From Deltaproteobacteria bacterium (GTDB lineage: Bacteria; Myxococcota; Myxococcia; SLRQ01), in NCBI GenBank assembly GCA_029210625.1, contig JARGFU010000004.1, positions 147,329 through 211,328 of the forward strand: 64,000 nt of DNA, in the 5' to 3' direction. The position numbers were made by a program, and so were the translations under genes. Shown one piece after another: positions 1-64,000 of this stretch (position 1 is the first letter of the stretch; every line of letters begins with the position of its first letter). The notes beneath the pieces are model-generated. The model did not search any database, had not been told where the DNA came from, and saw only the letters and a list, made by a program, of their open reading frames with translations.

Positions 1-416
1 TCGTGGACCATCCCCCGGGCCAGCTCGGCCATCCGGGGGATGTCGATGTAGGGCTGGGGAGGCGGCGGCTTGCCCGCCAGGTCCTCGGCCCGCTCGGCGA
101 TGTTCACGGCCAGGTCACCGATCCGCTCCAGGTCGGTCACCATCTTCAGGGCCAGCGCCATGAAGCGCAGGTCCGAGGCCATCGGCTGCCAGCGGGCGAG
201 GACGAGCAGGCAGAGCTCGTCGATCTCCATCTCCTGCCGGTTCACCGGGCCGTCGTCGCGGATGACCTTCCGGGCCTTGTCCGCGTCGCGCTCGACGAGC
301 GCCTCGATGCTCTCGTCGATCATCGTCTCGACGCTGCCGGCCATCTTCAGGAGGGCCTCGCGCAGCTCGCCCAGCTTCGCCTCGTACTCTCGATCGGTGT
401 GACTTCTCCCAGGCAT
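1..416 (-). CDS. phoU: PhoU, phosphate signalling regulator (3' end missing)
   Basis: Last gene of the pst operon; it starts at ATG 416 and runs off the left edge, leaving 138 visible residues of a protein usually about 220-240 long. PhoU proteins are two three-helix bundles that bind metal and couple PstB transport state to the PhoR kinase, silencing the Pho response when phosphate is plentiful. Visible family hallmarks are the QPMASDLRF segment (canonical QPMAxDLR), the following DLERIGDLAVNIAERA helix, and the acidic EMEIDE stretch that supplies metal ligands in this family. It begins 10 nt beyond the pstB stop, so it is almost certainly cotranscribed with it. The identity is secure; only the second bundle is unseen. 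Confidence 0.95.
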   Translation of the reverse strand, partial: MPGRSHTDREYEAKLGELREALLKMAGSVETMIDESIEALVERDADKARKVIRDDGPVNRQEMEIDELCLLVLARWQPMASDLRFMALALKMVTDLERIGDLAVNIAERAEDLAGKPPPPQPYIDIPRMAELARGMVH

Positions 417-425
417 GACGCGACC

Positions 426-1220
426 CTACCCGAACTTTCCGGTGATGTAGTCCTCGGTCCGGCCGTCCTCGGGAGAGGTGAAGAGGCGATCGGTCGCCCC
501 CACCTCGATGAGGTCGCCGGTGAGGAAGAAGGCGGTCGTCCCCGAGATGCGCGCGGCCTGCTGCATGTTGTGGGTGACGATCACGATGGTGTAGCGCTCC
601 TTGAGCGCGTGGATGAGGTCCTCGATCCGGGCGGTGGCCACGGGGTCGAGGGCCGAGCAGGGCTCGTCCATGAGCAGCACCTCGGGCTGGACGGCCAGGG
701 AGCGCGCGATGCAGAGGCGCTGCTGCTGTCCGCCGGAGAGGCTCCCCCCGGGCGCGTCGAGGCGGTCCTTCACCTCGTCCCAGAGCGCCGCCTGCGCGAG
801 GGCCTGCTCGGTGAGCTCCTCGGCCCGGCTCCGCTCGAGGCGCCCGGTCAGGGTCAGCCCGGAGAGGACGTTCTGCCGGATGCTCATGGTGGGGAAAGGG
901 TTGGGCTTCTGGAAGACCATCCCCACCTTCCGGCGCAGGAGCACCGGATCGATCGCGGGATCGTAGACGTCCTCCCCCTCGAGGAGGACCTCCCCGGCCG
1001 AGGTGGCGCCGGGGACCAGCTCGTGCATCCGGTTCAGGCAGCGCACGAAGGTGGACTTGCCGCAGCCCGAGGGGCCGATGATGGCGGTGACGTGGCGCGG
1101 CTTCATCGCGAGGTCGATGCCATGGAGGACCTCGTTCTCGCCGAAGGCGGCCGTGAGGCCGCGCGTCTCCATCTTCGGGATCGGCGCGGGCGCGGGCGTC
1201 GTCTGGGCAGTTTCGGTCAT
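426..1220 (-). CDS. pstB: PstB, phosphate ABC transporter ATPase
   Basis: 264-aa cytoplasmic ATPase that powers high-affinity phosphate import through PstC-PstA. Walker [10 protein letters not shown] lies at residues 49-57, the Q-loop follows in [10 protein letters not shown] (101-110, characteristic of PstB), the signature LSGGQQQR is at 161-168 and Walker B LLMDEP at 182-187. The start chosen is ATG 1220, 8 nt after the pstA stop; the open frame runs much further upstream but that part lies over pstA and is not PstB-like. The N-terminal 16 residues are a Thr/Ala/Pro-rich extension before the conserved [11 protein letters not shown] strand, so a start at residue 17 is conceivable. Length is normal for the family. 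Confidence 0.97.
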
Positions 1221-1228
1221 GGCGTGCT

Positions 1229-2095
1229 TCAGGCGCGGCGGGAGTGCCGCTGGCGCAGGAGGATGGCGACGGTGTTCATCAGGAGCATCACCGTCAGGAG
1301 GACCAGGATCCCGGCGGCGGCGTTCTGCACGAAGGCCTCCTGGGGCCGGGAGACCCAGTTGAAGATCTGGATCGGCAGCGCGGTGAAGGGGGCGTCGATG
1401 CCGTCGGGGAGGAAGGTGACGTAGGTCAGGGCGCCGACCACCACGATGGGCGCGGTCTCGCCGATGGCGCGGGAGGTGGCGAGGATCGCGCCGGTGAGGA
1501 TGCCGGGGAGGGCCGCCGGGAGCACCACCCTCCGCACCACCGACCAGCGGGTGGCCCCCAGGGCGTAGGCCGCCTCCCGGTAGCCCCGGGGGACGGTCCG
1601 CAGGGCCTCCCGGGTGGAGAGGATCACGATGGGCAGGACCAGCAGGGCGAGGGTCAGGGCGCCGGCGACGAGCGAGCGGCCCAGGCCCAGCGCCCGGACG
1701 AAGATGCCCAGGCCCAGGATGCCGTAGATCACCGAGGGCACCCCGGCGAGGTTGGCGATGTTGGTCTCGATCAGGCGCGAGAGCCTGCCGCGCTTCGCGT
1801 ACTCCTCCAGCCAGACCGCGGCCCCGATGCCCGCCGGCAGGGCGACGGCGGCGGTCAGGAGGATCAGGTAGATCGAGCCGACCAGCCCCGGGAGGATGCC
1901 GGCCTTGTGGGCGTGCCGGGAGGGGTAGCTGCCGAGGAAGTCGAGGGAGAGGCGACCGAGGGCGTCGATGGCGACGTCGGCGACCAGCACCACCAGCAGC
2001 AAGAGGGGCAGCCCCACCGCCAACAGACACAGGGCCAAGAAGAGGCGCTCGGGCCAGGGGCTGCGGCTCCCCCGCTGTAGCTCCTGCAACGACAT
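1229..2095 (-). CDS. pstA: PstA, phosphate ABC transporter permease
   Basis: 288-aa inner-membrane permease that forms the phosphate channel together with PstC. About six hydrophobic segments are visible, the first at residues ~20-45. The cytoplasmic EAA coupling loop that contacts PstB is clear ([18 protein letters not shown], followed by LPAALPGI). It lies 3 nt from the pstC stop and 8 nt from the pstB start, in the conserved pstSCAB order. Start ATG 2095 leaves a short cytoplasmic N-terminus. Length and topology are typical of the family. Confidence 0.96.
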
Positions 2096-2098
2096 CGC

Positions 2099-3037
2099 CT
2101 AGAGGTCCCGAGCCTTCCGCGCGAAGCGCTGACCCACGAGGTTGAAGGCGAGGGTGAGCAGGAAGAGGCAGGTCGCGACCACGAAGAGGGTGCGGTACTC
2201 GAGGGTGCCGTTGGGCACGTCACCCAGGGAGACCTGCACGATGTAGGCGGTCATGGTCTCGACCGGGACCCGGGGGTCGATGGTCAACCGCGGCTGCTGG
2301 CCGGCGGCGATGGCGACGATCATCGTCTCGCCGATGGCCCGGGAGACCGCGAGGATCACCGAGGCGATCACCCCGGAGCGGGCGGCGGGCAGCACCACCC
2401 GGAAGATGGTCGAGAGCCGGCTGGCCCCCAGGCCCCAGGCGCCCTCCCGCAGGGTGGTCGGGACGGCGTGGAGGGCGTCCTCGGAGAGGGAGGAGATCAT
2501 CGGGATGATCATGATCCCCATGACCAGGCCGGGGGAGAGGGCGTTGAAGCCCGAGAGCCCCGGCACGACCTTCTGGAGCAGGGGCGTCACCACCACCAGG
2601 GCGAAGTAGCCGTAGACGATGGTCGGGACCCCCGCGAGGACCTCGAGGGCCGGCTTGAGGATCGCCCGCGCCCAGGACGGCGCGAGCTCGGAGAGGTAGA
2701 TCGCCGCGAGCAGGCCCAGGGGCAGGGCCACGCACATGGCGATGCCCGCGATGAGCACCGTGCCGCTGACCAGGGGCCAGATGCCGAAGTGCTTCTCGGC
2801 GAAGAGCGGGGTCCACTCGGTGTCGAGGAGGAGCTGGGCGACGGAAGCCTCCTCGAAGAAGGAGAGGGTCTCGCCGGCGAGGACCACCACGATGCCCAGG
2901 GTCGTCCCGATCGAGAGCAGGCCCGTCGCAAGCAGGGCGTGCTCGATGAGACGCTCCCGCAGGGGCGTCGCCCCTCCTCGCTGCCCGAGCGAAGAGGGGG
3001 CCCCACCTGCGGTGGTCGTCTGGGATGCGTGGTCCAT
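2099..3037 (-). CDS. pstC: PstC, phosphate ABC transporter permease
   Basis: 312-aa inner-membrane permease, partner of PstA. A hydrophilic N-terminus of about 30 residues precedes the first membrane segment (around residues 32-55, [20 protein letters not shown]). The EAA loop is readable as [20 protein letters not shown]. The [16 protein letters not shown] segment resembles the conserved central region of PstC proteins. Start ATG 3037 is 19 nt downstream of the pstS stop. PstC and PstA are distinguished here by operon position as well as by sequence. Confidence 0.96.
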
Positions 3038-3056
3038 TCGCCGCGAGAAAGAGGTG

Positions 3057-4127
<1,071 letters not shown>

Positions 4128-4156
4128 GTTCGTTTCCTTCGGGTGTGTGCGCAGAA

Positions 4157-5311
4157 TCAGAAGGAGAGCTGGAGCTGGGCCCGCACCAGGATGTCGGTGC
4201 TGCCGTCGCCGTGGAGGAGCGCACCACCGTCGAGCTGGTACTTCAGGCCGTGGCCCTTCGAGAAGTCGGTGAGGACGAGGAGGAGCTCCTGGTCGGCGTC
4301 GTCGGCCTCGGCGGGATCCACCAGGGCCCAGCGGGCGCCCAGGTAGTACTTGCCACCGATGGTGTAGCCGGCCTGGAGGCGGGCGCCGAGGGCCGCCGCG
4401 GCGAGATCACCGAAGGCGCTGCCGGTGGCGTCCTGGGCGAGGAAGAGCTCGCCGGTGCAGGAGAAGCCCTGGATCTTCAGGATGGCGTCGACGCTCTGGC
4501 GGTGGACGAAGTCCCCGTCGGCCGAGCCCACGTCGGAGGCCAGCGAGGCCGCGACGCCGAAGCGCAGGCCGCCGCCCTCGAGGTCGGCCTCGCTGTAGCC
4601 CTCGAGCTTGCCGTGGTTGTAGCCGGCCCGCAGGACCAGGGTGGGCTGGAAGAGGGAGGGCACGTTCGAGAACTTGCCGCTGGTGACGCTGCCCTCGCCG
4701 GTGGCCGGATCCACCTCGACGTCTCCCGTGAACCTCGCCTTGTCGCCGGTGCCGTTGAAGACCCCGGCCGCCCACTCGAAGGTCGGCGACTTGCTGAAGT
4801 CGTTGTGGAGCATCAGGCCGATGTCCCGGCCGGCGCCGAAGGCCTTGTCGGTGATCGCCCGGTCGACGAAGGCCAGCTTGCCGGAGGAGGTGAGCTGCTG
4901 CCGGGAGAAGGGCTTCTTGTACTGACCGACGGCGACCTTCAGGCTCTTGCTGGCCTTGAAATCGACGAGGGCGTCCTTCAGCGCGGCGCCGCCCTTGCCG
5001 AAGTCGAGCTGCAGCTTGGTGGAGACCTTGCCGGCCCAGTGCTTGCCCTTGAGGGTGACGCGGGCGCGGGGGATGGAGAAGGCGGCCTCGGGGTCCGCGT
5101 CCTCGACGATCTCGGTGGCGAAGCGAGCCTGGATCCGGCCCTGGAGGGTCAGCTGCTGGCTCCCGTCGGCGCTACGGATGAAGAAGCCCTTGTCGTAGCC
5201 CGAGGTCGGGTGGGCGGCGGGCTCGGCGGCCTCCTCCTCGGCCCGGAGGGCGGTGGGGAAGAGGGCCAGGAGGGAGGCGATGCACAGAGCGTGGAGGGTC
5301 AGGCGCGTCAT
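4157..5311 (-). CDS. Phosphate-selective porin (OprO/OprP type)
   Basis: 384-aa outer-membrane porin. An N-terminal signal peptide ([20 protein letters not shown], cleavage expected after ALRA near residue 24) is followed by the OprO/P opening pattern: [26 protein letters not shown], then [19 protein letters not shown]. Alternating hydrophobic/charged strands continue to a C-terminal Phe ([10 protein letters not shown]), the outer-membrane assembly signal. Start ATG 5311 was chosen over longer in-frame starts because it gives the signal peptide. Being first in an operon with pstSCAB-phoU and directly behind a Pho box, it is most likely the outer-membrane entry route for phosphate or polyphosphate. 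The exact ligand cannot be told from sequence alone. Confidence 0.9.
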
Positions 5312-5360
5312 GGTTCGGATTCCTCTCGGAGGTGTTCGGGGCGCACTCTGCTCCCCGCGT

Positions 5361-5378
5361 GTGACAGCCAGGTGACAT
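5361..5378 (-). promoter_or_regulatory. Pho box (PhoB operator) ahead of the porin-pst operon
   Basis: On the minus strand the sequence reads ATGTCAC-CTGG-CTGTCAC: two 7-bp direct repeats separated by 4 bp, the classical PhoB-binding geometry (consensus CTGTCAT, 4 bp, CTGTCAT). It is centred about 58 bp upstream of the porin ATG in the 85-bp gap between the phoR stop and the porin start, where an activator overlapping a -35 region should be. No comparable repeat was seen upstream of phoB. Confidence 0.82.
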
Positions 5379-5396
5379 CTTCGGCGGTAGGGGGGA

Positions 5397-6743
5397 TCAG
5401 GCCAGGGGCAGCCAGAGCCAGAAGACCGAGCCCCGGGGCGCGTTGGGGCGCACCCCCACCGATCCGTCCATCGCCTCGCACAGATTCCGGACGATGGAGA
5501 GGCCCAGGCCCGTTCCTCCGGCGGCCCGGGAGCGGCCGGGATCGACGCGGTAGAAGCGCTCGAAGATCCGGTCGTGGTGGCGAGGCTCGATCCCCGGGCC
5601 GTCATCGACGATCCGCAGCTCGAGGCCTCCGTCCACGGCGCTGGCCTCCACCCGCACCCGGCCACCCTTCGCGCCGTAGCGGAGGGCGTTCTCCACCAGG
5701 TTGTGGAGGATCTGCTGGAGCGCCAGCCGGTCCGCGAGCACGACCGCGGCCTCGTCGATGGCCAGCTCGATCGTGACCCCCTGCCCCTGCGCCTCGTCGG
5801 CGAGGGCCCCGATCACCTCCCGGGCGACCTCCGCCGGGGCCACCGCCTCCCGGCGCAGCTCCCGCTGGCCGCTCTCGACCTCCGAGAGGTCGAGGAGGTC
5901 GGCCAGCAGGCTCTCGAGCCGGTGAGCGTTGCGCTCGATGGCCTCGAGGAAGCCCCGGCGGGCCCCGGCCTCCTCGAGGGCGCCGCCGAGGAGGGTCTCG
6001 GCGTTCATCTTCACCGCGGCGACCGGCGTGCGCAGCTCGTGGGAGACGTTGGCGACGAAGTCCCGGCGCACCCGCTCCAGGCGGCGCAGCTCACCGACGT
6101 CCCGGAGGGTGAGCAGGCTGCCTCCCTCATCGAGGCGTCGGCAGTCGATCAGCATCGTCGGCCGCAGCCCCCGCGCGGGCAGCTCCAGCTGACCCTCGCC
6201 GGCCTCCACCAGCGTCGCCAGCTCTGGGGCCCGGATCACCTCCACCAGCCGACGGCCCACGAGCGTCCCCAGGCCCAGCATCAGCTCGGCGGCGCGGTTG
6301 GCGATGACGATCGCCTGGCCCCGATCGAGGAAGACCACCCCGTCCCGCAGGCCGTCGATGGTGCGCCGGAGCAGCGCCGCCTGGGCTCCGTGGCGCTCGC
6401 GGGCGGCCTCCACCTCCCGGCTCAGCCGGTCGATCGCCCCGAAGAGGGTCGCGGTGGCCTCGTCGGTGCGCCCGGCGCCGGCGAGCTGGGTCGGTCCCCC
6501 CTCGAGGGCGGCCCGGATCCGCTCGGAGACGCCCTCGACCGAGCGGCCGAGGCGGCGCTGCGCGAGGAGGGTGGTCGCGGCGGCGAGCAGCGGCGCGCCG
6601 ATCACCGCCAGGATCGCGCCGATCATCAGGGCGCGGGTGTCCGGCTGGAAGGGGTCACCCGCGGCCGCGGCCACGAGGAAGCCGGCCAGCGCGAGGAAGG
6701 CGGCGAAGAGCAGCAGGACCCGCCAGAAGAAGCCGCGGATCAC
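5397..6743 (-). CDS. phoR: PhoR-like sensor histidine kinase
   Basis: 448-aa membrane kinase that senses phosphate status through PstSCAB/PhoU and phosphorylates PhoB. Two membrane helices occur at residues ~8-26 and ~37-60 with only a tiny periplasmic loop between them, as in PhoR. A PAS-like domain spans about 125-220, the phosphoacceptor is His235 in the HisKA motif FVANVSHELRTP, the N box is around 348-354 (NLVENALR), G1 is DDGPGI (380-385) and G2 is GGTGLGLS (409-416). It starts at GTG 6743, which overlaps the phoB stop in a GTGA arrangement, implying translational coupling. The much longer open frame upstream is an artefact lying antisense to the ATP-grasp gene. Confidence 0.93.
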   Translation of the reverse strand: MIRGFFWRVLLLFAAFLALAGFLVAAAAGDPFQPDTRALMIGAILAVIGAPLLAAATTLLAQRRLGRSVEGVSERIRAALEGGPTQLAGAGRTDEATATLFGAIDRLSREVEAARERHGAQAALLRRTIDGLRDGVVFLDRGQAIVIANRAAELMLGLGTLVGRRLVEVIRAPELATLVEAGEGQLELPARGLRPTMLIDCRRLDEGGSLLTLRDVGELRRLERVRRDFVANVSHELRTPVAAVKMNAETLLGGALEEAGARRGFLEAIERNAHRLESLLADLLDLSEVESGQRELRREAVAPAEVAREVIGALADEAQGQGVTIELAIDEAAVVLADRLALQQILHNLVENALRYGAKGGRVRVEASAVDGGLELRIVDDGPGIEPRHHDRIFERFYRVDPGRSRAAGGTGLGLSIVRNLCEAMDGSVGVRPNAPRGSVFWLWLPLA

Positions 6744-7447
6744 CTCGCCGCTCCCTCGTCGGCGGGGGGTGACTCCAGGAAGCGGTAGCCCAGCCCCCGC
6801 ACCGTCTCGATGTAGGCGCCCGCCACCCCGAGCTTCTGGCGCAGGCGCTTCACGTGGGTGTCGACGGTCCGGGTGACCATCTCCTCGGAGGCGTCCCAGA
6901 CCTCGGTGAGCAGCTGCCCCCGGCTCTGCACCCTCCCCCGGCGCTCGAAGAGGGTCGAGAGGAGCTTCAGCTCCAGCGCCGTCAGCGAGAGGGGCTCTCC
7001 CTCGACCCTCACCGCTGCGCCCGCGAGATCGAGCTCGAGGACCCCGAAGCGCCGAGGACCCTCCTCCTTCGCGGGCCGCCGGCGCAGCAGGGCCTGGAGC
7101 CTCAGGATCAGCTCGCGGGTGGAGAAGGGCTTCACCACGTAGTCGTCGGCGCCGAGCTCGAAGCCCCGCACCCGATCGGCCTCGGCGCCCCGGGCCGTGA
7201 GCATGATGACGGGCAGATCGGCCAGGCGCTCGTCGGCCCTCACCCGCTTGCAGAGCTCGGTCCCGGGCAGGTCGGGGAGCATCAGATCGAGGAGGAGGAG
7301 GTCGGGCCGGGGCTCGGCCGCCAGGCGCTCCAGCGCTCCGGCCCCGGTCATCGCGCTCTCGACGACGAAGCCCGCGCGCGAGAGGTCGTAGACCAGGGGA
7401 CCGAGGAGGTCCTCCTCGTCCTCCACGATGAGGATGGTCGAGGCCAC
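6740..7447 (-). CDS. phoB: PhoB-like response regulator
   Basis: 235-aa OmpR/PhoB-family regulator. The receiver domain (1-120) has acidic pocket Glu9/Asp10, phosphoacceptor Asp54 (LLLDLMLPD), Thr84 and Lys106 (VKPF). The C-terminal winged helix (~130-228) ends with the typical VRGLGYRF hairpin preceded by VDTHVKRLRQKLG. Its expected target is the Pho box at 5361-5378. The GTG start at 7447 has no ribosome binding site, but a TAGATT -10-like hexamer (7454-7459) lies 6 nt upstream, so the mRNA may be leaderless. It diverges from the ATP-grasp gene across a 70-bp gap. Confidence 0.93.
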   Translation of the reverse strand: MASTILIVEDEEDLLGPLVYDLSRAGFVVESAMTGAGALERLAAEPRPDLLLLDLMLPDLPGTELCKRVRADERLADLPVIMLTARGAEADRVRGFELGADDYVVKPFSTRELILRLQALLRRRPAKEEGPRRFGVLELDLAGAAVRVEGEPLSLTALELKLLSTLFERRGRVQSRGQLLTEVWDASEEMVTRTVDTHVKRLRQKLGVAGAYIETVRGLGYRFLESPPADEGAAR

Positions 7448-7517
7448 GGGCGCAATCTAGCCGACGTCTCGGAGATCGCCACCCTCGCCGACTTTCCTCG
7501 GACGCCGCCCTCGGCCG

Positions 7518-8993
7518 ATGATGCGGCGCATGGGCGTGGACTTCTCGCACTGGCGATCGATCCTGGAGGAGGTCTACGGTGGCGGCCGGCGCTGGCTGCT
7601 GGCCGGGGACGTGCTGGCGCCCCTGACCGGGCTCGCGGCCACCCTGGGCGAGCTCGGCGCCGGGGAGTGCTTCCGCCTCGCCTCCTCCCGGGGCACCGGC
7701 CCCCTGCCCGAGGGGCAGGATCACCTGGCCCTCGACCTCGGCGTGAACCACCGGGCGGGGCAGAGCCTGATGGACGCGATCCGCGCCGGGCAGCGGGCCC
7801 TCCTCGAGCTGCCGCTCGAGGCCCTCGAGCGGATCGAGGCCTTCGACTCCGCGCGCGAGGCCCGGGTGATCGGCACGATCTTCGACGACGGGAACCCGGT
7901 GGCCGGCCGGGAGAAGTTCGGGCGGCGGCGGCCGGAGTGGATCGCCCTGGAGGACAAGACCGTGCTCGCCCCCCTGTGGGCGGCGGCCGGGGTCGAGGCG
8001 GCGCCCGAGCGGATCGTCCCGGGCGACGCCGGGAGCTTGCTTCGCGCCCACGCCGAGCTCGACGCGCTGGTCGGGGAGGGCCTCGGGACGGTCTGGGCCG
8101 GGGACAACACGGAGGGGTGGCACGGCGGCGCCGAGGCCACCTTCTGGGTGCCCGACGACGAGGCGGCGCGAGAGACGAGCGCTCGAATCGCCGGCCGCTT
8201 CGAGAAGGTGCGGATCATGCCCTTCCTCGACGGCATCCCCTGCAGCATCCACGGGGTGGTCTTCCCCGATCACGTCGTCGCCCTGCGCCCCTGCGAGATG
8301 ATCGTCCTGCGGCGGCCCGACCACAGCGGCCTCGTCTACGCCCGCGCGGCGACCTTCTGGGACCCGCCGGCCGCCGACCGGGAGGTGATGCGCCGGGCGG
8401 CGAAGCGGGTGGGCGCGCACCTGCGCGAGTCGGTGGGCTTCCGGGGCGCCTTCACCATCGACGGGGTGATGAGCGCCGGGGGCTTCCGGCCCACCGAGCT
8501 CAACCCCCGCTTCGGCGCCGCCCTCGGGGTGATGAGCCGGGGGGTGGACCTCCCGCTGATGCTCACCTTCCTGGCGGTGGTCGAGGGAGTCGAGGCGGAC
8601 TGGCGGCCCGAAGCGCTGGAGGAGGCCCTGCTCACCGCCGCCGACGAGAGCCGCAGCGGCGCGGGTGGGGGCTTCCCGCAGATCACCGTGAGCGAGACCC
8701 GCGAGGCGCTGCTGCGCTTCGAGGAGGTCGACGGGGCGCTGCGCGCCGAGCTGCTCGACAAGCCGGCCGAGGGCGCGGCGGAGCCCGAGGGCGTGGACGC
8801 CGACGTCCTCCTGGGCCCCGGGCCCGGCGGGGGCTACCTCAACATCGCCCTGCGCCCCGGGCGCACGCCGGTGGGGCCGAGCGCGGCGCCCCGGATCGCC
8901 GCCGGCATGGCCTGCGTGGACCGGGCCTGGTCCCTGGGGATGGGCCCCGCCGAGGCGGCGCCGGAGCACCGGCCGGGGACGCCGGGGCGATGA
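7518..8993 (+). CDS. ATP-grasp domain protein of unknown substrate
   Basis: 491-aa cytoplasmic protein. The C-terminal half looks like an ATP-grasp fold: an acidic/Asn metal-binding motif FRPTELNPRFG (about residues 323-333) follows a GAFTIDGVM strand, and GIPCSIHGVVF resembles the nucleotide-binding central segment. ATP-grasp enzymes form an acyl-phosphate and ligate it to an amine or thiol; nothing here identifies the substrate. Two ATGs occur in tandem at 7518 and 7521, and a third in-frame ATG lies at residue 5. The stop overlaps the start of the following GNAT gene (ATGA), so the two proteins probably work together. It could be a peptide or amino-acid ligase, but this is inference. Confidence 0.7.
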   Translation: MMRRMGVDFSHWRSILEEVYGGGRRWLLAGDVLAPLTGLAATLGELGAGECFRLASSRGTGPLPEGQDHLALDLGVNHRAGQSLMDAIRAGQRALLELPLEALERIEAFDSAREARVIGTIFDDGNPVAGREKFGRRRPEWIALEDKTVLAPLWAAAGVEAAPERIVPGDAGSLLRAHAELDALVGEGLGTVWAGDNTEGWHGGAEATFWVPDDEAARETSARIAGRFEKVRIMPFLDGIPCSIHGVVFPDHVVALRPCEMIVLRRPDHSGLVYARAATFWDPPAADREVMRRAAKRVGAHLRESVGFRGAFTIDGVMSAGGFRPTELNPRFGAALGVMSRGVDLPLMLTFLAVVEGVEADWRPEALEEALLTAADESRSGAGGGFPQITVSETREALLRFEEVDGALRAELLDKPAEGAAEPEGVDADVLLGPGPGGGYLNIALRPGRTPVGPSAAPRIAAGMACVDRAWSLGMGPAEAAPEHRPGTPGR

Positions 8994-9772
8994 GGCTCTC
9001 GGTCGACGAGGTGCTCGAGCGCAGCCAGTGGGACTTCTTCTGGGTGCCCGACGACGTCAGCGTCGTCGACCGCCCCGAGCTCCTCTACGTGAGCTGCCGC
9101 CGGGACGTCGCCCACCTCAACGCCGTCACCCGCTGGCGGGCCGAGCCCTCGCGCTACGACGCGCTCCTCGCCGAGGTCCTCGCCGCGCACGAGGACGTCG
9201 AGAGCCGCTTCATGATGGTGCCCCACATCGAGCGGCCGGAGCTCGTGGACGCCCTCCTCGAGCACGGCTACGGGGTGGGCGACGCCCACGACGCCATGGC
9301 CATCGAGGTCGACCGCTACACGCCCCGCCCCGCCGGGGAGATCGTGACCCGGCGGGTGGAGACCCTCGAGCAGCTCGACGACGCCCTCCGGGTCACCGCG
9401 GTGGCCTTCGGCAAGGGGATCGGGATCCCCCCCGCCCAGCGGGCCGAGGCCCTGGCCGACTGCAGCGGCCCGGGGAAGCGGGTCTTCCGCGTGGTCGCCT
9501 ACGACGCGAGGAGCGGCGAGCCCCTCTGCGCGGCGGGCTTCACCGAGTTCCCCGAGCTCTCCTTCGGCCTCTTCTGGGGGGGCGGGACGATCCCCTCGGG
9601 GAGGGGGAGGGGAGCCTACTCGGCCGTGGTGGCGGCGCGGGTGGAGGAGGCGGCGCGGAGGGGTCTGAAGCGAGTCGGGCTCTATGCGCGATTGAACACC
9701 TCGGCGCCGATCTGCGAGCGGCAGGGGTTCGAGAGGCATGGGCGGATGGTGTTCTGGTCGCGGATGCCCTGA
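8990..9772 (+). CDS. GNAT-family N-acetyltransferase
   Basis: 260-aa protein translated from ATG 8990, overlapping the ATP-grasp stop by 4 nt. The C-terminal half has a GNAT core: LCAAGFTEFPELSFGLFWGGGTI (strands 4-5), an acetyl-CoA-binding loop with Gly/Arg-rich GRGRGAYS followed by the AVVAARVEEAARRG helix, and a terminal APICERQGFERHGRMVF segment typical of the last strand. The N-terminal half has a second alpha/beta region resembling a degenerate GNAT repeat. The substrate is unknown; coupling to the ATP-grasp protein suggests the ligation product or precursor is acetylated. Confidence 0.75.
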   Translation: MRLSVDEVLERSQWDFFWVPDDVSVVDRPELLYVSCRRDVAHLNAVTRWRAEPSRYDALLAEVLAAHEDVESRFMMVPHIERPELVDALLEHGYGVGDAHDAMAIEVDRYTPRPAGEIVTRRVETLEQLDDALRVTAVAFGKGIGIPPAQRAEALADCSGPGKRVFRVVAYDARSGEPLCAAGFTEFPELSFGLFWGGGTIPSGRGRGAYSAVVAARVEEAARRGLKRVGLYARLNTSAPICERQGFERHGRMVFWSRMP

Positions 9773-9802
9773 TGAAGGTTCGGGGTCGACGGGAAAGACC
9801 GG

Positions 9803-9826
9803 GTACGTGTACGTGTACGTGTACGT
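9803..9826 (+). repeat. Tandem hexanucleotide (GTACGT x4)
   Basis: Four perfect copies of GTACGT, decaying into GCACGCTTACG, lie 21 nt before the start of the small lipoprotein gene at 9848 and just upstream of its ribosome binding site (GGAGGAATG). Each unit is self-complementary (GTAC). Simple repeats of this kind are otherwise absent from the intergenic DNA of the window. Confidence 0.85.
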
Positions 9827-9847
9827 GCACGCTTACGGAGGAATGAC

Positions 9848-10351
9848 ATGAGGGGATGCAATCAGGCCGCCCTGTTGGCGTTCGGAGCAATGCTTCTCTT
9901 GGGCGCCGGGCCGGGCAGCTGCGCCAACGAGCCCACCGAGACCCGCTCGGTCTTCGAGGCGCCGCCCGAGGGCGAGGCGAAGCCCGAGCCCGCGACCGAG
10001 GTGGAGGCGGGCCCGACCGGGACGGTTCGCTCCGAGCCCGCCGCCCCCCTCGCCGGCCAGCCCCTGAAGATCATCGGCGGCCCGATCAGCTTCACCAACG
10101 GCTGCCAGGGCGTCGCCTCGGTGAAGGTCGAGGTCGACGAGGCGAAGGGGGAGATCGCGATCTTCTGGCTGCCGAAGTCGGTCGAGCCCGACGCCATCTG
10201 CTCGATGGCGATGCACGACGATCCCGTGGTGGCCTCGCTCGAGGGCCTCTCCGCCGGCGAGTACTCGGTGAAGTTCCACCCGCGCGGAGGTGAGGGCCGG
10301 GTGGTGGTCGCCCTCCCCGAGCGCGAGGCGCCGGAGGCCGGCGCGGAGTAG
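9848..10351 (+). CDS. Small putative lipoprotein, function unknown
   Basis: 167-aa exported protein. The hydrophobic N-terminus (AALLAFGAMLLLGAGPGSC) ends in Gly-Ser-Cys, a weak lipobox with Cys25. A Pro/Glu/Ala-rich linker (~30-75) leads to a compact beta-rich domain (~76-160) with two cysteines. No family is recognised. The ribosome binding site GGAGGAA is close to ATG 9848. The stop is only 2 nt before the antiporter start, so the two are probably cotranscribed. Confidence 0.65.
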   Translation: MRGCNQAALLAFGAMLLLGAGPGSCANEPTETRSVFEAPPEGEAKPEPATEVEAGPTGTVRSEPAAPLAGQPLKIIGGPISFTNGCQGVASVKVEVDEAKGEIAIFWLPKSVEPDAICSMAMHDDPVVASLEGLSAGEYSVKFHPRGGEGRVVVALPEREAPEAGAE

Positions 10352-10353
10352 TC

Positions 10354-11925
10354 ATGCACCCCGAGACCACCCTCCTCGCCCTCTTCGCCATCGCCGCGGC
10401 GGTGGCCATCCTCTCCCACCGCCTGCGGGTGCCCTACACCATCGCCCTGGTGGTCGCGGGCCTCGCGCTCGGCTTCTTCGAGGTGCTGGAGGCGCCGCAC
10501 CTCACCAAGGAGCTGCTCTTCCTGATCGTCCTGCCGGGCCTGCTCTTCGAGGCGGCCTTCCACATGTCCTTCAAGGAGTTCTGGAAGGCGAAGGTCTCGA
10601 TCTTCTCCCTGGCGGTGCCCGGCCTGATGGCGGCCATCGGCCTGACCGGCCTGCTGGTCTTCGTCGCGGTGGACGGCCTTGGCCTGGGCGAGGTGACCCT
10701 GCTGGAGGCGATGGTCTTCGGCACCCTCATCGGGGCGACCGACCCGATCAGCGTCCTGGCGATCTTCAAGGCCCTGGGGGTCGACCGACGCCTCTACACC
10801 CTGGTCGAGGGTGAGAGCCTCTTCAACGACGGCACCGCCGTGGTGATCTTCACGATCCTCCTGGGGGTGGTCCTCGGCGGTGAGGCCAGCCTGGGCAGCG
10901 CCACCTTCGAGTTCGTGAAGGTGGTCGGCATGGCCCTGCTCATCGGCGGCGCGATGGGCTGGCTGGGCTCGATGCTCACCAAGACCCTCGAGGAGCCGGT
11001 CATCGAGATCACGCTGACGGCCCTCGTGGCCTACGGCTCCTTCATCATCGCCGAGCACTTCCACTTCTCGGGCGTCATCGCCTGCGTGGTCGCCGGCATG
11101 ATCTCCGGCTCCTGGGGCGCCCGGATCGGCATGAGCGCCTCGACGCGCCTGGCGGTGGTCTCCTTCTGGGACTACGCCGCCTTCGTCCTCAACTCGCTGG
11201 TCTTCCTGCTGGTGGGCTTCGAGGTGAAGATCGGCAGCCTGGTCTCCCACGCCGGGGCCATCGTCCTGGCCTGGCTGGCGGTGCTCCTCTCCCGGGCGAT
11301 CGTGGTCTTCGGCAAGGGGCTGATCCTGCGCGCCATGAAGAAGGAGGCGCCGCCCTGGAGCTGGTCGGTGGTGCTGACCTGGGGCGGCCTGCGCGGCGGC
11401 CTCTCGATGGTGCTGGCCCTCGCCCTGCCCCGGGAGTTCGAGCACCGGGAGCTGATCCTCCACCTCACCTTCGGGGTCGTGCTGATCTCCCTCCTCCTGC
11501 AGGGCCTGACCATGAAGCCCCTGCTCTCCCTCCTCGGCCTCTCGGGCAAGGAGGACGACCGCCAGGACTACGAGGAGCGCACGGCCCGCCTCAAGGCGGC
11601 GCGCGCCGCCCTGCGCGAGCTCGAGGCCCTGAGGGCCGAGCACACCATCCCCTCGGTGATCCACGACCAGCTCCACGGCGAGCTCGAGCAGGAGCTCGCG
11701 GAGCTGCAGAAGGCCATCGACGACCTCACCGAGAAGCGGGTCGACATCCTCGACGCCGAGGTGCTGGCCCTGCGGCGGCACCTCCTGCAGGTGCGCAAGG
11801 AGGCCGTCCACGAGACCCACCGCCAGGGCACCATCGGCGAGCCGGTGATGCTGGCGCTGCAGCACGAGATCGACGACCGGCTCCTCGACCTCGCGGCGGC
11901 AGAGCACGAGGGCGGCGAACACTAG
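10354..11925 (+). CDS. CPA1-family Na+(K+)/H+ antiporter
   Basis: 523-aa inner-membrane antiporter exchanging monovalent cations for protons. Roughly 12-13 hydrophobic segments span residues 5-400. The ion-binding signature GATDPISV is at 127-134 and EGESLFNDGTAVV at 152-164, the NhaP/NHE-type pair with catalytic Asp residues; an Arg-Gly-Gly segment (WGGLRGGLSMVLAL) matches the conserved CPA1 helix. The C-terminal ~120 residues are a charged, probably coiled-coil cytoplasmic tail, which in this family is usually regulatory. Ion specificity (Na+, K+ or both) cannot be assigned from sequence. Confidence 0.9.
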   Translation: MHPETTLLALFAIAAAVAILSHRLRVPYTIALVVAGLALGFFEVLEAPHLTKELLFLIVLPGLLFEAAFHMSFKEFWKAKVSIFSLAVPGLMAAIGLTGLLVFVAVDGLGLGEVTLLEAMVFGTLIGATDPISVLAIFKALGVDRRLYTLVEGESLFNDGTAVVIFTILLGVVLGGEASLGSATFEFVKVVGMALLIGGAMGWLGSMLTKTLEEPVIEITLTALVAYGSFIIAEHFHFSGVIACVVAGMISGSWGARIGMSASTRLAVVSFWDYAAFVLNSLVFLLVGFEVKIGSLVSHAGAIVLAWLAVLLSRAIVVFGKGLILRAMKKEAPPWSWSVVLTWGGLRGGLSMVLALALPREFEHRELILHLTFGVVLISLLLQGLTMKPLLSLLGLSGKEDDRQDYEERTARLKAARAALRELEALRAEHTIPSVIHDQLHGELEQELAELQKAIDDLTEKRVDILDAEVLALRRHLLQVRKEAVHETHRQGTIGEPVMLALQHEIDDRLLDLAAAEHEGGEH

Positions 11926-11928
11926 CCG

Positions 11929-16083
<4,155 letters not shown>

Positions 16084-16163
16084 CCGGGAGGAGCCCGGGC
16101 TCGGAAGGCGCGCATTCTAGAGGTCGCGGTGCACCTGTCCAGGGGCCGCGATCGAGAGATCGA

Positions 16164-16191
16164 TTGACGTCTGAGTTCTGGACGGTAGACT
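16164..16191 (+). promoter_or_regulatory. Candidate sigma70-type promoter for the 16276 gene
   Basis: TTGACG (16164-16169), a 16-bp spacer and TAGACT (16186-16191) lie in the 192-bp divergent gap, about 85 bp ahead of the start at 16276. A small palindrome CGATC-GAGA-GATCG just upstream could bind a regulator of either divergent gene. Prediction by consensus only. Confidence 0.45.
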
Positions 16192-16275
16192 CCGCCCTTC
16201 TTTCGGCGGGGTCCGCGCTCCCGAACGGGGTGCGTGGTCGTTCAGACGCCGAGCAGACCGGGGAGCGCTGGCTTG

Positions 16276-17982
16276 ATGCGGAGGTTCGGGCTCGGGTTGA
16301 TGATGGCCCTCGTCGTGGCGGCGAGCGGCTGCGCGGCAGGAGAGACCCTCGACGGCGTCACCCGCCTCCTCGAGGTCGAGCCGGGATCGCTCGACTTCCC
16401 CGCGACGGCGGTGGGCGGCCAGCACGTGGCCGGCCTGAAGCTGCGCTCGGTGGGCAGCGGCACCCTCGAGCTCACCTCCCTGCGGATCGAGGGCGCCGAG
16501 ACCTTCGTCCTCTTGCCCCTCGCCGGGGACGAGCTCCCCCTGCCCCTCGAGAGCGGCCGGGAGCTCGAGCTGCGCGTCGCCTTCGTGCCGGTGGCCGAGG
16601 AGACGAGCGAGGCGGTGCTCCTCCTCGAGACCGACGCGAGCGGCGAGCCGCTGAAGGTGTCCCTGCGCGGCCTCGGCCGGAGCCCGCTGCTGGAGCTCTG
16701 CGAGGCGATCCCCGAGGTCGAGACGCCCCGCTGCTTCGCCCCCGGGGAGACCCCCACCCTCGACTTCGGAGAGGTGATCCGGGGCCGCACCGCGGTGCGA
16801 GACCTCTTGGTGAGGAACCTCGGCGCCGCCGAGCTCCTGATCTTCGACGAGAAGACCGGCCTCTCCCCCGAGGCCGAGGCCGCGGGCTTCGAGAGCCGGG
16901 TGAGCCTCGCGGGCGGCGCCCTGCCGCCGGGCGCCTCGGTGCTGCTGCCCCTCACCTTCAGCGGGCGCGAGCAGGGCGAGGCCGCCGGGGAGCTCATCCT
17001 CTTCACCAACGACCTGGAGGTGCCGCTGGCCCGGGTCGAGCTGCGCGGCCTGGCGCCGGTCAACGCGACGCCGCAGGCCTGCGCCGCGATCGCCGGGATC
17101 GAGCACCTCGACGGCAGCGCGGCGCTGGCCAGCGACGGCGCCCTCCCCGCCCCTCGGCCGGGGGATCGCCTCTTCCTCACCGCCCACCCGGGCGCCGGCT
17201 GCTCCCGGGACGCCGAGGACGGCGAGGTGCTCTCCTACCAGTGGCGCCTGCTCTCGCGGCCGACCACCTCGGCGGCGGTCCTGGAGAACGACCTGGCCGG
17301 GCCCGCGCCCGGCACCTCGAGCGCCGCCCCCTGGCTGCAGGTCGACGCGGTGGGGAGCTACCAGATCGAGCTGGTGGTCCTCGACGGCCTGGGCGACGCC
17401 TCGGCCCCCGCGCTCCTCGAGCTCCAGGCGCTCCCCGCCGACGACCTGGTCGTCGAGCTCGCCTGGTCCGCGCCGGTGGATCTCGACGCCCACCTGATCG
17501 CCCCCGGGGGGACGCCCTTCTGCGCGCCCCTCGACTGCTTCTGGGACACCTGCCTCCCGGCGGCCGACGGCAGCTCCGGCCTGGACTGGGGTGAGGACCT
17601 CGACGGCGACGGCCGGATCGAGGCCGACGGCGACCCCGCCACCGACCCGCTCCTCGGCCTCGACGACGACGGCCAGAGCGGCCTCGCCAACGCCCGCCGG
17701 CTGGAGACCCTCCACCTGCCCCGCGCGGCCCTCGTCGGCGGCGCCCCCTACGCCGTCGGCGTCCACTTCTTCCGGAACGAGGCCGGCCACGCCGCGCGCT
17801 TCGAGGCCGTGGTCAAGGTGCTCTACCGGGGCCAGACCCTGCTGGAGAGCCGGCGGACCTTCGAACCCGCCGAGGTCGGCACCTACTGGCGGGCCGGCGA
17901 GGTCGACCTCGCCGCCCTGAGCGGAAACGCCTCGACCGACACGTCGATCGAGGCGTATTCCGGCGCTATCGCCTGCCCGTAG
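16276..17982 (+). CDS. Choice-of-anchor/PKD surface lipoprotein, divergent partner of the Cys-rich protein
   Basis: 568-aa lipoprotein. ATG 16276 was chosen over GTG 16234 because it gives MRRFGLGLMMALVVAASGC with lipid Cys19. Two Ig-like ASH/choice-of-anchor modules follow (~28-130 and ~150-270), recognised by LEVEPGSLDFPATAVGG and LDFGEVIRGRTAVRDLLV, then a PKD/REJ-like segment (LSYQWRLLSRPTTSAAVL, ~310-390). The last ~170 residues carry the beta domain VELAWSAPVDLDAHLIAPGG, ending in a GVHFFRNE strand, clearly related to the C-terminus of the neighbouring 1384-aa protein. A calcium-binding-like DLDGDGRIEADGD loop interrupts it. It is probably an outer-membrane surface protein that assembles with its neighbour; no enzymatic residues were seen. 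Confidence 0.8.
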   Translation: MRRFGLGLMMALVVAASGCAAGETLDGVTRLLEVEPGSLDFPATAVGGQHVAGLKLRSVGSGTLELTSLRIEGAETFVLLPLAGDELPLPLESGRELELRVAFVPVAEETSEAVLLLETDASGEPLKVSLRGLGRSPLLELCEAIPEVETPRCFAPGETPTLDFGEVIRGRTAVRDLLVRNLGAAELLIFDEKTGLSPEAEAAGFESRVSLAGGALPPGASVLLPLTFSGREQGEAAGELILFTNDLEVPLARVELRGLAPVNATPQACAAIAGIEHLDGSAALASDGALPAPRPGDRLFLTAHPGAGCSRDAEDGEVLSYQWRLLSRPTTSAAVLENDLAGPAPGTSSAAPWLQVDAVGSYQIELVVLDGLGDASAPALLELQALPADDLVVELAWSAPVDLDAHLIAPGGTPFCAPLDCFWDTCLPAADGSSGLDWGEDLDGDGRIEADGDPATDPLLGLDDDGQSGLANARRLETLHLPRAALVGGAPYAVGVHFFRNEAGHAARFEAVVKVLYRGQTLLESRRTFEPAEVGTYWRAGEVDLAALSGNASTDTSIEAYSGAIACP

Positions 17983-17998
17983 GAAGTCGGGCAAGCAC

Positions 17999-18029
17999 GC
18001 CCCTTTTGAGGCAAAGCCTCAAAAGGGGC
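17999..18029. terminator. Perfect 14-bp hairpin between convergent genes
   Basis: Arms 17999-18012 (GCCCCTTTTGAGGC) and 18016-18029 are perfectly complementary around an AAA loop. It sits 16 nt after the stop of the plus-strand lipoprotein and 21 nt before the stop of the minus-strand TSP3 lipoprotein, where a bidirectional terminator belongs. There is no long T-tract, but the stem itself contains TTTT/AAAA. Confidence 0.7.
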
Positions 18030-18030
18030 C

Positions 18031-18047
18031 CGAACCCGAAGGGTTCG
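18031..18047. terminator. Second small hairpin adjoining the first
   Basis: CGAACCC-GAA-GGGTTCG, a perfect 7-bp stem with a 3-nt loop, begins one base after the 14-bp hairpin and ends 3 nt before the stop codon of the minus-strand gene. Together the two stems could form a tandem terminator or protect both 3' ends. Confidence 0.5.
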
Positions 18048-18050
18048 CTC

Positions 18051-21000
18051 CTACTGCGGGGCCCACGCCATGGACGCTTCCGGCGTGTCCTCGGTGCCCG
18101 CCAACGCTCCACCGACCACGTAGAGGTTGGAGTAGACCCGGATCATCGTGCCGTAGGAGCGGCTGCTGGCCACGTCCTTCGCCAGGGAGGAGTCGGGGTC
18201 GAAGGGGTCGCAGCCCACGCCCACGGCGTTCGCCTGGTTGTAGATCAGCGGCTCCTTGATGGCGGAGAGGCCGTTGGGCTGGCCCGGGATGTCCTCGTCG
18301 GTCGCGCCGCCGAGCAGTACCAGGTAGTCGGCGTTGCTGAAGCGGTAGAGGAGGCCGTGGGCGCCCATCGAGGCGGTCACGTTGCCCGAGGTCGAGGTGG
18401 TCGAGTCCCACCAGAAGGTGCCGCCGGTGCCGCCGGCCCCGTCGCTGTCGCAGATCAGGTCGCCCACGGTGCCGCCGGCGAAGTCGCGGCTGACCTCGCA
18501 GCTGTTCACCGACTTGGTGGCACAGGTGCCGGCGCAGGCGCCGGTGGTGGCCACCAGGCTCTGCTGCCCGTGGATGGCGAAGAGGAAGATCGGCTCGGTG
18601 GGATCGATGGCCGTGGCCGGGCCGTCGTTGAAGGTGCCCGGCGGCAGGACTCCGATGATGGTCAGGTCCTGGCCGTCGCAGTCCTGGTCGATGCCGTCGT
18701 TGGCGATCTCCGCGGCGCCCGGGTGGATGGTGGCGTCGTTGTCGTTGCAGTCGCAGACCGACTCGGGGTTGTCGAAGCAGGAGCAGTGCAGATAGCCGTC
18801 CTGGTCCTCGTCGATGGTGCAGGAGCAGAGCTCGTCGGCGCCGCTGCAGTCCTGATCGATGCCGTCGCCGCAGATCTCCGGGGCGCCCGGGTAGATCGTC
18901 GGCTCCTGATCGTTGCAGTCGTCACCGCCGCAGGAGATGGCGTCGTGGTTGTCGCCGTCCTCGTCGGGGGTGGTGCAGACGCAGACGTCGCCCTCGTCGG
19001 TGTTGCCGTCGCAGTTGTCGTCGATGCCGTTGCAGACCTCGGTCATCCCGGGGTTCACGTTCGGATCGGCGTCGTTGCAGTCCGGGCCGCCGCAGATGTT
19101 GGCCTCGTAGCCGTCGAGGTCGGCGTCACCGCAGGGCGGCGGCGGCGGGGGCGGCGGCAGGAGGGGATCGTCCCGGCCCTGGTTGGTCAGGAAGGTGAAG
19201 TAGGCCCGGGCGACCGAGAAGCGCTGGGGCAGCTCGGTGAAGGCGGTGAGCCCCGCCGCGGTCAGCTCGGAGCGCTCGATGGTGTCCACCAGCACACCCG
19301 GCGTGGCGCCGGTGTTCCCGGTGCGACCGCCGGCCACGTAGACGAAGGTGCGCTTCTCGAGCGGGTCGTTCTCGTTGACCACGTTGATCACCTGGCCCTC
19401 GCCGCCCTCGCGGGGCGTCACCAGGACCAGGGGGTTGCCCTGATCGTCGAGGGCGTCGACCCAGTAGGTGGTGTCGCCGGGCTGCAGCGGCCGCAGGCTG
19501 TCCTTGGCGGGCGTCCCCAGGTCGGGGGTGCCGCTGCCGTCGTCCACGAAGGACTCGGAGGTCAGCCCGGTGGCGAGGAGGCCGGTGTCCGTGCCGTTCA
19601 CGTCGGTGCGGTAGACGTTGTAGGTGGCGTTCGGGATCGGGTTCCAGCGCAGCTCGACGGTCTGATCGCCGGCGTTGACGTCGGCGGTGTTGAGCTGCAC
19701 GGGGATCCGGTAGCCGGCCACCGTCTCGTGGGGCGTGCCGCCCACGTCGAGGACCGCGCTGACCCGGTAGGTGTAGATGCCCGCCGTGAGGGCGCCGCCG
19801 GCGGCGAGGATGCCGCGGGCGCGGCCCGGCGCGGGGGCCAGGAGGCCCTGGCCGTCGTCGGCGAAGGCGGTGGTGGGGTGGCGGTAGACCAGGAGCTGAG
19901 CGGTCCCGGCCCGGCCGTCGGCCGCCAGCGAGCGGTAGACGTTGAACTCGGTGGCGGGGGTGCCGCCGTCGCAGTCGGGGGCGGTCCACTGCAGGGAGAT
20001 CACGCCGCCCTTGCGGATGACCGAGGCCTCGCGGGAGGGCAGGCCCTCACCCTCGGGGCAGATGGCCGACACCCGGTAGTACCAGGAGCCCACCGCCAGG
20101 CCGGTGCCGCCGCTGGCGTCGGGGTCGAGGAGGAAGGGCATGGACTCGACGCCCAGGATCCGGGCGGTCTCCACCGAGGAGAGGGCCGCGGTCGAGACCT
20201 TGTGGGGATCGTTGTCGGTGCCGCCGATGGCGTAGAAGCGGTTCTTCAGGCGGACGACCACCGGCTTGACCCGCGCGGTGTTCATGGCCACCGGCACCCG
20301 GGTGGGGTTGCCGGCGCCGTCGTCGGCCAGCTGGTTGGCGTAGGACCAGACCCCCGGATCGCCGAAGGGCGAGATCCGGCTGAACTCCACGGTGTTCAGC
20401 GGGACGCGGGTGCCGCTGCCGTCGAGGCCCACGCCGCCGAAGACGAAGACGTAGGCGTTCTCGAAGTCGTCGAAGGCCAGGGAGCCGGCGTGCCGCATCC
20501 GGCCGTCGTTCAGGGTCGGGCCGGGCATGGCCGTGACCTGGTGCTTGCCGGTGGCGTTCGGGGTGATCTGGAAGGAGAAGAAGGTGTCGAACTGGCCGTC
20601 GCCGTTGATCACCCGGATCGGGTACTGGCCGTTGGTGCCGAAGGCGCCGCCGTCGGTGACGGTGATCTCGGTGGGGGTGATCCCCGAGACGGTCAGGGGC
20701 GCGAGGGTGCCGTCGGGCAGGAGGAAGGCGACGGTGGCCGGCGTGGCGTCGTCGAAGCCGGTGCCGGTGATGGTCACCACCTGGGCCGGATCGCCGAAGT
20801 CACCGCTGGTCTGGCGCATGGGATCGATGTTGACGATCTCCGGCGGCGGGGTGCCGGTGACGGTGACCCGGTCGGCCCACTCGGCGCCCTGGCCGTCGGG
20901 GTTGGTGACCCGGACGATGTACTCGCCGGCGGGCATGTGCTTGCTCTCGGAGGGGATCACCACGTTGATGGCGGTCGGGCCCACGTAGGCCACCGAGGCC

Positions 21001-22205
21001 GCGTCGAAGATCGCGTTGGGCGGATCGACCTGGACGAACTGCACCGTCGGGGTGGGCAGGAAGTTCAGGCCGGCGAGGGAGGCCGCACGGTCGGAGAGGA
21101 TGTTGTCGTTGGGATCGCCGTTGTAGGCGGTCGGGGGATCGACGTCGGTGACCTCCGGCGGCGGGAAGACCGAGACCAGGAAGGCGTAGGGCAGGGTCGC
21201 GGTCTGGCCGTTCGGGTTGTCGACCCGCAGGTCGTAGTAGCCCTGGGGGCGGGTGGCGTCGGCGGGGATGGTGCCGGTGAGCGTCGTGTCGACACCGGTG
21301 TAGTCGAGGTTGGTCGGCGTGAAGGTCGCCGTGGCGTCGTCGATGTTGACGAAGGTGAGGGTCGCCTGGTCCTCGAGGCCGGTGCCGGTGAGGGTGAAGG
21401 CGATGTCGACCTCGCGGTAGCCCACCTCGGGGAAGAGGGAGAGGAGGGTCAGGGGCATGAGGATCTCGGGATCGCAGACGTCGCCGATGCCGTCCTGGTC
21501 CACGTCGATCTGGTCGGTGTTGGCGTCGGCCGGGCAGTTGTCGCAGACGTCGCCCACCCGATCGATGTCGCCGTCGGCCTGATTCTGGTTGGCGTCGGCC
21601 GGGCAGTTGTCGCAGGCGTCACCGTAGGTGTCCGAGTCGGCATCCTCCTGGCCCGGGTTCGGCACCGCGATGCAGTTGTCGTCGGCGTTGAGGATGCCGT
21701 CGCCGTCGCCGTCGCCGTCCGGATCGCAGGCGTCGCCCACGCCGTCGCCGTCGCTGTCGAGCTGGTTGGTGTTGGCCACCCGCGGGCAGTTGTCGGAGGT
21801 GTCGTCGATGGTGTCGCCGTCGTCGTCGGCGTCGCAGGCGTCACCCTCGGCGTCGAGGTCGAGGTCGGCCTGGTCCGTGTTGACGACGTCCGGACAGTTG
21901 TCGCCGTCGTTCGGCACGGTGTCCCCGTCGCGGTCGTCGTCGCAGGGATCGCCGAGGCCGTCGCCGTCGAGGTCGGCCTGGTCGGTGTTGGCGGCGGCCG
22001 GGCAGTTGTCACAGGCGTCACCGACGGTGTCGGTGTCGCCGTCGGCCTGATCGGGGTTCGCCAGGGTCGGGCAGTTGTCCTCGGCGTCCTTCACCTTGTC
22101 CTTGTCGGCGTCCTTGCCGCAGGAGCAGCCGTGGACCGAGCCGAGGAGGGCGAAGAAGACGATGACCGAGAAGACGGACGAGAACGGACGATGAGACCGC
22201 AACAT
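18051..22205 (-). CDS. Giant TSP3 / TIG / MopE surface lipoprotein
   Basis: 1384-aa lipoprotein. ATG 22205 has a strong AGGAGG six nt upstream; the lipid Cys is residue 27 (LLGSVHGCSCG). Residues ~30-275 are thrombospondin type 3 calcium repeats (DNCPxxxNxDQxDxDxDGxGDxCD, about eight units). Three IPT/TIG-type Ig modules follow (~280-560; e.g. PPEVTDVDPPTAYNGDP), then a kelch-like stretch (HAGSLAFDDFENAYVFVFGG, YAIGG), fibronectin-like segments (GSWYYRVSAICPEGEGLPS, TYNVYRTDVNG; ~680-940), a nine-Pro hinge and three or four MopE-like motifs (DCNDxDPxVNPGxxEVCNGIDDNCDG; ~1040-1190). The C-terminus holds further kelch-like strands (YVVGGALAG). Calcium or another metal probably rigidifies it; an adhesive or scaffold role is inferred. 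Confidence 0.85.
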   Translation of the reverse strand: MLRSHRPFSSVFSVIVFFALLGSVHGCSCGKDADKDKVKDAEDNCPTLANPDQADGDTDTVGDACDNCPAAANTDQADLDGDGLGDPCDDDRDGDTVPNDGDNCPDVVNTDQADLDLDAEGDACDADDDGDTIDDTSDNCPRVANTNQLDSDGDGVGDACDPDGDGDGDGILNADDNCIAVPNPGQEDADSDTYGDACDNCPADANQNQADGDIDRVGDVCDNCPADANTDQIDVDQDGIGDVCDPEILMPLTLLSLFPEVGYREVDIAFTLTGTGLEDQATLTFVNIDDATATFTPTNLDYTGVDTTLTGTIPADATRPQGYYDLRVDNPNGQTATLPYAFLVSVFPPPEVTDVDPPTAYNGDPNDNILSDRAASLAGLNFLPTPTVQFVQVDPPNAIFDAASVAYVGPTAINVVIPSESKHMPAGEYIVRVTNPDGQGAEWADRVTVTGTPPPEIVNIDPMRQTSGDFGDPAQVVTITGTGFDDATPATVAFLLPDGTLAPLTVSGITPTEITVTDGGAFGTNGQYPIRVINGDGQFDTFFSFQITPNATGKHQVTAMPGPTLNDGRMRHAGSLAFDDFENAYVFVFGGVGLDGSGTRVPLNTVEFSRISPFGDPGVWSYANQLADDGAGNPTRVPVAMNTARVKPVVVRLKNRFYAIGGTDNDPHKVSTAALSSVETARILGVESMPFLLDPDASGGTGLAVGSWYYRVSAICPEGEGLPSREASVIRKGGVISLQWTAPDCDGGTPATEFNVYRSLAADGRAGTAQLLVYRHPTTAFADDGQGLLAPAPGRARGILAAGGALTAGIYTYRVSAVLDVGGTPHETVAGYRIPVQLNTADVNAGDQTVELRWNPIPNATYNVYRTDVNGTDTGLLATGLTSESFVDDGSGTPDLGTPAKDSLRPLQPGDTTYWVDALDDQGNPLVLVTPREGGEGQVINVVNENDPLEKRTFVYVAGGRTGNTGATPGVLVDTIERSELTAAGLTAFTELPQRFSVARAYFTFLTNQGRDDPLLPPPPPPPPCGDADLDGYEANICGGPDCNDADPNVNPGMTEVCNGIDDNCDGNTDEGDVCVCTTPDEDGDNHDAISCGGDDCNDQEPTIYPGAPEICGDGIDQDCSGADELCSCTIDEDQDGYLHCSCFDNPESVCDCNDNDATIHPGAAEIANDGIDQDCDGQDLTIIGVLPPGTFNDGPATAIDPTEPIFLFAIHGQQSLVATTGACAGTCATKSVNSCEVSRDFAGGTVGDLICDSDGAGGTGGTFWWDSTTSTSGNVTASMGAHGLLYRFSNADYLVLLGGATDEDIPGQPNGLSAIKEPLIYNQANAVGVGCDPFDPDSSLAKDVASSRSYGTMIRVYSNLYVVGGALAGTEDTPEASMAWAPQ

Positions 22206-22290
22206 GGTTTCCTCCTGGCGTGCCCTCTCGCACGCCCAAGAGTTCATTCTAGCTCGATGAGCGGGTGGGAACACGAAAGTGCCCCAGAAA

Positions 22291-22317
22291 GATCCCGGGC
22301 CGCAGGGGCCCGAGATC
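22291..22317 (-). terminator. Hairpin downstream of the vWA-like lipoprotein gene
   Basis: GATC-C-CGGGCC (22291-22301) pairs with GGCCCG-A-GATC (22307-22317) around a 5-nt loop, with a single C-A mismatch. It lies 49 nt beyond the stop at 22366 and ~85 nt before the start of the next minus-strand gene at 22205, consistent with a terminator separating the two. No T-tract follows. Confidence 0.4.
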
Positions 22318-22365
22318 ACAAGGATCCACGGGGGTCTACGCTCGCCGGAGGGCTTTCGATCACCC

Positions 22366-24453
22366 CTACTGACAGACGGTGGTGTAGGTGACCTCGACGG
22401 TCTCGCCGGGCTGGGGGACGCTGGCGGCGGTGAAGTCGATGGCGTTCGCCCCGGCGTCGTAGCTCCAGCCGGTAGCGGGGGTGCGGGCGCCGCCGGCGTC
22501 GATGATCCAGACGCTCATGGTGCCGCTGGCGTCCGCGGTGCCGGAGAGGGGGAAGCGGGAGACCAGGCCGAAGCCGGCGGCGATGGCCTGCATGGCGGCG
22601 GTCCAGTTGCCCGAGCAGAGGGCCTCCTGGGCGCCGCCGGTCCGCCCGGCGATGTCCCAGTAGCGCGGCGCGGCCTGGGCGCTCATGCCGTTGCCGTTGC
22701 AGCCGCCCGTGGGGTTGGTCGGGGTGGGCGGCGGCCCCACGAAGGCCGAGGCGATGAAGAGGTCGGGCCGCCCGCTGCCGTGGATGCCCTCGTAGAAGGC
22801 CTGGTAGTTGTCCACGGTGTCGGTGGAGAAGTCGGGCTCGTCGGAGACGAAGATCACCGAGAGGTAGGCGTCGGGGCGGATGAAGCCGCCGTTCTGGGCC
22901 GGGTCGGTGATCATCGGCGCGGTGAGCGCCAGGCGGGCGACCTGCATCCCCACCTCGTTCGGCGAGCCGTTCGTGCCAAGCTGCACGTTCTGGGCGAAGG
23001 TCGCCGCGGGGTTCGGCGTGGCCGGGGTGACGATGTGCGGCCGGTTGCGGGCCTGGGGCTCCATCATGCCCGGGATGTTGGGCGGGACGCCGGCGGTGGT
23101 GTCGTCGGTGGAGACCACGGCCATCTGGTAGTCCACCCCCTGCTGATCGAGGTAGGTGATCAGCTGCGGGGCGTTGGTCGCCAGAGAGGTCTGCTCCTCG
23201 TTCATGGAGCAGGAGTCGTCGATCACCCAGAGGATGTCGGCCTTGGCCGCGGCGGTCTGGAGGAAGGTCTCGGTGGCGGTGCCCTGGGCGGCGCCCACGC
23301 CGCTGAGCGGAACGACGAAGGAGAAGCCGCCGGGCGCCACGTCGATCAGGGCCATGCCGCTCTCCGGGCCCACCTGCGAGGGCACATAGACGACGCCGAA
23401 GCAGACCGAGCCGCCCACCGGCACCAGGATCGGCGTGGGCGGGACGCCGGAGAGGGTGAAGGGCCCGCCGCTGGTGCCGGCGCTGGTGATCGCCAGTTCG
23501 ATGCCGCCGTCGTTGTTCACGCAGAGCTGGCTGGTGCCCGTGCCGCAGGGGTAGGCGATCGAGCCGAAGTCGTGACCGGTGGGCGAGACCGAGGCCGCGA
23601 CGTCCAGGCCGTTGCCCAGGAGGCGGACGGTGTGGACCCCGCCGAGCTCGTCGATGGCGGTGAGGAAGCCCGAGGCGGCGCCCGCGTCGGTGGGCGCGAA
23701 CTCGACGCCCAGAGTGATGCCCTCCCCGGGATCGAGGGTGAGGTTCGCGAGGGGGCCCCCTTCCAGCACGTAGTCCGCGTCGGTGCCCGAGGCGAGGCCG
23801 GCGCTGGTGATGGTGCAGGGATCGAAGAGGGCCGGGTTGGCGATCGTCACGAACCGGGTCTCGGTCTGCCCCACCGGCAGATCACCGAACTGCAGCTGAG
23901 TCGGGGTGACCTGGAGCCCGGCGATGCAGGACTGGAGGGGGATGCAGGTGCCGGTGGTGCCGGGGCGGTAGCCCACCGAGCAGGTCCCCTCGGGGGCGCA
24001 CTCGCCGTCGCCGCCGTCGTGGTAGCCCACCTGGCAGAGGCCCACGGCCACGCAGGAGCCGTCGCCGCCGTCGTGGTAGCCGGTGAGGCAGGCCCCCGCA
24101 GGGACGCAGGTTCCTTCGCCGCCGTCGTGGTAGCCGCTGGAGCAGGTGCCCTGGGCCACGCAGGTGCCGTCACCGCCGTCGTGCTGCCCGGAGGGGCAGT
24201 CGGCGGCGCAGGCGCACTGGCCCCAGGTGCCGTCGGCCCGGCAGGCCTGGAGGCCGTCGGCCTGACCCGGGCAGGTGCAGGTCTGGACGTCGCCGCTGGT
24301 GCAGTCCCCGCCCCCATCCGTCCCGCCGTCGCCGCCGCCATCGCTGACGCTGGCGTCGGGCTCGGAGTCGTCGTCCTCGGTGAAGCAACCGGTGAAGGCG
24401 GTCGCCGCGAAGGCGAGCAGGCAGATCATCCACAGACGCGTCATGGCGTGCAT
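22366..24453 (-). CDS. vWA-like surface lipoprotein with MIDAS-type motif
   Basis: 695-aa lipoprotein. ATG 24453 is favoured by GAGGAGGG about 8 nt upstream; the lipobox TAFTGC gives lipid Cys23, followed by an Asp/Gly/Ser linker. Residues ~86-180 hold five short Cys repeats around GYHDGGDGxCVxxGxC. Two ASH/choice-of-anchor Ig modules (~181-390; LQFGDLPVGQTETRFVTI, HDFGSIAYPCGTG) lead to a vWA-like domain from ~400: ADILWVIDDSCSMNEEQ supplies D412-S414-S416, the DxSxS metal-ion-dependent adhesion motif. VIFVSDEPDFS looks like the later MIDAS Asp. The C-terminal ~90 residues are a beta domain seen in similar myxobacterial proteins. Metal-dependent ligand binding at the cell surface is inferred. 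Confidence 0.82.
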   Translation of the reverse strand: MHAMTRLWMICLLAFAATAFTGCFTEDDDSEPDASVSDGGGDGGTDGGGDCTSGDVQTCTCPGQADGLQACRADGTWGQCACAADCPSGQHDGGDGTCVAQGTCSSGYHDGGEGTCVPAGACLTGYHDGGDGSCVAVGLCQVGYHDGGDGECAPEGTCSVGYRPGTTGTCIPLQSCIAGLQVTPTQLQFGDLPVGQTETRFVTIANPALFDPCTITSAGLASGTDADYVLEGGPLANLTLDPGEGITLGVEFAPTDAGAASGFLTAIDELGGVHTVRLLGNGLDVAASVSPTGHDFGSIAYPCGTGTSQLCVNNDGGIELAITSAGTSGGPFTLSGVPPTPILVPVGGSVCFGVVYVPSQVGPESGMALIDVAPGGFSFVVPLSGVGAAQGTATETFLQTAAAKADILWVIDDSCSMNEEQTSLATNAPQLITYLDQQGVDYQMAVVSTDDTTAGVPPNIPGMMEPQARNRPHIVTPATPNPAATFAQNVQLGTNGSPNEVGMQVARLALTAPMITDPAQNGGFIRPDAYLSVIFVSDEPDFSTDTVDNYQAFYEGIHGSGRPDLFIASAFVGPPPTPTNPTGGCNGNGMSAQAAPRYWDIAGRTGGAQEALCSGNWTAAMQAIAAGFGLVSRFPLSGTADASGTMSVWIIDAGGARTPATGWSYDAGANAIDFTAASVPQPGETVEVTYTTVCQ

Positions 24454-24521
24454 CGTCACCCCTCCTCGAGGGTCGAAATCGTACGGTTGGCCCCACCTTA
24501 GACCCCATATTCCCGCCGTGC

Positions 24522-24550
24522 TTGACGCGGCGCGTCGAGGTGGCAATAGT
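24522..24550 (+). promoter_or_regulatory. Candidate promoter for the acyl-CoA dehydrogenase gene
   Basis: TTGACG (24522-24527), a 17-bp spacer and AATAGT (24545-24550) lie about 50 bp ahead of ATG 24599 in the 145-bp divergent gap with the vWA-like lipoprotein. Four of six bases match the -10 consensus. Confidence 0.4.
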
Positions 24551-24598
24551 TCATTGACCGGGGTGTCAACGAAGACGCCCCCGCAAAGGAGACCAGCC

Positions 24599-26518
24599 AT
24601 GGGCAACTTCTATCTCGACAACGACGACCTGCGCTTCTACGTGGAGCGGTACATCGACTGGAAGACTCTGGTGGAGGCGGTCGAGCGCAACTTCACCGCC
24701 GCCGACGCCCCCGCGAACGTCGAGGAGGCGGTGGAGACCTACAAGGAGATCATCGGGCTCTTCGGCCAGTTCGTCGCCGACGAGGTGGCGCCGGTCTCGG
24801 CCAAGATCGACTCCCAGGGCACCCACCTGATCGACGGTAAGATCGTCCACCCGCCCGAGTTCGACGCGATCTTCGAGCAGCTCAAGGAGATGGGCGTCCA
24901 CGGCCTGACCCTCCCGCGCGAGCTCGGCGGCATGAACGCCCCGGCCATCATCTACTTCATCGCCTGCGAGCTCTTCGCCCGGGCCGACGTGACGGTGATG
25001 AACCACTTCGGCTTCCACACCGGCATCGCCTCGACCCTCATGCAGTACTCCCTGAAGGAGGGCAGCACGAAGTTCGACGAGAAGGGCCACATCACCGAGA
25101 CCCGGTGGGGCGACGCCATCGCCGAGATCGTCGCGGGCGAGGCCTGGGGCTCGATGGACCTGACCGAGCCCGGCGCCGGCTCGGACCTCTCGGCCCTGCG
25201 CTCCAAGGCGAGGAAGGACGACGAGGGCAACTGGCGGGTCACCGGCAACAAGGTCTTCATCACCTCGGGCCACGGCAAGTACCACCTGGTGCTGGCCAAG
25301 ACGAAGGACGAGGAGAGCCTCGACGCCATCAGCCTCTTCATGGTGCCGCTCACCATCGAGAAGGAGGGCGAGACGGTGGTGAACGCCTTCGTCGATCGCC
25401 TCGAGGAGAAGATCGGCCACCACGGCTCGGCCACCTGCTCGGTGCAGTTCGAGGACAGCCTCGGGGACCTCGTCGGCAAGGAGGGCGAGGGCTTCCGCTA
25501 CATGCTGATGCTGATGAACAACGCCCGCATCGGCGTGGGCTTCGAGTCGCTGGCCACCTGCGAGGAGGCCTTCCGGGTCGCCAAGGAGTACGCCGCCGAG
25601 CGCAAGTCGATGGGCAAGACCATCGACAAGCACGAGATGATCCACGACTACCTCGAGGAGATGGAGGAGACGATCGTGGGCATCCGGGCGCTGGCCATGG
25701 ACGCCGCGGTCTGCGAGGAGCTGGCCTTCCGCTACGAGATGATGGCGAAGCTGCCGGCCCACGCCGCCGAGGCCGACGCCCTCAAGAAGAAGGCGAAGAA
25801 GAACGGCTGGAAGGCCCGGATGCGCACGCCGGTCCTCAAGTACGTCGCCAGCGAGGCCGCCGTCTGGACCAGCCGGATGTCCATGCAGATCCTGGGCGGC
25901 AACGGCTACATGAAGGACTACCCGGCCGAGAAGCTGATGCGCGACTCGCTGGTGCTGCCGGTCTACGAGGGCACCTCGCAGATCCAGGCCCTGATGGTCC
26001 TCAAGGACCACCTCGCCGGCGCGATGAAGAAGCCCCAGCGCTTCCTGCGCAAGCTGGCGATGGCGAAGCTCAACGCGGTGAAGGCCAGCGACGAGCTCGA
26101 CCGGCGCTTCCACGCCATCGAGTCCCTCGCCTACTCGGCCCAGCAGCACATCCTGCTGAAGATCGCCAAGCGCAAGTGGTCCGAGGCCCTGGACGGCCCC
26201 CTGCCGGACTTCTTCGATCGCTTCACCCACATGGACCCCAAGCGCGACTTCTCCTACGGCCTGCTCCACGCCGAGCGCCTCACCCGGATCCTCTCGGACG
26301 TGATGATCGCCGAGACCCTGGTCAAGCAGGCGAAGCAGTTCCCCGAGCGGCGCATCTGGGCCGAGCGGTGGATCGACCGGGTCGAGCCGCGGGTCCGCTA
26401 CAACTGGGATCTGGTGGTCCACACCGGCCAGAAGACCCTCGAGCGCCTGCGGGCCAGCGAGGGCCTCGGCGGGGAGGCCCCGGCCGAGGAGCACCACGCC
26501 CCGCGTGACGCGGCCTGA
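24599..26518 (+). CDS. Acyl-CoA dehydrogenase, long (FadE5/DmdC-like) form
   Basis: 639-aa cytoplasmic flavoenzyme catalysing alpha,beta-dehydrogenation of acyl-CoA in beta-oxidation. ATG 24599 follows AAAGGAGA by 8 nt; the open frame extends upstream but that part is antisense to the lipoprotein. The FAD-contacting segment WGSMDLTEPGAGSDL is at ~183-197 and VFITSGHGKYH follows. The catalytic base is the Glu in PVYEGTSQIQ (~460). After the usual fold the protein has a further ~170-residue C-terminal domain, which gives the ~600-aa subgroup that includes FadE5 and DmdC. Chain-length preference cannot be read from sequence. Confidence 0.9.
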   Translation: MGNFYLDNDDLRFYVERYIDWKTLVEAVERNFTAADAPANVEEAVETYKEIIGLFGQFVADEVAPVSAKIDSQGTHLIDGKIVHPPEFDAIFEQLKEMGVHGLTLPRELGGMNAPAIIYFIACELFARADVTVMNHFGFHTGIASTLMQYSLKEGSTKFDEKGHITETRWGDAIAEIVAGEAWGSMDLTEPGAGSDLSALRSKARKDDEGNWRVTGNKVFITSGHGKYHLVLAKTKDEESLDAISLFMVPLTIEKEGETVVNAFVDRLEEKIGHHGSATCSVQFEDSLGDLVGKEGEGFRYMLMLMNNARIGVGFESLATCEEAFRVAKEYAAERKSMGKTIDKHEMIHDYLEEMEETIVGIRALAMDAAVCEELAFRYEMMAKLPAHAAEADALKKKAKKNGWKARMRTPVLKYVASEAAVWTSRMSMQILGGNGYMKDYPAEKLMRDSLVLPVYEGTSQIQALMVLKDHLAGAMKKPQRFLRKLAMAKLNAVKASDELDRRFHAIESLAYSAQQHILLKIAKRKWSEALDGPLPDFFDRFTHMDPKRDFSYGLLHAERLTRILSDVMIAETLVKQAKQFPERRIWAERWIDRVEPRVRYNWDLVVHTGQKTLERLRASEGLGGEAPAEEHHAPRDAA

Positions 26519-26560
26519 AGGTAGCCTTCGGTAGAAGACCTGCGGCATCCTGTCCGCAGC

Positions 26561-28291
26561 ATGGACGCGCTCATCGCCATCCTGGCTCGACGACCCTGGG
26601 TGGCGGCGGGCGCGTTCGTCGTCCTGGGGATCGCGGCGGTGCACGGCCGCGCCCTCACCTTCCCCTTCGCCTGGGACGACGGCGCCCTGGTGGCCGAGAG
26701 CCCCCTGATCGCGGCGCCGGAGGGGCTGGGCGCCGCCCTGGCGGCGGCCCTCGAGAGCGACTTCTGGGGGGGGAGCGCCCAGCCCTACGCCTCGGGGATG
26801 TACCGCCCGGCGGTGATCGCCACCTACCTGCTGGAGCGGGCGGCCTTCGGCCCCTCGCCGGTGGGGCCTCACGCCCTGAACCTGCTCTTGCACCTCGGCG
26901 TGGCCCTCCTCCTCCTCCTCCTCGCCCGCCGGCTGGGGGCCGGGCCCCTCCCGGCCGCGCTCGCCGCCGGCCTCTTCGCCCTCCACCCGGTGGTGGTGAT
27001 GCCGGCGGTGAACGTGACCTCCCGCACCGATCCGCTCGCCGCCCTCTTCCTCCTCCTCGCCCTGCACGCCGCCCTGGGCCTGCGCCGCGCCCCCCTCGCC
27101 GCCCTCGGCGCGGCGGCCGGGCTGCTCCTCGCCCTCCTCTCCAAGGAGAGCGCGGTGGCCGGCGGCGCGGCCCTGGGCCTCCTCGCGCTCCTGCCGGCCG
27201 GGACGCCGGGGCTGCCCGAGCGCTCCCGCGGGGAGCGCGCCCTCCTCCTCGCCGCCCTCGCCCTGGCGACGGCGCTCTACCTCGCCCTGCGCTGGCGCGC
27301 CCTCGGCTCGCTCTGGCCCGAGGCCCCGGCCTACACCGAGGCGGCCCTCGCCCCCGGCGGCCCGCTGGCCTTCCTCGCCGGCCCCGAGCTCACCCTGCGC
27401 TACGCGGTGCTGGCGCTGGTGCCGGTGGGGCTCTCGGTCGTCCACCCCCTGCCCGAGCCGGGCCCCCTCCTGGGCGGCGCCGCGCTCGCCCTCCTCCTCG
27501 CCGCGGGCGCCCTCCTCTGGCGGCGCGACGCGCGCCGGGGGCTGCTCGCGCTGGGCTGGTTCGTGCTCGCCCTCCTGCCGGTGACCGGGTGGCTGGCGGC
27601 CCCGGCCCGCTTCACCCAGCTCTACCTCTACCTGCCCCTCCTCGGCGTCGCGGCCCTGGGCGCCGTCTGGCTGCGCTCCCGCCGCGCCCTCGCGGTGGCG
27701 GCGGTCCTCCTCGGCCCCTTCGTCCTGGGCAGCGTCTCCCGGGTCGCGGTCTGGTCCAGCGGGCTCGCCCTCTGGCAGGACGCCGCCGCCGCGAACCCCG
27801 CCGATCCCTCGGTGCAGCTGAACCTCGGCAACGCCCTGCTCGAGGCGGGCCGGGAGGGCGAGGCCCGTGAGGCCCTGACCTTCGCGCTGGAGCAGGCCCT
27901 GGAGCAGAACCGCCGGGGCACGGCAGCCAAGGCGGCCCTCTCCCTGGGCAACCAGGCCCGGAAGGCGGGGGCGCTGCCGCTGGCCCGGGGCTTCCTCGCC
28001 GAGGCGGCGCGCCTCTCGGAGGACAAGCTCGGCGCGGCGCTGATCAACCTCTCGCTGGTGACGGCCGACCTCGGCGACCTGAGGGCCGCGGAGGACGCGG
28101 CCCGCCGGGCGATCACCACCCTCCCCGGCGACGCCCGCGCCCACGTCGCCCTCGGCGTGGCCCTGGCGCGGCAGGCCCGCTTCGCCGAGGCCCGCGCTCC
28201 CTTCGAGGCGGCCCTGCGCCTCGATCCCGCGAACGCGGACGCGAAGCGCAGCCTGCAACGCCTCGATCAGGTCGAGGCCAACGGGGGGTAG
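26561..28291 (+). CDS. TMTC-like multipass membrane glycosyltransferase with C-terminal TPRs
   Basis: 576-aa membrane protein. The N-terminal ~400 residues contain about ten hydrophobic segments. After TM1 comes FPFAWDDGALV, with the paired acidic residues expected of GT-C glycosyltransferases, and later HPVVVMPAVNVTSRTDPLAA, which resembles the conserved loop of TMTC/PMT-type proteins. The C-terminal ~170 residues form four TPR units (e.g. VQLNLGNALLEAGREGEA, AHVALGVALARQARFAEA). GT-C enzymes use polyprenyl-phosphate sugars at the periplasmic face, so protein O-glycosylation of exported substrates is a reasonable inference. ATG 26561 has no clear ribosome binding site. Confidence 0.75.
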   Translation: MDALIAILARRPWVAAGAFVVLGIAAVHGRALTFPFAWDDGALVAESPLIAAPEGLGAALAAALESDFWGGSAQPYASGMYRPAVIATYLLERAAFGPSPVGPHALNLLLHLGVALLLLLLARRLGAGPLPAALAAGLFALHPVVVMPAVNVTSRTDPLAALFLLLALHAALGLRRAPLAALGAAAGLLLALLSKESAVAGGAALGLLALLPAGTPGLPERSRGERALLLAALALATALYLALRWRALGSLWPEAPAYTEAALAPGGPLAFLAGPELTLRYAVLALVPVGLSVVHPLPEPGPLLGGAALALLLAAGALLWRRDARRGLLALGWFVLALLPVTGWLAAPARFTQLYLYLPLLGVAALGAVWLRSRRALAVAAVLLGPFVLGSVSRVAVWSSGLALWQDAAAANPADPSVQLNLGNALLEAGREGEAREALTFALEQALEQNRRGTAAKAALSLGNQARKAGALPLARGFLAEAARLSEDKLGAALINLSLVTADLGDLRAAEDAARRAITTLPGDARAHVALGVALARQARFAEARAPFEAALRLDPANADAKRSLQRLDQVEANGG

Positions 28292-28309
28292 GGAGCCGGC
28301 GGCCCCCGC

Positions 28310-31300
28310 CTAGTCGCCGCCGATCACGAAGCCGCTGACCGAGTCGAGGTCGAGGTCGATCTGCTCGAGGACGTCGCCGAGGTCGCGGTAGTGCTCGGCC
28401 AGCGCGCCGAGCTGCCTCTCGATGGTCTCGGCGGGCACCCCCTGGAAGGAGAGGGCGTGGCCCAGCTGCTCGATCCGCTCCTCGGCCTCGGCGCCGATCC
28501 GCTGCTCGGCCTCGTCCTGCAGGGCCGCCAGCTGCTTCATCGCCTCTTTCACGGCCACCTGCGCGGCCTTGGGGATGATCTTCTCCCGGCCCGGGGCGAT
28601 GGCGTCGAGCTGGGCGCCCCGCAGGTTGTCGCCGGCCCGCTCGAGCTTCGACAGGAGGTCCGCGTCCACCTTCAGCTTGCCGTCGGTCCCCCAGCTCACC
28701 GCGACCTCCAGCATCCAGGTCTTCATGAAGCGGGCGAGGTGCCGCGAGGCCACCAGGGCCCCGGGGGCGGTGTCCTCCGGCTCGGGGGGCAGGAGCTCGA
28801 AGACGAAGTGGAAGCCGCGCTGCGGCTTGCCCCGGCCCTTGAGGCGCCGCCAGGCGACCCGCCCGTACTCTCCGTCGTGGAGGTAGGCGAAGAGGGCCTC
28901 GACGATCGGGTGGCCGGTGGCGAAGTAGGAGATCTCGTCGCGCTCGACCGCCGTCTCCCGCCAGAAGGTGCCCAGCTCGCGGCGCTCCTGGGCGATGGAG
29001 AGGCCCGGCAGCGAGTCGACCTTCAGGCGGTTCCCGAAGTTGAAGGCGCACTCGAAGGCGTCGACGTTCTCGTCGAGGTCCACCCCGAGCCCCACCTGCC
29101 GCGCCAGCAGGGTGACCGTGTCCTCGAGGCGCTCGTCGAGGTCGCGGGCCAGGCCCCAGAAGCGATCGGGGAGGGTCTCCTCCTCCAGGATCTCGGTCAG
29201 CTCGAAGCGCTCGACGGCCCGGTCGGCGATGGCCTGCACCCGGGCCAGATCGCAGGAGCGGTGATCGAGGAGGGGGTCCCAGGCCTCCCGCAGGCTGGCG
29301 CGGGCGTCGCTGACCTCCGCGGCCAGCTCCTCGAGGAACTTCGCGCGGGCCTTCTCGCCCTTCACCCCCAGCTCGCCGATCTTCTGCTCGACCTTCTCCA
29401 GGACCGAGTCGAGGCCACCCACCGGCTCGGCGAAGACCCCCACCGCCCGGTCGAAGAGCTCGGCGACGAAGGCCGTGAGGGTGCCCTCGGGCTCGAGGAC
29501 GTGGATCTCCACCGGCTCGCGCTGCCCCACCCGGTCGAGGCGGCCGATGCGCTGCTCCATGGCGCCGGGGCTCCAGGGCAGGTCGTAGCAGATGAGGTGG
29601 TGGGCGAACTGGAAGTTGCGCCCCTCGCCGCCGACCTCGGTGGAGATCAGCACGGGGGGCCCGTCCTCGTCGCGGAAGCGGGCAACGCGGCGGTCGCGCT
29701 CCACCATGCCGAGATCGCCGTGGTAGGTCAGGCAGCGCATCCCCCGGTCGGTCAGGAGCTTCTCCAGGAAGTCCTGGGTGGCCCGGCTCTCGGTGAAGGT
29801 CAGCACCTTGGTGCGCCGGTCGCCGACGTCGAGCTCCTCGAGGAGGGAGAGGAAGCGCTCGGCCTTGGCGTCGACCTCGGGCAGCCCCAGCTGCACCGGA
29901 TCGAGGTCCAGCTCGCGCTTGGTCAGCGCCTCCGCCAGGGCCGCGGTGGAGGACTCGAGGCTGCGCAGCACCCGCGCCCGGGGGGCGCCCTTGAGGCTGC
30001 CGTCCCCGAGGATCGCGTCGATCACCGCCTGGCGGCCCTTCTTCTCGGCGGCGCTGGGCTTCACCGGGTGGCGGTGGAGGCGGCGCTCGGTGAAGCCGCC
30101 GACCACAGCCCGGCGGTTCCGGATGAGGGAGGCCGAGACGCTGTAGTGGCGGGCCAGGTGCTCGAGGAGCTGCTCCTTCTTCTTCGCCCCGGCGATGTGA
30201 GCGTCGTCGGGGAAGAGCTCGAGGAGGGCCTCGCGGGCCTCGGCGAGCTTGCCGCCCCCCTCCAGGCTGCGCACGACCTGGCTGACCTGCTGCTGGCGGG
30301 AGAGGCGGGTGGCCAGCGCCGAGGGGCTCGGGGCCACGTCCGGCTCGATGAGCTCGAGCATGCGGTGGTAGGCCTCGGGGTCGAGGTGCATCGGGGTCGC
30401 GGTGAGCAGGAGCAGGCCCCAGGTGTTGCGGGCGAGCTTGCGGGCCATCTCGAAGGCCTGCTTGCCCTTGAGGTGGTGGGCCTCGTCGATGATCACCAGA
30501 TCCCAGCGCGCCCGCCGGTGGGTGACCTCCTCGATGTGCTTCGGCGTGCGGGCCAGCAGCTCGAGGCTGGTGACGATCTTGGGGTTCTCCCGCCAGGGGC
30601 TCTTCTTGGGGTCGGCGGCCTTCGCCCGCTTGAAGCGATCGCCGTCCATGAGGGTGAAGAGGCTGTTGAACTTCCCGGCGAACTCCACCAGCCACTGCAC
30701 CGTGAGGTGGCTGGGCGCCACGATCAGCACCCGGTGGGCCAGGCCCGAGAGCTTGAGGGCCGAGTAGATCATCCCGGCCTCGATGGTCTTCCCGAGGCCC
30801 ACCTCGTCGGCCAGGATGAAGCGGGGGGAGCGGGCGCCGAGCACCCGGTCGACCACGGCGATCTGGTGGGGCAGGGGCATCACCCGGGAGGCGAAGAGGG
30901 CCCCCAGGGCACTGGTCCGCCGCTCGGCGTCGAGCTTCAGGCCGTCCCGGCGCAGGGCGAAGGCCTTGGCGCTGCCCCCGGTGCCGGCCACCAGGTGGGA
31001 GAGCATGTCCGAGGGGGGCAGGGCGGCGTGGAGGCGGTCCTCGCGCACCTCCTCCTTGCTGCCGTCGGCGAAGAGCACCCGGTAGTACTGCAGGTCGTCG
31101 CGCACCTCGAGGGCGGCCACCACCTCGGCCTGGCGCCCCTCGTCGTCCACCACCTTGTCGCCCTTCTCCAGCACCACCGGCCGCAGGACGTCGGCCCGGG
31201 AGGGCAGGAGGACCGGCTCGTCGCGGCCGGGGAAGGACGCCCAGGCCTGGCGGTCGGCCTCCAGGACCTCCACGAGGTCGCCGACGCCCCAGGAGGGCTG

Positions 31301-31342
31301 GGGGAGGTAGCGGATGAGCTGGCCGGGTCGGAGCTGTCGCAT
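28310..31342 (-). CDS. RapA/HepA-like SNF2-family ATPase
   Basis: 1010-aa protein. The first ~110 residues are beta-rich and resemble the Tudor-like N-terminal domains of RapA (GQLIRYLPQPSWGVGDLVEV; YYRVLFADGSKEEVREDRL). The SNF2 motor follows: motif I LADEVGLGKTIEAGMI (178-192), motif II IIDEAHHL (285-292), a TATP motif, and the second RecA lobe with ISTEVGGEGRNFQFAH and QRIGRLDRVGQ. A ~400-residue C-terminal region follows as in RapA. RapA recycles RNA polymerase by pulling back stalled post-termination complexes; RNAP association is inferred. ATG 31342 has no ribosome binding site, but TAGGTT sits 10 nt upstream (31353-31358). The longer open frame upstream overlaps the M16 gene and is rejected. 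Confidence 0.85.
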   Translation of the reverse strand: MRQLRPGQLIRYLPQPSWGVGDLVEVLEADRQAWASFPGRDEPVLLPSRADVLRPVVLEKGDKVVDDEGRQAEVVAALEVRDDLQYYRVLFADGSKEEVREDRLHAALPPSDMLSHLVAGTGGSAKAFALRRDGLKLDAERRTSALGALFASRVMPLPHQIAVVDRVLGARSPRFILADEVGLGKTIEAGMIYSALKLSGLAHRVLIVAPSHLTVQWLVEFAGKFNSLFTLMDGDRFKRAKAADPKKSPWRENPKIVTSLELLARTPKHIEEVTHRRARWDLVIIDEAHHLKGKQAFEMARKLARNTWGLLLLTATPMHLDPEAYHRMLELIEPDVAPSPSALATRLSRQQQVSQVVRSLEGGGKLAEAREALLELFPDDAHIAGAKKKEQLLEHLARHYSVSASLIRNRRAVVGGFTERRLHRHPVKPSAAEKKGRQAVIDAILGDGSLKGAPRARVLRSLESSTAALAEALTKRELDLDPVQLGLPEVDAKAERFLSLLEELDVGDRRTKVLTFTESRATQDFLEKLLTDRGMRCLTYHGDLGMVERDRRVARFRDEDGPPVLISTEVGGEGRNFQFAHHLICYDLPWSPGAMEQRIGRLDRVGQREPVEIHVLEPEGTLTAFVAELFDRAVGVFAEPVGGLDSVLEKVEQKIGELGVKGEKARAKFLEELAAEVSDARASLREAWDPLLDHRSCDLARVQAIADRAVERFELTEILEEETLPDRFWGLARDLDERLEDTVTLLARQVGLGVDLDENVDAFECAFNFGNRLKVDSLPGLSIAQERRELGTFWRETAVERDEISYFATGHPIVEALFAYLHDGEYGRVAWRRLKGRGKPQRGFHFVFELLPPEPEDTAPGALVASRHLARFMKTWMLEVAVSWGTDGKLKVDADLLSKLERAGDNLRGAQLDAIAPGREKIIPKAAQVAVKEAMKQLAALQDEAEQRIGAEAEERIEQLGHALSFQGVPAETIERQLGALAEHYRDLGDVLEQIDLDLDSVSGFVIGGD

Positions 31343-31481
31343 AGGGCGGCGCAACCTATCACCGCCGCCACGAAACGCCACCGACGGGGCCCCGGCGGAG
31401 GGCTCCTGCAGCGGTTGGGGCGAAGCCGGCATCGCGATAGAAGGGGGCGTCCCTCGCGCGAACAAAGAAGGGGAGTCCTCC

Positions 31482-32843
31482 ATGCGCACGCCTCGCCCGA
31501 TCCTTCCTCTGGCCCTGGTCCTCGCGGGCCTCGGCCTCCCTCCGGCCCCGGCGGCTGCCGCGGACGCCTCGGGACCGAAGCTCGAGTACGAGACCTTCAC
31601 CCTCGGCAACGGGATGGAGATCTACGTGCTGCCGGACCGCTCCCTGCCCCAGGTGCAGATGATCACCTGGTACGACGTGGGCTCGGCCCACGAGAAGAAG
31701 GGGCGCACGGGCTTCGCCCACCTCTTCGAGCACCTGATGTTCAAGGGCTCGGCCCACATCCCCGACGGCCTCCTCGACGTGCTCCTCGAGGGCGCGGGGG
31801 GCTACTCGAACGCCTTCACCAGCAGCGACATGACCGTCTACTACAACACGGCGGCGTCGAACTTCCTGGAGACGATGTTCTGGATCGAGGCGGACCGCCT
31901 GGCGGGGCTCACCGAGAAGATCGACCAGGCGAAGCTCGACAACCAGCGCGAGGTGGTGCTCAACGAGCGGCGGCAGTCCTACGAGAACCGCCCCTACGGG
32001 ATGAGCCACATCCTCCTGCGCGAGGCCCTCTGGCCCGACGGGCACCCCTACCACTGGCCGGTGATCGGCTATCAGGAGGACCTGAACGCCGCGAGCCTCG
32101 AGGACGTCATCGGCTTCTTCGACCGCCACTACATCCCCGCGGGGGCGGTCATGGTGGTGGCCGGCGACGTGCAGGCCGAGGAGGTGAAGGCCCTGGCCAA
32201 GAAGTACCTGGAGTGGATCCCCGGCGGCACGGTGCCGGCCCCCCTCTACGTCCCGACGCCCGAGCCCCTCAAGGGCAGCGCCGCCCTCTCGGCCACCGAC
32301 GACGTGCAGGTGCCCCGCCTCTACCTGGCCTACCGCGGGCCCGCGGTCTTCAGCCGGGAGGAGCCCCACATCGACCTGGCCGCCCGGATCCTCGGCGGCG
32401 GCAAGTCCAGCCGGCTCCACGAGCGCCTGGTCTACCAGGAGAAGATCGCCCAGGACGTCTCGGCCAGCTTCGAGGGCGAGGTCCTCGGCGGCACCTTCGA
32501 GATCGTGGTCACCGCCCGCCCGGGGGTCGACCCGGCCGAGCTCGAGCAGAAGGTCCTCCAGGAGATCGAGGCCCTCGGCCAGACCCCCGCCTCCCTCAAG
32601 GAGATGGAGCAGGCGCGCAACGTCCGGGAGTCCGAGTTCCTCCAGCAGCTCGAGTCCAGCCTCTGGCGGGGCATCCAGCTGGCCTGGTACCGGGTGCAGG
32701 CCCGCAACGCCGACTACCTCGCCCGGGATCTGGAGCGCTACCGCGAGGTGGACGCCGGTGAGGTCAGCGAGGCCGTGAAGAAGTGGCTGCCCAAGAGCGC
32801 CCGGGTGACCCTGGTCATCGGGCCGAAGAAGGAGGCCGAGTGA
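31482..32843 (+). CDS. M16-family zinc metallopeptidase, active subunit
   Basis: 453-aa exported peptidase. ATG 31482 follows GGGAG and encodes a signal peptide (MRTPRPILPLALVLAGLGL, cleavage near AAA-AD at ~27). The inverted zinc motif HLFEH is at residues 80-84, with the third ligand Glu157 in LDNQREVVLNERR. LARRxxYNxxY-type substrate residues are represented by GMSHILLREALWP. The C-terminal half is the usual second, non-catalytic M16 domain. The stop overlaps the start of the next gene (TGATG), pairing it with an inactive homologue as in PqqL- or MPP-type heterodimers. It probably degrades peptides in the periplasm or at the outer membrane. Confidence 0.9.
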   Translation: MRTPRPILPLALVLAGLGLPPAPAAAADASGPKLEYETFTLGNGMEIYVLPDRSLPQVQMITWYDVGSAHEKKGRTGFAHLFEHLMFKGSAHIPDGLLDVLLEGAGGYSNAFTSSDMTVYYNTAASNFLETMFWIEADRLAGLTEKIDQAKLDNQREVVLNERRQSYENRPYGMSHILLREALWPDGHPYHWPVIGYQEDLNAASLEDVIGFFDRHYIPAGAVMVVAGDVQAEEVKALAKKYLEWIPGGTVPAPLYVPTPEPLKGSAALSATDDVQVPRLYLAYRGPAVFSREEPHIDLAARILGGGKSSRLHERLVYQEKIAQDVSASFEGEVLGGTFEIVVTARPGVDPAELEQKVLQEIEALGQTPASLKEMEQARNVRESEFLQQLESSLWRGIQLAWYRVQARNADYLARDLERYREVDAGEVSEAVKKWLPKSARVTLVIGPKKEAE

Positions 32844-34390
32844 TGAAGACGCCCCTGCCGATCCTCCTCTCCCTCCTCCTCCTCTCCCTCGCCTGCGGCG
32901 GCAAGCAGAAGGTCGACGAGGCCCCGCCGCCTCCCCCGCCCGCCCCGGCCGAGCCGAGCGCCGCGGCGGCCGAGGAGGAGGGTCCCCGCAAGGCCCCCTG
33001 GGCCAAGAGCGGCATCGAGGACTGGACGACCCCGCCCAAGGCCCGGGCCGAGAGCCCCTTCAGGCCCCCGGCCCCGACCACCTTCACCCTCCCCTCGGGC
33101 CTGCAGGTGGTGGTGCAGCCACGGCACACCCTGCCCCTGGTCTCCATCGAGCTGATCGCCCGCGGGGCGGGCTCGGCGGCGGATCCGAAGAAGCAGCCGG
33201 GCCTGGCGGCCTTCACCGCCGACCTCCTGGACGAGGGGGCCGGCAAGCGGAGCGCGATGCAGATCGCCCAGGAGGTCGAGCGCCTCGGCGCCACCCTCCA
33301 CACCGGGGTCACGGCCGACCACGGCTGGATCAGCATGCAGACCCTGGCCCGGACCTTCGACGCCTCCTTCGATCTCTTCACCTCGATCCTCACCCGGCCC
33401 TCCTTCTCGCCCGCCGAGATCAAGCGGGTGCAGGGAGAGACCGTGGACAACCTGAAGACCCGGCAGGACCGCTCGCGGGAGGTCGCCTCCCTGGTCTTCG
33501 AGCAGACCCTCTATGGCGCCGACACCCCCTACGGGCACCCGGCCGAGGGCTTCGTCGCGAGCGTGAAGGGCTTCTCGGCCCCGGCGGTGAAGAAGTTCCA
33601 CCAGCAGGCCTGGCGGCCAGAGAACATGGTCCTGGTGATCTCCGGGGACGTGGACATCGTCGCCCTGCGCCAGAACGTGCAGAAGCGCCTCGGCCGCTTC
33701 AAGGGCAAGGGCAAGAAGGTGAAGCTCAAGGCCCCCGCCGCCGCGCCGGCGAAGAAGGCCGCCCGCCTCACCCTGGTGGACCGCCCGGACGCTCCCCAGA
33801 GCGAGCTGCGCGCCGGCCTGGTGGGCATGAGCCGCAGCGATCCGCGCTACGCCTCCTTCGAGGTCCTCACCACCCTCCTGGGCGGTGGCTTCACCAGCCG
33901 CCTCAACAACCGCCTGCGGGAGCAGCTCGGCTACACCTACGGGATCCGGGCGATGCAGGTGGACCGCAGCGGCCGCGGCCCCTTCCTGATCGCCTCGGCG
34001 CTCCACACGCCCAAGACCGCCGACGCGGTCCAGGAGATCCTGCGGATGGTGGGGGAGCTGGCGACGACGCCGGTGCCGGCGGACGAGCTGGAGAAGGCCA
34101 AGCTCAACCTCATCCGGGCCCTGCCGACGCGCTTCGAGACCAACGGCGAAGTGGCCGGCACCCTCGGCGCGCTGGCCGCGCACGGCCTGCCCCTGACCTG
34201 GTACGACGACTACGAGAAGCAGATCCGCGCGGTGGACGCCGCCGCGCTGCAGAAGCTGGCCGGGCAGCTGGTGCCCGAGGGTCAGCTCCTCTTCACGATC
34301 GTCGGCGACACCAAGGTCATCGAGGCCGATCTCGTGAAGATCCTCGGGCCGGCGAAGAAGACCGATCCCGAGGGCAAGGCGCTGAAGTAG
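32843..34390 (+). CDS. M16-family inactive partner, lipoprotein
   Basis: 515-aa protein translated from ATG 32843, overlapping the preceding stop by one base. The N-terminus is a lipoprotein signal (MKTPLPILLSLLLLSLAC, lipid Cys18) followed by a long Pro/Ala/Glu linker (~25-70). The M16 fold is evident (FTLPSGLQVVVQPRHTLPLV; GGGFTSRLNNRLREQLGYTYG), but the HxxEH zinc motif is missing: the equivalent position reads LAAFTADLLDEG. The conserved Arg-Tyr pair of the second domain (NNRLREQLGYTYG) is kept, as in non-catalytic beta-type subunits that position the substrate. It probably forms a membrane-tethered heterodimer with the upstream active subunit. Confidence 0.88.
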   Translation: MKTPLPILLSLLLLSLACGGKQKVDEAPPPPPPAPAEPSAAAAEEEGPRKAPWAKSGIEDWTTPPKARAESPFRPPAPTTFTLPSGLQVVVQPRHTLPLVSIELIARGAGSAADPKKQPGLAAFTADLLDEGAGKRSAMQIAQEVERLGATLHTGVTADHGWISMQTLARTFDASFDLFTSILTRPSFSPAEIKRVQGETVDNLKTRQDRSREVASLVFEQTLYGADTPYGHPAEGFVASVKGFSAPAVKKFHQQAWRPENMVLVISGDVDIVALRQNVQKRLGRFKGKGKKVKLKAPAAAPAKKAARLTLVDRPDAPQSELRAGLVGMSRSDPRYASFEVLTTLLGGGFTSRLNNRLREQLGYTYGIRAMQVDRSGRGPFLIASALHTPKTADAVQEILRMVGELATTPVPADELEKAKLNLIRALPTRFETNGEVAGTLGALAAHGLPLTWYDDYEKQIRAVDAAALQKLAGQLVPEGQLLFTIVGDTKVIEADLVKILGPAKKTDPEGKALK

Positions 34391-34397
34391 CGGCGCG

Positions 34398-35540
34398 CTA
34401 GCGGGGCAGCTCGACGAGCACCCAGCGCTCGCCCCGCTTCTCGACCACGAAGACCTGGGCGCCCCCGCCGGGCCCCGAGAGGAGCGCCTGCTCCCCGCGC
34501 ATCTCGACCGAGGTCATGCCCACCGCCAGCTGGATCATCTTCGCGTCGAGCTTCTCGGCGGCCTTGCCGTGGAGCTCGGCCTTGATGCTGGCGATGGTGG
34601 CCTCCCGGGCCTCCGGGGTCGTCGGCGGCTGGCCGAGCTTCTCGGACATGTCGGCGAGGATGGCGTCCCAGTCCAGGACCTCGTCGAGGGCGTCGGGCTC
34701 GGCCAGGCCGGCCAGGACCTCGAGGTAGCGGGTGAGCGGATACTGCGGGCTGCCGGGGTCGATGACCTGCGGGGCGTCCTCCTTGCGGGCCAGCTCCTCG
34801 GTGGTGGCGATCAGGCGGATCGGCGCGTCGCTGGTGGTCAGGCGTAGCATGCGTCCGCTGGCGTCGACGTGGAGGACGTCCTCGCCGGGCTTGTCGTCCT
34901 TGGTCACGGTGACGGTGTAGCCAACGACCTCCTTGCCGTCGTGCTGGAACTTCGCCGCGCGCACCTCCAGGGTGATGGTGCGCTGCTTGGCCTGCTCGCC
35001 CTTCATCCGGTCGGTCCAGAGGAGGGAGGGCAGGCTCCACTTCGCGCCGTCGGTGAGCGGCAGCCGCTCGACGAGCAGGGCCACCCCCGGCGTCACGTCG
35101 AAGTAGGGGACGTCCAGCGGGGCGTGGTCGTCCTTGCCCTTGAGCTTTCGATCCCAGCCCTTGCCCGCGCGCTGCATCAGCGAGGACTCCTTCATCGCCG
35201 GCTGGTCGGGGAGCTGCTGGTTCTTCTCGCTCTTCACCGAGACCGCCGAGAAGCTCGCGTCGAGGAGGGAGCGCTCGGTGATCTGCATCTCCACCGGCCC
35301 CATGGCGAAGACGCCCTCGGTGGTGACGCGGTAGGCGGCCTTGGCCTCGCCCGCGGCGTCCTCGATCTTCAGGTGCATGAAGCCGATGCGCTGCCCGGAG
35401 GAGAGCTCCATCCGGTACCAGCGGCTCCCCAGCTCGGTCTGGGCGGCCGGCCCGAGGGAGGCCTTCGGCTGGAGGTGCGGGTGACCGCAGGCAGAGAGGG
35501 CGAGGAGGGCGAGGGCGGGCAGTAGGCGGAGGCTGCGCAC
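34398..35540 (-). CDS. Lipoprotein of unknown function
   Basis: 380-aa lipoprotein starting at GTG 35540 behind CAGGAG. The signal MRSLRLLPALALLALSAC gives lipid Cys18. The body is beta-rich with no cysteines, suggesting a periplasmic or surface beta-sheet domain (~35-250) followed by a helical stretch (~255-345) and a final beta hairpin (AQVFVVEKRGERWVLVELP). The strand order WYRMELSSGQRIGFMHLKIED is reminiscent of a domain seen in bacterial transglutaminase-associated proteins, but no catalytic residues are present. It converges with the M16 pair across 7 nt; functional linkage is not established. Confidence 0.6.
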   Translation of the reverse strand: MRSLRLLPALALLALSACGHPHLQPKASLGPAAQTELGSRWYRMELSSGQRIGFMHLKIEDAAGEAKAAYRVTTEGVFAMGPVEMQITERSLLDASFSAVSVKSEKNQQLPDQPAMKESSLMQRAGKGWDRKLKGKDDHAPLDVPYFDVTPGVALLVERLPLTDGAKWSLPSLLWTDRMKGEQAKQRTITLEVRAAKFQHDGKEVVGYTVTVTKDDKPGEDVLHVDASGRMLRLTTSDAPIRLIATTEELARKEDAPQVIDPGSPQYPLTRYLEVLAGLAEPDALDEVLDWDAILADMSEKLGQPPTTPEAREATIASIKAELHGKAAEKLDAKMIQLAVGMTSVEMRGEQALLSGPGGGAQVFVVEKRGERWVLVELPR

Positions 35541-35603
35541 GGGGGGCTCCTGGTCTCGGGGGGAAGAAGCCCCCCATAGCAGCGCCCGAGGGCCGCAGGC
35601 AAA

Positions 35604-36491
35604 TCAGCCGGCGAGGGCGCCGAAGACCAGCAGGCCGCCGGTGAAGAGGCCGATCACCGAGAGCACGACCCCGGCGATGGCCGTCTTCTTGCGGCCCACC
35701 GGGGGCACCGACTCGGCGTTCACCCGCCGCAGGCCGATGAAGGAGAGGATGCCCGAGAGGAGCGCCAGGCCGGGGACCAGGAGGGAGAAGAGCGAGAGGA
35801 CGAAGCCCGCCCGCGCCAGCTGGTTGTCGTAGTAGGCCCGGTACATCTTCTCCAGCGCCTCCCGGGGTACCTCGAGGTCGAAGGCCAGCTGGTTGCGGGT
35901 GCTCTTGTAGGCGGAGAGGAAGAAGATGAAGGGCAGCACCTGCCGGCCGAGGCTGGCGCCGAAGCCGAAGCCCATCCCCTCCTCGGTGCCGGCGAAGGTC
36001 AGGGCGTTCGAGACCGCCCCGAGCAGGATCAACCCGAAGAGCCCGAGCCGCGCCCAGGGCTTGAGCAGGAAGTAGGCGCCGTAGACGACGATGGCGATCG
36101 CCGCGAAGACGATCTGCGGAAGCGCCGAGAGGACGCCGCCGGGGACCCCGAGCTCCAGCTCCTCGGGGATCGCCAGCGCGAAGATCAGCGTGCCGAGCAC
36201 CACGAGGTTGCCCAGGGTCCCGGTGAGGCCGAAGAACCAGACGAAGGCGTCGCGGCGGCCGCGGAACTTCGCCTCGATGGCCCGGGTGTAGTCGACGTCC
36301 TCGCGCCTGCGGCAGGTGTCGCAGAAGGGCTTCCCGGCCACGAAGGCCAGGCAGCCCGCGCAAGCGAACGCGCCGCACCGCTCGCAGATCGCGGCGGCCG
36401 GCGCGTCCGGGTGCTTGGCGCAGGCGGGCCCCACCTCACCCTCCACCGCCAGCGGGGGGTGAGGGGACAGCTCCGGTGAGGTCACGCCCAA
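35604..36491 (-). CDS. Membrane protein with N-terminal B-box-like zinc finger
   Basis: 295-aa protein. Residues 24-60 contain a Cys/His pattern CxxH...CxxC...CxxC...CxxC (C24, H27, C36, C39, C44, C47, C57, C60), like the small B-box zinc fingers that precede membrane domains in many Deltaproteobacteria. Four or five hydrophobic segments follow (~85-110, 118-140, 145-165, 228-255, 265-293), the last two resembling a DUF4190-type pair. The start is uncertain: TTG 36491 has AGGA five nt upstream; GTG 36485 is the alternative. It may belong to an envelope or protein-quality process; no clear function is assigned. Confidence 0.6.
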   Translation of the reverse strand: MGVTSPELSPHPPLAVEGEVGPACAKHPDAPAAAICERCGAFACAGCLAFVAGKPFCDTCRRREDVDYTRAIEAKFRGRRDAFVWFFGLTGTLGNLVVLGTLIFALAIPEELELGVPGGVLSALPQIVFAAIAIVVYGAYFLLKPWARLGLFGLILLGAVSNALTFAGTEEGMGFGFGASLGRQVLPFIFFLSAYKSTRNQLAFDLEVPREALEKMYRAYYDNQLARAGFVLSLFSLLVPGLALLSGILSFIGLRRVNAESVPPVGRKKTAIAGVVLSVIGLFTGGLLVFGALAG

Positions 36492-36498
36492 CGGGATC

Positions 36499-36651
36499 CT
36501 AGAGCGGGCTGACCGGCGCGGGCGCCGGGGCCGGAGCCGGGGCGGTCTCCTCGGCGGGCGGGGGAGGCGGAGCCTCTTCCTTCTTCTGCTTGCCGGCGCA
36601 GCCGGGCATCAGGAAGAGAGCGGCGATTCCGATGGCAAAGAGAAAGCGCAT
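36499..36651 (-). CDS. 50-aa Pro/Ala-rich lipoprotein
   Basis: Very short lipoprotein starting at ATG 36651 with AAGGAA seven nt upstream. MRFLFAIGIAALFLMPGC gives a good lipobox with Cys18, and the 32-residue mature chain is KQKKEE followed by a Pro/Ala/Glu tail. It ends 7 nt before the TTG start of the zinc-finger membrane protein, suggesting one transcript. Tiny lipoproteins of this shape often tether envelope layers, but nothing specific is known here. Confidence 0.65.
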   Translation of the reverse strand: MRFLFAIGIAALFLMPGCAGKQKKEEAPPPPPAEETAPAPAPAPAPVSPL

Positions 36652-36794
36652 GGCGAGTTCCTTGTGTTTGGTTCGCGGCCCGCTCACCGGTCGATCGGGC
36701 CGGAAGGAAAGCCTACCTCCGATCGCGCCTCCGGGGGCAAGCCCCCTCCGGATGAAATCGCTTCCACGACGACCCCGTCCAGGCCTCCGAGGGA

Positions 36795-36823
36795 TGGCTC
36801 GAGATCGACTCCATCTCGAGCCA
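36795..36823. promoter_or_regulatory. Perfect 11-bp inverted repeat in the divergent queE gap
   Basis: TGGCTCGAGAT (36795-36805) and its exact complement (36813-36823) flank a 7-nt loop. It lies in the 218-bp gap between the divergent tiny-lipoprotein and queE genes, 46 nt upstream of queE. It could be a regulator-binding palindrome or a transcript hairpin. Confidence 0.45.
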
Positions 36824-36838
36824 CGGATCTCTTTCGGT

Positions 36839-36870
36839 CGGGCGCGCGAGCGATTAGGCTCGCGCGCCCG
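36839..36870 (+). promoter_or_regulatory. Perfect 13-bp hairpin abutting the queE start codon
   Basis: Arms 36839-36851 and 36858-36870 (CGGGCGCGCGAGC and its complement) enclose the 6-nt loop GATTAG. The last base of the right arm is the G of the queE GTG start. A -10-like TAGGCT (36855-36860) begins in the loop, so the element is either a promoter operator or, if transcription starts upstream, a stem that would occlude initiation. No preQ1 riboswitch consensus is present. Confidence 0.5.
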
Positions 36871-37523
36871 TGACCGAGCCCACCCTCAAGCTGATCGAGC
36901 TGTATCGCTCCCTCCAGGGGGAGAGCACCCTCGCCGGCGAGCCCTGCGTCTTCATCCGGACGGCGGGGTGCAACCTGCGCTGTGTCTGGTGCGACTCGGA
37001 GTACACCTTCACGGGGGGGGAGCCCTGGACCCTGGAGGCCATCCTCGCGGAGGTCGAGCGCCTCGGCCCCGGCCACGTGGAGCTCACCGGGGGGGAGCCC
37101 CTCCTCCAGCCCGCGGTGATCCCCCTGATGGAGCGCCTCCTCGAGGCGGGCCGGGAGGTGCTGCTGGAGACCTCGGGCTCCCTCTCCCTGGAGGGGGTGC
37201 CGGCGGCCGTGCGGAAGATCGTGGATCTGAAGGCGCCGGGCAGCGGGGAGGAGGCCCGCAACCGCTGGGAGAACCTGGAGCGCCTCGGCCCCCGGGACGA
37301 GCTGAAGCTGGTCCTCGCCGACCGCGAGGACTACCTCTGGGCCCGGGAGCAGCTCGCCCGCCGGGACCTCGCCTCGCGCTGCGGGCGGGTGCTCTTCTCG
37401 CCGGTGGAGGGCCGCCTCGAGCCGGCCCGGCTCGCCGCCTGGATCCTGGAGGATCGCCTGGCGGTGAGGCTCAACCTGCAGCTCCACCGGATCCTCTGGC
37501 CGGAGTCCTCCCGGGGGGTCTGA
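36870..37523 (+). CDS. queE: QueE, 7-carboxy-7-deazaguanine synthase
   Basis: 217-aa radical SAM enzyme converting 6-carboxytetrahydropterin to 7-carboxy-7-deazaguanine in the queuosine/preQ0 pathway. YRSLQGEST is the QueE N-terminal signature. The cluster motif CNLRCVWC (Cys34, Cys38, Cys41; CX3CX2C) and the glycine-rich ELTGGEPLLQ (S-adenosylmethionine contact) follow, then ETSGS and VVDLKAPGSGE-type substrate residues. The start is GTG 36870, supported by alignment of the LYRSLQGE motif; there is no ribosome binding site. No queC, queD or queF lies nearby, so its partners must be elsewhere in the genome. Confidence 0.93.
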   Translation: MTEPTLKLIELYRSLQGESTLAGEPCVFIRTAGCNLRCVWCDSEYTFTGGEPWTLEAILAEVERLGPGHVELTGGEPLLQPAVIPLMERLLEAGREVLLETSGSLSLEGVPAAVRKIVDLKAPGSGEEARNRWENLERLGPRDELKLVLADREDYLWAREQLARRDLASRCGRVLFSPVEGRLEPARLAAWILEDRLAVRLNLQLHRILWPESSRGV

Positions 37524-37555
37524 AGAGGTAGGCATGGTGGTAGACTCGCCCCACC

Positions 37556-40500
37556 ATGAAGACGCTCACGAGAGGGATCTCGAGCCTCCTCTTCCTGGGT
37601 CTCCTGGCGCTCCCCCGGGCGAGCGAAGGGGCGACCCTCTTCGAGGATCAGTTCACTTGCTCCAATAGCGCCACCATCGGTGCGTCACCGGAGCTCACCG
37701 GCTGGGTCTCCACCAGCGTCGCCCAGGATCCCTGGTCCAGCGTGGGCACCGACGGGGTGATTCCGACGGCCGGCGAGGGCTCGACCACGGGCTCCTTCGC
37801 CGACGGCACCATCGACTGGCACGAGAACATGCTGCTGACGGGGGCGACCGACTGGTACAACGTCTCCCTCGACGCCACGATCAACTCGGCCGACAACGAC
37901 ACCGTGGGGCTGGTGGTCCGCTACGCAAACGAGGGCTCCTACTACCTCTGCACGATGAACGAGGACGCCGGCCCCGCCTGCACCGACAACGCCGGCATCG
38001 GGACCCGGGGGCTGCGTCTGCGGCGGGTGCACGCCGGCACGACCTGCAACAACGGCTACTCCGTCGCGAACGCCACCTTCAACTACACCTCCGGCACGAC
38101 CTACGCGTTCCGGCTCTCCGCCATCGGCAGCGTCGTCACCTGCACCGTCGACCTGAACGGCAACGGCCTCTTCGGCGACGGCCCCGACGTCTCGGTCAGC
38201 TACACCGACGGCGCCCCCCTCCCGGCGGGCCGGGTGGGCCTCTACACCTACACCAACGGCGCCGTGACCTTCGACGCCGTGGCCGTCACCAGCTCGGATC
38301 CCGACAACGACCTGGACGGCGTGACCAACACCACCGAGGTGGCCCTCGGCCTCTCCTCGGCCCTGGCGGACACCGACGGGGACACGATCTCGGATCGCCA
38401 CGAGGTGCTCTCCCACGGCTACGTCCCCGACACCGACTTCGACGGCACCATCGACGCCCTGGACACCGACTCCGACGGCGACGGCTTCTCGGACGCCGAG
38501 GAGGCGGGGGACACGGACCTGGCCACGCCTCCGGTGGACCTCGACTGCGACGGACTGCCCGACTACCGGGACCTCGACTCCGACGGCGACGGCTCCCCCG
38601 ACGCCGTGGACAGCTGCCGGACCGACCCCACCCTCGCCGACACCGACGGCGACACCGTCGGGGACGGCTGCGACCCGGCCCCGAGCGACCCCTGCGTCTG
38701 CCTCGACCGGGACGGCGACACCTGCGACGACTGCCAGGTCACCTGCACGGCGCCCGACACCGCCAACGACGGCCCCGACACCGACGGGGACGGACTCTGC
38801 AACGCCGGCGACGACGACGACGACGGCGACGGCCTCTCCGACGCCCTCGAGAACTCGATCGGCTCGGACCGGCTGCGGGCCGACACCGATCAGGACGGCC
38901 TCCCCGACGACGTGGAGTACGCCGGGAACACCGACCTCCTCGACGCCGACACCGACGACGACGGCATCTCCGACGGCGACGAGGTCGCCGGCACCCTCGG
39001 CGCGGTCACCGACCCCAACGACTTCGACTCCGACGGCGACGGCCTCGGCGACGGCCTCGAGCAGGGGGTCGCCTCCGGCGTCCCGGCCGGCACCTCCTCG
39101 TCGAGCCTCGCCCGCCCCTTCTCCGGCACGGCCGCGGGCTTCCAGGGCGACGTGGACGCCTCCACCCAGACCGACCCCCTGGTCGCCGACACCGACGGCG
39201 GCGGGGTCGAGGACGGCGCCGAGGACGCCGACGGCAACGGCCAGGTGGACGCGGGCGAGACCGACCCCGGCCTCTGGGGCGACGACGATCCGGACGGGGA
39301 CGGGCTGGACAACACCCGGGAGACCGCCCTGGGCACCGACCGCCGGGACGCCGACACCGACAACGACGGCCTCTCGGACTCCTTCGAGGTCCTCACGGAC
39401 AACCTCTCGGCCTACGATCCCCTCACGGACACCAACCCCCTCGACGCCGACACCGACGACGACGGCCTCTCCGACGGTGACGAGACCAACGCCGTCACCG
39501 GCTACTACACCGACCCCTTCAATCCCGACTCGGACGGTGACGGCCTCTCCGACGGCCTCGAGCGCGGCTCCACCGGCGTGGCGCCCGGCATCAGCGAGGG
39601 CACCGGCGTGAGCTACGCGGGCACCGCCGCCGGCTTCCAGCCGGACCTCGATCCCGCCACCCGCACCAACCCCCTCTCCACCGACACCGACGGCGGTGGG
39701 GCCACCGACGACGTCGAGGACACCAACGGCAACGGGCTGATCGACAACAGCGAGACCGACCCCAACGACCCGGCCGACGACGCCGCGGCCCGCTGCCGCG
39801 ACGGCGTGATCCAGGCCCCCGAGCAGTGCGACGACGGCAACCGCGCGACCGGGGACGGCTGCGACGACTTCTGCCAGGAGGAGTTCGGCTGGGTCTGCTA
39901 CGGCCTGCCGAGCACCTGCGACTCCCCGACCACCGACACCGACGGAGACGGCCTCACCAACAGCCGGGAGCGGAACATCATCCACACCGACCCCCTCGAT
40001 CCGGACACCGACGGCGACGGCCTGAACGACGGACCGGAGATCGCCGGGGGGAGCAACCCGCTGACCTACCAGGTGGGGGTCGACACCGACCCCCTCGACG
40101 CCGACACCGACGACGACGGGATCGCCGACGGCGAGGAGGCCTCCGCCGGCAGCGATGGACACGTCACCGATCCCCTCCTCTTCGACACCGACGGTGACGG
40201 CCTCTCCGACGGGCAGGAGACCTCCGCGCCGGCGATCCCCGCCGGCACCTCCGACGTGCGCGGCGTCGCCTACGTGGGCACCGACCTCGCGGTCTACGCG
40301 CTCGACATGGAGACCGGCAGCCAGACCGATCCCACCGCCACCGACACCGACGGGGGCGGCGTCGACGACGGCGTCGAGGACGCCAACCACAACGGCCGCG
40401 TCGACAGCACCGAGACCAACCCCAACCTTCCGGGCGACGACGATCCGGACGGCGACGGCCTGAACAACGATCGGGAGGCGGCCCTCGGCACCGACCCCCG

Positions 40501-42862
40501 CCACGCGGACACCGACCTCGACGGCCTCGAGGACGGCGTGGAGATCGCCGGGGGCAACCCGAACCTCTACGACGTGGGCACCGACACCGACCCCGTCGAC
40601 GCCGACACCGACGACGACGGCCTCTCGGATGGGGAGGAGCTCGTCGTGGGCAACGACGGCTTCGTCACCGATCCCCTGAGCGCCGACACCGACGGCGACG
40701 GAATCCGCGACGGCGTCGAGGTCGGCCGCACGGTCTCGGTCCCGGCCGGCCTCTCGGCGGCGAGCGCGATCCCCTACCGGGGCACCGCCCTGCCCTTCGC
40801 CGGCGACCTCGACCCGGCCTCGACCACCGACCCCACCGTGACCGACACCGACGCCGGCGGCGTGGACGACGGCCTCGAGGACGTCAACCACAACGGGCGC
40901 ATCGACGGCGCCGAGGGTGACCCCACCGACCCGGACGACGACGATCCGGACGGCGACGGCCTGACCAACGGCCGGGAGGCGATCCTGGGCACCGATCCCC
41001 TCCTCGCCGACACCGACGGCGATGGCCTCGACGACTACGCCGAGGTCAACGGGACCACCGATCCCACCGAGGGCGACAGCGACGGGGACGGGATCGGCGA
41101 CGCCGAGGAGCTCGCGGGCGGGACCCCGGGCGTCTTCGACGCGGGCCTGGACACCGATCCCATGGACGCCGACACCGACGACGACGGCATCTCCGATGGC
41201 GAGGAGATCGTCGAGGGCAGCGACGGGGTGATCACCGATCCCCTGAGCGCCGACACCGACGGCGACGGCGTCGACGACGGCGTCGAGCTCGGCCTCACCG
41301 CGGGCGTCTCCGGCGGCACGACCCCCGGCGGGCTCACCTACGAGGGCACCGGCGCCTCCTTCGCCGGCGACCGGGACCCCACCACCACCACCGACCCCCT
41401 CGACCCGGACACCGACGGCGGCGGCGAGTCGGACGGCAGCGAGGACGCCAGCGGCGACGGCGCCGTCGACATCGGCGAGACCGACCCCAACGATCCCACC
41501 GACGACTTCTACGCGCCGGCCTGCGGCGACGGGGCCCGGGACGCCGGGGAGCAGTGCGACGACAACGACACCGACGACGGCGACGGCTGCTCCGCCCTCT
41601 GCCTGGTCGAGGAGGGGTGGACCTGCACCGGCGAGCCCAGCCAGTGCTCCCTCATCCCGCCGGACGACATCGACGGCGACACCGTGCCCGACGCGATCGA
41701 CAACTGCCCCAACCACCCCAACCCGGGGCAGGAGGACAGCGACGGCGACGGGATCGGCGACGCCTGCGAGGGTCCCCAGCCGCCCAACCCGGACGAGGAC
41801 GGGGACGGCTTCGTGGACGGCCTCGCCCTCGGCGGCGGCGGCTGCGCCTGTGACAGCGAGGCGAGCAACACCTCCAGCCCCTGGCTGCTCTGCTCCTTCC
41901 TCCTCTTCGGCCTGCTCGCCCGGCGGCGGGGCGGGCCCTCGCGCGCAGGAAGGACCCTCGCGCTGGGCGCCGCCCTCCTCCTCGCCGGCGCGGCCCAGGC
42001 CCAGGGGCTCACCCCCGAGGAGCCCGGCGACTTCTCGGTGGACCGCTTCCGGCTCTCCGCCGACGGGGCGGGCTTCCTCGACGTGGAGCAGGCCCGGATC
42101 CAGGGAGAGCGCTTCTCCTTCGACGCCGGCGGCGCGCTGCACTACCTCTCCGATCCCCTGATGCTCAGCTGGGAGGGAGACGATCGCCACGCCCCCCTGC
42201 TGGCGCACCGGGCCTCCCTCGATCTCTTCGGCGCCCTGACGGTGCACTCCCGCTTCTCCCTCGGGCTGGCCGGGCGCCTGGTGCTCTTCCAGTCCCGGCC
42301 CGAGACCTTCGCGGCGGACGCGATCCTCCACACCCTCCCCGACCTGGCGACGACCGGCCCCGGCGATCTGCGCGTCACCCCCAAGCTCTGGGTCCTCACC
42401 GCCGAGCAGATCGGCATCGACGTCGGCGTGATCCCGGGCGTCCACCTCCCCCTGGGCGGAGGCAAGGCCTACCTCGGCGAGCGGGGCGTGGCCTTCGAGC
42501 CCGAGCTGGTCCTCTCCCGGCACTTCTCCCGCCTGGCCCTGGCCCTGAACGCCGCCTACCTCCTGCGTCCGCGCTCCGAGTTCCTCGACCTGGTGATCGA
42601 CGACGAGCTGCGCCTGCGCCTGGGCGGGAGCTACCTGGTCTCCACCGACGGGGCGAGCGTCCAGGCGAGCGTGCTCTTCGCGACCTCCCCCACCGACCTG
42701 GGGGCCCCGGGCACGACCTCCCTGGAGGTGCTCCTCGGGGTCCGGCAGCCCCTCGGGAAGGGGCTCTCCCTCCACTTCGCCGGCGGGGCCGGACTCCTGC
42801 GCGGCGTGGGCAGCCCCGACCTGCGGGTCTTCACCGCCCTGCGCTACGCGCTTCAGCGCTGA
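37556..42862 (+). CDS. Giant TSP3 protein with internal MYXO-CTERM-like tail fused to an outer-membrane barrel
   Basis: 1768-aa exported protein. Signal peptide (1-25, cut before ATLFEDQF); lectin-like/concanavalin-like domain (~26-240); long TSP3 region (~243-1410) of DTDxDGxxDGxE calcium loops with five copies of a larger module (GVPAGTS...YxGTxxxF...TDTDGGGxxDGxEDxNxNG); two DUF4215 Cys motifs (EQCDDGN at ~760, EQCDDND at ~1335). Residues ~1426-1461 have a MYXO-CTERM-like shape: GGGGCACDSEASN, hydrophobic LLCSFLLFGLL, then ARRRGG, normally the extreme C-terminus. Here the frame continues through a second signal-like stretch (TLALGAALLLAGAAQAQG) into a ~285-residue beta-barrel domain (FSVDRFRLSADGAGFLDVEQ) ending in strands. 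No ATG, GTG or TTG lies between the two parts. TAGACT sits 9 nt before ATG 37556; no ribosome binding site. Confidence 0.85.
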   Translation: MKTLTRGISSLLFLGLLALPRASEGATLFEDQFTCSNSATIGASPELTGWVSTSVAQDPWSSVGTDGVIPTAGEGSTTGSFADGTIDWHENMLLTGATDWYNVSLDATINSADNDTVGLVVRYANEGSYYLCTMNEDAGPACTDNAGIGTRGLRLRRVHAGTTCNNGYSVANATFNYTSGTTYAFRLSAIGSVVTCTVDLNGNGLFGDGPDVSVSYTDGAPLPAGRVGLYTYTNGAVTFDAVAVTSSDPDNDLDGVTNTTEVALGLSSALADTDGDTISDRHEVLSHGYVPDTDFDGTIDALDTDSDGDGFSDAEEAGDTDLATPPVDLDCDGLPDYRDLDSDGDGSPDAVDSCRTDPTLADTDGDTVGDGCDPAPSDPCVCLDRDGDTCDDCQVTCTAPDTANDGPDTDGDGLCNAGDDDDDGDGLSDALENSIGSDRLRADTDQDGLPDDVEYAGNTDLLDADTDDDGISDGDEVAGTLGAVTDPNDFDSDGDGLGDGLEQGVASGVPAGTSSSSLARPFSGTAAGFQGDVDASTQTDPLVADTDGGGVEDGAEDADGNGQVDAGETDPGLWGDDDPDGDGLDNTRETALGTDRRDADTDNDGLSDSFEVLTDNLSAYDPLTDTNPLDADTDDDGLSDGDETNAVTGYYTDPFNPDSDGDGLSDGLERGSTGVAPGISEGTGVSYAGTAAGFQPDLDPATRTNPLSTDTDGGGATDDVEDTNGNGLIDNSETDPNDPADDAAARCRDGVIQAPEQCDDGNRATGDGCDDFCQEEFGWVCYGLPSTCDSPTTDTDGDGLTNSRERNIIHTDPLDPDTDGDGLNDGPEIAGGSNPLTYQVGVDTDPLDADTDDDGIADGEEASAGSDGHVTDPLLFDTDGDGLSDGQETSAPAIPAGTSDVRGVAYVGTDLAVYALDMETGSQTDPTATDTDGGGVDDGVEDANHNGRVDSTETNPNLPGDDDPDGDGLNNDREAALGTDPRHADTDLDGLEDGVEIAGGNPNLYDVGTDTDPVDADTDDDGLSDGEELVVGNDGFVTDPLSADTDGDGIRDGVEVGRTVSVPAGLSAASAIPYRGTALPFAGDLDPASTTDPTVTDTDAGGVDDGLEDVNHNGRIDGAEGDPTDPDDDDPDGDGLTNGREAILGTDPLLADTDGDGLDDYAEVNGTTDPTEGDSDGDGIGDAEELAGGTPGVFDAGLDTDPMDADTDDDGISDGEEIVEGSDGVITDPLSADTDGDGVDDGVELGLTAGVSGGTTPGGLTYEGTGASFAGDRDPTTTTDPLDPDTDGGGESDGSEDASGDGAVDIGETDPNDPTDDFYAPACGDGARDAGEQCDDNDTDDGDGCSALCLVEEGWTCTGEPSQCSLIPPDDIDGDTVPDAIDNCPNHPNPGQEDSDGDGIGDACEGPQPPNPDEDGDGFVDGLALGGGGCACDSEASNTSSPWLLCSFLLFGLLARRRGGPSRAGRTLALGAALLLAGAAQAQGLTPEEPGDFSVDRFRLSADGAGFLDVEQARIQGERFSFDAGGALHYLSDPLMLSWEGDDRHAPLLAHRASLDLFGALTVHSRFSLGLAGRLVLFQSRPETFAADAILHTLPDLATTGPGDLRVTPKLWVLTAEQIGIDVGVIPGVHLPLGGGKAYLGERGVAFEPELVLSRHFSRLALALNAAYLLRPRSEFLDLVIDDELRLRLGGSYLVSTDGASVQASVLFATSPTDLGAPGTTSLEVLLGVRQPLGKGLSLHFAGGAGLLRGVGSPDLRVFTALRYALQR

Positions 42863-43428
42863 GCGAGCGCGGGGCGCAGGTGCGCCTCGGCGAGCAGGGT
42901 GTAGGCCGGCCCGGCGCGGCCGAGGACGCTGTGGACGAGCTGCACCCGCTCCACCGGGAGCGCCGGCCAGGCCTCCCCCTCGAGGGCGGGCAGCAGCGCC
43001 TGCAGAGGCCGGGCGTCGCGGGGGTGGCGGATCCTTCCGAGGGTGAGGTGCGGCCGGAAGGGCCGCTCCTCCGGGAGGACCCCCACGCCCGCGGCCAGCG
43101 CCTCGAGGACCCGGTGGAGGGCGAGCAGATCCCCCGGGGGAGGCTCGAAGGCCAGCGCCACCACCCGGGGCCGGCGAGGCCCGGGGAAGAGGTGCAGCCC
43201 CGAGGGCGTGAGCGACGAGGTGGGCTGGCCCTCGAGGCGCGCGGCGAGGGAGGAGGCGAGGGCCTCGGCCTTCTCCCGGTCGAGCTCGCCGAGGAACTTC
43301 AGGGTGAGGTGCCAGCGGGAGGCGGGCGTCCAGCGCACCTTCGGCGCCCGCTCGCGCAGGGGGGCGAGGGCCGCCTCCGCCCGCTCCCGCAGGGCCCGAT
43401 CGACCGGCGCCGCCAGGAAGAGCCGCAT
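42853..43428 (-). CDS. thpR: RNA 2',3'-cyclic phosphodiesterase (ThpR/LigT)
   Basis: 191-aa member of the 2H phosphoesterase family, which opens 2',3'-cyclic phosphates on RNA ends. The two catalytic HxTx motifs are HLTLKFLG (His40) and HLTLGRI (His127), spaced as in ThpR, and the N-terminal MRLFLAAPVD matches the family opening. Start ATG 43428. Its 3' end overlaps the tail of the convergent giant gene by 10 bp. It is read from the same strand as the acyl-CoA dehydrogenase 10 nt upstream, but no functional link is expected. Confidence 0.92.
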   Translation of the reverse strand: MRLFLAAPVDRALRERAEAALAPLRERAPKVRWTPASRWHLTLKFLGELDREKAEALASSLAARLEGQPTSSLTPSGLHLFPGPRRPRVVALAFEPPPGDLLALHRVLEALAAGVGVLPEERPFRPHLTLGRIRHPRDARPLQALLPALEGEAWPALPVERVQLVHSVLGRAGPAYTLLAEAHLRPALAQR

Positions 43429-43438
43429 CCCCGCACCT

Positions 43439-44635
43439 TCAGTAGGAGCGCGGCAGCTCCAGGGTGTGCTCGGCCACGTAGTTGAGGATCATCTCGTTGG
43501 AGATCGGCGCGGTCTTCAGCAGGCGCAGGTTGGTCCAGAGGTGGAGCAGCCCGAACTCCTTGGAGAAGCCGTTGCCGCCGAGGGTCTGGATGGCGCGGTC
43601 GGTGGCCTGCACCCCCAGCTCCGAGGCCAGGAACTTGGCGCAGTTGGCGTAGAAGCCCGCCTCCCCCGGGGGCAGGCCCGCGTCGAGGGCCCAGGCCGCC
43701 TTGTAGGTCATGGTCCGGGCGGCCTCCTGGCGGATCTTCACCTCGGCCAGGGGGTGCTGGATCGCCTGGTGCGCGCCGATGGGGGTGTCGCGGAAGACCT
43801 TGCGATTTCGAGCGTAGTCGCAGGCCAGGCGCAGCGCGTACTCCGAGGCGCCGACCGCGATGGCCGAGGCCAGGATCCGCTCGGGGTTCAGGGCCATGAA
43901 GAGGGCCATGGCGCCCCCGTGGAGATCGCCCACCAGGTTGATCCTCGGGACCTTCACGTCCTCGAAGAAGAGGGTCCACTGGTTCATGCCCTCGATGCCG
44001 CCGGTGGGCAGCAGGTCCTTGCGCAGCCCGGGCGCGTCGGTGGGCACGATGAAGAGGGAGAGGCCGTAGCTCTTGGGCAGCCCCTGCGCCTCGCACTCCT
44101 TGCGGGACATCGTCCGCGCCACGACCAGCATCGCGTCGGCCACGTCGGCGCCGGTGATGAAGGTCTTCGAGCCGTCGAGCACGAAGCCGTCGTCTTCCTC
44201 CCTCGCCGAGGTGGTGATCCGGAAGGTGTTGGTGCCGGCGTCCGCCTCGGTCAGGGCGAAGGCCAGCTTCAGCTCACCCGTCGCGATCCGGGGCAGGAAG
44301 TGCTGCTTGGTCTCCTCGCTGGCGGTGCGCACCATGCACAGGGCGTCCATGGTGGTGAGCACCAGGATCGGGTTGGCGAAGCCGAGGGTGGTCATCTCCT
44401 CCACCGCGAAGGCCAGGGGCAGAAGCCCCATCTCGTTGCCGCCGTAGCTCTCCGGGATCAGGCAGCCGAGGAAGCCGGCCCCGGCGAGGGCGTCCCAGAT
44501 CTCCTGGGGGAACTCCTTGTTCTCCAGGATGCGCTCCCTCCAGCGCGCGGCGTCCTTCGCGAAGGGCGCGAAGAGGTCGCGGGTGGTCTGCCGGATCGCC
44601 TGCTGCTCCTCGGAGAGCGCGAAGTCGAGTGCCAT
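43439..44635 (-). CDS. Acyl-CoA dehydrogenase, short form
   Basis: 398-aa homologue of the ~380-400-residue acyl-CoA dehydrogenases. The FAD-contact segment LAFALTEADAGTNTFRI and FITGADVADAMLVVAR are in place, as is the C-terminal RAIQTLGGNGFSKEFGL. The usual YEGT base motif is replaced by TAPISNEMI, whose Glu is a candidate catalytic base. ATG 44635 has AAAGGAG eight nt upstream. It is distinct from the longer paralogue at 24599 and probably acts on a different acyl-CoA. Followed closely by thpR on the same strand. Confidence 0.9.
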   Translation of the reverse strand: MALDFALSEEQQAIRQTTRDLFAPFAKDAARWRERILENKEFPQEIWDALAGAGFLGCLIPESYGGNEMGLLPLAFAVEEMTTLGFANPILVLTTMDALCMVRTASEETKQHFLPRIATGELKLAFALTEADAGTNTFRITTSAREEDDGFVLDGSKTFITGADVADAMLVVARTMSRKECEAQGLPKSYGLSLFIVPTDAPGLRKDLLPTGGIEGMNQWTLFFEDVKVPRINLVGDLHGGAMALFMALNPERILASAIAVGASEYALRLACDYARNRKVFRDTPIGAHQAIQHPLAEVKIRQEAARTMTYKAAWALDAGLPPGEAGFYANCAKFLASELGVQATDRAIQTLGGNGFSKEFGLLHLWTNLRLLKTAPISNEMILNYVAEHTLELPRSY

Positions 44636-44742
44636 GTCTGGGCTCCTTTCCCGGGGTCCGCTGCCGACTTGAAGCCCGCGCCCCGCCCCCGGTCAAGGGA
44701 GGGCGTGGCCAAAGGGGGAGGGGGTGTGGCAGAAGGGAGCCG

Positions 44743-45282
44743 ATGAAGACGCCCCGCACGATCGCCCTGCTCGCCCTCCCCCTCCTGCTCGCCGCCTGCC
44801 CGGAGGAGAAGGCGCCCCTGAAGGTGGCCGCCCCGGCGGAGGCCGAGGCCCCGGCGCCCGCCGACGCCCCGCCCGCGGAGGAGGCCCCGGCGCCGGGCGC
44901 GCCCCTCGTGCTCTCGAAGCTCGGGCTGAAGCTCGACCTGCCCGCCGACGCCACCGTCATGGACATGCTCGGGGTGCAGGTCGTCACCGGCGGCGGCACC
45001 GTCGTCTCGGTCTCGGCGGTGAAGCCCGAGGGCATCGCCCCGGAGACCTTCGCGGAGGCGAAGGCCGCGCGCGACGACTTCTCCCCCACGAAGGTGGGCA
45101 AGGAGGAGGAGACGGCCGATGGCTGGCTCCTGACCTTCGAGAACGAGGGCGGGGGCGTCTCCAACTACTGGGTCTGGATGCGCCGCACCCTCGAGGGCCA
45201 GGCCTACGAGTGCAAGGCCACCGTGGGCAGCCCGGAGCAGGCCGCCCGGGCCGAGGCCGCCTGCGCGAGCCTGCGCAAGTAG
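44743..45282 (+). CDS. Lipoprotein of unknown function
   Basis: 179-aa lipoprotein starting at ATG 44743 behind GAAGGGAG. The signal MKTPRTIALLALPLLLAAC gives lipid Cys19, then a Pro/Ala/Glu linker (~22-52) and a single beta-rich domain (~53-179) with two cysteines (in YECKATV and ACASL) that could form a disulphide. The pattern of a small C-terminal domain after a Pro-rich tether resembles the lipoprotein at 9848, but they are not obviously homologous. Family unknown. Diverges from the acyl-CoA dehydrogenase across 107 bp. Confidence 0.6.
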   Translation: MKTPRTIALLALPLLLAACPEEKAPLKVAAPAEAEAPAPADAPPAEEAPAPGAPLVLSKLGLKLDLPADATVMDMLGVQVVTGGGTVVSVSAVKPEGIAPETFAEAKAARDDFSPTKVGKEEETADGWLLTFENEGGGVSNYWVWMRRTLEGQAYECKATVGSPEQAARAEAACASLRK

Positions 45283-45287
45283 CTCCT

Positions 45288-46385
45288 TCAGAGCCGGAGG
45301 GGCAGGCGCTGCCGGCCCCAGCGGCCGGGCCTCGCCTCGAAGACCCCCGCGAGGGCCGCGCCGCAGGTGGGGCAGGCGCCCTCGGGCGTGAGCCGCCAGG
45401 CCAGCAGCTCGTACCAGTCCCGCTCGATGAGCACCTCGCCGCAGCCGGCGCAGTGGGTGGCGTCGCCCTCGGGGTCGTGGACGTTGCCGGTGTAGACGTG
45501 GCGCAGCCCCTCTGCCCTCGCCCAGCCCCGCGCGCGGCGCAGGGTCCGCGCGGGGGTGGCCGGCAAGGCGCGCAGGCGGAAGTCGGGGTGGAAGGCAGAG
45601 AGGTGCAGCGGCACCTCGGGCCCCAGCTCGGCGGCGACCCAGGCGGCCAGCGCCCGCAGCTCCGCCTCCGAGTCGTTGAGCGTGGGGATCACGAGGACGG
45701 TGAGCTCCAGCCAGAGGCCCTCCTGCCGGGCGAGCGCCACCAGGGTCTCCTTCACCGGCTCGAGGTGCCCGCCGGTCTGCCGCCAGTAGAAGTCCTCGGT
45801 GAAGGCCTTCAGGTCGATGTTGGCCGCGTCCATCACGCCGAAGAGCTCCTCGCGCGCCCCGGGCAGGACGTAGCCGGCGCTCACCGCGACGGCGCGCAGG
45901 CCCCGCGCCCGGGCGGCCCGGGCGCAGTCCACGGCGTACTCGAGGAAGATCACCGGGTCGTTGTAGGTCAGGGCGATCGAGCGGCAGCCCGCCTCGGCGG
46001 CGGCCCGGGCGAGGGCCTCCGGCTCGGCCGCCTGCTGCCGGCCGTCGAAGTCGCGGGCGCGGCTGCTCTCCCAGTTCTGGCAGAACTTGCAGGCCAGGTT
46101 GCAGCCGGCGGTGCCCAGGGAGAGCACCGGCGTGCCGGGGAGGAAGTGCGCGAGGGGCTTCTTCTCGATGGGGTCGATGCACAGGCCGCTGGAGCGGCCG
46201 TGGGTGGTCAGGCGGATCGTCGGCGGGTCGTGGTCGTCCTCGCGCCGGGGCCGGCCCCGGACGAAGCAGAAGCCCCGCTGCCCCGGAGAGAGACGGCAGA
46301 GGCGCGGGCAGACCCGGCACTCGAGCTCGCCGGAGGGGAGCTCCTCGAAGTGGCGGGCCACCGGGCCGGTGATCCCTTCGCTCAC
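45288..46385 (-). CDS. amrS: AmrS, AmmeMemoRadiSam-system radical SAM enzyme
   Basis: 365-aa radical SAM protein. N-terminal Cys cluster CRVCPRLC...RGFCFVR (from ~23), the AmrS opening LCIDPIEKKPLAHFLPG, and the radical SAM motif CNLACKFC (Cys95, Cys99, Cys102) with QNW following are all diagnostic. A C-terminal rubredoxin-like pair CAGC...CPTC occurs near residues 318-350. In other genomes it is linked to MEMO1- and AMMECR1-type proteins; neither is in this window. Its physiological substrate is not established. GTG 46385 has no ribosome binding site, but TAATCT (46392-46397) lies 6 nt upstream, in a 44-bp divergent gap shared with the SDR gene. Confidence 0.9.
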   Translation of the reverse strand: MSEGITGPVARHFEELPSGELECRVCPRLCRLSPGQRGFCFVRGRPRREDDHDPPTIRLTTHGRSSGLCIDPIEKKPLAHFLPGTPVLSLGTAGCNLACKFCQNWESSRARDFDGRQQAAEPEALARAAAEAGCRSIALTYNDPVIFLEYAVDCARAARARGLRAVAVSAGYVLPGAREELFGVMDAANIDLKAFTEDFYWRQTGGHLEPVKETLVALARQEGLWLELTVLVIPTLNDSEAELRALAAWVAAELGPEVPLHLSAFHPDFRLRALPATPARTLRRARGWARAEGLRHVYTGNVHDPEGDATHCAGCGEVLIERDWYELLAWRLTPEGACPTCGAALAGVFEARPGRWGRQRLPLRL

Positions 46386-46429
46386 CCCTCTAGATTAACC
46401 CAGCCGGGACCCCGTGGTAGAGGGCGCCC

Positions 46430-47170
46430 ATGAGCTATCAGAATGCCCTCATCACCGGTGCGTCCAGCGGGCTGGGCGCCGGCCTCGCCCACCGCTTCGC
46501 TCAGAAGGGCACCCGGGTCTTCGCCCTGGCCCGCCGCGAGGACAAGCTCGCCGAGCTGCGCGAGGCCAGCGGCGAGAAGATCGAGCCGGTGGTGCTGGAC
46601 GTGAGCGACACCGACGCCCTCGTGGCGAAGATCCGGGAGCTCGACGCCGCCTGCGGCGGCCTGGACCTGATCATCGCCAACGCCGGCGTCGGGAAGACCA
46701 AGAAGGCCTCGCGGATCGACTGGGAGAACTGGGTCGAGCCCACCCTGCGGGTGAACGTCCTGGGCGCCATCGCCACCCTCACGGCGGTGCTGCCCCGGAT
46801 GGTGGAGGAGCGGCGCGGCCACCTGGTCGGCGTCTCCTCGATCGCGGCCATCCGCGGCCTGCCGGGCTCGGGCGCCTACTCGGCGAGCAAGGCGGCGCTC
46901 TCGACCTACCTCGAGACCCTGCGGGTCGACCTCAAGTCGAAGGGCATCACCGTGACCACCCTCGAGCCGGGCTTCGTGAAGACGCCCCTGACCGAGGGCG
47001 GCAAGCAGCCCATGCCCTTCCTGATGGAGCTCGAGCCGGCCCTCGACGCCATGATGAACGCCATCGAGAAGAAGAAGGGCCACCTCGCCTTCCCCTGGAC
47101 CCTGGCGAGCGCCGCGGGCATGGGGCGGATGATCCCCCGCAGCCTCTACAGCCTCCTCGTGGGCCGCTAG
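46430..47170 (+). CDS. Short-chain dehydrogenase/reductase
   Basis: 246-aa classical SDR. Cofactor motif TGASSGLG is at 9-16, the NAG motif at 84-86, and the catalytic residues are Ser137, Tyr150 and Lys154 (YSASK). The Arg-rich ARREDKL after the second strand favours NADP(H). The C-terminus (FPWTLASAAGMGRMIPRSLY) is basic/hydrophobic and may touch membrane or substrate. It is read from ATG 46430 with TAGAGG 6 nt upstream (46418-46423) and no ribosome binding site. The last ~90 bp are duplicated 206 bp downstream (see the 47077-47640 repeat). The substrate is unknown. Confidence 0.88.
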   Translation: MSYQNALITGASSGLGAGLAHRFAQKGTRVFALARREDKLAELREASGEKIEPVVLDVSDTDALVAKIRELDAACGGLDLIIANAGVGKTKKASRIDWENWVEPTLRVNVLGAIATLTAVLPRMVEERRGHLVGVSSIAAIRGLPGSGAYSASKAALSTYLETLRVDLKSKGITVTTLEPGFVKTPLTEGGKQPMPFLMELEPALDAMMNAIEKKKGHLAFPWTLASAAGMGRMIPRSLYSLLVGR

Positions 47171-47272
47171 GGAAGAGAGCGCCCGGCCGCGGCGCGCACA
47201 GCGCCGCAGGGCGCGGTCCCGTGACCCCCGAGCTCGAGCTGGGGGGTTCGGGGGGAGCGGTGCTCCCCCCGA
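47077..47272. repeat. Tandem duplication, copy 1 (SDR 3' end plus terminator)
   Basis: This 196-bp block covers the last 94 bp of the SDR gene and the following 102 bp. Its second copy begins 206 bp later at 47283. The two copies are identical over 47087-47169 and over the 105-bp part 47168-47272 (copied at 47536-47640); only two bases in the first 10 differ. It is uninterrupted, unlike copy 2. Confidence 0.9.
47250..47270. terminator. 9-bp GC hairpin after the SDR gene (copy 1)
   Basis: GGGGGGAGC (47250-47258), loop GGT, GCTCCCCCC (47262-47270): a perfect, very stable stem about 80 nt after the SDR stop. It is probably the original bidirectional terminator of the convergent SDR and M23 genes and is repeated exactly at 47618-47638. 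Confidence 0.6.
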
Positions 47273-47282
47273 TCTCGACGGC

Positions 47283-47376
47283 GGGCCACGCCGCCTTCCC
47301 CTGGACCCTGGCGAGCGCCGCGGGCATGGGGCGGATGATCCCCCGCAGCCTCTACAGCCTCCTCGTGGGCCGCTAA
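47283..47376 (+). pseudogene. Duplicated C-terminal fragment of the SDR gene
   Basis: A 31-codon remnant (from Gly-His-Ala-Ala-Phe-Pro to the stop) nearly identical to the SDR C-terminus at 47077-47170. Only CTC to GCC at one codon differs, and the stop is TAA instead of TAG because of the adjoining insertion. It has no start or upstream domain, so it is a duplication scar, not a gene. Confidence 0.88.
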
Positions 47377-47535
47377 ACCAGAGATCATGATTCCCGAACA
47401 GCGGATGGCGCCGCGGACGTGCCCGGATGCAAGGAAGGGTGAGGGAGCCTAGCCTTAGCTAGGTGACCGAGGCCTGACGCCGCAGGCGGGTGCGGCCTGC
47501 AAGCCAGGCGTGATCGGGAATCGTGATTTCTGGTT
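47376..47535. mobile_element. 160-bp MITE-like element with TIRs and TA target duplication
   Basis: Left end 47376-47397 begins AACCAGAG and right end 47514-47535 ends in TTTCTGGTT; the two 22-bp ends are inverted repeats with two mismatches. The element is flanked by TA on both sides (47374-47375 and 47536-47537), while the uninterrupted copy 1 has a single TA at 47168-47169, which proves an insertion with TA duplication. It has no reading frame. Internal hairpins include CCTAGC-CTTA-GCTAGG and GCAGGC-7 nt-GCCTGC. TA targets suggest mobilisation by an IS630/mariner-like transposase encoded elsewhere. Confidence 0.82.
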
Positions 47536-47640
47536 TAGGGAAGAGAGCGCCCGGCCGCGGCGCGCACAGCGCCGCAGGGCGCGGTCCCGTGACCCCCGAG
47601 CTCGAGCTGGGGGGTTCGGGGGGAGCGGTGCTCCCCCCGA
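47536..47640. repeat. Tandem duplication, copy 2 (distal 105 bp)
   Basis: Exact copy of 47168-47272, separated from its proximal part (47283-47375) by the inserted 160-bp element. It ends one base before the stop codon of the M23 peptidase gene. Confidence 0.9.
47618..47638. terminator. 9-bp GC hairpin (copy 2) after the M23 gene
   Basis: Same stem-loop as at 47250-47270, here immediately downstream of the minus-strand M23 stop (47641-47643), so it can serve as that gene's terminator. Confidence 0.6.
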
Positions 47641-48753
47641 CTACTTGGACGCAACTTTGCCGCCGACGCCGATCGAGAGCTGATCGAAGAGCCGCTCGCG
47701 CTCCCGCTGGAACGCCGCCTGCTGCGCCTCCGGCAGCCGATCGTGCCGGGTGCGGTGGTGCTCGAAGGGATCGACGATCTTCTTGCCCTTCTGGAGCTGG
47801 TAGTGGAGGTGGGGCGCCGTGCTGCGGCCGGTGTTGCCCGAGTAGGCCACCACCTCGCCCTGCTTCACCTTCTGACCCGGGCGGAGGCCCTCGGCCATCC
47901 GATCGAGGTGGAGGAAGAGGACGTGGACGCCGTCGGGCCCGGCGAGGTCGAGGCAGTTGCCGTTGCGGCGGGTCGACCAGTTGATGCGGCTGACGGTGAC
48001 GTCGAAGGGCGCCTTCACCGGCGTGCCGATCGGCGCCTTGAAGTCCACGCCCTGGTGACCCCGGCCGTCCTTCAGCAGCGAGGTGATCTGCTCGTAGGTG
48101 TCGATGGGGCTGCCCTCGAGGCGGGCCTCGATCTCGACCCCCTGCCGGTCGAAGTAGCGCAGGGGCCCCTCGGCGTCGGGGCGGAACGCGTAGGCCTCGA
48201 AGGTCTGGCCCGCCTTGCCGCTCTTGAAGCGCAGGGCGAGGATCTTCGGCTCGGGCTCCCCCGGGAGGTAGAGGAGCTCGATGGCGTCCCCCGCCCGCAG
48301 GTCGCGGGCCGGGTCGAGCCACCAGACCAGCAGCCGCCCGGTGACGGCCGTGAGGGGATCGGCGAGGTCGCGCGGCAGGCGGCCGGCGAAGGTCTGATAG
48401 AGCGAGCGGTCGATGGGGCCACCGAAGGCCCGCGGACCGACCGGCTCCCCCGCGGAGCCCGCGGTCTGGGCCGCGGCCTCGGGCGCCGGCGCCGGATCCA
48501 CCGGGATGGGGCGCGACCCCGCCGCCGCGGCGTGCTCGTCGACCTCCACCGGGGGGAGCGCGGCCTCGGGGGCCGGGGCGGGCTCGGGCTCGGGCTCGGC
48601 CACCGCCGGCGCGGGGACGGGCGCCTCGCTCTCGGGCGCGATCACCTCGGCGGGATCGTCGTCCCCGGAGCCGAGGAGCAGGGGGGAATAGGCGACGGCG
48701 GCGGTGACCAGCGCGGCGACGATCAAAATCGGCAGGACGATCTTGCTACTCAT
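47641..48753 (-). CDS. M23-family peptidase (LytM domain), membrane-anchored
   Basis: 370-aa protein starting at ATG 48753 behind AAGGAC. A single N-terminal membrane segment (~5-25) is followed by a Pro/Ala/Glu-rich linker (~30-110), an intermediate beta domain (~120-225, LYQTFAGRLPRDLADPLTA; opioid-growth-factor-like organisation of envelope LytM proteins) and the M23 domain. Zinc ligands: HxxxD in GHQGVDF (~232-237) and HLH in APHLHYQ (~313). A charged C-terminal helix follows. It probably trims peptidoglycan cross-links from the periplasmic face or activates amidases; all zinc ligands appear intact, favouring an active enzyme. Confidence 0.87.
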   Translation of the reverse strand: MSSKIVLPILIVAALVTAAVAYSPLLLGSGDDDPAEVIAPESEAPVPAPAVAEPEPEPAPAPEAALPPVEVDEHAAAAGSRPIPVDPAPAPEAAAQTAGSAGEPVGPRAFGGPIDRSLYQTFAGRLPRDLADPLTAVTGRLLVWWLDPARDLRAGDAIELLYLPGEPEPKILALRFKSGKAGQTFEAYAFRPDAEGPLRYFDRQGVEIEARLEGSPIDTYEQITSLLKDGRGHQGVDFKAPIGTPVKAPFDVTVSRINWSTRRNGNCLDLAGPDGVHVLFLHLDRMAEGLRPGQKVKQGEVVAYSGNTGRSTAPHLHYQLQKGKKIVDPFEHHRTRHDRLPEAQQAAFQRERERLFDQLSIGVGGKVASK

Positions 48754-48859
48754 GGGGCGTCCTTCATAGACGAAGGCGCCGACGGATCCAAAGAGAATGC
48801 AATCTTTCCTCGTGGTCCATGGCTGGGATTTTCCGGACGCATGGAGTAGATCGACCCCC

Positions 48860-49501
48860 ATGCGGCTCTACGATCTTCCGCGCTCACCCTGGAGTCAGCA
48901 GGTGCGCATCGTCCTGGCCGAGAAGGGCCTGGCTCACGAGCGCCACATCGTCCTGCCGGGGCAGGAGCTGGAGAGCTGGTACCAGGAGCTCAACCCCCTG
49001 GCCCGCACCCCCACCCTGGTCGACCGCGACCTGGTGCTGCGGGAGTCGAGCGTGATCGCCGAGTACCTGGAGGAGGCCTACCCGGACCACCCCCTGATGC
49101 CCGAGTCTCCGGCCGAGCGCGCGGTGGTGCGGATGGTGGTGAGCTTCGTCGAGCAGTACCTCGGCCCGCCGATGGAGGACCTCGCCCTCGCCCTGGCCGC
49201 GGGTGACGAGGTGGACCCCCACGACCTGGAGGAGCTGCGGGCCGACTGCGAGCTGGCCTTCGAGCTCCTCTCCGAGATCCTGGTCGCCGGGCAGACCCAC
49301 GCCGCCGGTGAGCGCTACTCCCTCGCCGACGTGGCGCTGGCCCCCTTCCTCCTGGGGATGGTCGAGCCCCTCGACCTCGGCGAGACCCTGGCCGCCCAGG
49401 AGAACGTCGCGGCCTACTGCACCCGCCTCTCCCAGCGGACCTCCTCCCGGGTCGTCGAGCAGAGCCTCGCCGAGTGGGCGGAGATGATCTCGAACCTCTA
49501 G
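48860..49501 (+). CDS. Glutathione S-transferase family protein
   Basis: 213-aa cytoplasmic protein with a thioredoxin-like N-terminal domain (MRLYDLPRSPWSQQVRIVLAE; Ser10-Pro11-Trp12-Ser13 at the active-site turn), the conserved cis-Pro loop (ARTPTLVDRDL) and the glutathione-binding ESSVIAEYLEE. The all-alpha C-terminal domain has the GST N-capping SLADVALAPFL motif. ATG 48860 was chosen for the domain boundary; TAGATC lies 7 nt upstream (48847-48852) and there is no ribosome binding site. The catalytic residue and substrate are undetermined; it could be a stringent-starvation-type homologue. Confidence 0.88.
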   Translation: MRLYDLPRSPWSQQVRIVLAEKGLAHERHIVLPGQELESWYQELNPLARTPTLVDRDLVLRESSVIAEYLEEAYPDHPLMPESPAERAVVRMVVSFVEQYLGPPMEDLALALAAGDEVDPHDLEELRADCELAFELLSEILVAGQTHAAGERYSLADVALAPFLLGMVEPLDLGETLAAQENVAAYCTRLSQRTSSRVVEQSLAEWAEMISNL

Positions 49502-49759
49502 GGTTCGAGACGCGCTCGCGCCGCCCACCCGGACAAAGCCCGCTTGCATCGGCGCGCCCGGCCTGCTACCAATTTCCTCACGAGCAGGACGTGAGCGTAC
49601 CCCTCGCGGAACTCACCCCTGCTCTCCTTCGCTGGTCCCGCTGTGAGAGGTGAAATCCGCTCACGTCTCGTGGACCTCGCCAGACGTCAATTTGACCGGA
49701 GCGCAGCGCAGCCCCGCAGGGCGCGAGAACGTCGCTTCGGGAGGGACCAGTCCAAGCCG

Positions 49760-52513
49760 ATGGGTGAGACTCCTCAGACCGCCTCCAAGGCCAAGGCCGC
49801 CAAGACCACCAAGACGGTCCGCAAGGCCAAGACGGCCAAGGCGGTGACCAAGAAGAAGACCAAGAAGGCCGCGGCCGAGGCCGAGGCCTCTGCGCCCGAG
49901 CCGGGCCCCGCCCCGGAGGGGGAGGGAGCGCCCGCCCGGAAGGCGGCCAGGAAGGCCACGAAGACCGCGAAGGCCGCCACCGAGAAGACGGTGAAGAAGG
50001 CGGCGAAGAAGACGACCCGCAAGACCTCCCGGAAGGCGGCCGAGGAGGCTGCCCCCGAGCCCGCCGTGGCCGCCGAGTCGGCGGCCGAGGCCCCGGCGCC
50101 GGTGAAGGCCAACGGCGTCGAGGAGGGCGCCGGCGAGGCGCCGGCGAAGAAGCCGGCCCGCAAGAAGCGCCCGCGCCGGGAGAAGGCCGCCGCGTCCGCG
50201 GACGCGGCCGAGGCCGGCACCGAAGCGGTCGCCGCGGAGAGCGCCGCGCCGGCTGGCGAGCCGGCCGCCGGATCACCGGCGGGCGAGGCCGGCGAGGAGG
50301 GCGAGCGCCCCCGCAAGCGCAAGCGCCGCCGCCGTCGGGGCGGAGACGCCCTCAAGATCTCCAACGACCTCGAGGGCTGCAAGACCGTCGCCCGCAAGCG
50401 CTATGGCATCGACCGGCTGCACCCCGAGCAGGAGGTCGCCATGGCCTCGGTCCTCGAGGGCCGCGACACGGTGGTCGTCCTCCCCACGGGCTTCGGCAAG
50501 TCGCTGATCTACCAGGTGCCGGCGATGATGGTGGACCGCCCCACCATCGTCATCTCGCCCCTGATCGCGCTGATGTCCGATCAGGAGAGCGCGCTCAAGC
50601 GCCGCGGCATCCCCGTCGTCCGCCTCGACTCCACCCTCAAGGTGGCCGAGCGGCGCGAGGCCCTCGATCGCATCGCCCAGGGGGGGCGGCTGGTGATCCT
50701 CACCACGCCCGAGACCCTCGAGTCGATCGCCGCCCGCCCCTACTTCGCCCAGGCCAAGCCCGCGATCCTCTGCATCGACGAGGCCCACTGCATCTCGGAG
50801 TGGGGCCACGACTTCCGGCCGGCCTACCTGCGCCTGGGCACCGAGCGGCGCTTCCTGGGCACCCCGGTGGTGCTGGCCCTCACGGCCACCGCGACCCCCA
50901 AGGTGCGCGAGGACATCTCTCGCCAGCTGCGCCTCACCGACCCGAAGGTCGTGACGGCGCCGCCCCACCGCCCGAACCTGCGCCTCGGCGTCGAGGTGGT
51001 GCCGGGCAACCTCAAGCCCGAGGCCGCAGGCCGCCTGCTCAAGCGCCTGCAGCGGCCTGGCATCGTCTACTGCTCCACCACCGTCGAGGTGGACAACATC
51101 TGGGTCGCCCTCAACCGCGCCCGGATCCCGGCGGCCCGCTACCACGGGAAGATGGGCACCGCCGACCGCAACGCAGCGCAGCGGCGCTACATGAAGCCCT
51201 CCAAGCGCCTGGTGATGGTGGCGACCAGCGCCTTCGGCATGGGCATCGACAAGCCCAACATCCGCTACATCCTCCACTACCAGGCGCCGGGCTCCCTCGA
51301 GCAGTACGTGCAGGAGTTCGGGCGGGCGGGCCGCGACGGCCACCCCTCCCACTGCACCTTCCTCTTCGACGAGGCCGACCTGCGCACCCAGGACCACCTC
51401 CAGCGCCAGAGCCGGGCCAACGCCCGCCAGCTGATGCGGGTGGCCCACGCGCTGAAGGCCTGGGCCGAGGACGGGAAGCGGGTGAACGCCTCGGACCTCG
51501 CCCTCTCGGCGGAGATCCCGGCCTCGACCTGCCGCTCCCTCTGCGCCCAGCTCGAGGAGGTGGGCCTGGTCGAGCTCGACGAGGAGCGCAACTACTTCCC
51601 CCTCTGCGACCCCTCCGAGCTCATCGACGGCGCCAAGGACCTGGCCGGCCGCTTCGAGACGATGCGCACCGAGGACGCCAAGCGCCTCGCCGCGGTCAAG
51701 GAGTACGCCCTGACCGAGGAGTGCCGCAGCGTCTTCATCCGGCGCTACTTCGGTGAGGACGATCCCCCCAAGTGCGGCAAGTGCGACCGCTGCCGGGCGG
51801 AGCGCCGCCACGACCAGTCGATGGAGCGCTTCTCGCGCGCCGTCGAGGGGGTCGAGCGGGGCGAGCAGCCCCCCGCCGGCACCTCGAAGCGCCGCCGCCG
51901 CCGCCGCAAGCGCCGCCGGGGCGGCGAGGGCCGGGAGCAGGAGCAGCGGCAGGAGGCCCACCCCCGCCGGGGCCGGAGGCCCGAGGTGGAGCGGGACGAG
52001 GGGCCCTCGATCGACATCGACATGAACGGGCCGCCCGTCTCGCCCCACGACCCGAAGCCGAAGGCCGTGGTCGAGGCCCGGGTGAGGCCGATGGTCCGCA
52101 AGCGCAAGGAGAAGGACGCCGGGGGCGCCGCCGCCCAGGCCAGCGCCTCCCCGCAGGGCGGGGCCGCCACCGCGCCGCCCGCCGCGCCCCGGGTGGTGGC
52201 CGCCCGCCGGGTCGTCGAGTTCAAGCGGGACGAGGGCCCGCGGGGCTACGTGGCCGGGGGCCAGCGCCCCCGCCCGGCGCCGCAGCAGACCGAGCTCGCC
52301 CTGAAGCCCACGCCCGCGCCCGCTCCTGCGCCCGAGGAGAAGGCCGCGCCGGCCGCGAAGAAGAAGGCCGCCAAGAAGGTGGCGAAGAAGGCCACCGCCA
52401 AGAAGACGGCCGGCCAGCAGGCCGGCAGCAAGAAGGTGGCGAAGAAGGCCCCGGCCAAGAAGGCGACCAAGAAGACGGCCGCGAAGAAGGCGACCAAGAA
52501 GGCCGCCGAATAG
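49760..52513 (+). CDS. RecQ-type DNA helicase with histone-H1-like N- and C-terminal tails
   Basis: 917-aa protein. Residues 1-~195 are a low-complexity Lys/Ala-rich tail (KAAK, TKKK, RKRKRRRRRGG). The RecQ motor spans ~200-560: motif 0 GIDRLHPEQ, motif I PTGFGKSL (242-249), DEAHC (340-344), SEWGHDFRPAY, and the second lobe VATSAFGMGIDKPNIRYILHY with QEFGRAGRDG. A winged-helix-like and Cys zinc region follows (CRSVFIRRYFGEDDPPKCGKCDRCRAER, ~655-682). The last ~230 residues are again basic (RRRRRKRRRGGEG; KKVAKKATAKKTAGQQ). No HRDC domain. Start ATG 49760 was chosen for the KAAK tail; the frame is open upstream. The basic tails should bind DNA strongly and may compact or recruit it. Confidence 0.88.
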   Translation: MGETPQTASKAKAAKTTKTVRKAKTAKAVTKKKTKKAAAEAEASAPEPGPAPEGEGAPARKAARKATKTAKAATEKTVKKAAKKTTRKTSRKAAEEAAPEPAVAAESAAEAPAPVKANGVEEGAGEAPAKKPARKKRPRREKAAASADAAEAGTEAVAAESAAPAGEPAAGSPAGEAGEEGERPRKRKRRRRRGGDALKISNDLEGCKTVARKRYGIDRLHPEQEVAMASVLEGRDTVVVLPTGFGKSLIYQVPAMMVDRPTIVISPLIALMSDQESALKRRGIPVVRLDSTLKVAERREALDRIAQGGRLVILTTPETLESIAARPYFAQAKPAILCIDEAHCISEWGHDFRPAYLRLGTERRFLGTPVVLALTATATPKVREDISRQLRLTDPKVVTAPPHRPNLRLGVEVVPGNLKPEAAGRLLKRLQRPGIVYCSTTVEVDNIWVALNRARIPAARYHGKMGTADRNAAQRRYMKPSKRLVMVATSAFGMGIDKPNIRYILHYQAPGSLEQYVQEFGRAGRDGHPSHCTFLFDEADLRTQDHLQRQSRANARQLMRVAHALKAWAEDGKRVNASDLALSAEIPASTCRSLCAQLEEVGLVELDEERNYFPLCDPSELIDGAKDLAGRFETMRTEDAKRLAAVKEYALTEECRSVFIRRYFGEDDPPKCGKCDRCRAERRHDQSMERFSRAVEGVERGEQPPAGTSKRRRRRRKRRRGGEGREQEQRQEAHPRRGRRPEVERDEGPSIDIDMNGPPVSPHDPKPKAVVEARVRPMVRKRKEKDAGGAAAQASASPQGGAATAPPAAPRVVAARRVVEFKRDEGPRGYVAGGQRPRPAPQQTELALKPTPAPAPAPEEKAAPAAKKKAAKKVAKKATAKKTAGQQAGSKKVAKKAPAKKATKKTAAKKATKKAAE

Positions 52514-52527
52514 CCGGGGCTCCCCGC

Positions 52528-54024
52528 CTACTCGCCGGCGGGGATCTTCGCCTGGAGCTGTTGCAGCTGCTGCTGCTCCATCATCTTCTTCATCAGCGCC
52601 TCGCGGACCTCGGGCGGGAGGTTCTTCAGCGTCTCGGGGTCGAGGCCGCCCATCGGGCCCATGCCCGGCCCGGCCGGCGCCTCGACCTTCTCGAAGCTCT
52701 TCCCGCCGCCGGCGAGCGAGCGCCGCAGGAAGGGCGAGAGGCGATAGACGCCGGCGTCGATGTTCCCCCGCGCGGGGATCCACTTCTGCTCCTCGCTCTC
52801 CTGCTCGGCGCCGAGGTCCAGCTCGGCCTGCTGGCCGGACTCGAAGGTGAGGACCACCCGCGCCACCGGCTTCTTCAGGGCCTGCTCGGCGGCGGCGAGC
52901 TGCTCGCCCTCGGCGAGGCCGAGGGCCCGGGCGTTCTTCAGCGCCGCGAGGCGCTGATCGACCCGGGCCGGATCGAAGACGAAGTCGTCGGCCAGCGCCG
53001 GGCGGCTCTCGGTGATCGCCCAGCCCGCCTCGCCCTTCTCGAGCAGGGTGCGCTCGGCGCCGTCGACGATCTCGAGGCTGCGGACGATGGAGGGATCGAA
53101 GTCCATCAGGTCGAGGAGGCGCAGGCTCTCCACCGGCGCGAGGAAGGCCTCGGCGTTGGAGGCGTGGAGGAGGTAGAGGGTGTCGCCGCCCTCGACCTGC
53201 CCGTAGACGGCGCCGCCCTCCCCGGCGGCCTGGCCGAGGCGCAGGGTGCGGGTCTGCTCGCCGGCGGTGAAGCTCACCCGGGCCGCGCCCTCCCCCAGGC
53301 CGGTGACCGCCACGCCGGGATCCTCGGTGACGAGCTCCTTGGCCCGCAGGTTCACGAGGGCCGCCACCCGGCTCTTCGCCGCCGCCGGATCGAAGCGGAA
53401 GCCCTCGGGGAGGTCCGGGGCCGGCTCGGCCGCCAGCCGCCAGGCCTCCTCGGCCTTCTCGAGGGCAAAGGGCGCGCCGACCGGGCCGAGGGCGACCCGG
53501 GAGAGCGCGTCGATCTTCTCCTCGAAGACCTTCAGCTCGTACCACTGCGGGGTCTTGCGCACGAAGGTGTAGGCGTAGATGCCCGAGACCGAGAAGACCT
53601 CGTCGCCCACCCTGACGTGCGTGCCGCCCTCGGCGGCCTTGCCCACCACGAACTCGGCGACGACCTTCCCGCCGGCCGAGGCCTTCACCCGGTTGCCCTT
53701 CTCGGCGTCCACCTCGTAGTCGGCGAAGCGCTCGGGGTTGGCGGTGATCAGCGCCGAGGAGGTGATCTTCGGGATCACCGAGAGGGCGGAGTCGACGGCG
53801 CTCTTCGAGGCCCGGTGCTTGCCGTCCACCTTCCACCCCTCCCCCGACCGGATCAGGGTGACGGCCTCGGGGCCCTCGACCTCCAGGCGATCGATGGCGT
53901 CGGGGTCGACCTTGGCGAAGGAGATCCGGGAGATGCCCTTCTCGGCGGGCTGCTGGTTGACCAGCCAGACGCCGCCGAGGAGGAGGGCGAAGACCGCGAT
54001 CGCGATGAGGCTCTGCTTGCTCAT
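52528..54024 (-). CDS. DUF4340 protein of the Gld-type ABC operon
   Basis: 498-aa protein with a single N-terminal membrane segment (MSKQSLIAIAVFALLLGGVW) and a long periplasmic beta-rich region made of repeated ~90-residue units (GEGWKVDGK; KAEEAWRLAAEP; LEKGEAGWAITES), the DUF4340 pattern. The last 40 residues are Met/Gln-rich (ALMKKMMEQQQLQQLQAK), likely a coiled coil. It lies 11 nt after gldG and is the last gene of the gldA-gldF-gldG-DUF4340 unit, an arrangement widespread in bacteria. It may be a periplasmic component of the exporter; role otherwise unknown. Confidence 0.85.
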   Translation of the reverse strand: MSKQSLIAIAVFALLLGGVWLVNQQPAEKGISRISFAKVDPDAIDRLEVEGPEAVTLIRSGEGWKVDGKHRASKSAVDSALSVIPKITSSALITANPERFADYEVDAEKGNRVKASAGGKVVAEFVVGKAAEGGTHVRVGDEVFSVSGIYAYTFVRKTPQWYELKVFEEKIDALSRVALGPVGAPFALEKAEEAWRLAAEPAPDLPEGFRFDPAAAKSRVAALVNLRAKELVTEDPGVAVTGLGEGAARVSFTAGEQTRTLRLGQAAGEGGAVYGQVEGGDTLYLLHASNAEAFLAPVESLRLLDLMDFDPSIVRSLEIVDGAERTLLEKGEAGWAITESRPALADDFVFDPARVDQRLAALKNARALGLAEGEQLAAAEQALKKPVARVVLTFESGQQAELDLGAEQESEEQKWIPARGNIDAGVYRLSPFLRRSLAGGGKSFEKVEAPAGPGMGPMGGLDPETLKNLPPEVREALMKKMMEQQQLQQLQAKIPAGE

Positions 54025-54035
54025 GATCTGCTCCC

Positions 54036-55679
54036 CTAGAGGGTGGCCCGGGCGCGGCGCGCCTCACGCAGCCGCCAGCGCACGACCCCGAAGCCCACGA
54101 AGAGCAGGGGCAGGCCGAGGATGTTGAGGTACTTGGCCGCCGCGCGCTGACCGCTGCTGACCTTGTCCAGGGGCGCCGCCGAGAGGCCGCGGCTGCGCAC
54201 GGCCAGGAGGGCGTCGTCCTGGGCCAGCCAGTCGACGAGGTTCAGGGCGAAGACCTGGTTGGAGCGGGAGAGGTAGTCGTCCTTCACGATCAGGTGACCG
54301 CCGGAGACGAGCACCCGGGCGTTCGCCGCCCGCGAGAGCGGCGCCGGGGCCGCCGGATCCTGGCTCTGGAGCTCGGCGCCCTCGCCGACGAAGGCGCTCG
54401 GGATGGCCCCGGAGAGGGCGACGATCAGGGCCTGCTCGGAGCCCTCGCCCAGGTCCGCCGAGCCCCAGCGCTGCAGCGGGTTGAGGTCGTAGGGGGCGCT
54501 GCGCACCCAGCTCTTCTCCGAGCTCTTCACCAGCACCTCGGCCTTCACGCCCTCGGGCAGCCCGGGGAGCACCGAGAGGGGGCTCATGAAGGGGAAGACC
54601 ACCTGGGCCAGCCCCTGGGTGAGGGGGTGGTCGGGGTCGAGGGCCCGGGGCACGGGGATGAAGGGGTAGCGCACCTGCTGCTGGATCATCATCGCGCCGC
54701 GCTGCTGGGCGACCGACATCGGCGCGCACTCGGCGTCGATGACCAGGCCCTTCTCGACGCGCACCCCGTACTTCTCGAGCATGGCGGTGAGGCCGTGATC
54801 GAGGGGGTTGGGCTGGAGTTGCTGGAGCTCGGGGTCGACCTCACCGAGGAGGAAGGCCACCGACTTGCCCTGCATGATGAACTGGTCGAGGGCCCGCTGC
54901 TCGGCGTCGGAGAGCGGCGTCTTCGGGCCGGCGACGATGATCGCCGCGATGTCCGCCGGGATCTCGGGGGTGGTGGTGAGGTCGAGCTCGGCGAGCTCGT
55001 ACATCTCGTCGAGGAGCGACGCGAGGCGGGAGAGCCCGGCCGCGGGGGAAGCCCCCTGGTGGCCGCCGAGCAGCGCGATCTTCGGGGCGTCCTTGCGGGC
55101 CATCTTGCGGATGAGGGTGGTCAGCTCGTACTCGAGGCCCTCGATCTGGGGGACCTGCGGCAGGACCTCCTTCTGCTCGCCGTAGGAGAGGGCCAGCGCC
55201 CGGTAGGCGCGCCGGCTGGAGGGCTCGTCGTTCTCGATGACCGGCACCTCGGTCGCCCGGATGCCCTGGGCCATCAGCTCCTGCTCGACGCTGGTCGCCT
55301 CGCGCAAGGCCCGGCCGAAGATGTCGACCTTGACCTCCTTCTTCTTCTCCTTGTCCTCGTCGGTCTCCTGCGCCAGGGGATCGATGAACTCGTAGCGGAT
55401 CTTCCCCTTCGAGGCGGCGTGGTAGGCGTCGAGGAGGTCCTTCACGTCCCGGTTGAGGTTGTTGGCCGGCGGCGGGAGGTCGGCGGTGAAGTAGGCGCGG
55501 ATCGTCAGGGGATCCTCGAGGTCGGCGAGGGAGTCGAGGGTGGCCCGGGAGAGGGAGAAGCGCCCCTCACGGGTCAGGTCGAGCCGGCCGAAGATCGAGA
55601 TGCCCAGGACGTTGAGGAGCACGAGGCTCCCCACCACGAAGGCGCCGAGGACGAAGGGATCGAGGGTCTTCTTCTTCAT
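54036..55679 (-). CDS. gldG: GldG-like ABC-system component
   Basis: 547-aa membrane protein. One N-terminal TM (LGAFVVGSLVLLNVLGISIF, ~9-28) precedes the GldG signature DLTREGRFSLSRATLDSL, then a large extracytoplasmic alpha/beta domain with KIALLGGHQGASP and VAFLLGEVDPELQQLQ, and a C-terminal TM (KYLNILGLPLLFVGFGVVRW, ~510-535). GldG is part of the ABC complex needed for gliding in some Bacteroidetes; in other phyla the same proteins occur without a proven role in motility. The gap to gldF is 15 nt. Confidence 0.85.
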   Translation of the reverse strand: MKKKTLDPFVLGAFVVGSLVLLNVLGISIFGRLDLTREGRFSLSRATLDSLADLEDPLTIRAYFTADLPPPANNLNRDVKDLLDAYHAASKGKIRYEFIDPLAQETDEDKEKKKEVKVDIFGRALREATSVEQELMAQGIRATEVPVIENDEPSSRRAYRALALSYGEQKEVLPQVPQIEGLEYELTTLIRKMARKDAPKIALLGGHQGASPAAGLSRLASLLDEMYELAELDLTTTPEIPADIAAIIVAGPKTPLSDAEQRALDQFIMQGKSVAFLLGEVDPELQQLQPNPLDHGLTAMLEKYGVRVEKGLVIDAECAPMSVAQQRGAMMIQQQVRYPFIPVPRALDPDHPLTQGLAQVVFPFMSPLSVLPGLPEGVKAEVLVKSSEKSWVRSAPYDLNPLQRWGSADLGEGSEQALIVALSGAIPSAFVGEGAELQSQDPAAPAPLSRAANARVLVSGGHLIVKDDYLSRSNQVFALNLVDWLAQDDALLAVRSRGLSAAPLDKVSSGQRAAAKYLNILGLPLLFVGFGVVRWRLREARRARATL

Positions 55680-55694
55680 GATCGTCTCCTTCCT

Positions 55695-56417
55695 TCAGGC
55701 GTGCCGCCGGCCGAGCGAGAGCACCGAGAGGTAGAGGGCGCCGCCGCAGAGGGAGAGGTAGTAGAGGACGTCCCGGCTATCGAGGACGCCCCGGGAGATG
55801 CTCTCGAGGTGGGCGCCGAGGCTGATGGCGTCCAGCACCGGGGCCAGCGAGGGGAAGAGGCCGGCCAGCCAGGAGATCACGAAGAGCACCGAGCCGATGA
55901 TGAAGGCCAGGATGAAGGCCACGATCTGGTTGTCGGTGAGGGTCGAGCAGTAGATGCCGATCGCCACCAGCGCCCCGACGAAGAGCACCAGCCCGACGTA
56001 GCCGGCGACGACCGGGCCCCAGTCGAGGTCCCCCAGGAAGCTGACGGTGATCGCGTAGACCACCGTGAGGCCGACCGCGGTGAGCATCAGGCCCATGGCC
56101 CCCAGGAACTTGCCCAGGATCACCTGGGTGTCGCTGACCGGCAGGGTGGTCAGGAGCTCGAAGGTGCCCGACTTCCGCTCCTCGGCCACCAGCCGCATCG
56201 TCACCGCCGGGGTGAGGATCGCCAGCAGCATCGGCGGCGAGAGGGTGAAGGCCGAGGGCTGGAAGAAGCCCCGGAGGTCGGCCCGGCCGAAGAGGAAGAG
56301 GGTCGAGAAGAAGAGGCCGCCGGAGACCAGCAGGTAGACGGCGACCACGATGTAGGCGATGGGCGAGTCGAAGTAGCTCTTCAGCTCGCGGCGGGCGATG
56401 GCCAGCACGCTGTTCAT
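55695..56417 (-). CDS. gldF: GldF-like ABC transporter permease
   Basis: 240-aa inner-membrane permease with six hydrophobic segments and the N-terminal MNSVLAIARRELKSYFDSP amphipathic coupling helix of the ABC-2 class. LVAEERKSGTFELLTTLPVSD is the conserved cytoplasmic loop contacting the ATPase. It starts at ATG 56417, 3 nt after the gldA stop. Together with GldA and GldG it forms a likely exporter or mechanochemical complex. Confidence 0.88.
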   Translation of the reverse strand: MNSVLAIARRELKSYFDSPIAYIVVAVYLLVSGGLFFSTLFLFGRADLRGFFQPSAFTLSPPMLLAILTPAVTMRLVAEERKSGTFELLTTLPVSDTQVILGKFLGAMGLMLTAVGLTVVYAITVSFLGDLDWGPVVAGYVGLVLFVGALVAIGIYCSTLTDNQIVAFILAFIIGSVLFVISWLAGLFPSLAPVLDAISLGAHLESISRGVLDSRDVLYYLSLCGGALYLSVLSLGRRHA

Positions 56418-56420
56418 GGG

Positions 56421-57398
56421 TCAGTCCTCCCCCTGGGTGAGCTTGCGGAAGGTGTCCTCGAGGGAGACCTGCTCGCGGTGGAGATCGAGGAGCACCAGGT
56501 CGTTCTTCACGGCGGCCTGGAAGATGGCCTCCCGGGGGTCGTCGCTCCCCTGGGTGGTCAGGCGGAAGGCCAGGGCCCCGTTGGGCTCGCCGTTCTCGGC
56601 GTCGGCGTGGCGGCGCGCCTCGCGGACGCCGGGCAGCGCGGCCAGCAGGCCCTGGACCGAGCCCGCCTCAGCGGGCGTGCCGTTGACGGCCTTGAGCACC
56701 ACGGTGACCACCGCGCCGCCCTCGCGGTCGGTGAGCCCGTCCGGGGTGTCGTCGGCGACGAGCTTGCCCTCGTTGATGATCAGCACCCGGGAGCAGGTGG
56801 CCTGCACCTCCGGGAGGATGTGGGTGGAGAGGAGGACCGTCTTGTCCTTGCCCAGCTCCCGGATGAGGTCGCGGATCTCGACGATCTGGTTGGGGTCGAG
56901 GCCGCTGGTGGGCTCGTCGAGGACCAGCAGGTCCGGGTCGTGGAGCATGGCCTGGGCCAGGCCCACCCGCTGCCGGTAGCCCTTGGAGAGCTTGCCGATG
57001 TCCTTGCCCAGCACGCCGAGGATCCCGCAGCGGTCGGCGATCTCCTTGAGGCGCTTCGGGTCGTCCACCCCCCGCATCCGGGAGACGAAGTGGAGGAAGT
57101 CGACGACCATCATCTCGTCGTAGAGGGGCGCGGACTCGGGCAGGTAGCCGATCTTCCTGCGGGCCTCGAGGGGCCGCTCACCCACGTCGAGGCCGCCGAT
57201 CCGGACGCTGCCGCCGCTCGGGGCCAGGAAGCCGGTGAGCATCCGCATGGTGGTGGTCTTCCCGGCGCCGTTGGGGCCCAGGAAGCCGACCACCTCACCT
57301 CTCGCCACGGAGAAGGAGATGCCCTGCACGGCCCGGGTGGTGCCGAAGGTCTTCTCGAGCTTCTCGACGCCGATCATGGCGTTGGAGCTATCCGTCAT
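56421..57398 (-). CDS. gldA: GldA-like ABC transporter ATPase
   Basis: 325-aa cytoplasmic ATPase, first gene of the four-gene unit. Walker A GPNGAGKTT (41-49), Q-loop region IGYLPESAPLYDEM, signature LSKGYRQR (137-144) and Walker B/D-loop LLVLDEPTSGLDP (157-169) are intact. A C-terminal ~90-residue extension (TPDGLTDREGGAVVTVVLKA) is typical of ABC-2 exporters. ATG 57398. The gene order A-F-G-DUF4340 supports the Gld assignment over a generic ABC-2 exporter. Confidence 0.88.
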   Translation of the reverse strand: MTDSSNAMIGVEKLEKTFGTTRAVQGISFSVARGEVVGFLGPNGAGKTTTMRMLTGFLAPSGGSVRIGGLDVGERPLEARRKIGYLPESAPLYDEMMVVDFLHFVSRMRGVDDPKRLKEIADRCGILGVLGKDIGKLSKGYRQRVGLAQAMLHDPDLLVLDEPTSGLDPNQIVEIRDLIRELGKDKTVLLSTHILPEVQATCSRVLIINEGKLVADDTPDGLTDREGGAVVTVVLKAVNGTPAEAGSVQGLLAALPGVREARRHADAENGEPNGALAFRLTTQGSDDPREAIFQAAVKNDLVLLDLHREQVSLEDTFRKLTQGED

Positions 57399-57593
57399 CG
57401 CGTTTCCTCCCAGATGCGCTGCTTGGCGGGTCCCGGGGCCTCGTTCAAGGCCGCTGCCCCATCACGGGGTTCGCACAACCCGAAGGCCGGTCTTCTTATT
57501 TCGAGTGGGCCCGGGATTTCAAGGGGCCGGCCCGACCCGCCGCGGCGACCGCGTCGATTGCCCGATCCCGGGCCCGGTGCTATCGGATGCGCC

Positions 57594-58745
57594 ATGATCT
57601 CGACCATGGATTTCCCCACGCGGGTCCGCATCGGAGAGGGGGCCGTGGGCGCCCTCGTCGAGGAGGTGGCCGATCACCAGCTTCGCCGGGCTCTGGTGGT
57701 CTCGGACAAGGGCGTCGTCGAGGCGGGCCTCGTCGCCCGGGTGGCGCGGATCCTGGAGGGGGCCCAGGTCGAGTGGCACCTCTTCGACAAGGTCCAGACC
57801 AACCCCGAGGAGGAGGACGTCCTCGCCGGGGTCGAGGCCTACCGCCAGTCCGGCGCCGACCACCTGGTCGCCGTGGGCGGCGGGGCGGCCATCGACACGG
57901 CCAAGGGCATCCGCCTGCTGGTGAACCACCCGGGGCCCCTCTCCCGCTACGACGACGCGCTGGGCGGGGGCAAGCACGTCACCGGCGAGCTGCCGCCCCT
58001 CTTCGCGGTGCCGACCACCGCCGGGACCGGCAGCGAGGTCGGCCGGGCCTTCGTGGTGACCCTCGAGGGCCGCAAGGCGGTGATCTTCTCCCCCCGCCTG
58101 ATCCCCACCGCCGCGATCTGCGATCCGGTGCTCACCCTGGGCCTGCCCCCGGAGATCACCGCCGCCACCGGCATGGACGCCCTCTCCCACAACGTCGAGG
58201 CCTACCTGGCCCGGGGCTTCCACCCCCTGGCCGACGCCATCGCCATCCGGGGCATCTCCCTGGTGGCCCGCTTCCTGCCCCGGGCGGTGAAGTCCGGCGC
58301 CGAGGACCTCGACGCCCGCACGGCCATGATGAGCGCCGCCCTGATGGGCGCCGTCGCCTTCCAGAAGGGGCTGGGGGGCATCCACTCCCTGGCCCACGCC
58401 CTGGGCAGCGAGTGCGGCCTCCACCACGGCCTGGCCAACGCCCTGGTGATGCCGACGATGCTGCGCTTCAACGCCGAGGCCGTCCCGGACCGGATGCTCG
58501 ACGTGGCCACCGCCCTGGGCGCCTCCGGCGCGGGCTACGGCTCCGAGCCCGGCGAGCGGGCCGCCCAGCGGGTGATGAGCCTCTGCAAGGACATCGGCCT
58601 GCCGGCGAGCCTCGGCGAGCTGAAGATCGGCCCCGGGATGGCCGAGGCCCTGGTCGACGCCGCCCACGCCGACGGCTGCCATCAGTCGAACCCGCGGCCG
58701 GTGACCCGCAGCGACTTCGTGCGCCTCGTCGAGTCGCTCTTCTGA
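57594..58745 (+). CDS. Iron-containing alcohol dehydrogenase family enzyme
   Basis: 383-aa cytosolic oxidoreductase of the group III (Fe-ADH) fold. NAD-binding VAVGGGAAIDTAKG is at 93-104 and TTAGTGSEVG at 141-150. Metal ligands Asp195 (GMDALSHN), His199, His264/His268 (GIHSLAHALG) and His278 (LHHGLANA) are all present. ATG 57594 has no ribosome binding site; TATCGG (57581-57586), 17 bp from TTGCCC, lies 7 nt upstream and suggests a leaderless start. A second ATG four codons on is less likely. The substrate (alcohol, lactaldehyde, butanol or other) is unknown. Confidence 0.88.
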   Translation: MISTMDFPTRVRIGEGAVGALVEEVADHQLRRALVVSDKGVVEAGLVARVARILEGAQVEWHLFDKVQTNPEEEDVLAGVEAYRQSGADHLVAVGGGAAIDTAKGIRLLVNHPGPLSRYDDALGGGKHVTGELPPLFAVPTTAGTGSEVGRAFVVTLEGRKAVIFSPRLIPTAAICDPVLTLGLPPEITAATGMDALSHNVEAYLARGFHPLADAIAIRGISLVARFLPRAVKSGAEDLDARTAMMSAALMGAVAFQKGLGGIHSLAHALGSECGLHHGLANALVMPTMLRFNAEAVPDRMLDVATALGASGAGYGSEPGERAAQRVMSLCKDIGLPASLGELKIGPGMAEALVDAAHADGCHQSNPRPVTRSDFVRLVESLF

Positions 58746-58753
58746 GCCGGGGA

Positions 58754-59740
58754 TCAGGGCACGCAGAGACCGAAGAGGGTCGAGGCGAAGAGATCCGTGC
58801 AGGTGTCGGTGGGCGCCGGGCAGTCGGGATGGGAGGTCGTGCCGAGGGCCCCTTGCGAGGTCATGCAGACGAACTCGCAGGTCACGCTCGTCGCGGCGGG
58901 CAGCGTCGTGCAGTAGGCGCCAGCTCCGCAGCTCTCACCCTCCGAGAGCCCGGCCGCGCTGCAGCCGTCGTGGGGAGCGAGGATCGCCTGGGGCGTGGGC
59001 AGGCAGGGATCGAAGGGGCTGAGGTAGATCTCGCCGGGCTGGCAGAGCTGGCCCGGATCGCTGCAGGCGGCCTCCGGCGCGTGGAAGGAGCAGCTGGGCT
59101 CGCAGATCCCGTAGCTCGATCGGGTGCCGTCGGAGAGCCCGAGTGGCGTGCAGCCCTCCCCGGCGACGCAGGCGCCCGGGTCGCCGGGCCCGGAGCCCGA
59201 GGCGCAGAGGGTCCGGCAGACCGCATCCACCGCGTTCACCATGATGCAGATCAGCCCCGCACCGCAGTCCTCGCTGCCCGTGCCGCAGGGATCACCCTCC
59301 GCGAGGGTGCCCGCCGGCAGGCAATAGTTGGATTGGTTGGGTTGGAAGGCCGGGAAGCACCTGAGCCCCTCGGCGCAGCCCGAATCCGCCGCCGGTCCCC
59401 AGGGCAGGCAGCCCCGCGCGCAGACGCTGCCGAAGCAGGTCTCCCCGGCCGCGCAGGCCGGATCGCAGAGGGTGCAGGTCGCCGAGCAGCCGTCTCCGGC
59501 GAGCGTGTTGCCATCATCACACTCCTCGACGCAGGAGAGGACGCCGTCGCCGCAGACCTCCACGCCGCAGGCGCTCGAGCAACCCTCGCAGTCCAGGGTG
59601 TTCCCGTCGTCGCAGGCCTCGGCGGCCTGCCGGACGCCGTCACCTCAGACCGGGTCGGGGTCGGTCTCGGCCGGGCAGGCGATGGAGCCGACCAGCAGGC
59701 CGGCGGCGAGAGCGAGCACGGAGCGAGGGAGCGAGGTCAT
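58754..59740 (-). CDS. DUF4215 Cys-rich lipoprotein interrupted by an in-frame UGA (Sec candidate or nonsense mutation)
   Basis: From ATG 59740 (AGGAGA 8 nt upstream) the frame encodes a lipoprotein signal, lipid Cys22 (GSIAC), then TDPDPV and a TGA at codon 32 (59645-59647). Reading through, the next residues are GDGVRQAAEACDDGN, so the TGA occupies the expected first Cys of a DUF4215 repeat (CGDG...ECDDGN), as in the following intact repeat CGDGVLSCVEECDDGN. The remaining 296 codons (328 aa in all with the UGA decoded) are open, with ~30 cysteines. A hairpin CAGGCC-GCCGA-GGCCUG starts 15 nt after the UGA, where bacterial SECIS elements lie. Without read-through only a signal-less fragment from GTG 59563 remains. 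A one-base loss-of-function change is the plainer alternative. Confidence 0.6.
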
Positions 59741-59879
59741 GGCGTCTCTCCTGGGTGTGGAGTCCTGGTGTGCGCGGCAGCCGCTCCCTGACTTCCGCCC
59801 GAGGCGGATCCTACCACGCAGCGCGGCGGCCCCGCGGAAGATCCAGGCCTGCTCGACCTCCTCGAGGGACCCGGGCGGT

Positions 59880-60278
59880 TCAGGTCTTGGCGAAGCGGAG
59901 CAGCGCCAGGAGCTGGGCGAACTGGATCGGCTTGGGCATGTAGTAGGCCGCGCCCGCTCGCAGCAGGCGGTCGGCCAGATCCGGGTCCTGGGAGGCAGAC
60001 ATCACGATCACCGGCACGTTCCGGTGGGCGACCTGCGCGTGGATCTGCTCGAGCAGCTGCCCACCGTGCATCATCGGCATGTTGTAGTCGGTGACGACCA
60101 TGTCGAAGCGCTCGCGCTCCACGGCGTCGATGGCCTGCAGGGCGTCACTGACCGTGACGACCGTGAGGCCCTCCCGCTCCAGGAAGTCGGTGAGCAGCTT
60201 CAGGACGAAGGTGTCGTCGTCCACGAGCAGCACTCGCAGGCCGACCTCGTTGGACGTGTTCTGCTCCGGATCCCACAC
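59880..60278 (-). CDS. Single-domain response regulator (receiver only)
   Basis: 132-aa CheY-type receiver without an output domain. Acidic pocket Asp20-22, phosphoacceptor Asp64 (VVTDYNMPMMHG), Ser94 and Lys116 (MPKPI) are all present. GTG 60278 is the assigned start; a start near residue 13 is possible. No histidine kinase is adjacent, so it may act in a phosphorelay or directly on a motor or enzyme. Confidence 0.82.
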   Translation of the reverse strand: MWDPEQNTSNEVGLRVLLVDDDTFVLKLLTDFLEREGLTVVTVSDALQAIDAVERERFDMVVTDYNMPMMHGGQLLEQIHAQVAHRNVPVIVMSASQDPDLADRLLRAGAAYYMPKPIQFAQLLALLRFAKT

Positions 60279-60335
60279 CCGGACAATCTACCCCACCGCC
60301 TCGGGATACCCAGAAGAACGGGGACGGATTTCCTC

Positions 60336-60394
60336 CCCGCAGGCGGGTGCGGCCTGCAAGCCAGAGGCGATCGGGAATCGTGGGTTCTGGTCTA
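60336..60394. repeat. Related copy of the right part of the 47.4-kb element
   Basis: About 59 bp matching 47480-47537: the GCAGGC...GCCTGC hairpin, AAGCCAG, and the right terminal repeat ending in TTCTGGTCTA, with a few substitutions. No matching left end was found, so this is a truncated or half-copy. It lies in the 218-bp gap between the receiver gene and the secreted-protein gene; GGGGACGGATTT just upstream (60320-60331) resembles sequences often found beside mobile elements. Confidence 0.6.
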
Positions 60395-60496
60395 GGCTCG
60401 GGCGAGCCGAAGAGGTAGGCGCGAGCTCGTGATCGTGCCAGTGAGCCGAGGATCGCATCGCCGCGACGGGGTCGATACCAACAGGGGGTGTGCCGG

Positions 60497-62551
60497 ATGG
60501 GCTGGTCCAGCAAACTGATCGCGCTGTGCATCGCCGCAGCCACGACGGCCGTCGTGGCCAGGGCGGAGACCCGGCCGCCGGCGGTCGTCGATCACCTCGA
60601 CCTCGCGGCGGACCACGACCGGGGCCGGGTCTTTCTCGACGGAGAGGACGCGCTGGTGCTCGACGGCAACAACCCCTTCTTCCTGCGGTGGAGGGCCGGC
60701 CGCTGGGTGCGCGCCGAGGCCTCGCTGCGGGGTGCCCCCTCCCTGCGGCCCGGCGCCTGGTATGGCGCCCTGGCCCGGGGGCGCGCCCTGCTGGCCGGGA
60801 ACAACGCGGCCTACGCCGTGGAGGCCCACCAGGGCCGGTGGACCTACGCGGGCCTCGTCGAGCCCCCCGCGGGATGGCGGAGCATCCACGGTGTCGCGTT
60901 GTCGCCGGACGGTACCCGGGGGATGATCCTCCACGACCTGGCGCTCAGCGCGCTCGCGCGAACGGCCGAGGGGGCCTGGCGGGCGACCCGGATCGAGCTC
61001 GAGGGCAAGGCCCGCGGCGTCGCGCTGAACGACGAGCGCGCGGCCGTGCTCACCGACGACGCGGTCGTGGTCTTCGAGCGAAGCGGGGAGCGGTGGGTAC
61101 AGCGTCAGGTGCTCACGCTGGTCCCCGATGCGCCGCTGCCCGGCAGGGAGGAGCACCTGCGTCCGACCGGGGTGGCCGCCCTCGACCAGGAGATCCTCGC
61201 GGTGGTGGGGTTCGCCCGCTTCAACGTGAGGCAGATCCACGTCTTCGAAGCGGCGCGCGAGGGGTGGCGCCAGACCGCCGTCCTCCACCCCCCGCCGCGC
61301 ACCACCGGCGAGCCACCGCGTTTCGCCGAGGAGCTCGACCTCGATCGCGGACGCCTGCTCGTCGGCGCGCCCTCCGCGCCCGCGGCGCGCCGCTGCGGCG
61401 ACGCCTACCTCTACGAGCGGGGGGCGGCCGGCGACTGGACCAGGGTGCACCTGCCCGATCCCTCGGCCTGCACCGCCCACGCCTTCGGCGCCGGGGTCGC
61501 CATCGCCGGGGAGCGGGCGCTCGTCTTCGCCCCACAGGCCGGCGGCATCTACCTGGACGGACGCAACCATCCCGGCCGGGCCCGGCGGCTCTATGCCTAC
61601 GCCTTCGTCGGGCCGGCGCCAGCGCCCTTCGCGAGGCTCGGGGTCGGCGCGGCGGGGCCGGCCGACTGGGTGGGCGAGCTCGTGGGGGAACGGCGCCGCG
61701 ACGGCCGCCTCGAGCGGGCGAGGCTCGGCGTGTTCCTGCGAATCTCCCGGCGGCCGGACGGGGTCGAGGCGAGCGAGTGCAGCGACGCCGAGTGCAGCCA
61801 CCCGGTCTCCCTCGGCCGGCTGGAGGAGCCCGCGGATCGAATCTCCCTGACCAGCGCCGGCCTGGCCCGGCGCTTCGCCGGGGGGGGCGCTCCCCTGGGG
61901 GTGGCACGGGGCACGCTCTCGAGGAGCGGTGACCGGCTCGTCGCGGACCTGACCTTCGCCACCGGCGAGGCGGAGCTGCCGCGCGCCCGCCTGGAGCTGA
62001 CGCCTCGCCAGGCGGAGACCGACATCGTGGCCCTGCTGAGCCGGGAGGAGGTCGTCATCCTGGAGCGCGCGCCCGCTCACACCTGGGTCGGCGAGTGGGC
62101 CGGCCGGGCGTGGGAGGGCGAAGGCCGGGTCCCGCTGCTGCTGCGCTTCACCGTGGAGGAGGATCGCCTGCGTGGAGAGCTCTGCTGGGAAGCGACGCGC
62201 TGCGCGGCCCTGCCGCGGATCGAGGAGGAGCTCGAGGGGCTGGCCCTGCAGCTCCCGCGCACCCCGCGAGCGGGAAGGTGGAGGGCCGGACCGGCGCCGG
62301 CCACGCTCCGCCGGGCGGGGCCCACGCTGAGCGGCGAGGTGGCCGGGCAGCCCTGGACGCTCCATCCGATCGGCCAGCGCTCGCCGGCCTCCTTCTTCGA
62401 GCTGGAGGCGCGTCGAGGCGATGAGCTGCGCGAGTCGCTGCCGCCCGCGCGCGACTGCGTCTGCGCCTGCTACTGCGGCGCCGCCCAGCCGCCCGACGCC
62501 TGCCCGTGGGACCAGTGCGGCTGCGCGCCCTGCCCGGAGGGGATCCCCTGA
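60497..62551 (+). CDS. Secreted protein with beta-propeller-like repeats, function unknown
   Basis: 684-aa exported protein. ATG 60497 follows AGGGGG by 8 nt and gives MGWSSKLIALCIAAATTAVVARAE as signal peptide. The first ~340 residues have repeated strand patterns (HLDLAADHDRGRVFLDGED, GVALSPDGTRGMIL, LDLDRGRLLVGAPSAPA) suggesting an FG-GAP/propeller-like fold. The remainder (~370-640) has two related beta units (TWVGEWAGRAWEGEGR and PADWVGELVGERRRDGR) and a Cys-rich C-terminus (CVCACYCG...CPWDQCGCAPC, nine Cys). Catalytic motifs were not recognised. Confidence 0.72.
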   Translation: MGWSSKLIALCIAAATTAVVARAETRPPAVVDHLDLAADHDRGRVFLDGEDALVLDGNNPFFLRWRAGRWVRAEASLRGAPSLRPGAWYGALARGRALLAGNNAAYAVEAHQGRWTYAGLVEPPAGWRSIHGVALSPDGTRGMILHDLALSALARTAEGAWRATRIELEGKARGVALNDERAAVLTDDAVVVFERSGERWVQRQVLTLVPDAPLPGREEHLRPTGVAALDQEILAVVGFARFNVRQIHVFEAAREGWRQTAVLHPPPRTTGEPPRFAEELDLDRGRLLVGAPSAPAARRCGDAYLYERGAAGDWTRVHLPDPSACTAHAFGAGVAIAGERALVFAPQAGGIYLDGRNHPGRARRLYAYAFVGPAPAPFARLGVGAAGPADWVGELVGERRRDGRLERARLGVFLRISRRPDGVEASECSDAECSHPVSLGRLEEPADRISLTSAGLARRFAGGGAPLGVARGTLSRSGDRLVADLTFATGEAELPRARLELTPRQAETDIVALLSREEVVILERAPAHTWVGEWAGRAWEGEGRVPLLLRFTVEEDRLRGELCWEATRCAALPRIEEELEGLALQLPRTPRAGRWRAGPAPATLRRAGPTLSGEVAGQPWTLHPIGQRSPASFFELEARRGDELRESLPPARDCVCACYCGAAQPPDACPWDQCGCAPCPEGIP

Positions 62552-62581
62552 CGCGGGCGCGGGCGCGTCGGGTCCGAAACG

Positions 62582-63925
62582 TCAGGCCAGCTCGAAGTAG
62601 CGCTTCAGCTCCCAGTCGGTGACGGCCTTCTGGGCCTCGCGGACCTCCCACTCCCGGGTGCGCACGAAGTGGTCGACCAGCCCCTCGCCCAGCAGCTGGG
62701 GCGCGAGGCGGGAGCCCTTCAGGCGCTCGGTGGCCTTCTGTAGGTTCTCGGGCAGAGGCGGAGCCTCGTCGGCCTCGTAGCCGTTGCCCCTGGTCTCGGG
62801 CATCAGCACCGCCTGGGTGCGCACCCCCTGCAGGCCCGAGGCGAGGGAGGCCGAGAGGGCCAGGTAGGGGTTGGTGTCCGAGCCGGGCAGGCGCATCTCG
62901 ACCCGCATGGCCTTCGGGCCGGGGCCGGTGATCACCCGCGCGGCGCAGGTGCGGTTCTCCAGGCCCCAGGTGACGGAGGTGGGCGCCCAGGTGCCCGGCA
63001 CCAGGCGCTTGTAGCTGTTGATGTTCGGCGCGTAGAAGACGGTGAGCTCGGGCATCAGCGCCAGCTGGCCGGCCAGGAAGTGCATCATCGTCTTGCTCAT
63101 GCCGTAGAGCTCGTCGGGGTCGTCTCCGACGAAGGCGTTCTCCCCCTCCCGCCACAGCGACTGGTGGATGTGCCCGCTGCAGCCCGGGTAGGCGTTCGAC
63201 CACTTGGCCATGAAGCAGGCGGTCACCCCGTGGTGGGAGCAGATCTCCTTCACCGCGGTCTTGAAGAGGGCCGCCTTGTCGGCGGCGGCGAGGGCGTCGT
63301 CGGCGCCGATGGCCGCCTCGTAGACCCCGGGCCCGGTCTCGGTGTGGAAGCCCTCGAGGTCGATGTCGAAGGCCTCGAGGCCGTCCATCAGATCGTGCAC
63401 CAGCTCGGACTGCTGGGAAGAACGCAGCCAGGAGTAGCCGAACATCCCGGGGGTCAGGCTCCGGAGCTCCCGGAAGCCCTTCGCGTGCAGCTCGTGGGGC
63501 TGCTCGTCGAAGAGGAAGAACTCGTACTCGAAGCCGACCTTCGGCGTGTAGCCCTCCTTCTCGATCTCGGCGATGACGCGCTTGAGCCCCTGCCGGGGGC
63601 AGACCTCGGGGTCGAAGTCGAGCAGGAAGGCCGCGACCCCCTCCTCCCAGGGGACGATCCGCATCGTGTCCAGATCGATGCGGGCGTCGAGGTCGGGGTA
63701 GCCCGAGTGCCAGCCGGTGAACTTCGTGTTGTCGTAGAGCTGGTCGTTGCTGTCCCAGCCGAAGATCACGTCGCAGTAGCCCAGGCCCTTCTCGGCCGCC
63801 GAGAAGAACTTCTCCGGGCGCACGTACTTCCCTCTGAGGATGCCATCGACGTCGAAGCCACCGAGCTTCACCCGCCGGATGCCCTCGGCCTCGAAGAGCT
63901 GTCGGATCTCGTCGATCTTCGTCAT
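62582..63925 (-). CDS. Glutamine synthetase family protein (GlnA-related, possibly PuuA-like)
   Basis: 447-aa enzyme of the glutamine synthetase superfamily, forming an amide from glutamate, ATP and an amine. Metal and substrate ligands are visible: GFEYEFFLF, HTETGPGVYEAAI, SGHIHQSL, then NSYKRLVPG (ATP/ammonium loop), ENRTCAARV, and RVEMRLPGSDTNPYLALSA (RxExR metal site). The tyrosine adenylylation site of classical GlnA was not identified. Several paralogues in this superfamily use amines other than ammonia (gamma-glutamylpolyamine synthetase, PuuA), and this single gene without glnB or ntr neighbours could be one. ATG 63925. Confidence 0.87.
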   Translation of the reverse strand: MTKIDEIRQLFEAEGIRRVKLGGFDVDGILRGKYVRPEKFFSAAEKGLGYCDVIFGWDSNDQLYDNTKFTGWHSGYPDLDARIDLDTMRIVPWEEGVAAFLLDFDPEVCPRQGLKRVIAEIEKEGYTPKVGFEYEFFLFDEQPHELHAKGFRELRSLTPGMFGYSWLRSSQQSELVHDLMDGLEAFDIDLEGFHTETGPGVYEAAIGADDALAAADKAALFKTAVKEICSHHGVTACFMAKWSNAYPGCSGHIHQSLWREGENAFVGDDPDELYGMSKTMMHFLAGQLALMPELTVFYAPNINSYKRLVPGTWAPTSVTWGLENRTCAARVITGPGPKAMRVEMRLPGSDTNPYLALSASLASGLQGVRTQAVLMPETRGNGYEADEAPPLPENLQKATERLKGSRLAPQLLGEGLVDHFVRTREWEVREAQKAVTDWELKRYFELA

Positions 63926-63991
63926 GCTCGACCCCCTTGTCGTCGACGGGTGGAGCCTACCACGGCCCCTTGGGATAGAGTGTCGGAGGTC

Positions 63992-64000
63992 ATGACGGGC
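63992..64000 (+). other. Possible start of a plus-strand gene cut by the window edge
   Basis: ATG at 63992 is preceded by GGAGG two nt away and by TAGAGT (63976-63981) 10 nt away, in the gap upstream of the divergent glutamine synthetase gene. Only three codons are visible, so the gene cannot be identified. Confidence 0.25.

Follow-up and report, generated by a model that had tools for sequence, protein, structure and literature searches.

A MITE-type hairpin element inserted at CTAG in a duplicated SDR gene end, and a structured core that recurs across bacterial groups

Within the 64,000-nucleotide stretch analysed here (the window), from a genome labelled Deltaproteobacteria bacterium, a 160-bp hairpin element splits the second copy of a tandemly duplicated gene end and carries a 59-nt core that recurs in other bacterial groups. 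These elements most likely form a new superfamily of MITE type whose one-strand core is conserved. The locus itself is probably the outcome of a 196-bp duplication of the end of a short-chain dehydrogenase (SDR) gene followed by insertion, at CTAG, of a MITE-type element mobilised in trans, with the core serving the element's own cycle. The usual view takes MITEs for passive products of deletion that are defined by their ends. Ends that vary around a strand-specific inner fold, kept across bacterial groups, suggest instead that the interior helps the element, and offer a module that can be tested.

The two copies of the duplication have 196 nt each, and their sole differences are the adjacent bases 47084-47085, close to the left edge, so that 187 nt (47086-47272) are identical. 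The original prediction was of a 206-bp duplication in which the distal 105 bp are identical. The tandem duplication and the identity both hold, but the latter extends over the whole 187 nt, and 206 is the start-to-start distance, since a 10-nt spacer (47273-47282) separates the copies. Likewise, copy 1 was correctly placed at 47077-47272, whereas direct comparison with it resolves copy 2 into 47283-47375 and 47538-47640, the right part having been set to begin at 47536. The stop codon of the convergent M23 peptidase gene adjoins the end of copy 2 (Table 1).

Table 1. Coordinates of the features at the duplicated locus (positions in the window)
Feature	Position	Strand	Basis
SDR (short-chain dehydrogenase) gene, intact, source of the duplication	46430..47172	+	Pfam adh_short, E 6.2e-47
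Stop codon TAG of the SDR gene, inside the empty CTAG site	47168-47172		Sequence
Duplication copy 1: SDR gene end, empty CTAG target, two G+C-rich hairpins	47077..47272	+	Sequence
Duplication copy 2, split by the element	47283..47640	+	196 nt after subtracting the insert and one TA; 2/196 mismatches
Left TA of the target duplication (C-TA)	47374..47375		Sequence
Non-autonomous hairpin element, 160 bp, one of 21 full-length genomic copies	47376..47535	+	Repeat search, fold
Left terminal inverted repeat AACCAGAGATCATGATTCCCGA	47376..47397	+	Sequence
Conserved 59-nt core: covarying stem-loop, G-U pair, tandem G-A steps (= L004:1554-1612)	47427..47485	+ only	Covariance model R1, alignments A2, A3
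Right terminal inverted repeat AACCAGAAATCACGATTCCCGA	47514..47535	-	Sequence
Right TA of the target duplication (TA-G)	47536..47537		Sequence
M23 peptidase gene, convergent; neighbour outside the element	47641..48861	-	Pfam Peptidase_M23, E 2.2e-25

The insert proved to be as predicted, 160 bp long with imperfect terminal inverted repeats (TIRs) of 22 nt (2 mismatches) and a TA on both sides, and copy 1 keeps the intact empty site GGCCGC-TAG-GGAAG, that is, the uninterrupted CTAG to which the prediction had pointed. The change from TAG to TAA in the duplicated SDR fragment is also borne out. Given that the CTAG of copy 1 is uninterrupted, duplication first and insertion second, the order originally proposed, is the most parsimonious history of the locus. 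In an unlikely alternative, the element came first, the locus was duplicated together with it, and copy 1 then lost the element by precise excision or gene conversion. The order of events is reconstructed rather than observed and such a precise loss is possible in principle; however, one extra event is required, and the CTAG of copy 1 bears no footprint.

The insert is not a chance feature of the SDR locus, considering that it folds as a single hairpin over its whole length and that a whole-genome search returned 21 full-length copies, of which 7 are identical, with identity in the remainder at 91-99% (E 3.9e-81 to 1.2e-60; copy length 163-164 bp). Uniqueness of the insert had been named beforehand as the outcome that would count against the prediction, and it was not observed, since the ends and the TA duplication recur with the copies. 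Of the features that define a MITE, we thus found TIRs, a TA target duplication with its empty site, and many near-identical copies without a transposase gene. The insertion had been described as targeting TA, which is indeed duplicated, but the specificity extends beyond these two bases. C precedes the left TA in 21/21 copies and the complete C-TA...TA-G is present in 17/21, against a background in which CTAG makes up 3.4% of the NTAN sites in the window (15/443; insertion preference p ~5e-22), so that the target is CTAG and not TA alone. Two copies in the same orientation, at C1:221410-221573 (L011) and C1:222906-223068 (L019), enclose about 1.3 kb with a gene of the phosphotransferase family (Pfam APH, E 3.9e-38).

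Gene stops next to the copies were called with a codon model for which the window served as training data. According to these calls, the element provides the stop of an adjacent gene in 12/21 copies, and 4 of these 12 serve two convergent genes at once. As both ends of the element read TAA and each follows a C, insertion turns a C-TAG stop into C-TAA and the protein is unchanged. Together, the CTAG preference and the terminal TAA mean that an insertion at a stop can spare the proteins, also where two convergent genes share it. Special targeting of stop codons was considered and rejected: ordinary CTAG sites in the window and its flanks lie at stops about as often (13/23; Fisher p = 1), so no such targeting is needed. 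Among the gene stops served on a single side, counted from the copy list, 4 are in sense and 4 in antisense relative to the core strand, which argues against an orientation-dependent function in 3'-UTRs. Relative to the local GC skew, the orientations of the 21 copies divide 8 vs 13, a split that carries little information. It is improbable that the repeats are selected host hairpins, for instance bidirectional transcription barriers between convergent genes, and not transposable elements. The strong hairpin fold would agree with such a role, as would the dozen copies at gene stops and the four between two convergent stops, but CTAG sites of the background are found at stops equally often, a TA duplication with its empty site points to transposition, copies have no orientation preference, and a T-tract terminator was looked for and not found.

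The + strand of the insert forms a single hairpin of -100 kcal/mol (z -9.5), while the - strand folds at -77 kcal/mol (z -5.8). This gap arises because the G-U wobbles occur on the + strand only and the core is one-sided. In the TIR arms themselves, the wobbles have no strand bias (36 vs 31), for which reason the arms resemble transposase sites that work at the DNA level, and an RNA role across the whole element, as would be argued from a wobble bias in the arms, was rejected. Judged from these sequence patterns, the core looks like a single-stranded fold and the TIR arms like sites that act at the DNA level. No Rfam 15 family reached its gathering score for the element family.

A DNA search gave matches to the interior of the element in a MAG of the host's own family (G001, CSSed162cmB_222, labelled Deltaproteobacteria), where the core sits between TIRs quite unlike those of the host, and a pattern scan of contigs extended the list to Novosphingobium aerophilum and a further proteobacterial MAG. 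The core was searched with a covariance model of 59 positions; N. aerophilum yielded 5 copies, and the proteobacterial MAG 3, one of them weak. By taxon, matches were obtained in 25/200 genomes of the Sphingomonadaceae (the family of N. aerophilum), 12/195 of the host's phylum (host included), 3/385 of the class of N. aerophilum (G147 and G279 also being matched in the family search) and 3/150 of the phylum of the proteobacterial MAG, with E-values per genome down to 5.6e-16 outside the host's phylum. A convergence or chance likeness of unrelated GC-rich hairpins, with no wider family, is very improbable: although about 59 nt alone are in common and the TIRs and lengths differ, such E-values, the many letters that are nearly invariant across 64 cores and the mere 3/385 matches in the class of N. 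aerophilum speak against it, the last of these indicating that the model does not simply match GC-rich genomes by chance.

The hairpin elements that bear the core are 160-290 bp long and have unrelated TIR sequences. They mostly adjoin TA, in the majority of relatives within a YTAR context. Many relatives are about 270 bp long and enclose, within the TIR stem, the core arm and another long arm, together with a small hairpin; one of these elements folds at -190.6 kcal/mol (z -15.8). TIRs differ even inside one genome (L122 vs L144 in G388; L124 vs L145 in G480), and in several relatives from the host's phylum, such as L162, L172, L175 and L178, the TIR test used found no clear TIR. A sub-group of about 160 bp in G127 and G128 (L163, L165, L173, L176, L177 and L179) has TIRs that diverged from copy to copy, and the two base pairs between its inner G-A steps vary among copies, being either GG/CC or CG/CG. 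Solitary TIR ends were also seen in N. aerophilum (G147), at C64:147699, C36:7812, C11:95143, C57:8680 and C59:9567.

The core alignment comprises 64 sequences, 63 of them distinct, and 95.6% of its cells pair. Changes on both sides of a pair were counted in 167 cells, compared with 46 ± 5 in shuffles; sliding the partners gave at most 35 doubly changed cells. Neither control corrects for the relatedness of the sequences. RNAalifold alone recovers 15 pairs, 14 of them with compensatory change. At one pair, 55/64 cores have G-U and 8 have G-C, while A-U does not occur. The Watson-Crick pairs are interspersed with four tandem G-A/A-G steps (columns 8-9/59-60, 13-14/53-54, 16-17/50-51 and 21-22/46-47), which form a one-strand ladder; the third is intact in 59/64 cores and the fourth in 52/64, or in 59/64 when AA is also accepted at the 5' side. 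Between the inner steps, the two base pairs vary in concert (GG/CC, CC/GG, CG/CG). All these structural features can be read on one strand only. More tentatively, the core might be a structured RNA or single-stranded DNA of a new class, with four tandem G-A modules under a covarying G-U stem, that is essential to a superfamily of miniature transposons switching their TIRs across phyla.

The partner transposase was searched by protein family, using two Pfam transposase families. In the draft genome (64 contigs, 98% complete), neither DDE_3 (PF13358, IS630-type) nor DDE_Tnp_1 (PF01609, IS4/IS5-type) had a match; the partner is thus either absent from the assembly or a member of a family outside these two. 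An IS630/Tc1-mariner transposase with matching ends, as suggested originally, was accordingly not found. In a pattern search of the genome allowing three mismatches, the TIRs occurred solely as element-sized pairs and as six solitary ends, so that no pair spans a unit of IS size and no autonomous element with these ends, hence no parent of matching ends as described for MITEs, was detected. A matching autonomous parent is usual for MITEs but not required, and parents are often lost. Compared with IS630/Tc1-mariner elements, the TA duplication is present and a DDE_3 transposase with matching ends is not; compared with the IS5/IS427 group, TA is duplicated within YTAR (here CTAG), and a DDE_Tnp_1 transposase is lacking. 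IS630-type elements also use TA targets. The six solitary ends of the host genome lie at C19:42002, C19:70891, C52:9161, C4:207699, C1:233979 and C10:93725 (L022-L024, L027, L029). In five of them the outermost letters are TAG, not TAA (TAGACCAGARATCAYGATTCCCGA and its variants). At least L029 coincides with the TAG that ends a histidine kinase/response regulator gene, and no transposase genes were seen among the neighbouring genes examined. Blastn of plasmids and phages with the insert, the core and two relatives gave chance matches or none, and viral contigs had no matches to the element.

We propose that a recent 196-bp tandem duplication of the SDR gene end came first, and that a non-autonomous hairpin element of the MITE type would then have inserted into the CTAG of copy 2, leaving TA on both sides. 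A TA-duplicating DDE transposase, IS5/IS427-like or IS630-like and absent from the assembly, would act on the TIRs in trans. The core, folded as RNA or as single-stranded DNA, would serve the life cycle of the element itself and would not be a 3'-UTR element of host genes, considering that it persists while the TIRs change and has no orientation preference.

In the open-access literature, we did not find a published description of the core element family, and a 2024 review of prokaryotic MITEs (PMC10969869) mentions neither CTAG nor names in Myxococc- or Sphingo-. Its closest analogues are RUP and the repeats ERIC/IRU, Correia/NEMIS and CIR (PMC2229807). The latter three resemble the element in being palindromic and intergenic with stable RNA folds, and CIR also has two arms and a linker. 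However, the described lengths of ERIC (127 bp) and CIR (~110 bp) set them apart from the 160 bp found here, and a tandem G-A core is not described for any of the three. A GANTC site, GATTC, lies in the TIR arms of our element, whereas in CIR GANTC is in the terminal loop. In the plasmid search with TIRs, the sole matches were Rhizobium leguminosarum repeats on pRL12, pRphaN261b and pRL9 (L180-L182), which are multi-copy two-arm palindromes starting CTAGAGCCTTTCCGGGTTAGATTGAAGC. They have no significant match to the core model, but they resemble the core family in their CTAG ends, in their two-arm fold and in a TIR that is identical at 26/28 positions to that of a Sphingomonadaceae element (L142). 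In Brucella, IS711 (IS5 family) duplicates the TA of YTAR and is associated with the Bru-RS palindromes (PMC2266754), which parallels the present case of TA-duplicating transposition associated with palindromic repeats; IS711 encodes its transposase, while no DDE_Tnp_1 protein was found in the host genome. IS870 shares the 5'-CTAG-3' target and its link to a stop codon (Fournier et al. 1993, cited in PMC6471742), but it is an autonomous IS in which, according to the title of that work, CTAG makes the stop of its own ORF1, whereas the present element supplies the stops of host genes. Finally, RUP is a bacterial MITE with a TA target and the ends of IS630-Spn1 (PMC2229807). Our element differs from RUP-type MITEs in that no parent IS was found, in its CTAG target and in a structured core common to elements with other TIRs, but like them it is short and gene-free, with TIRs, TA at its ends, near-identical copies and presumed mobilisation in trans.
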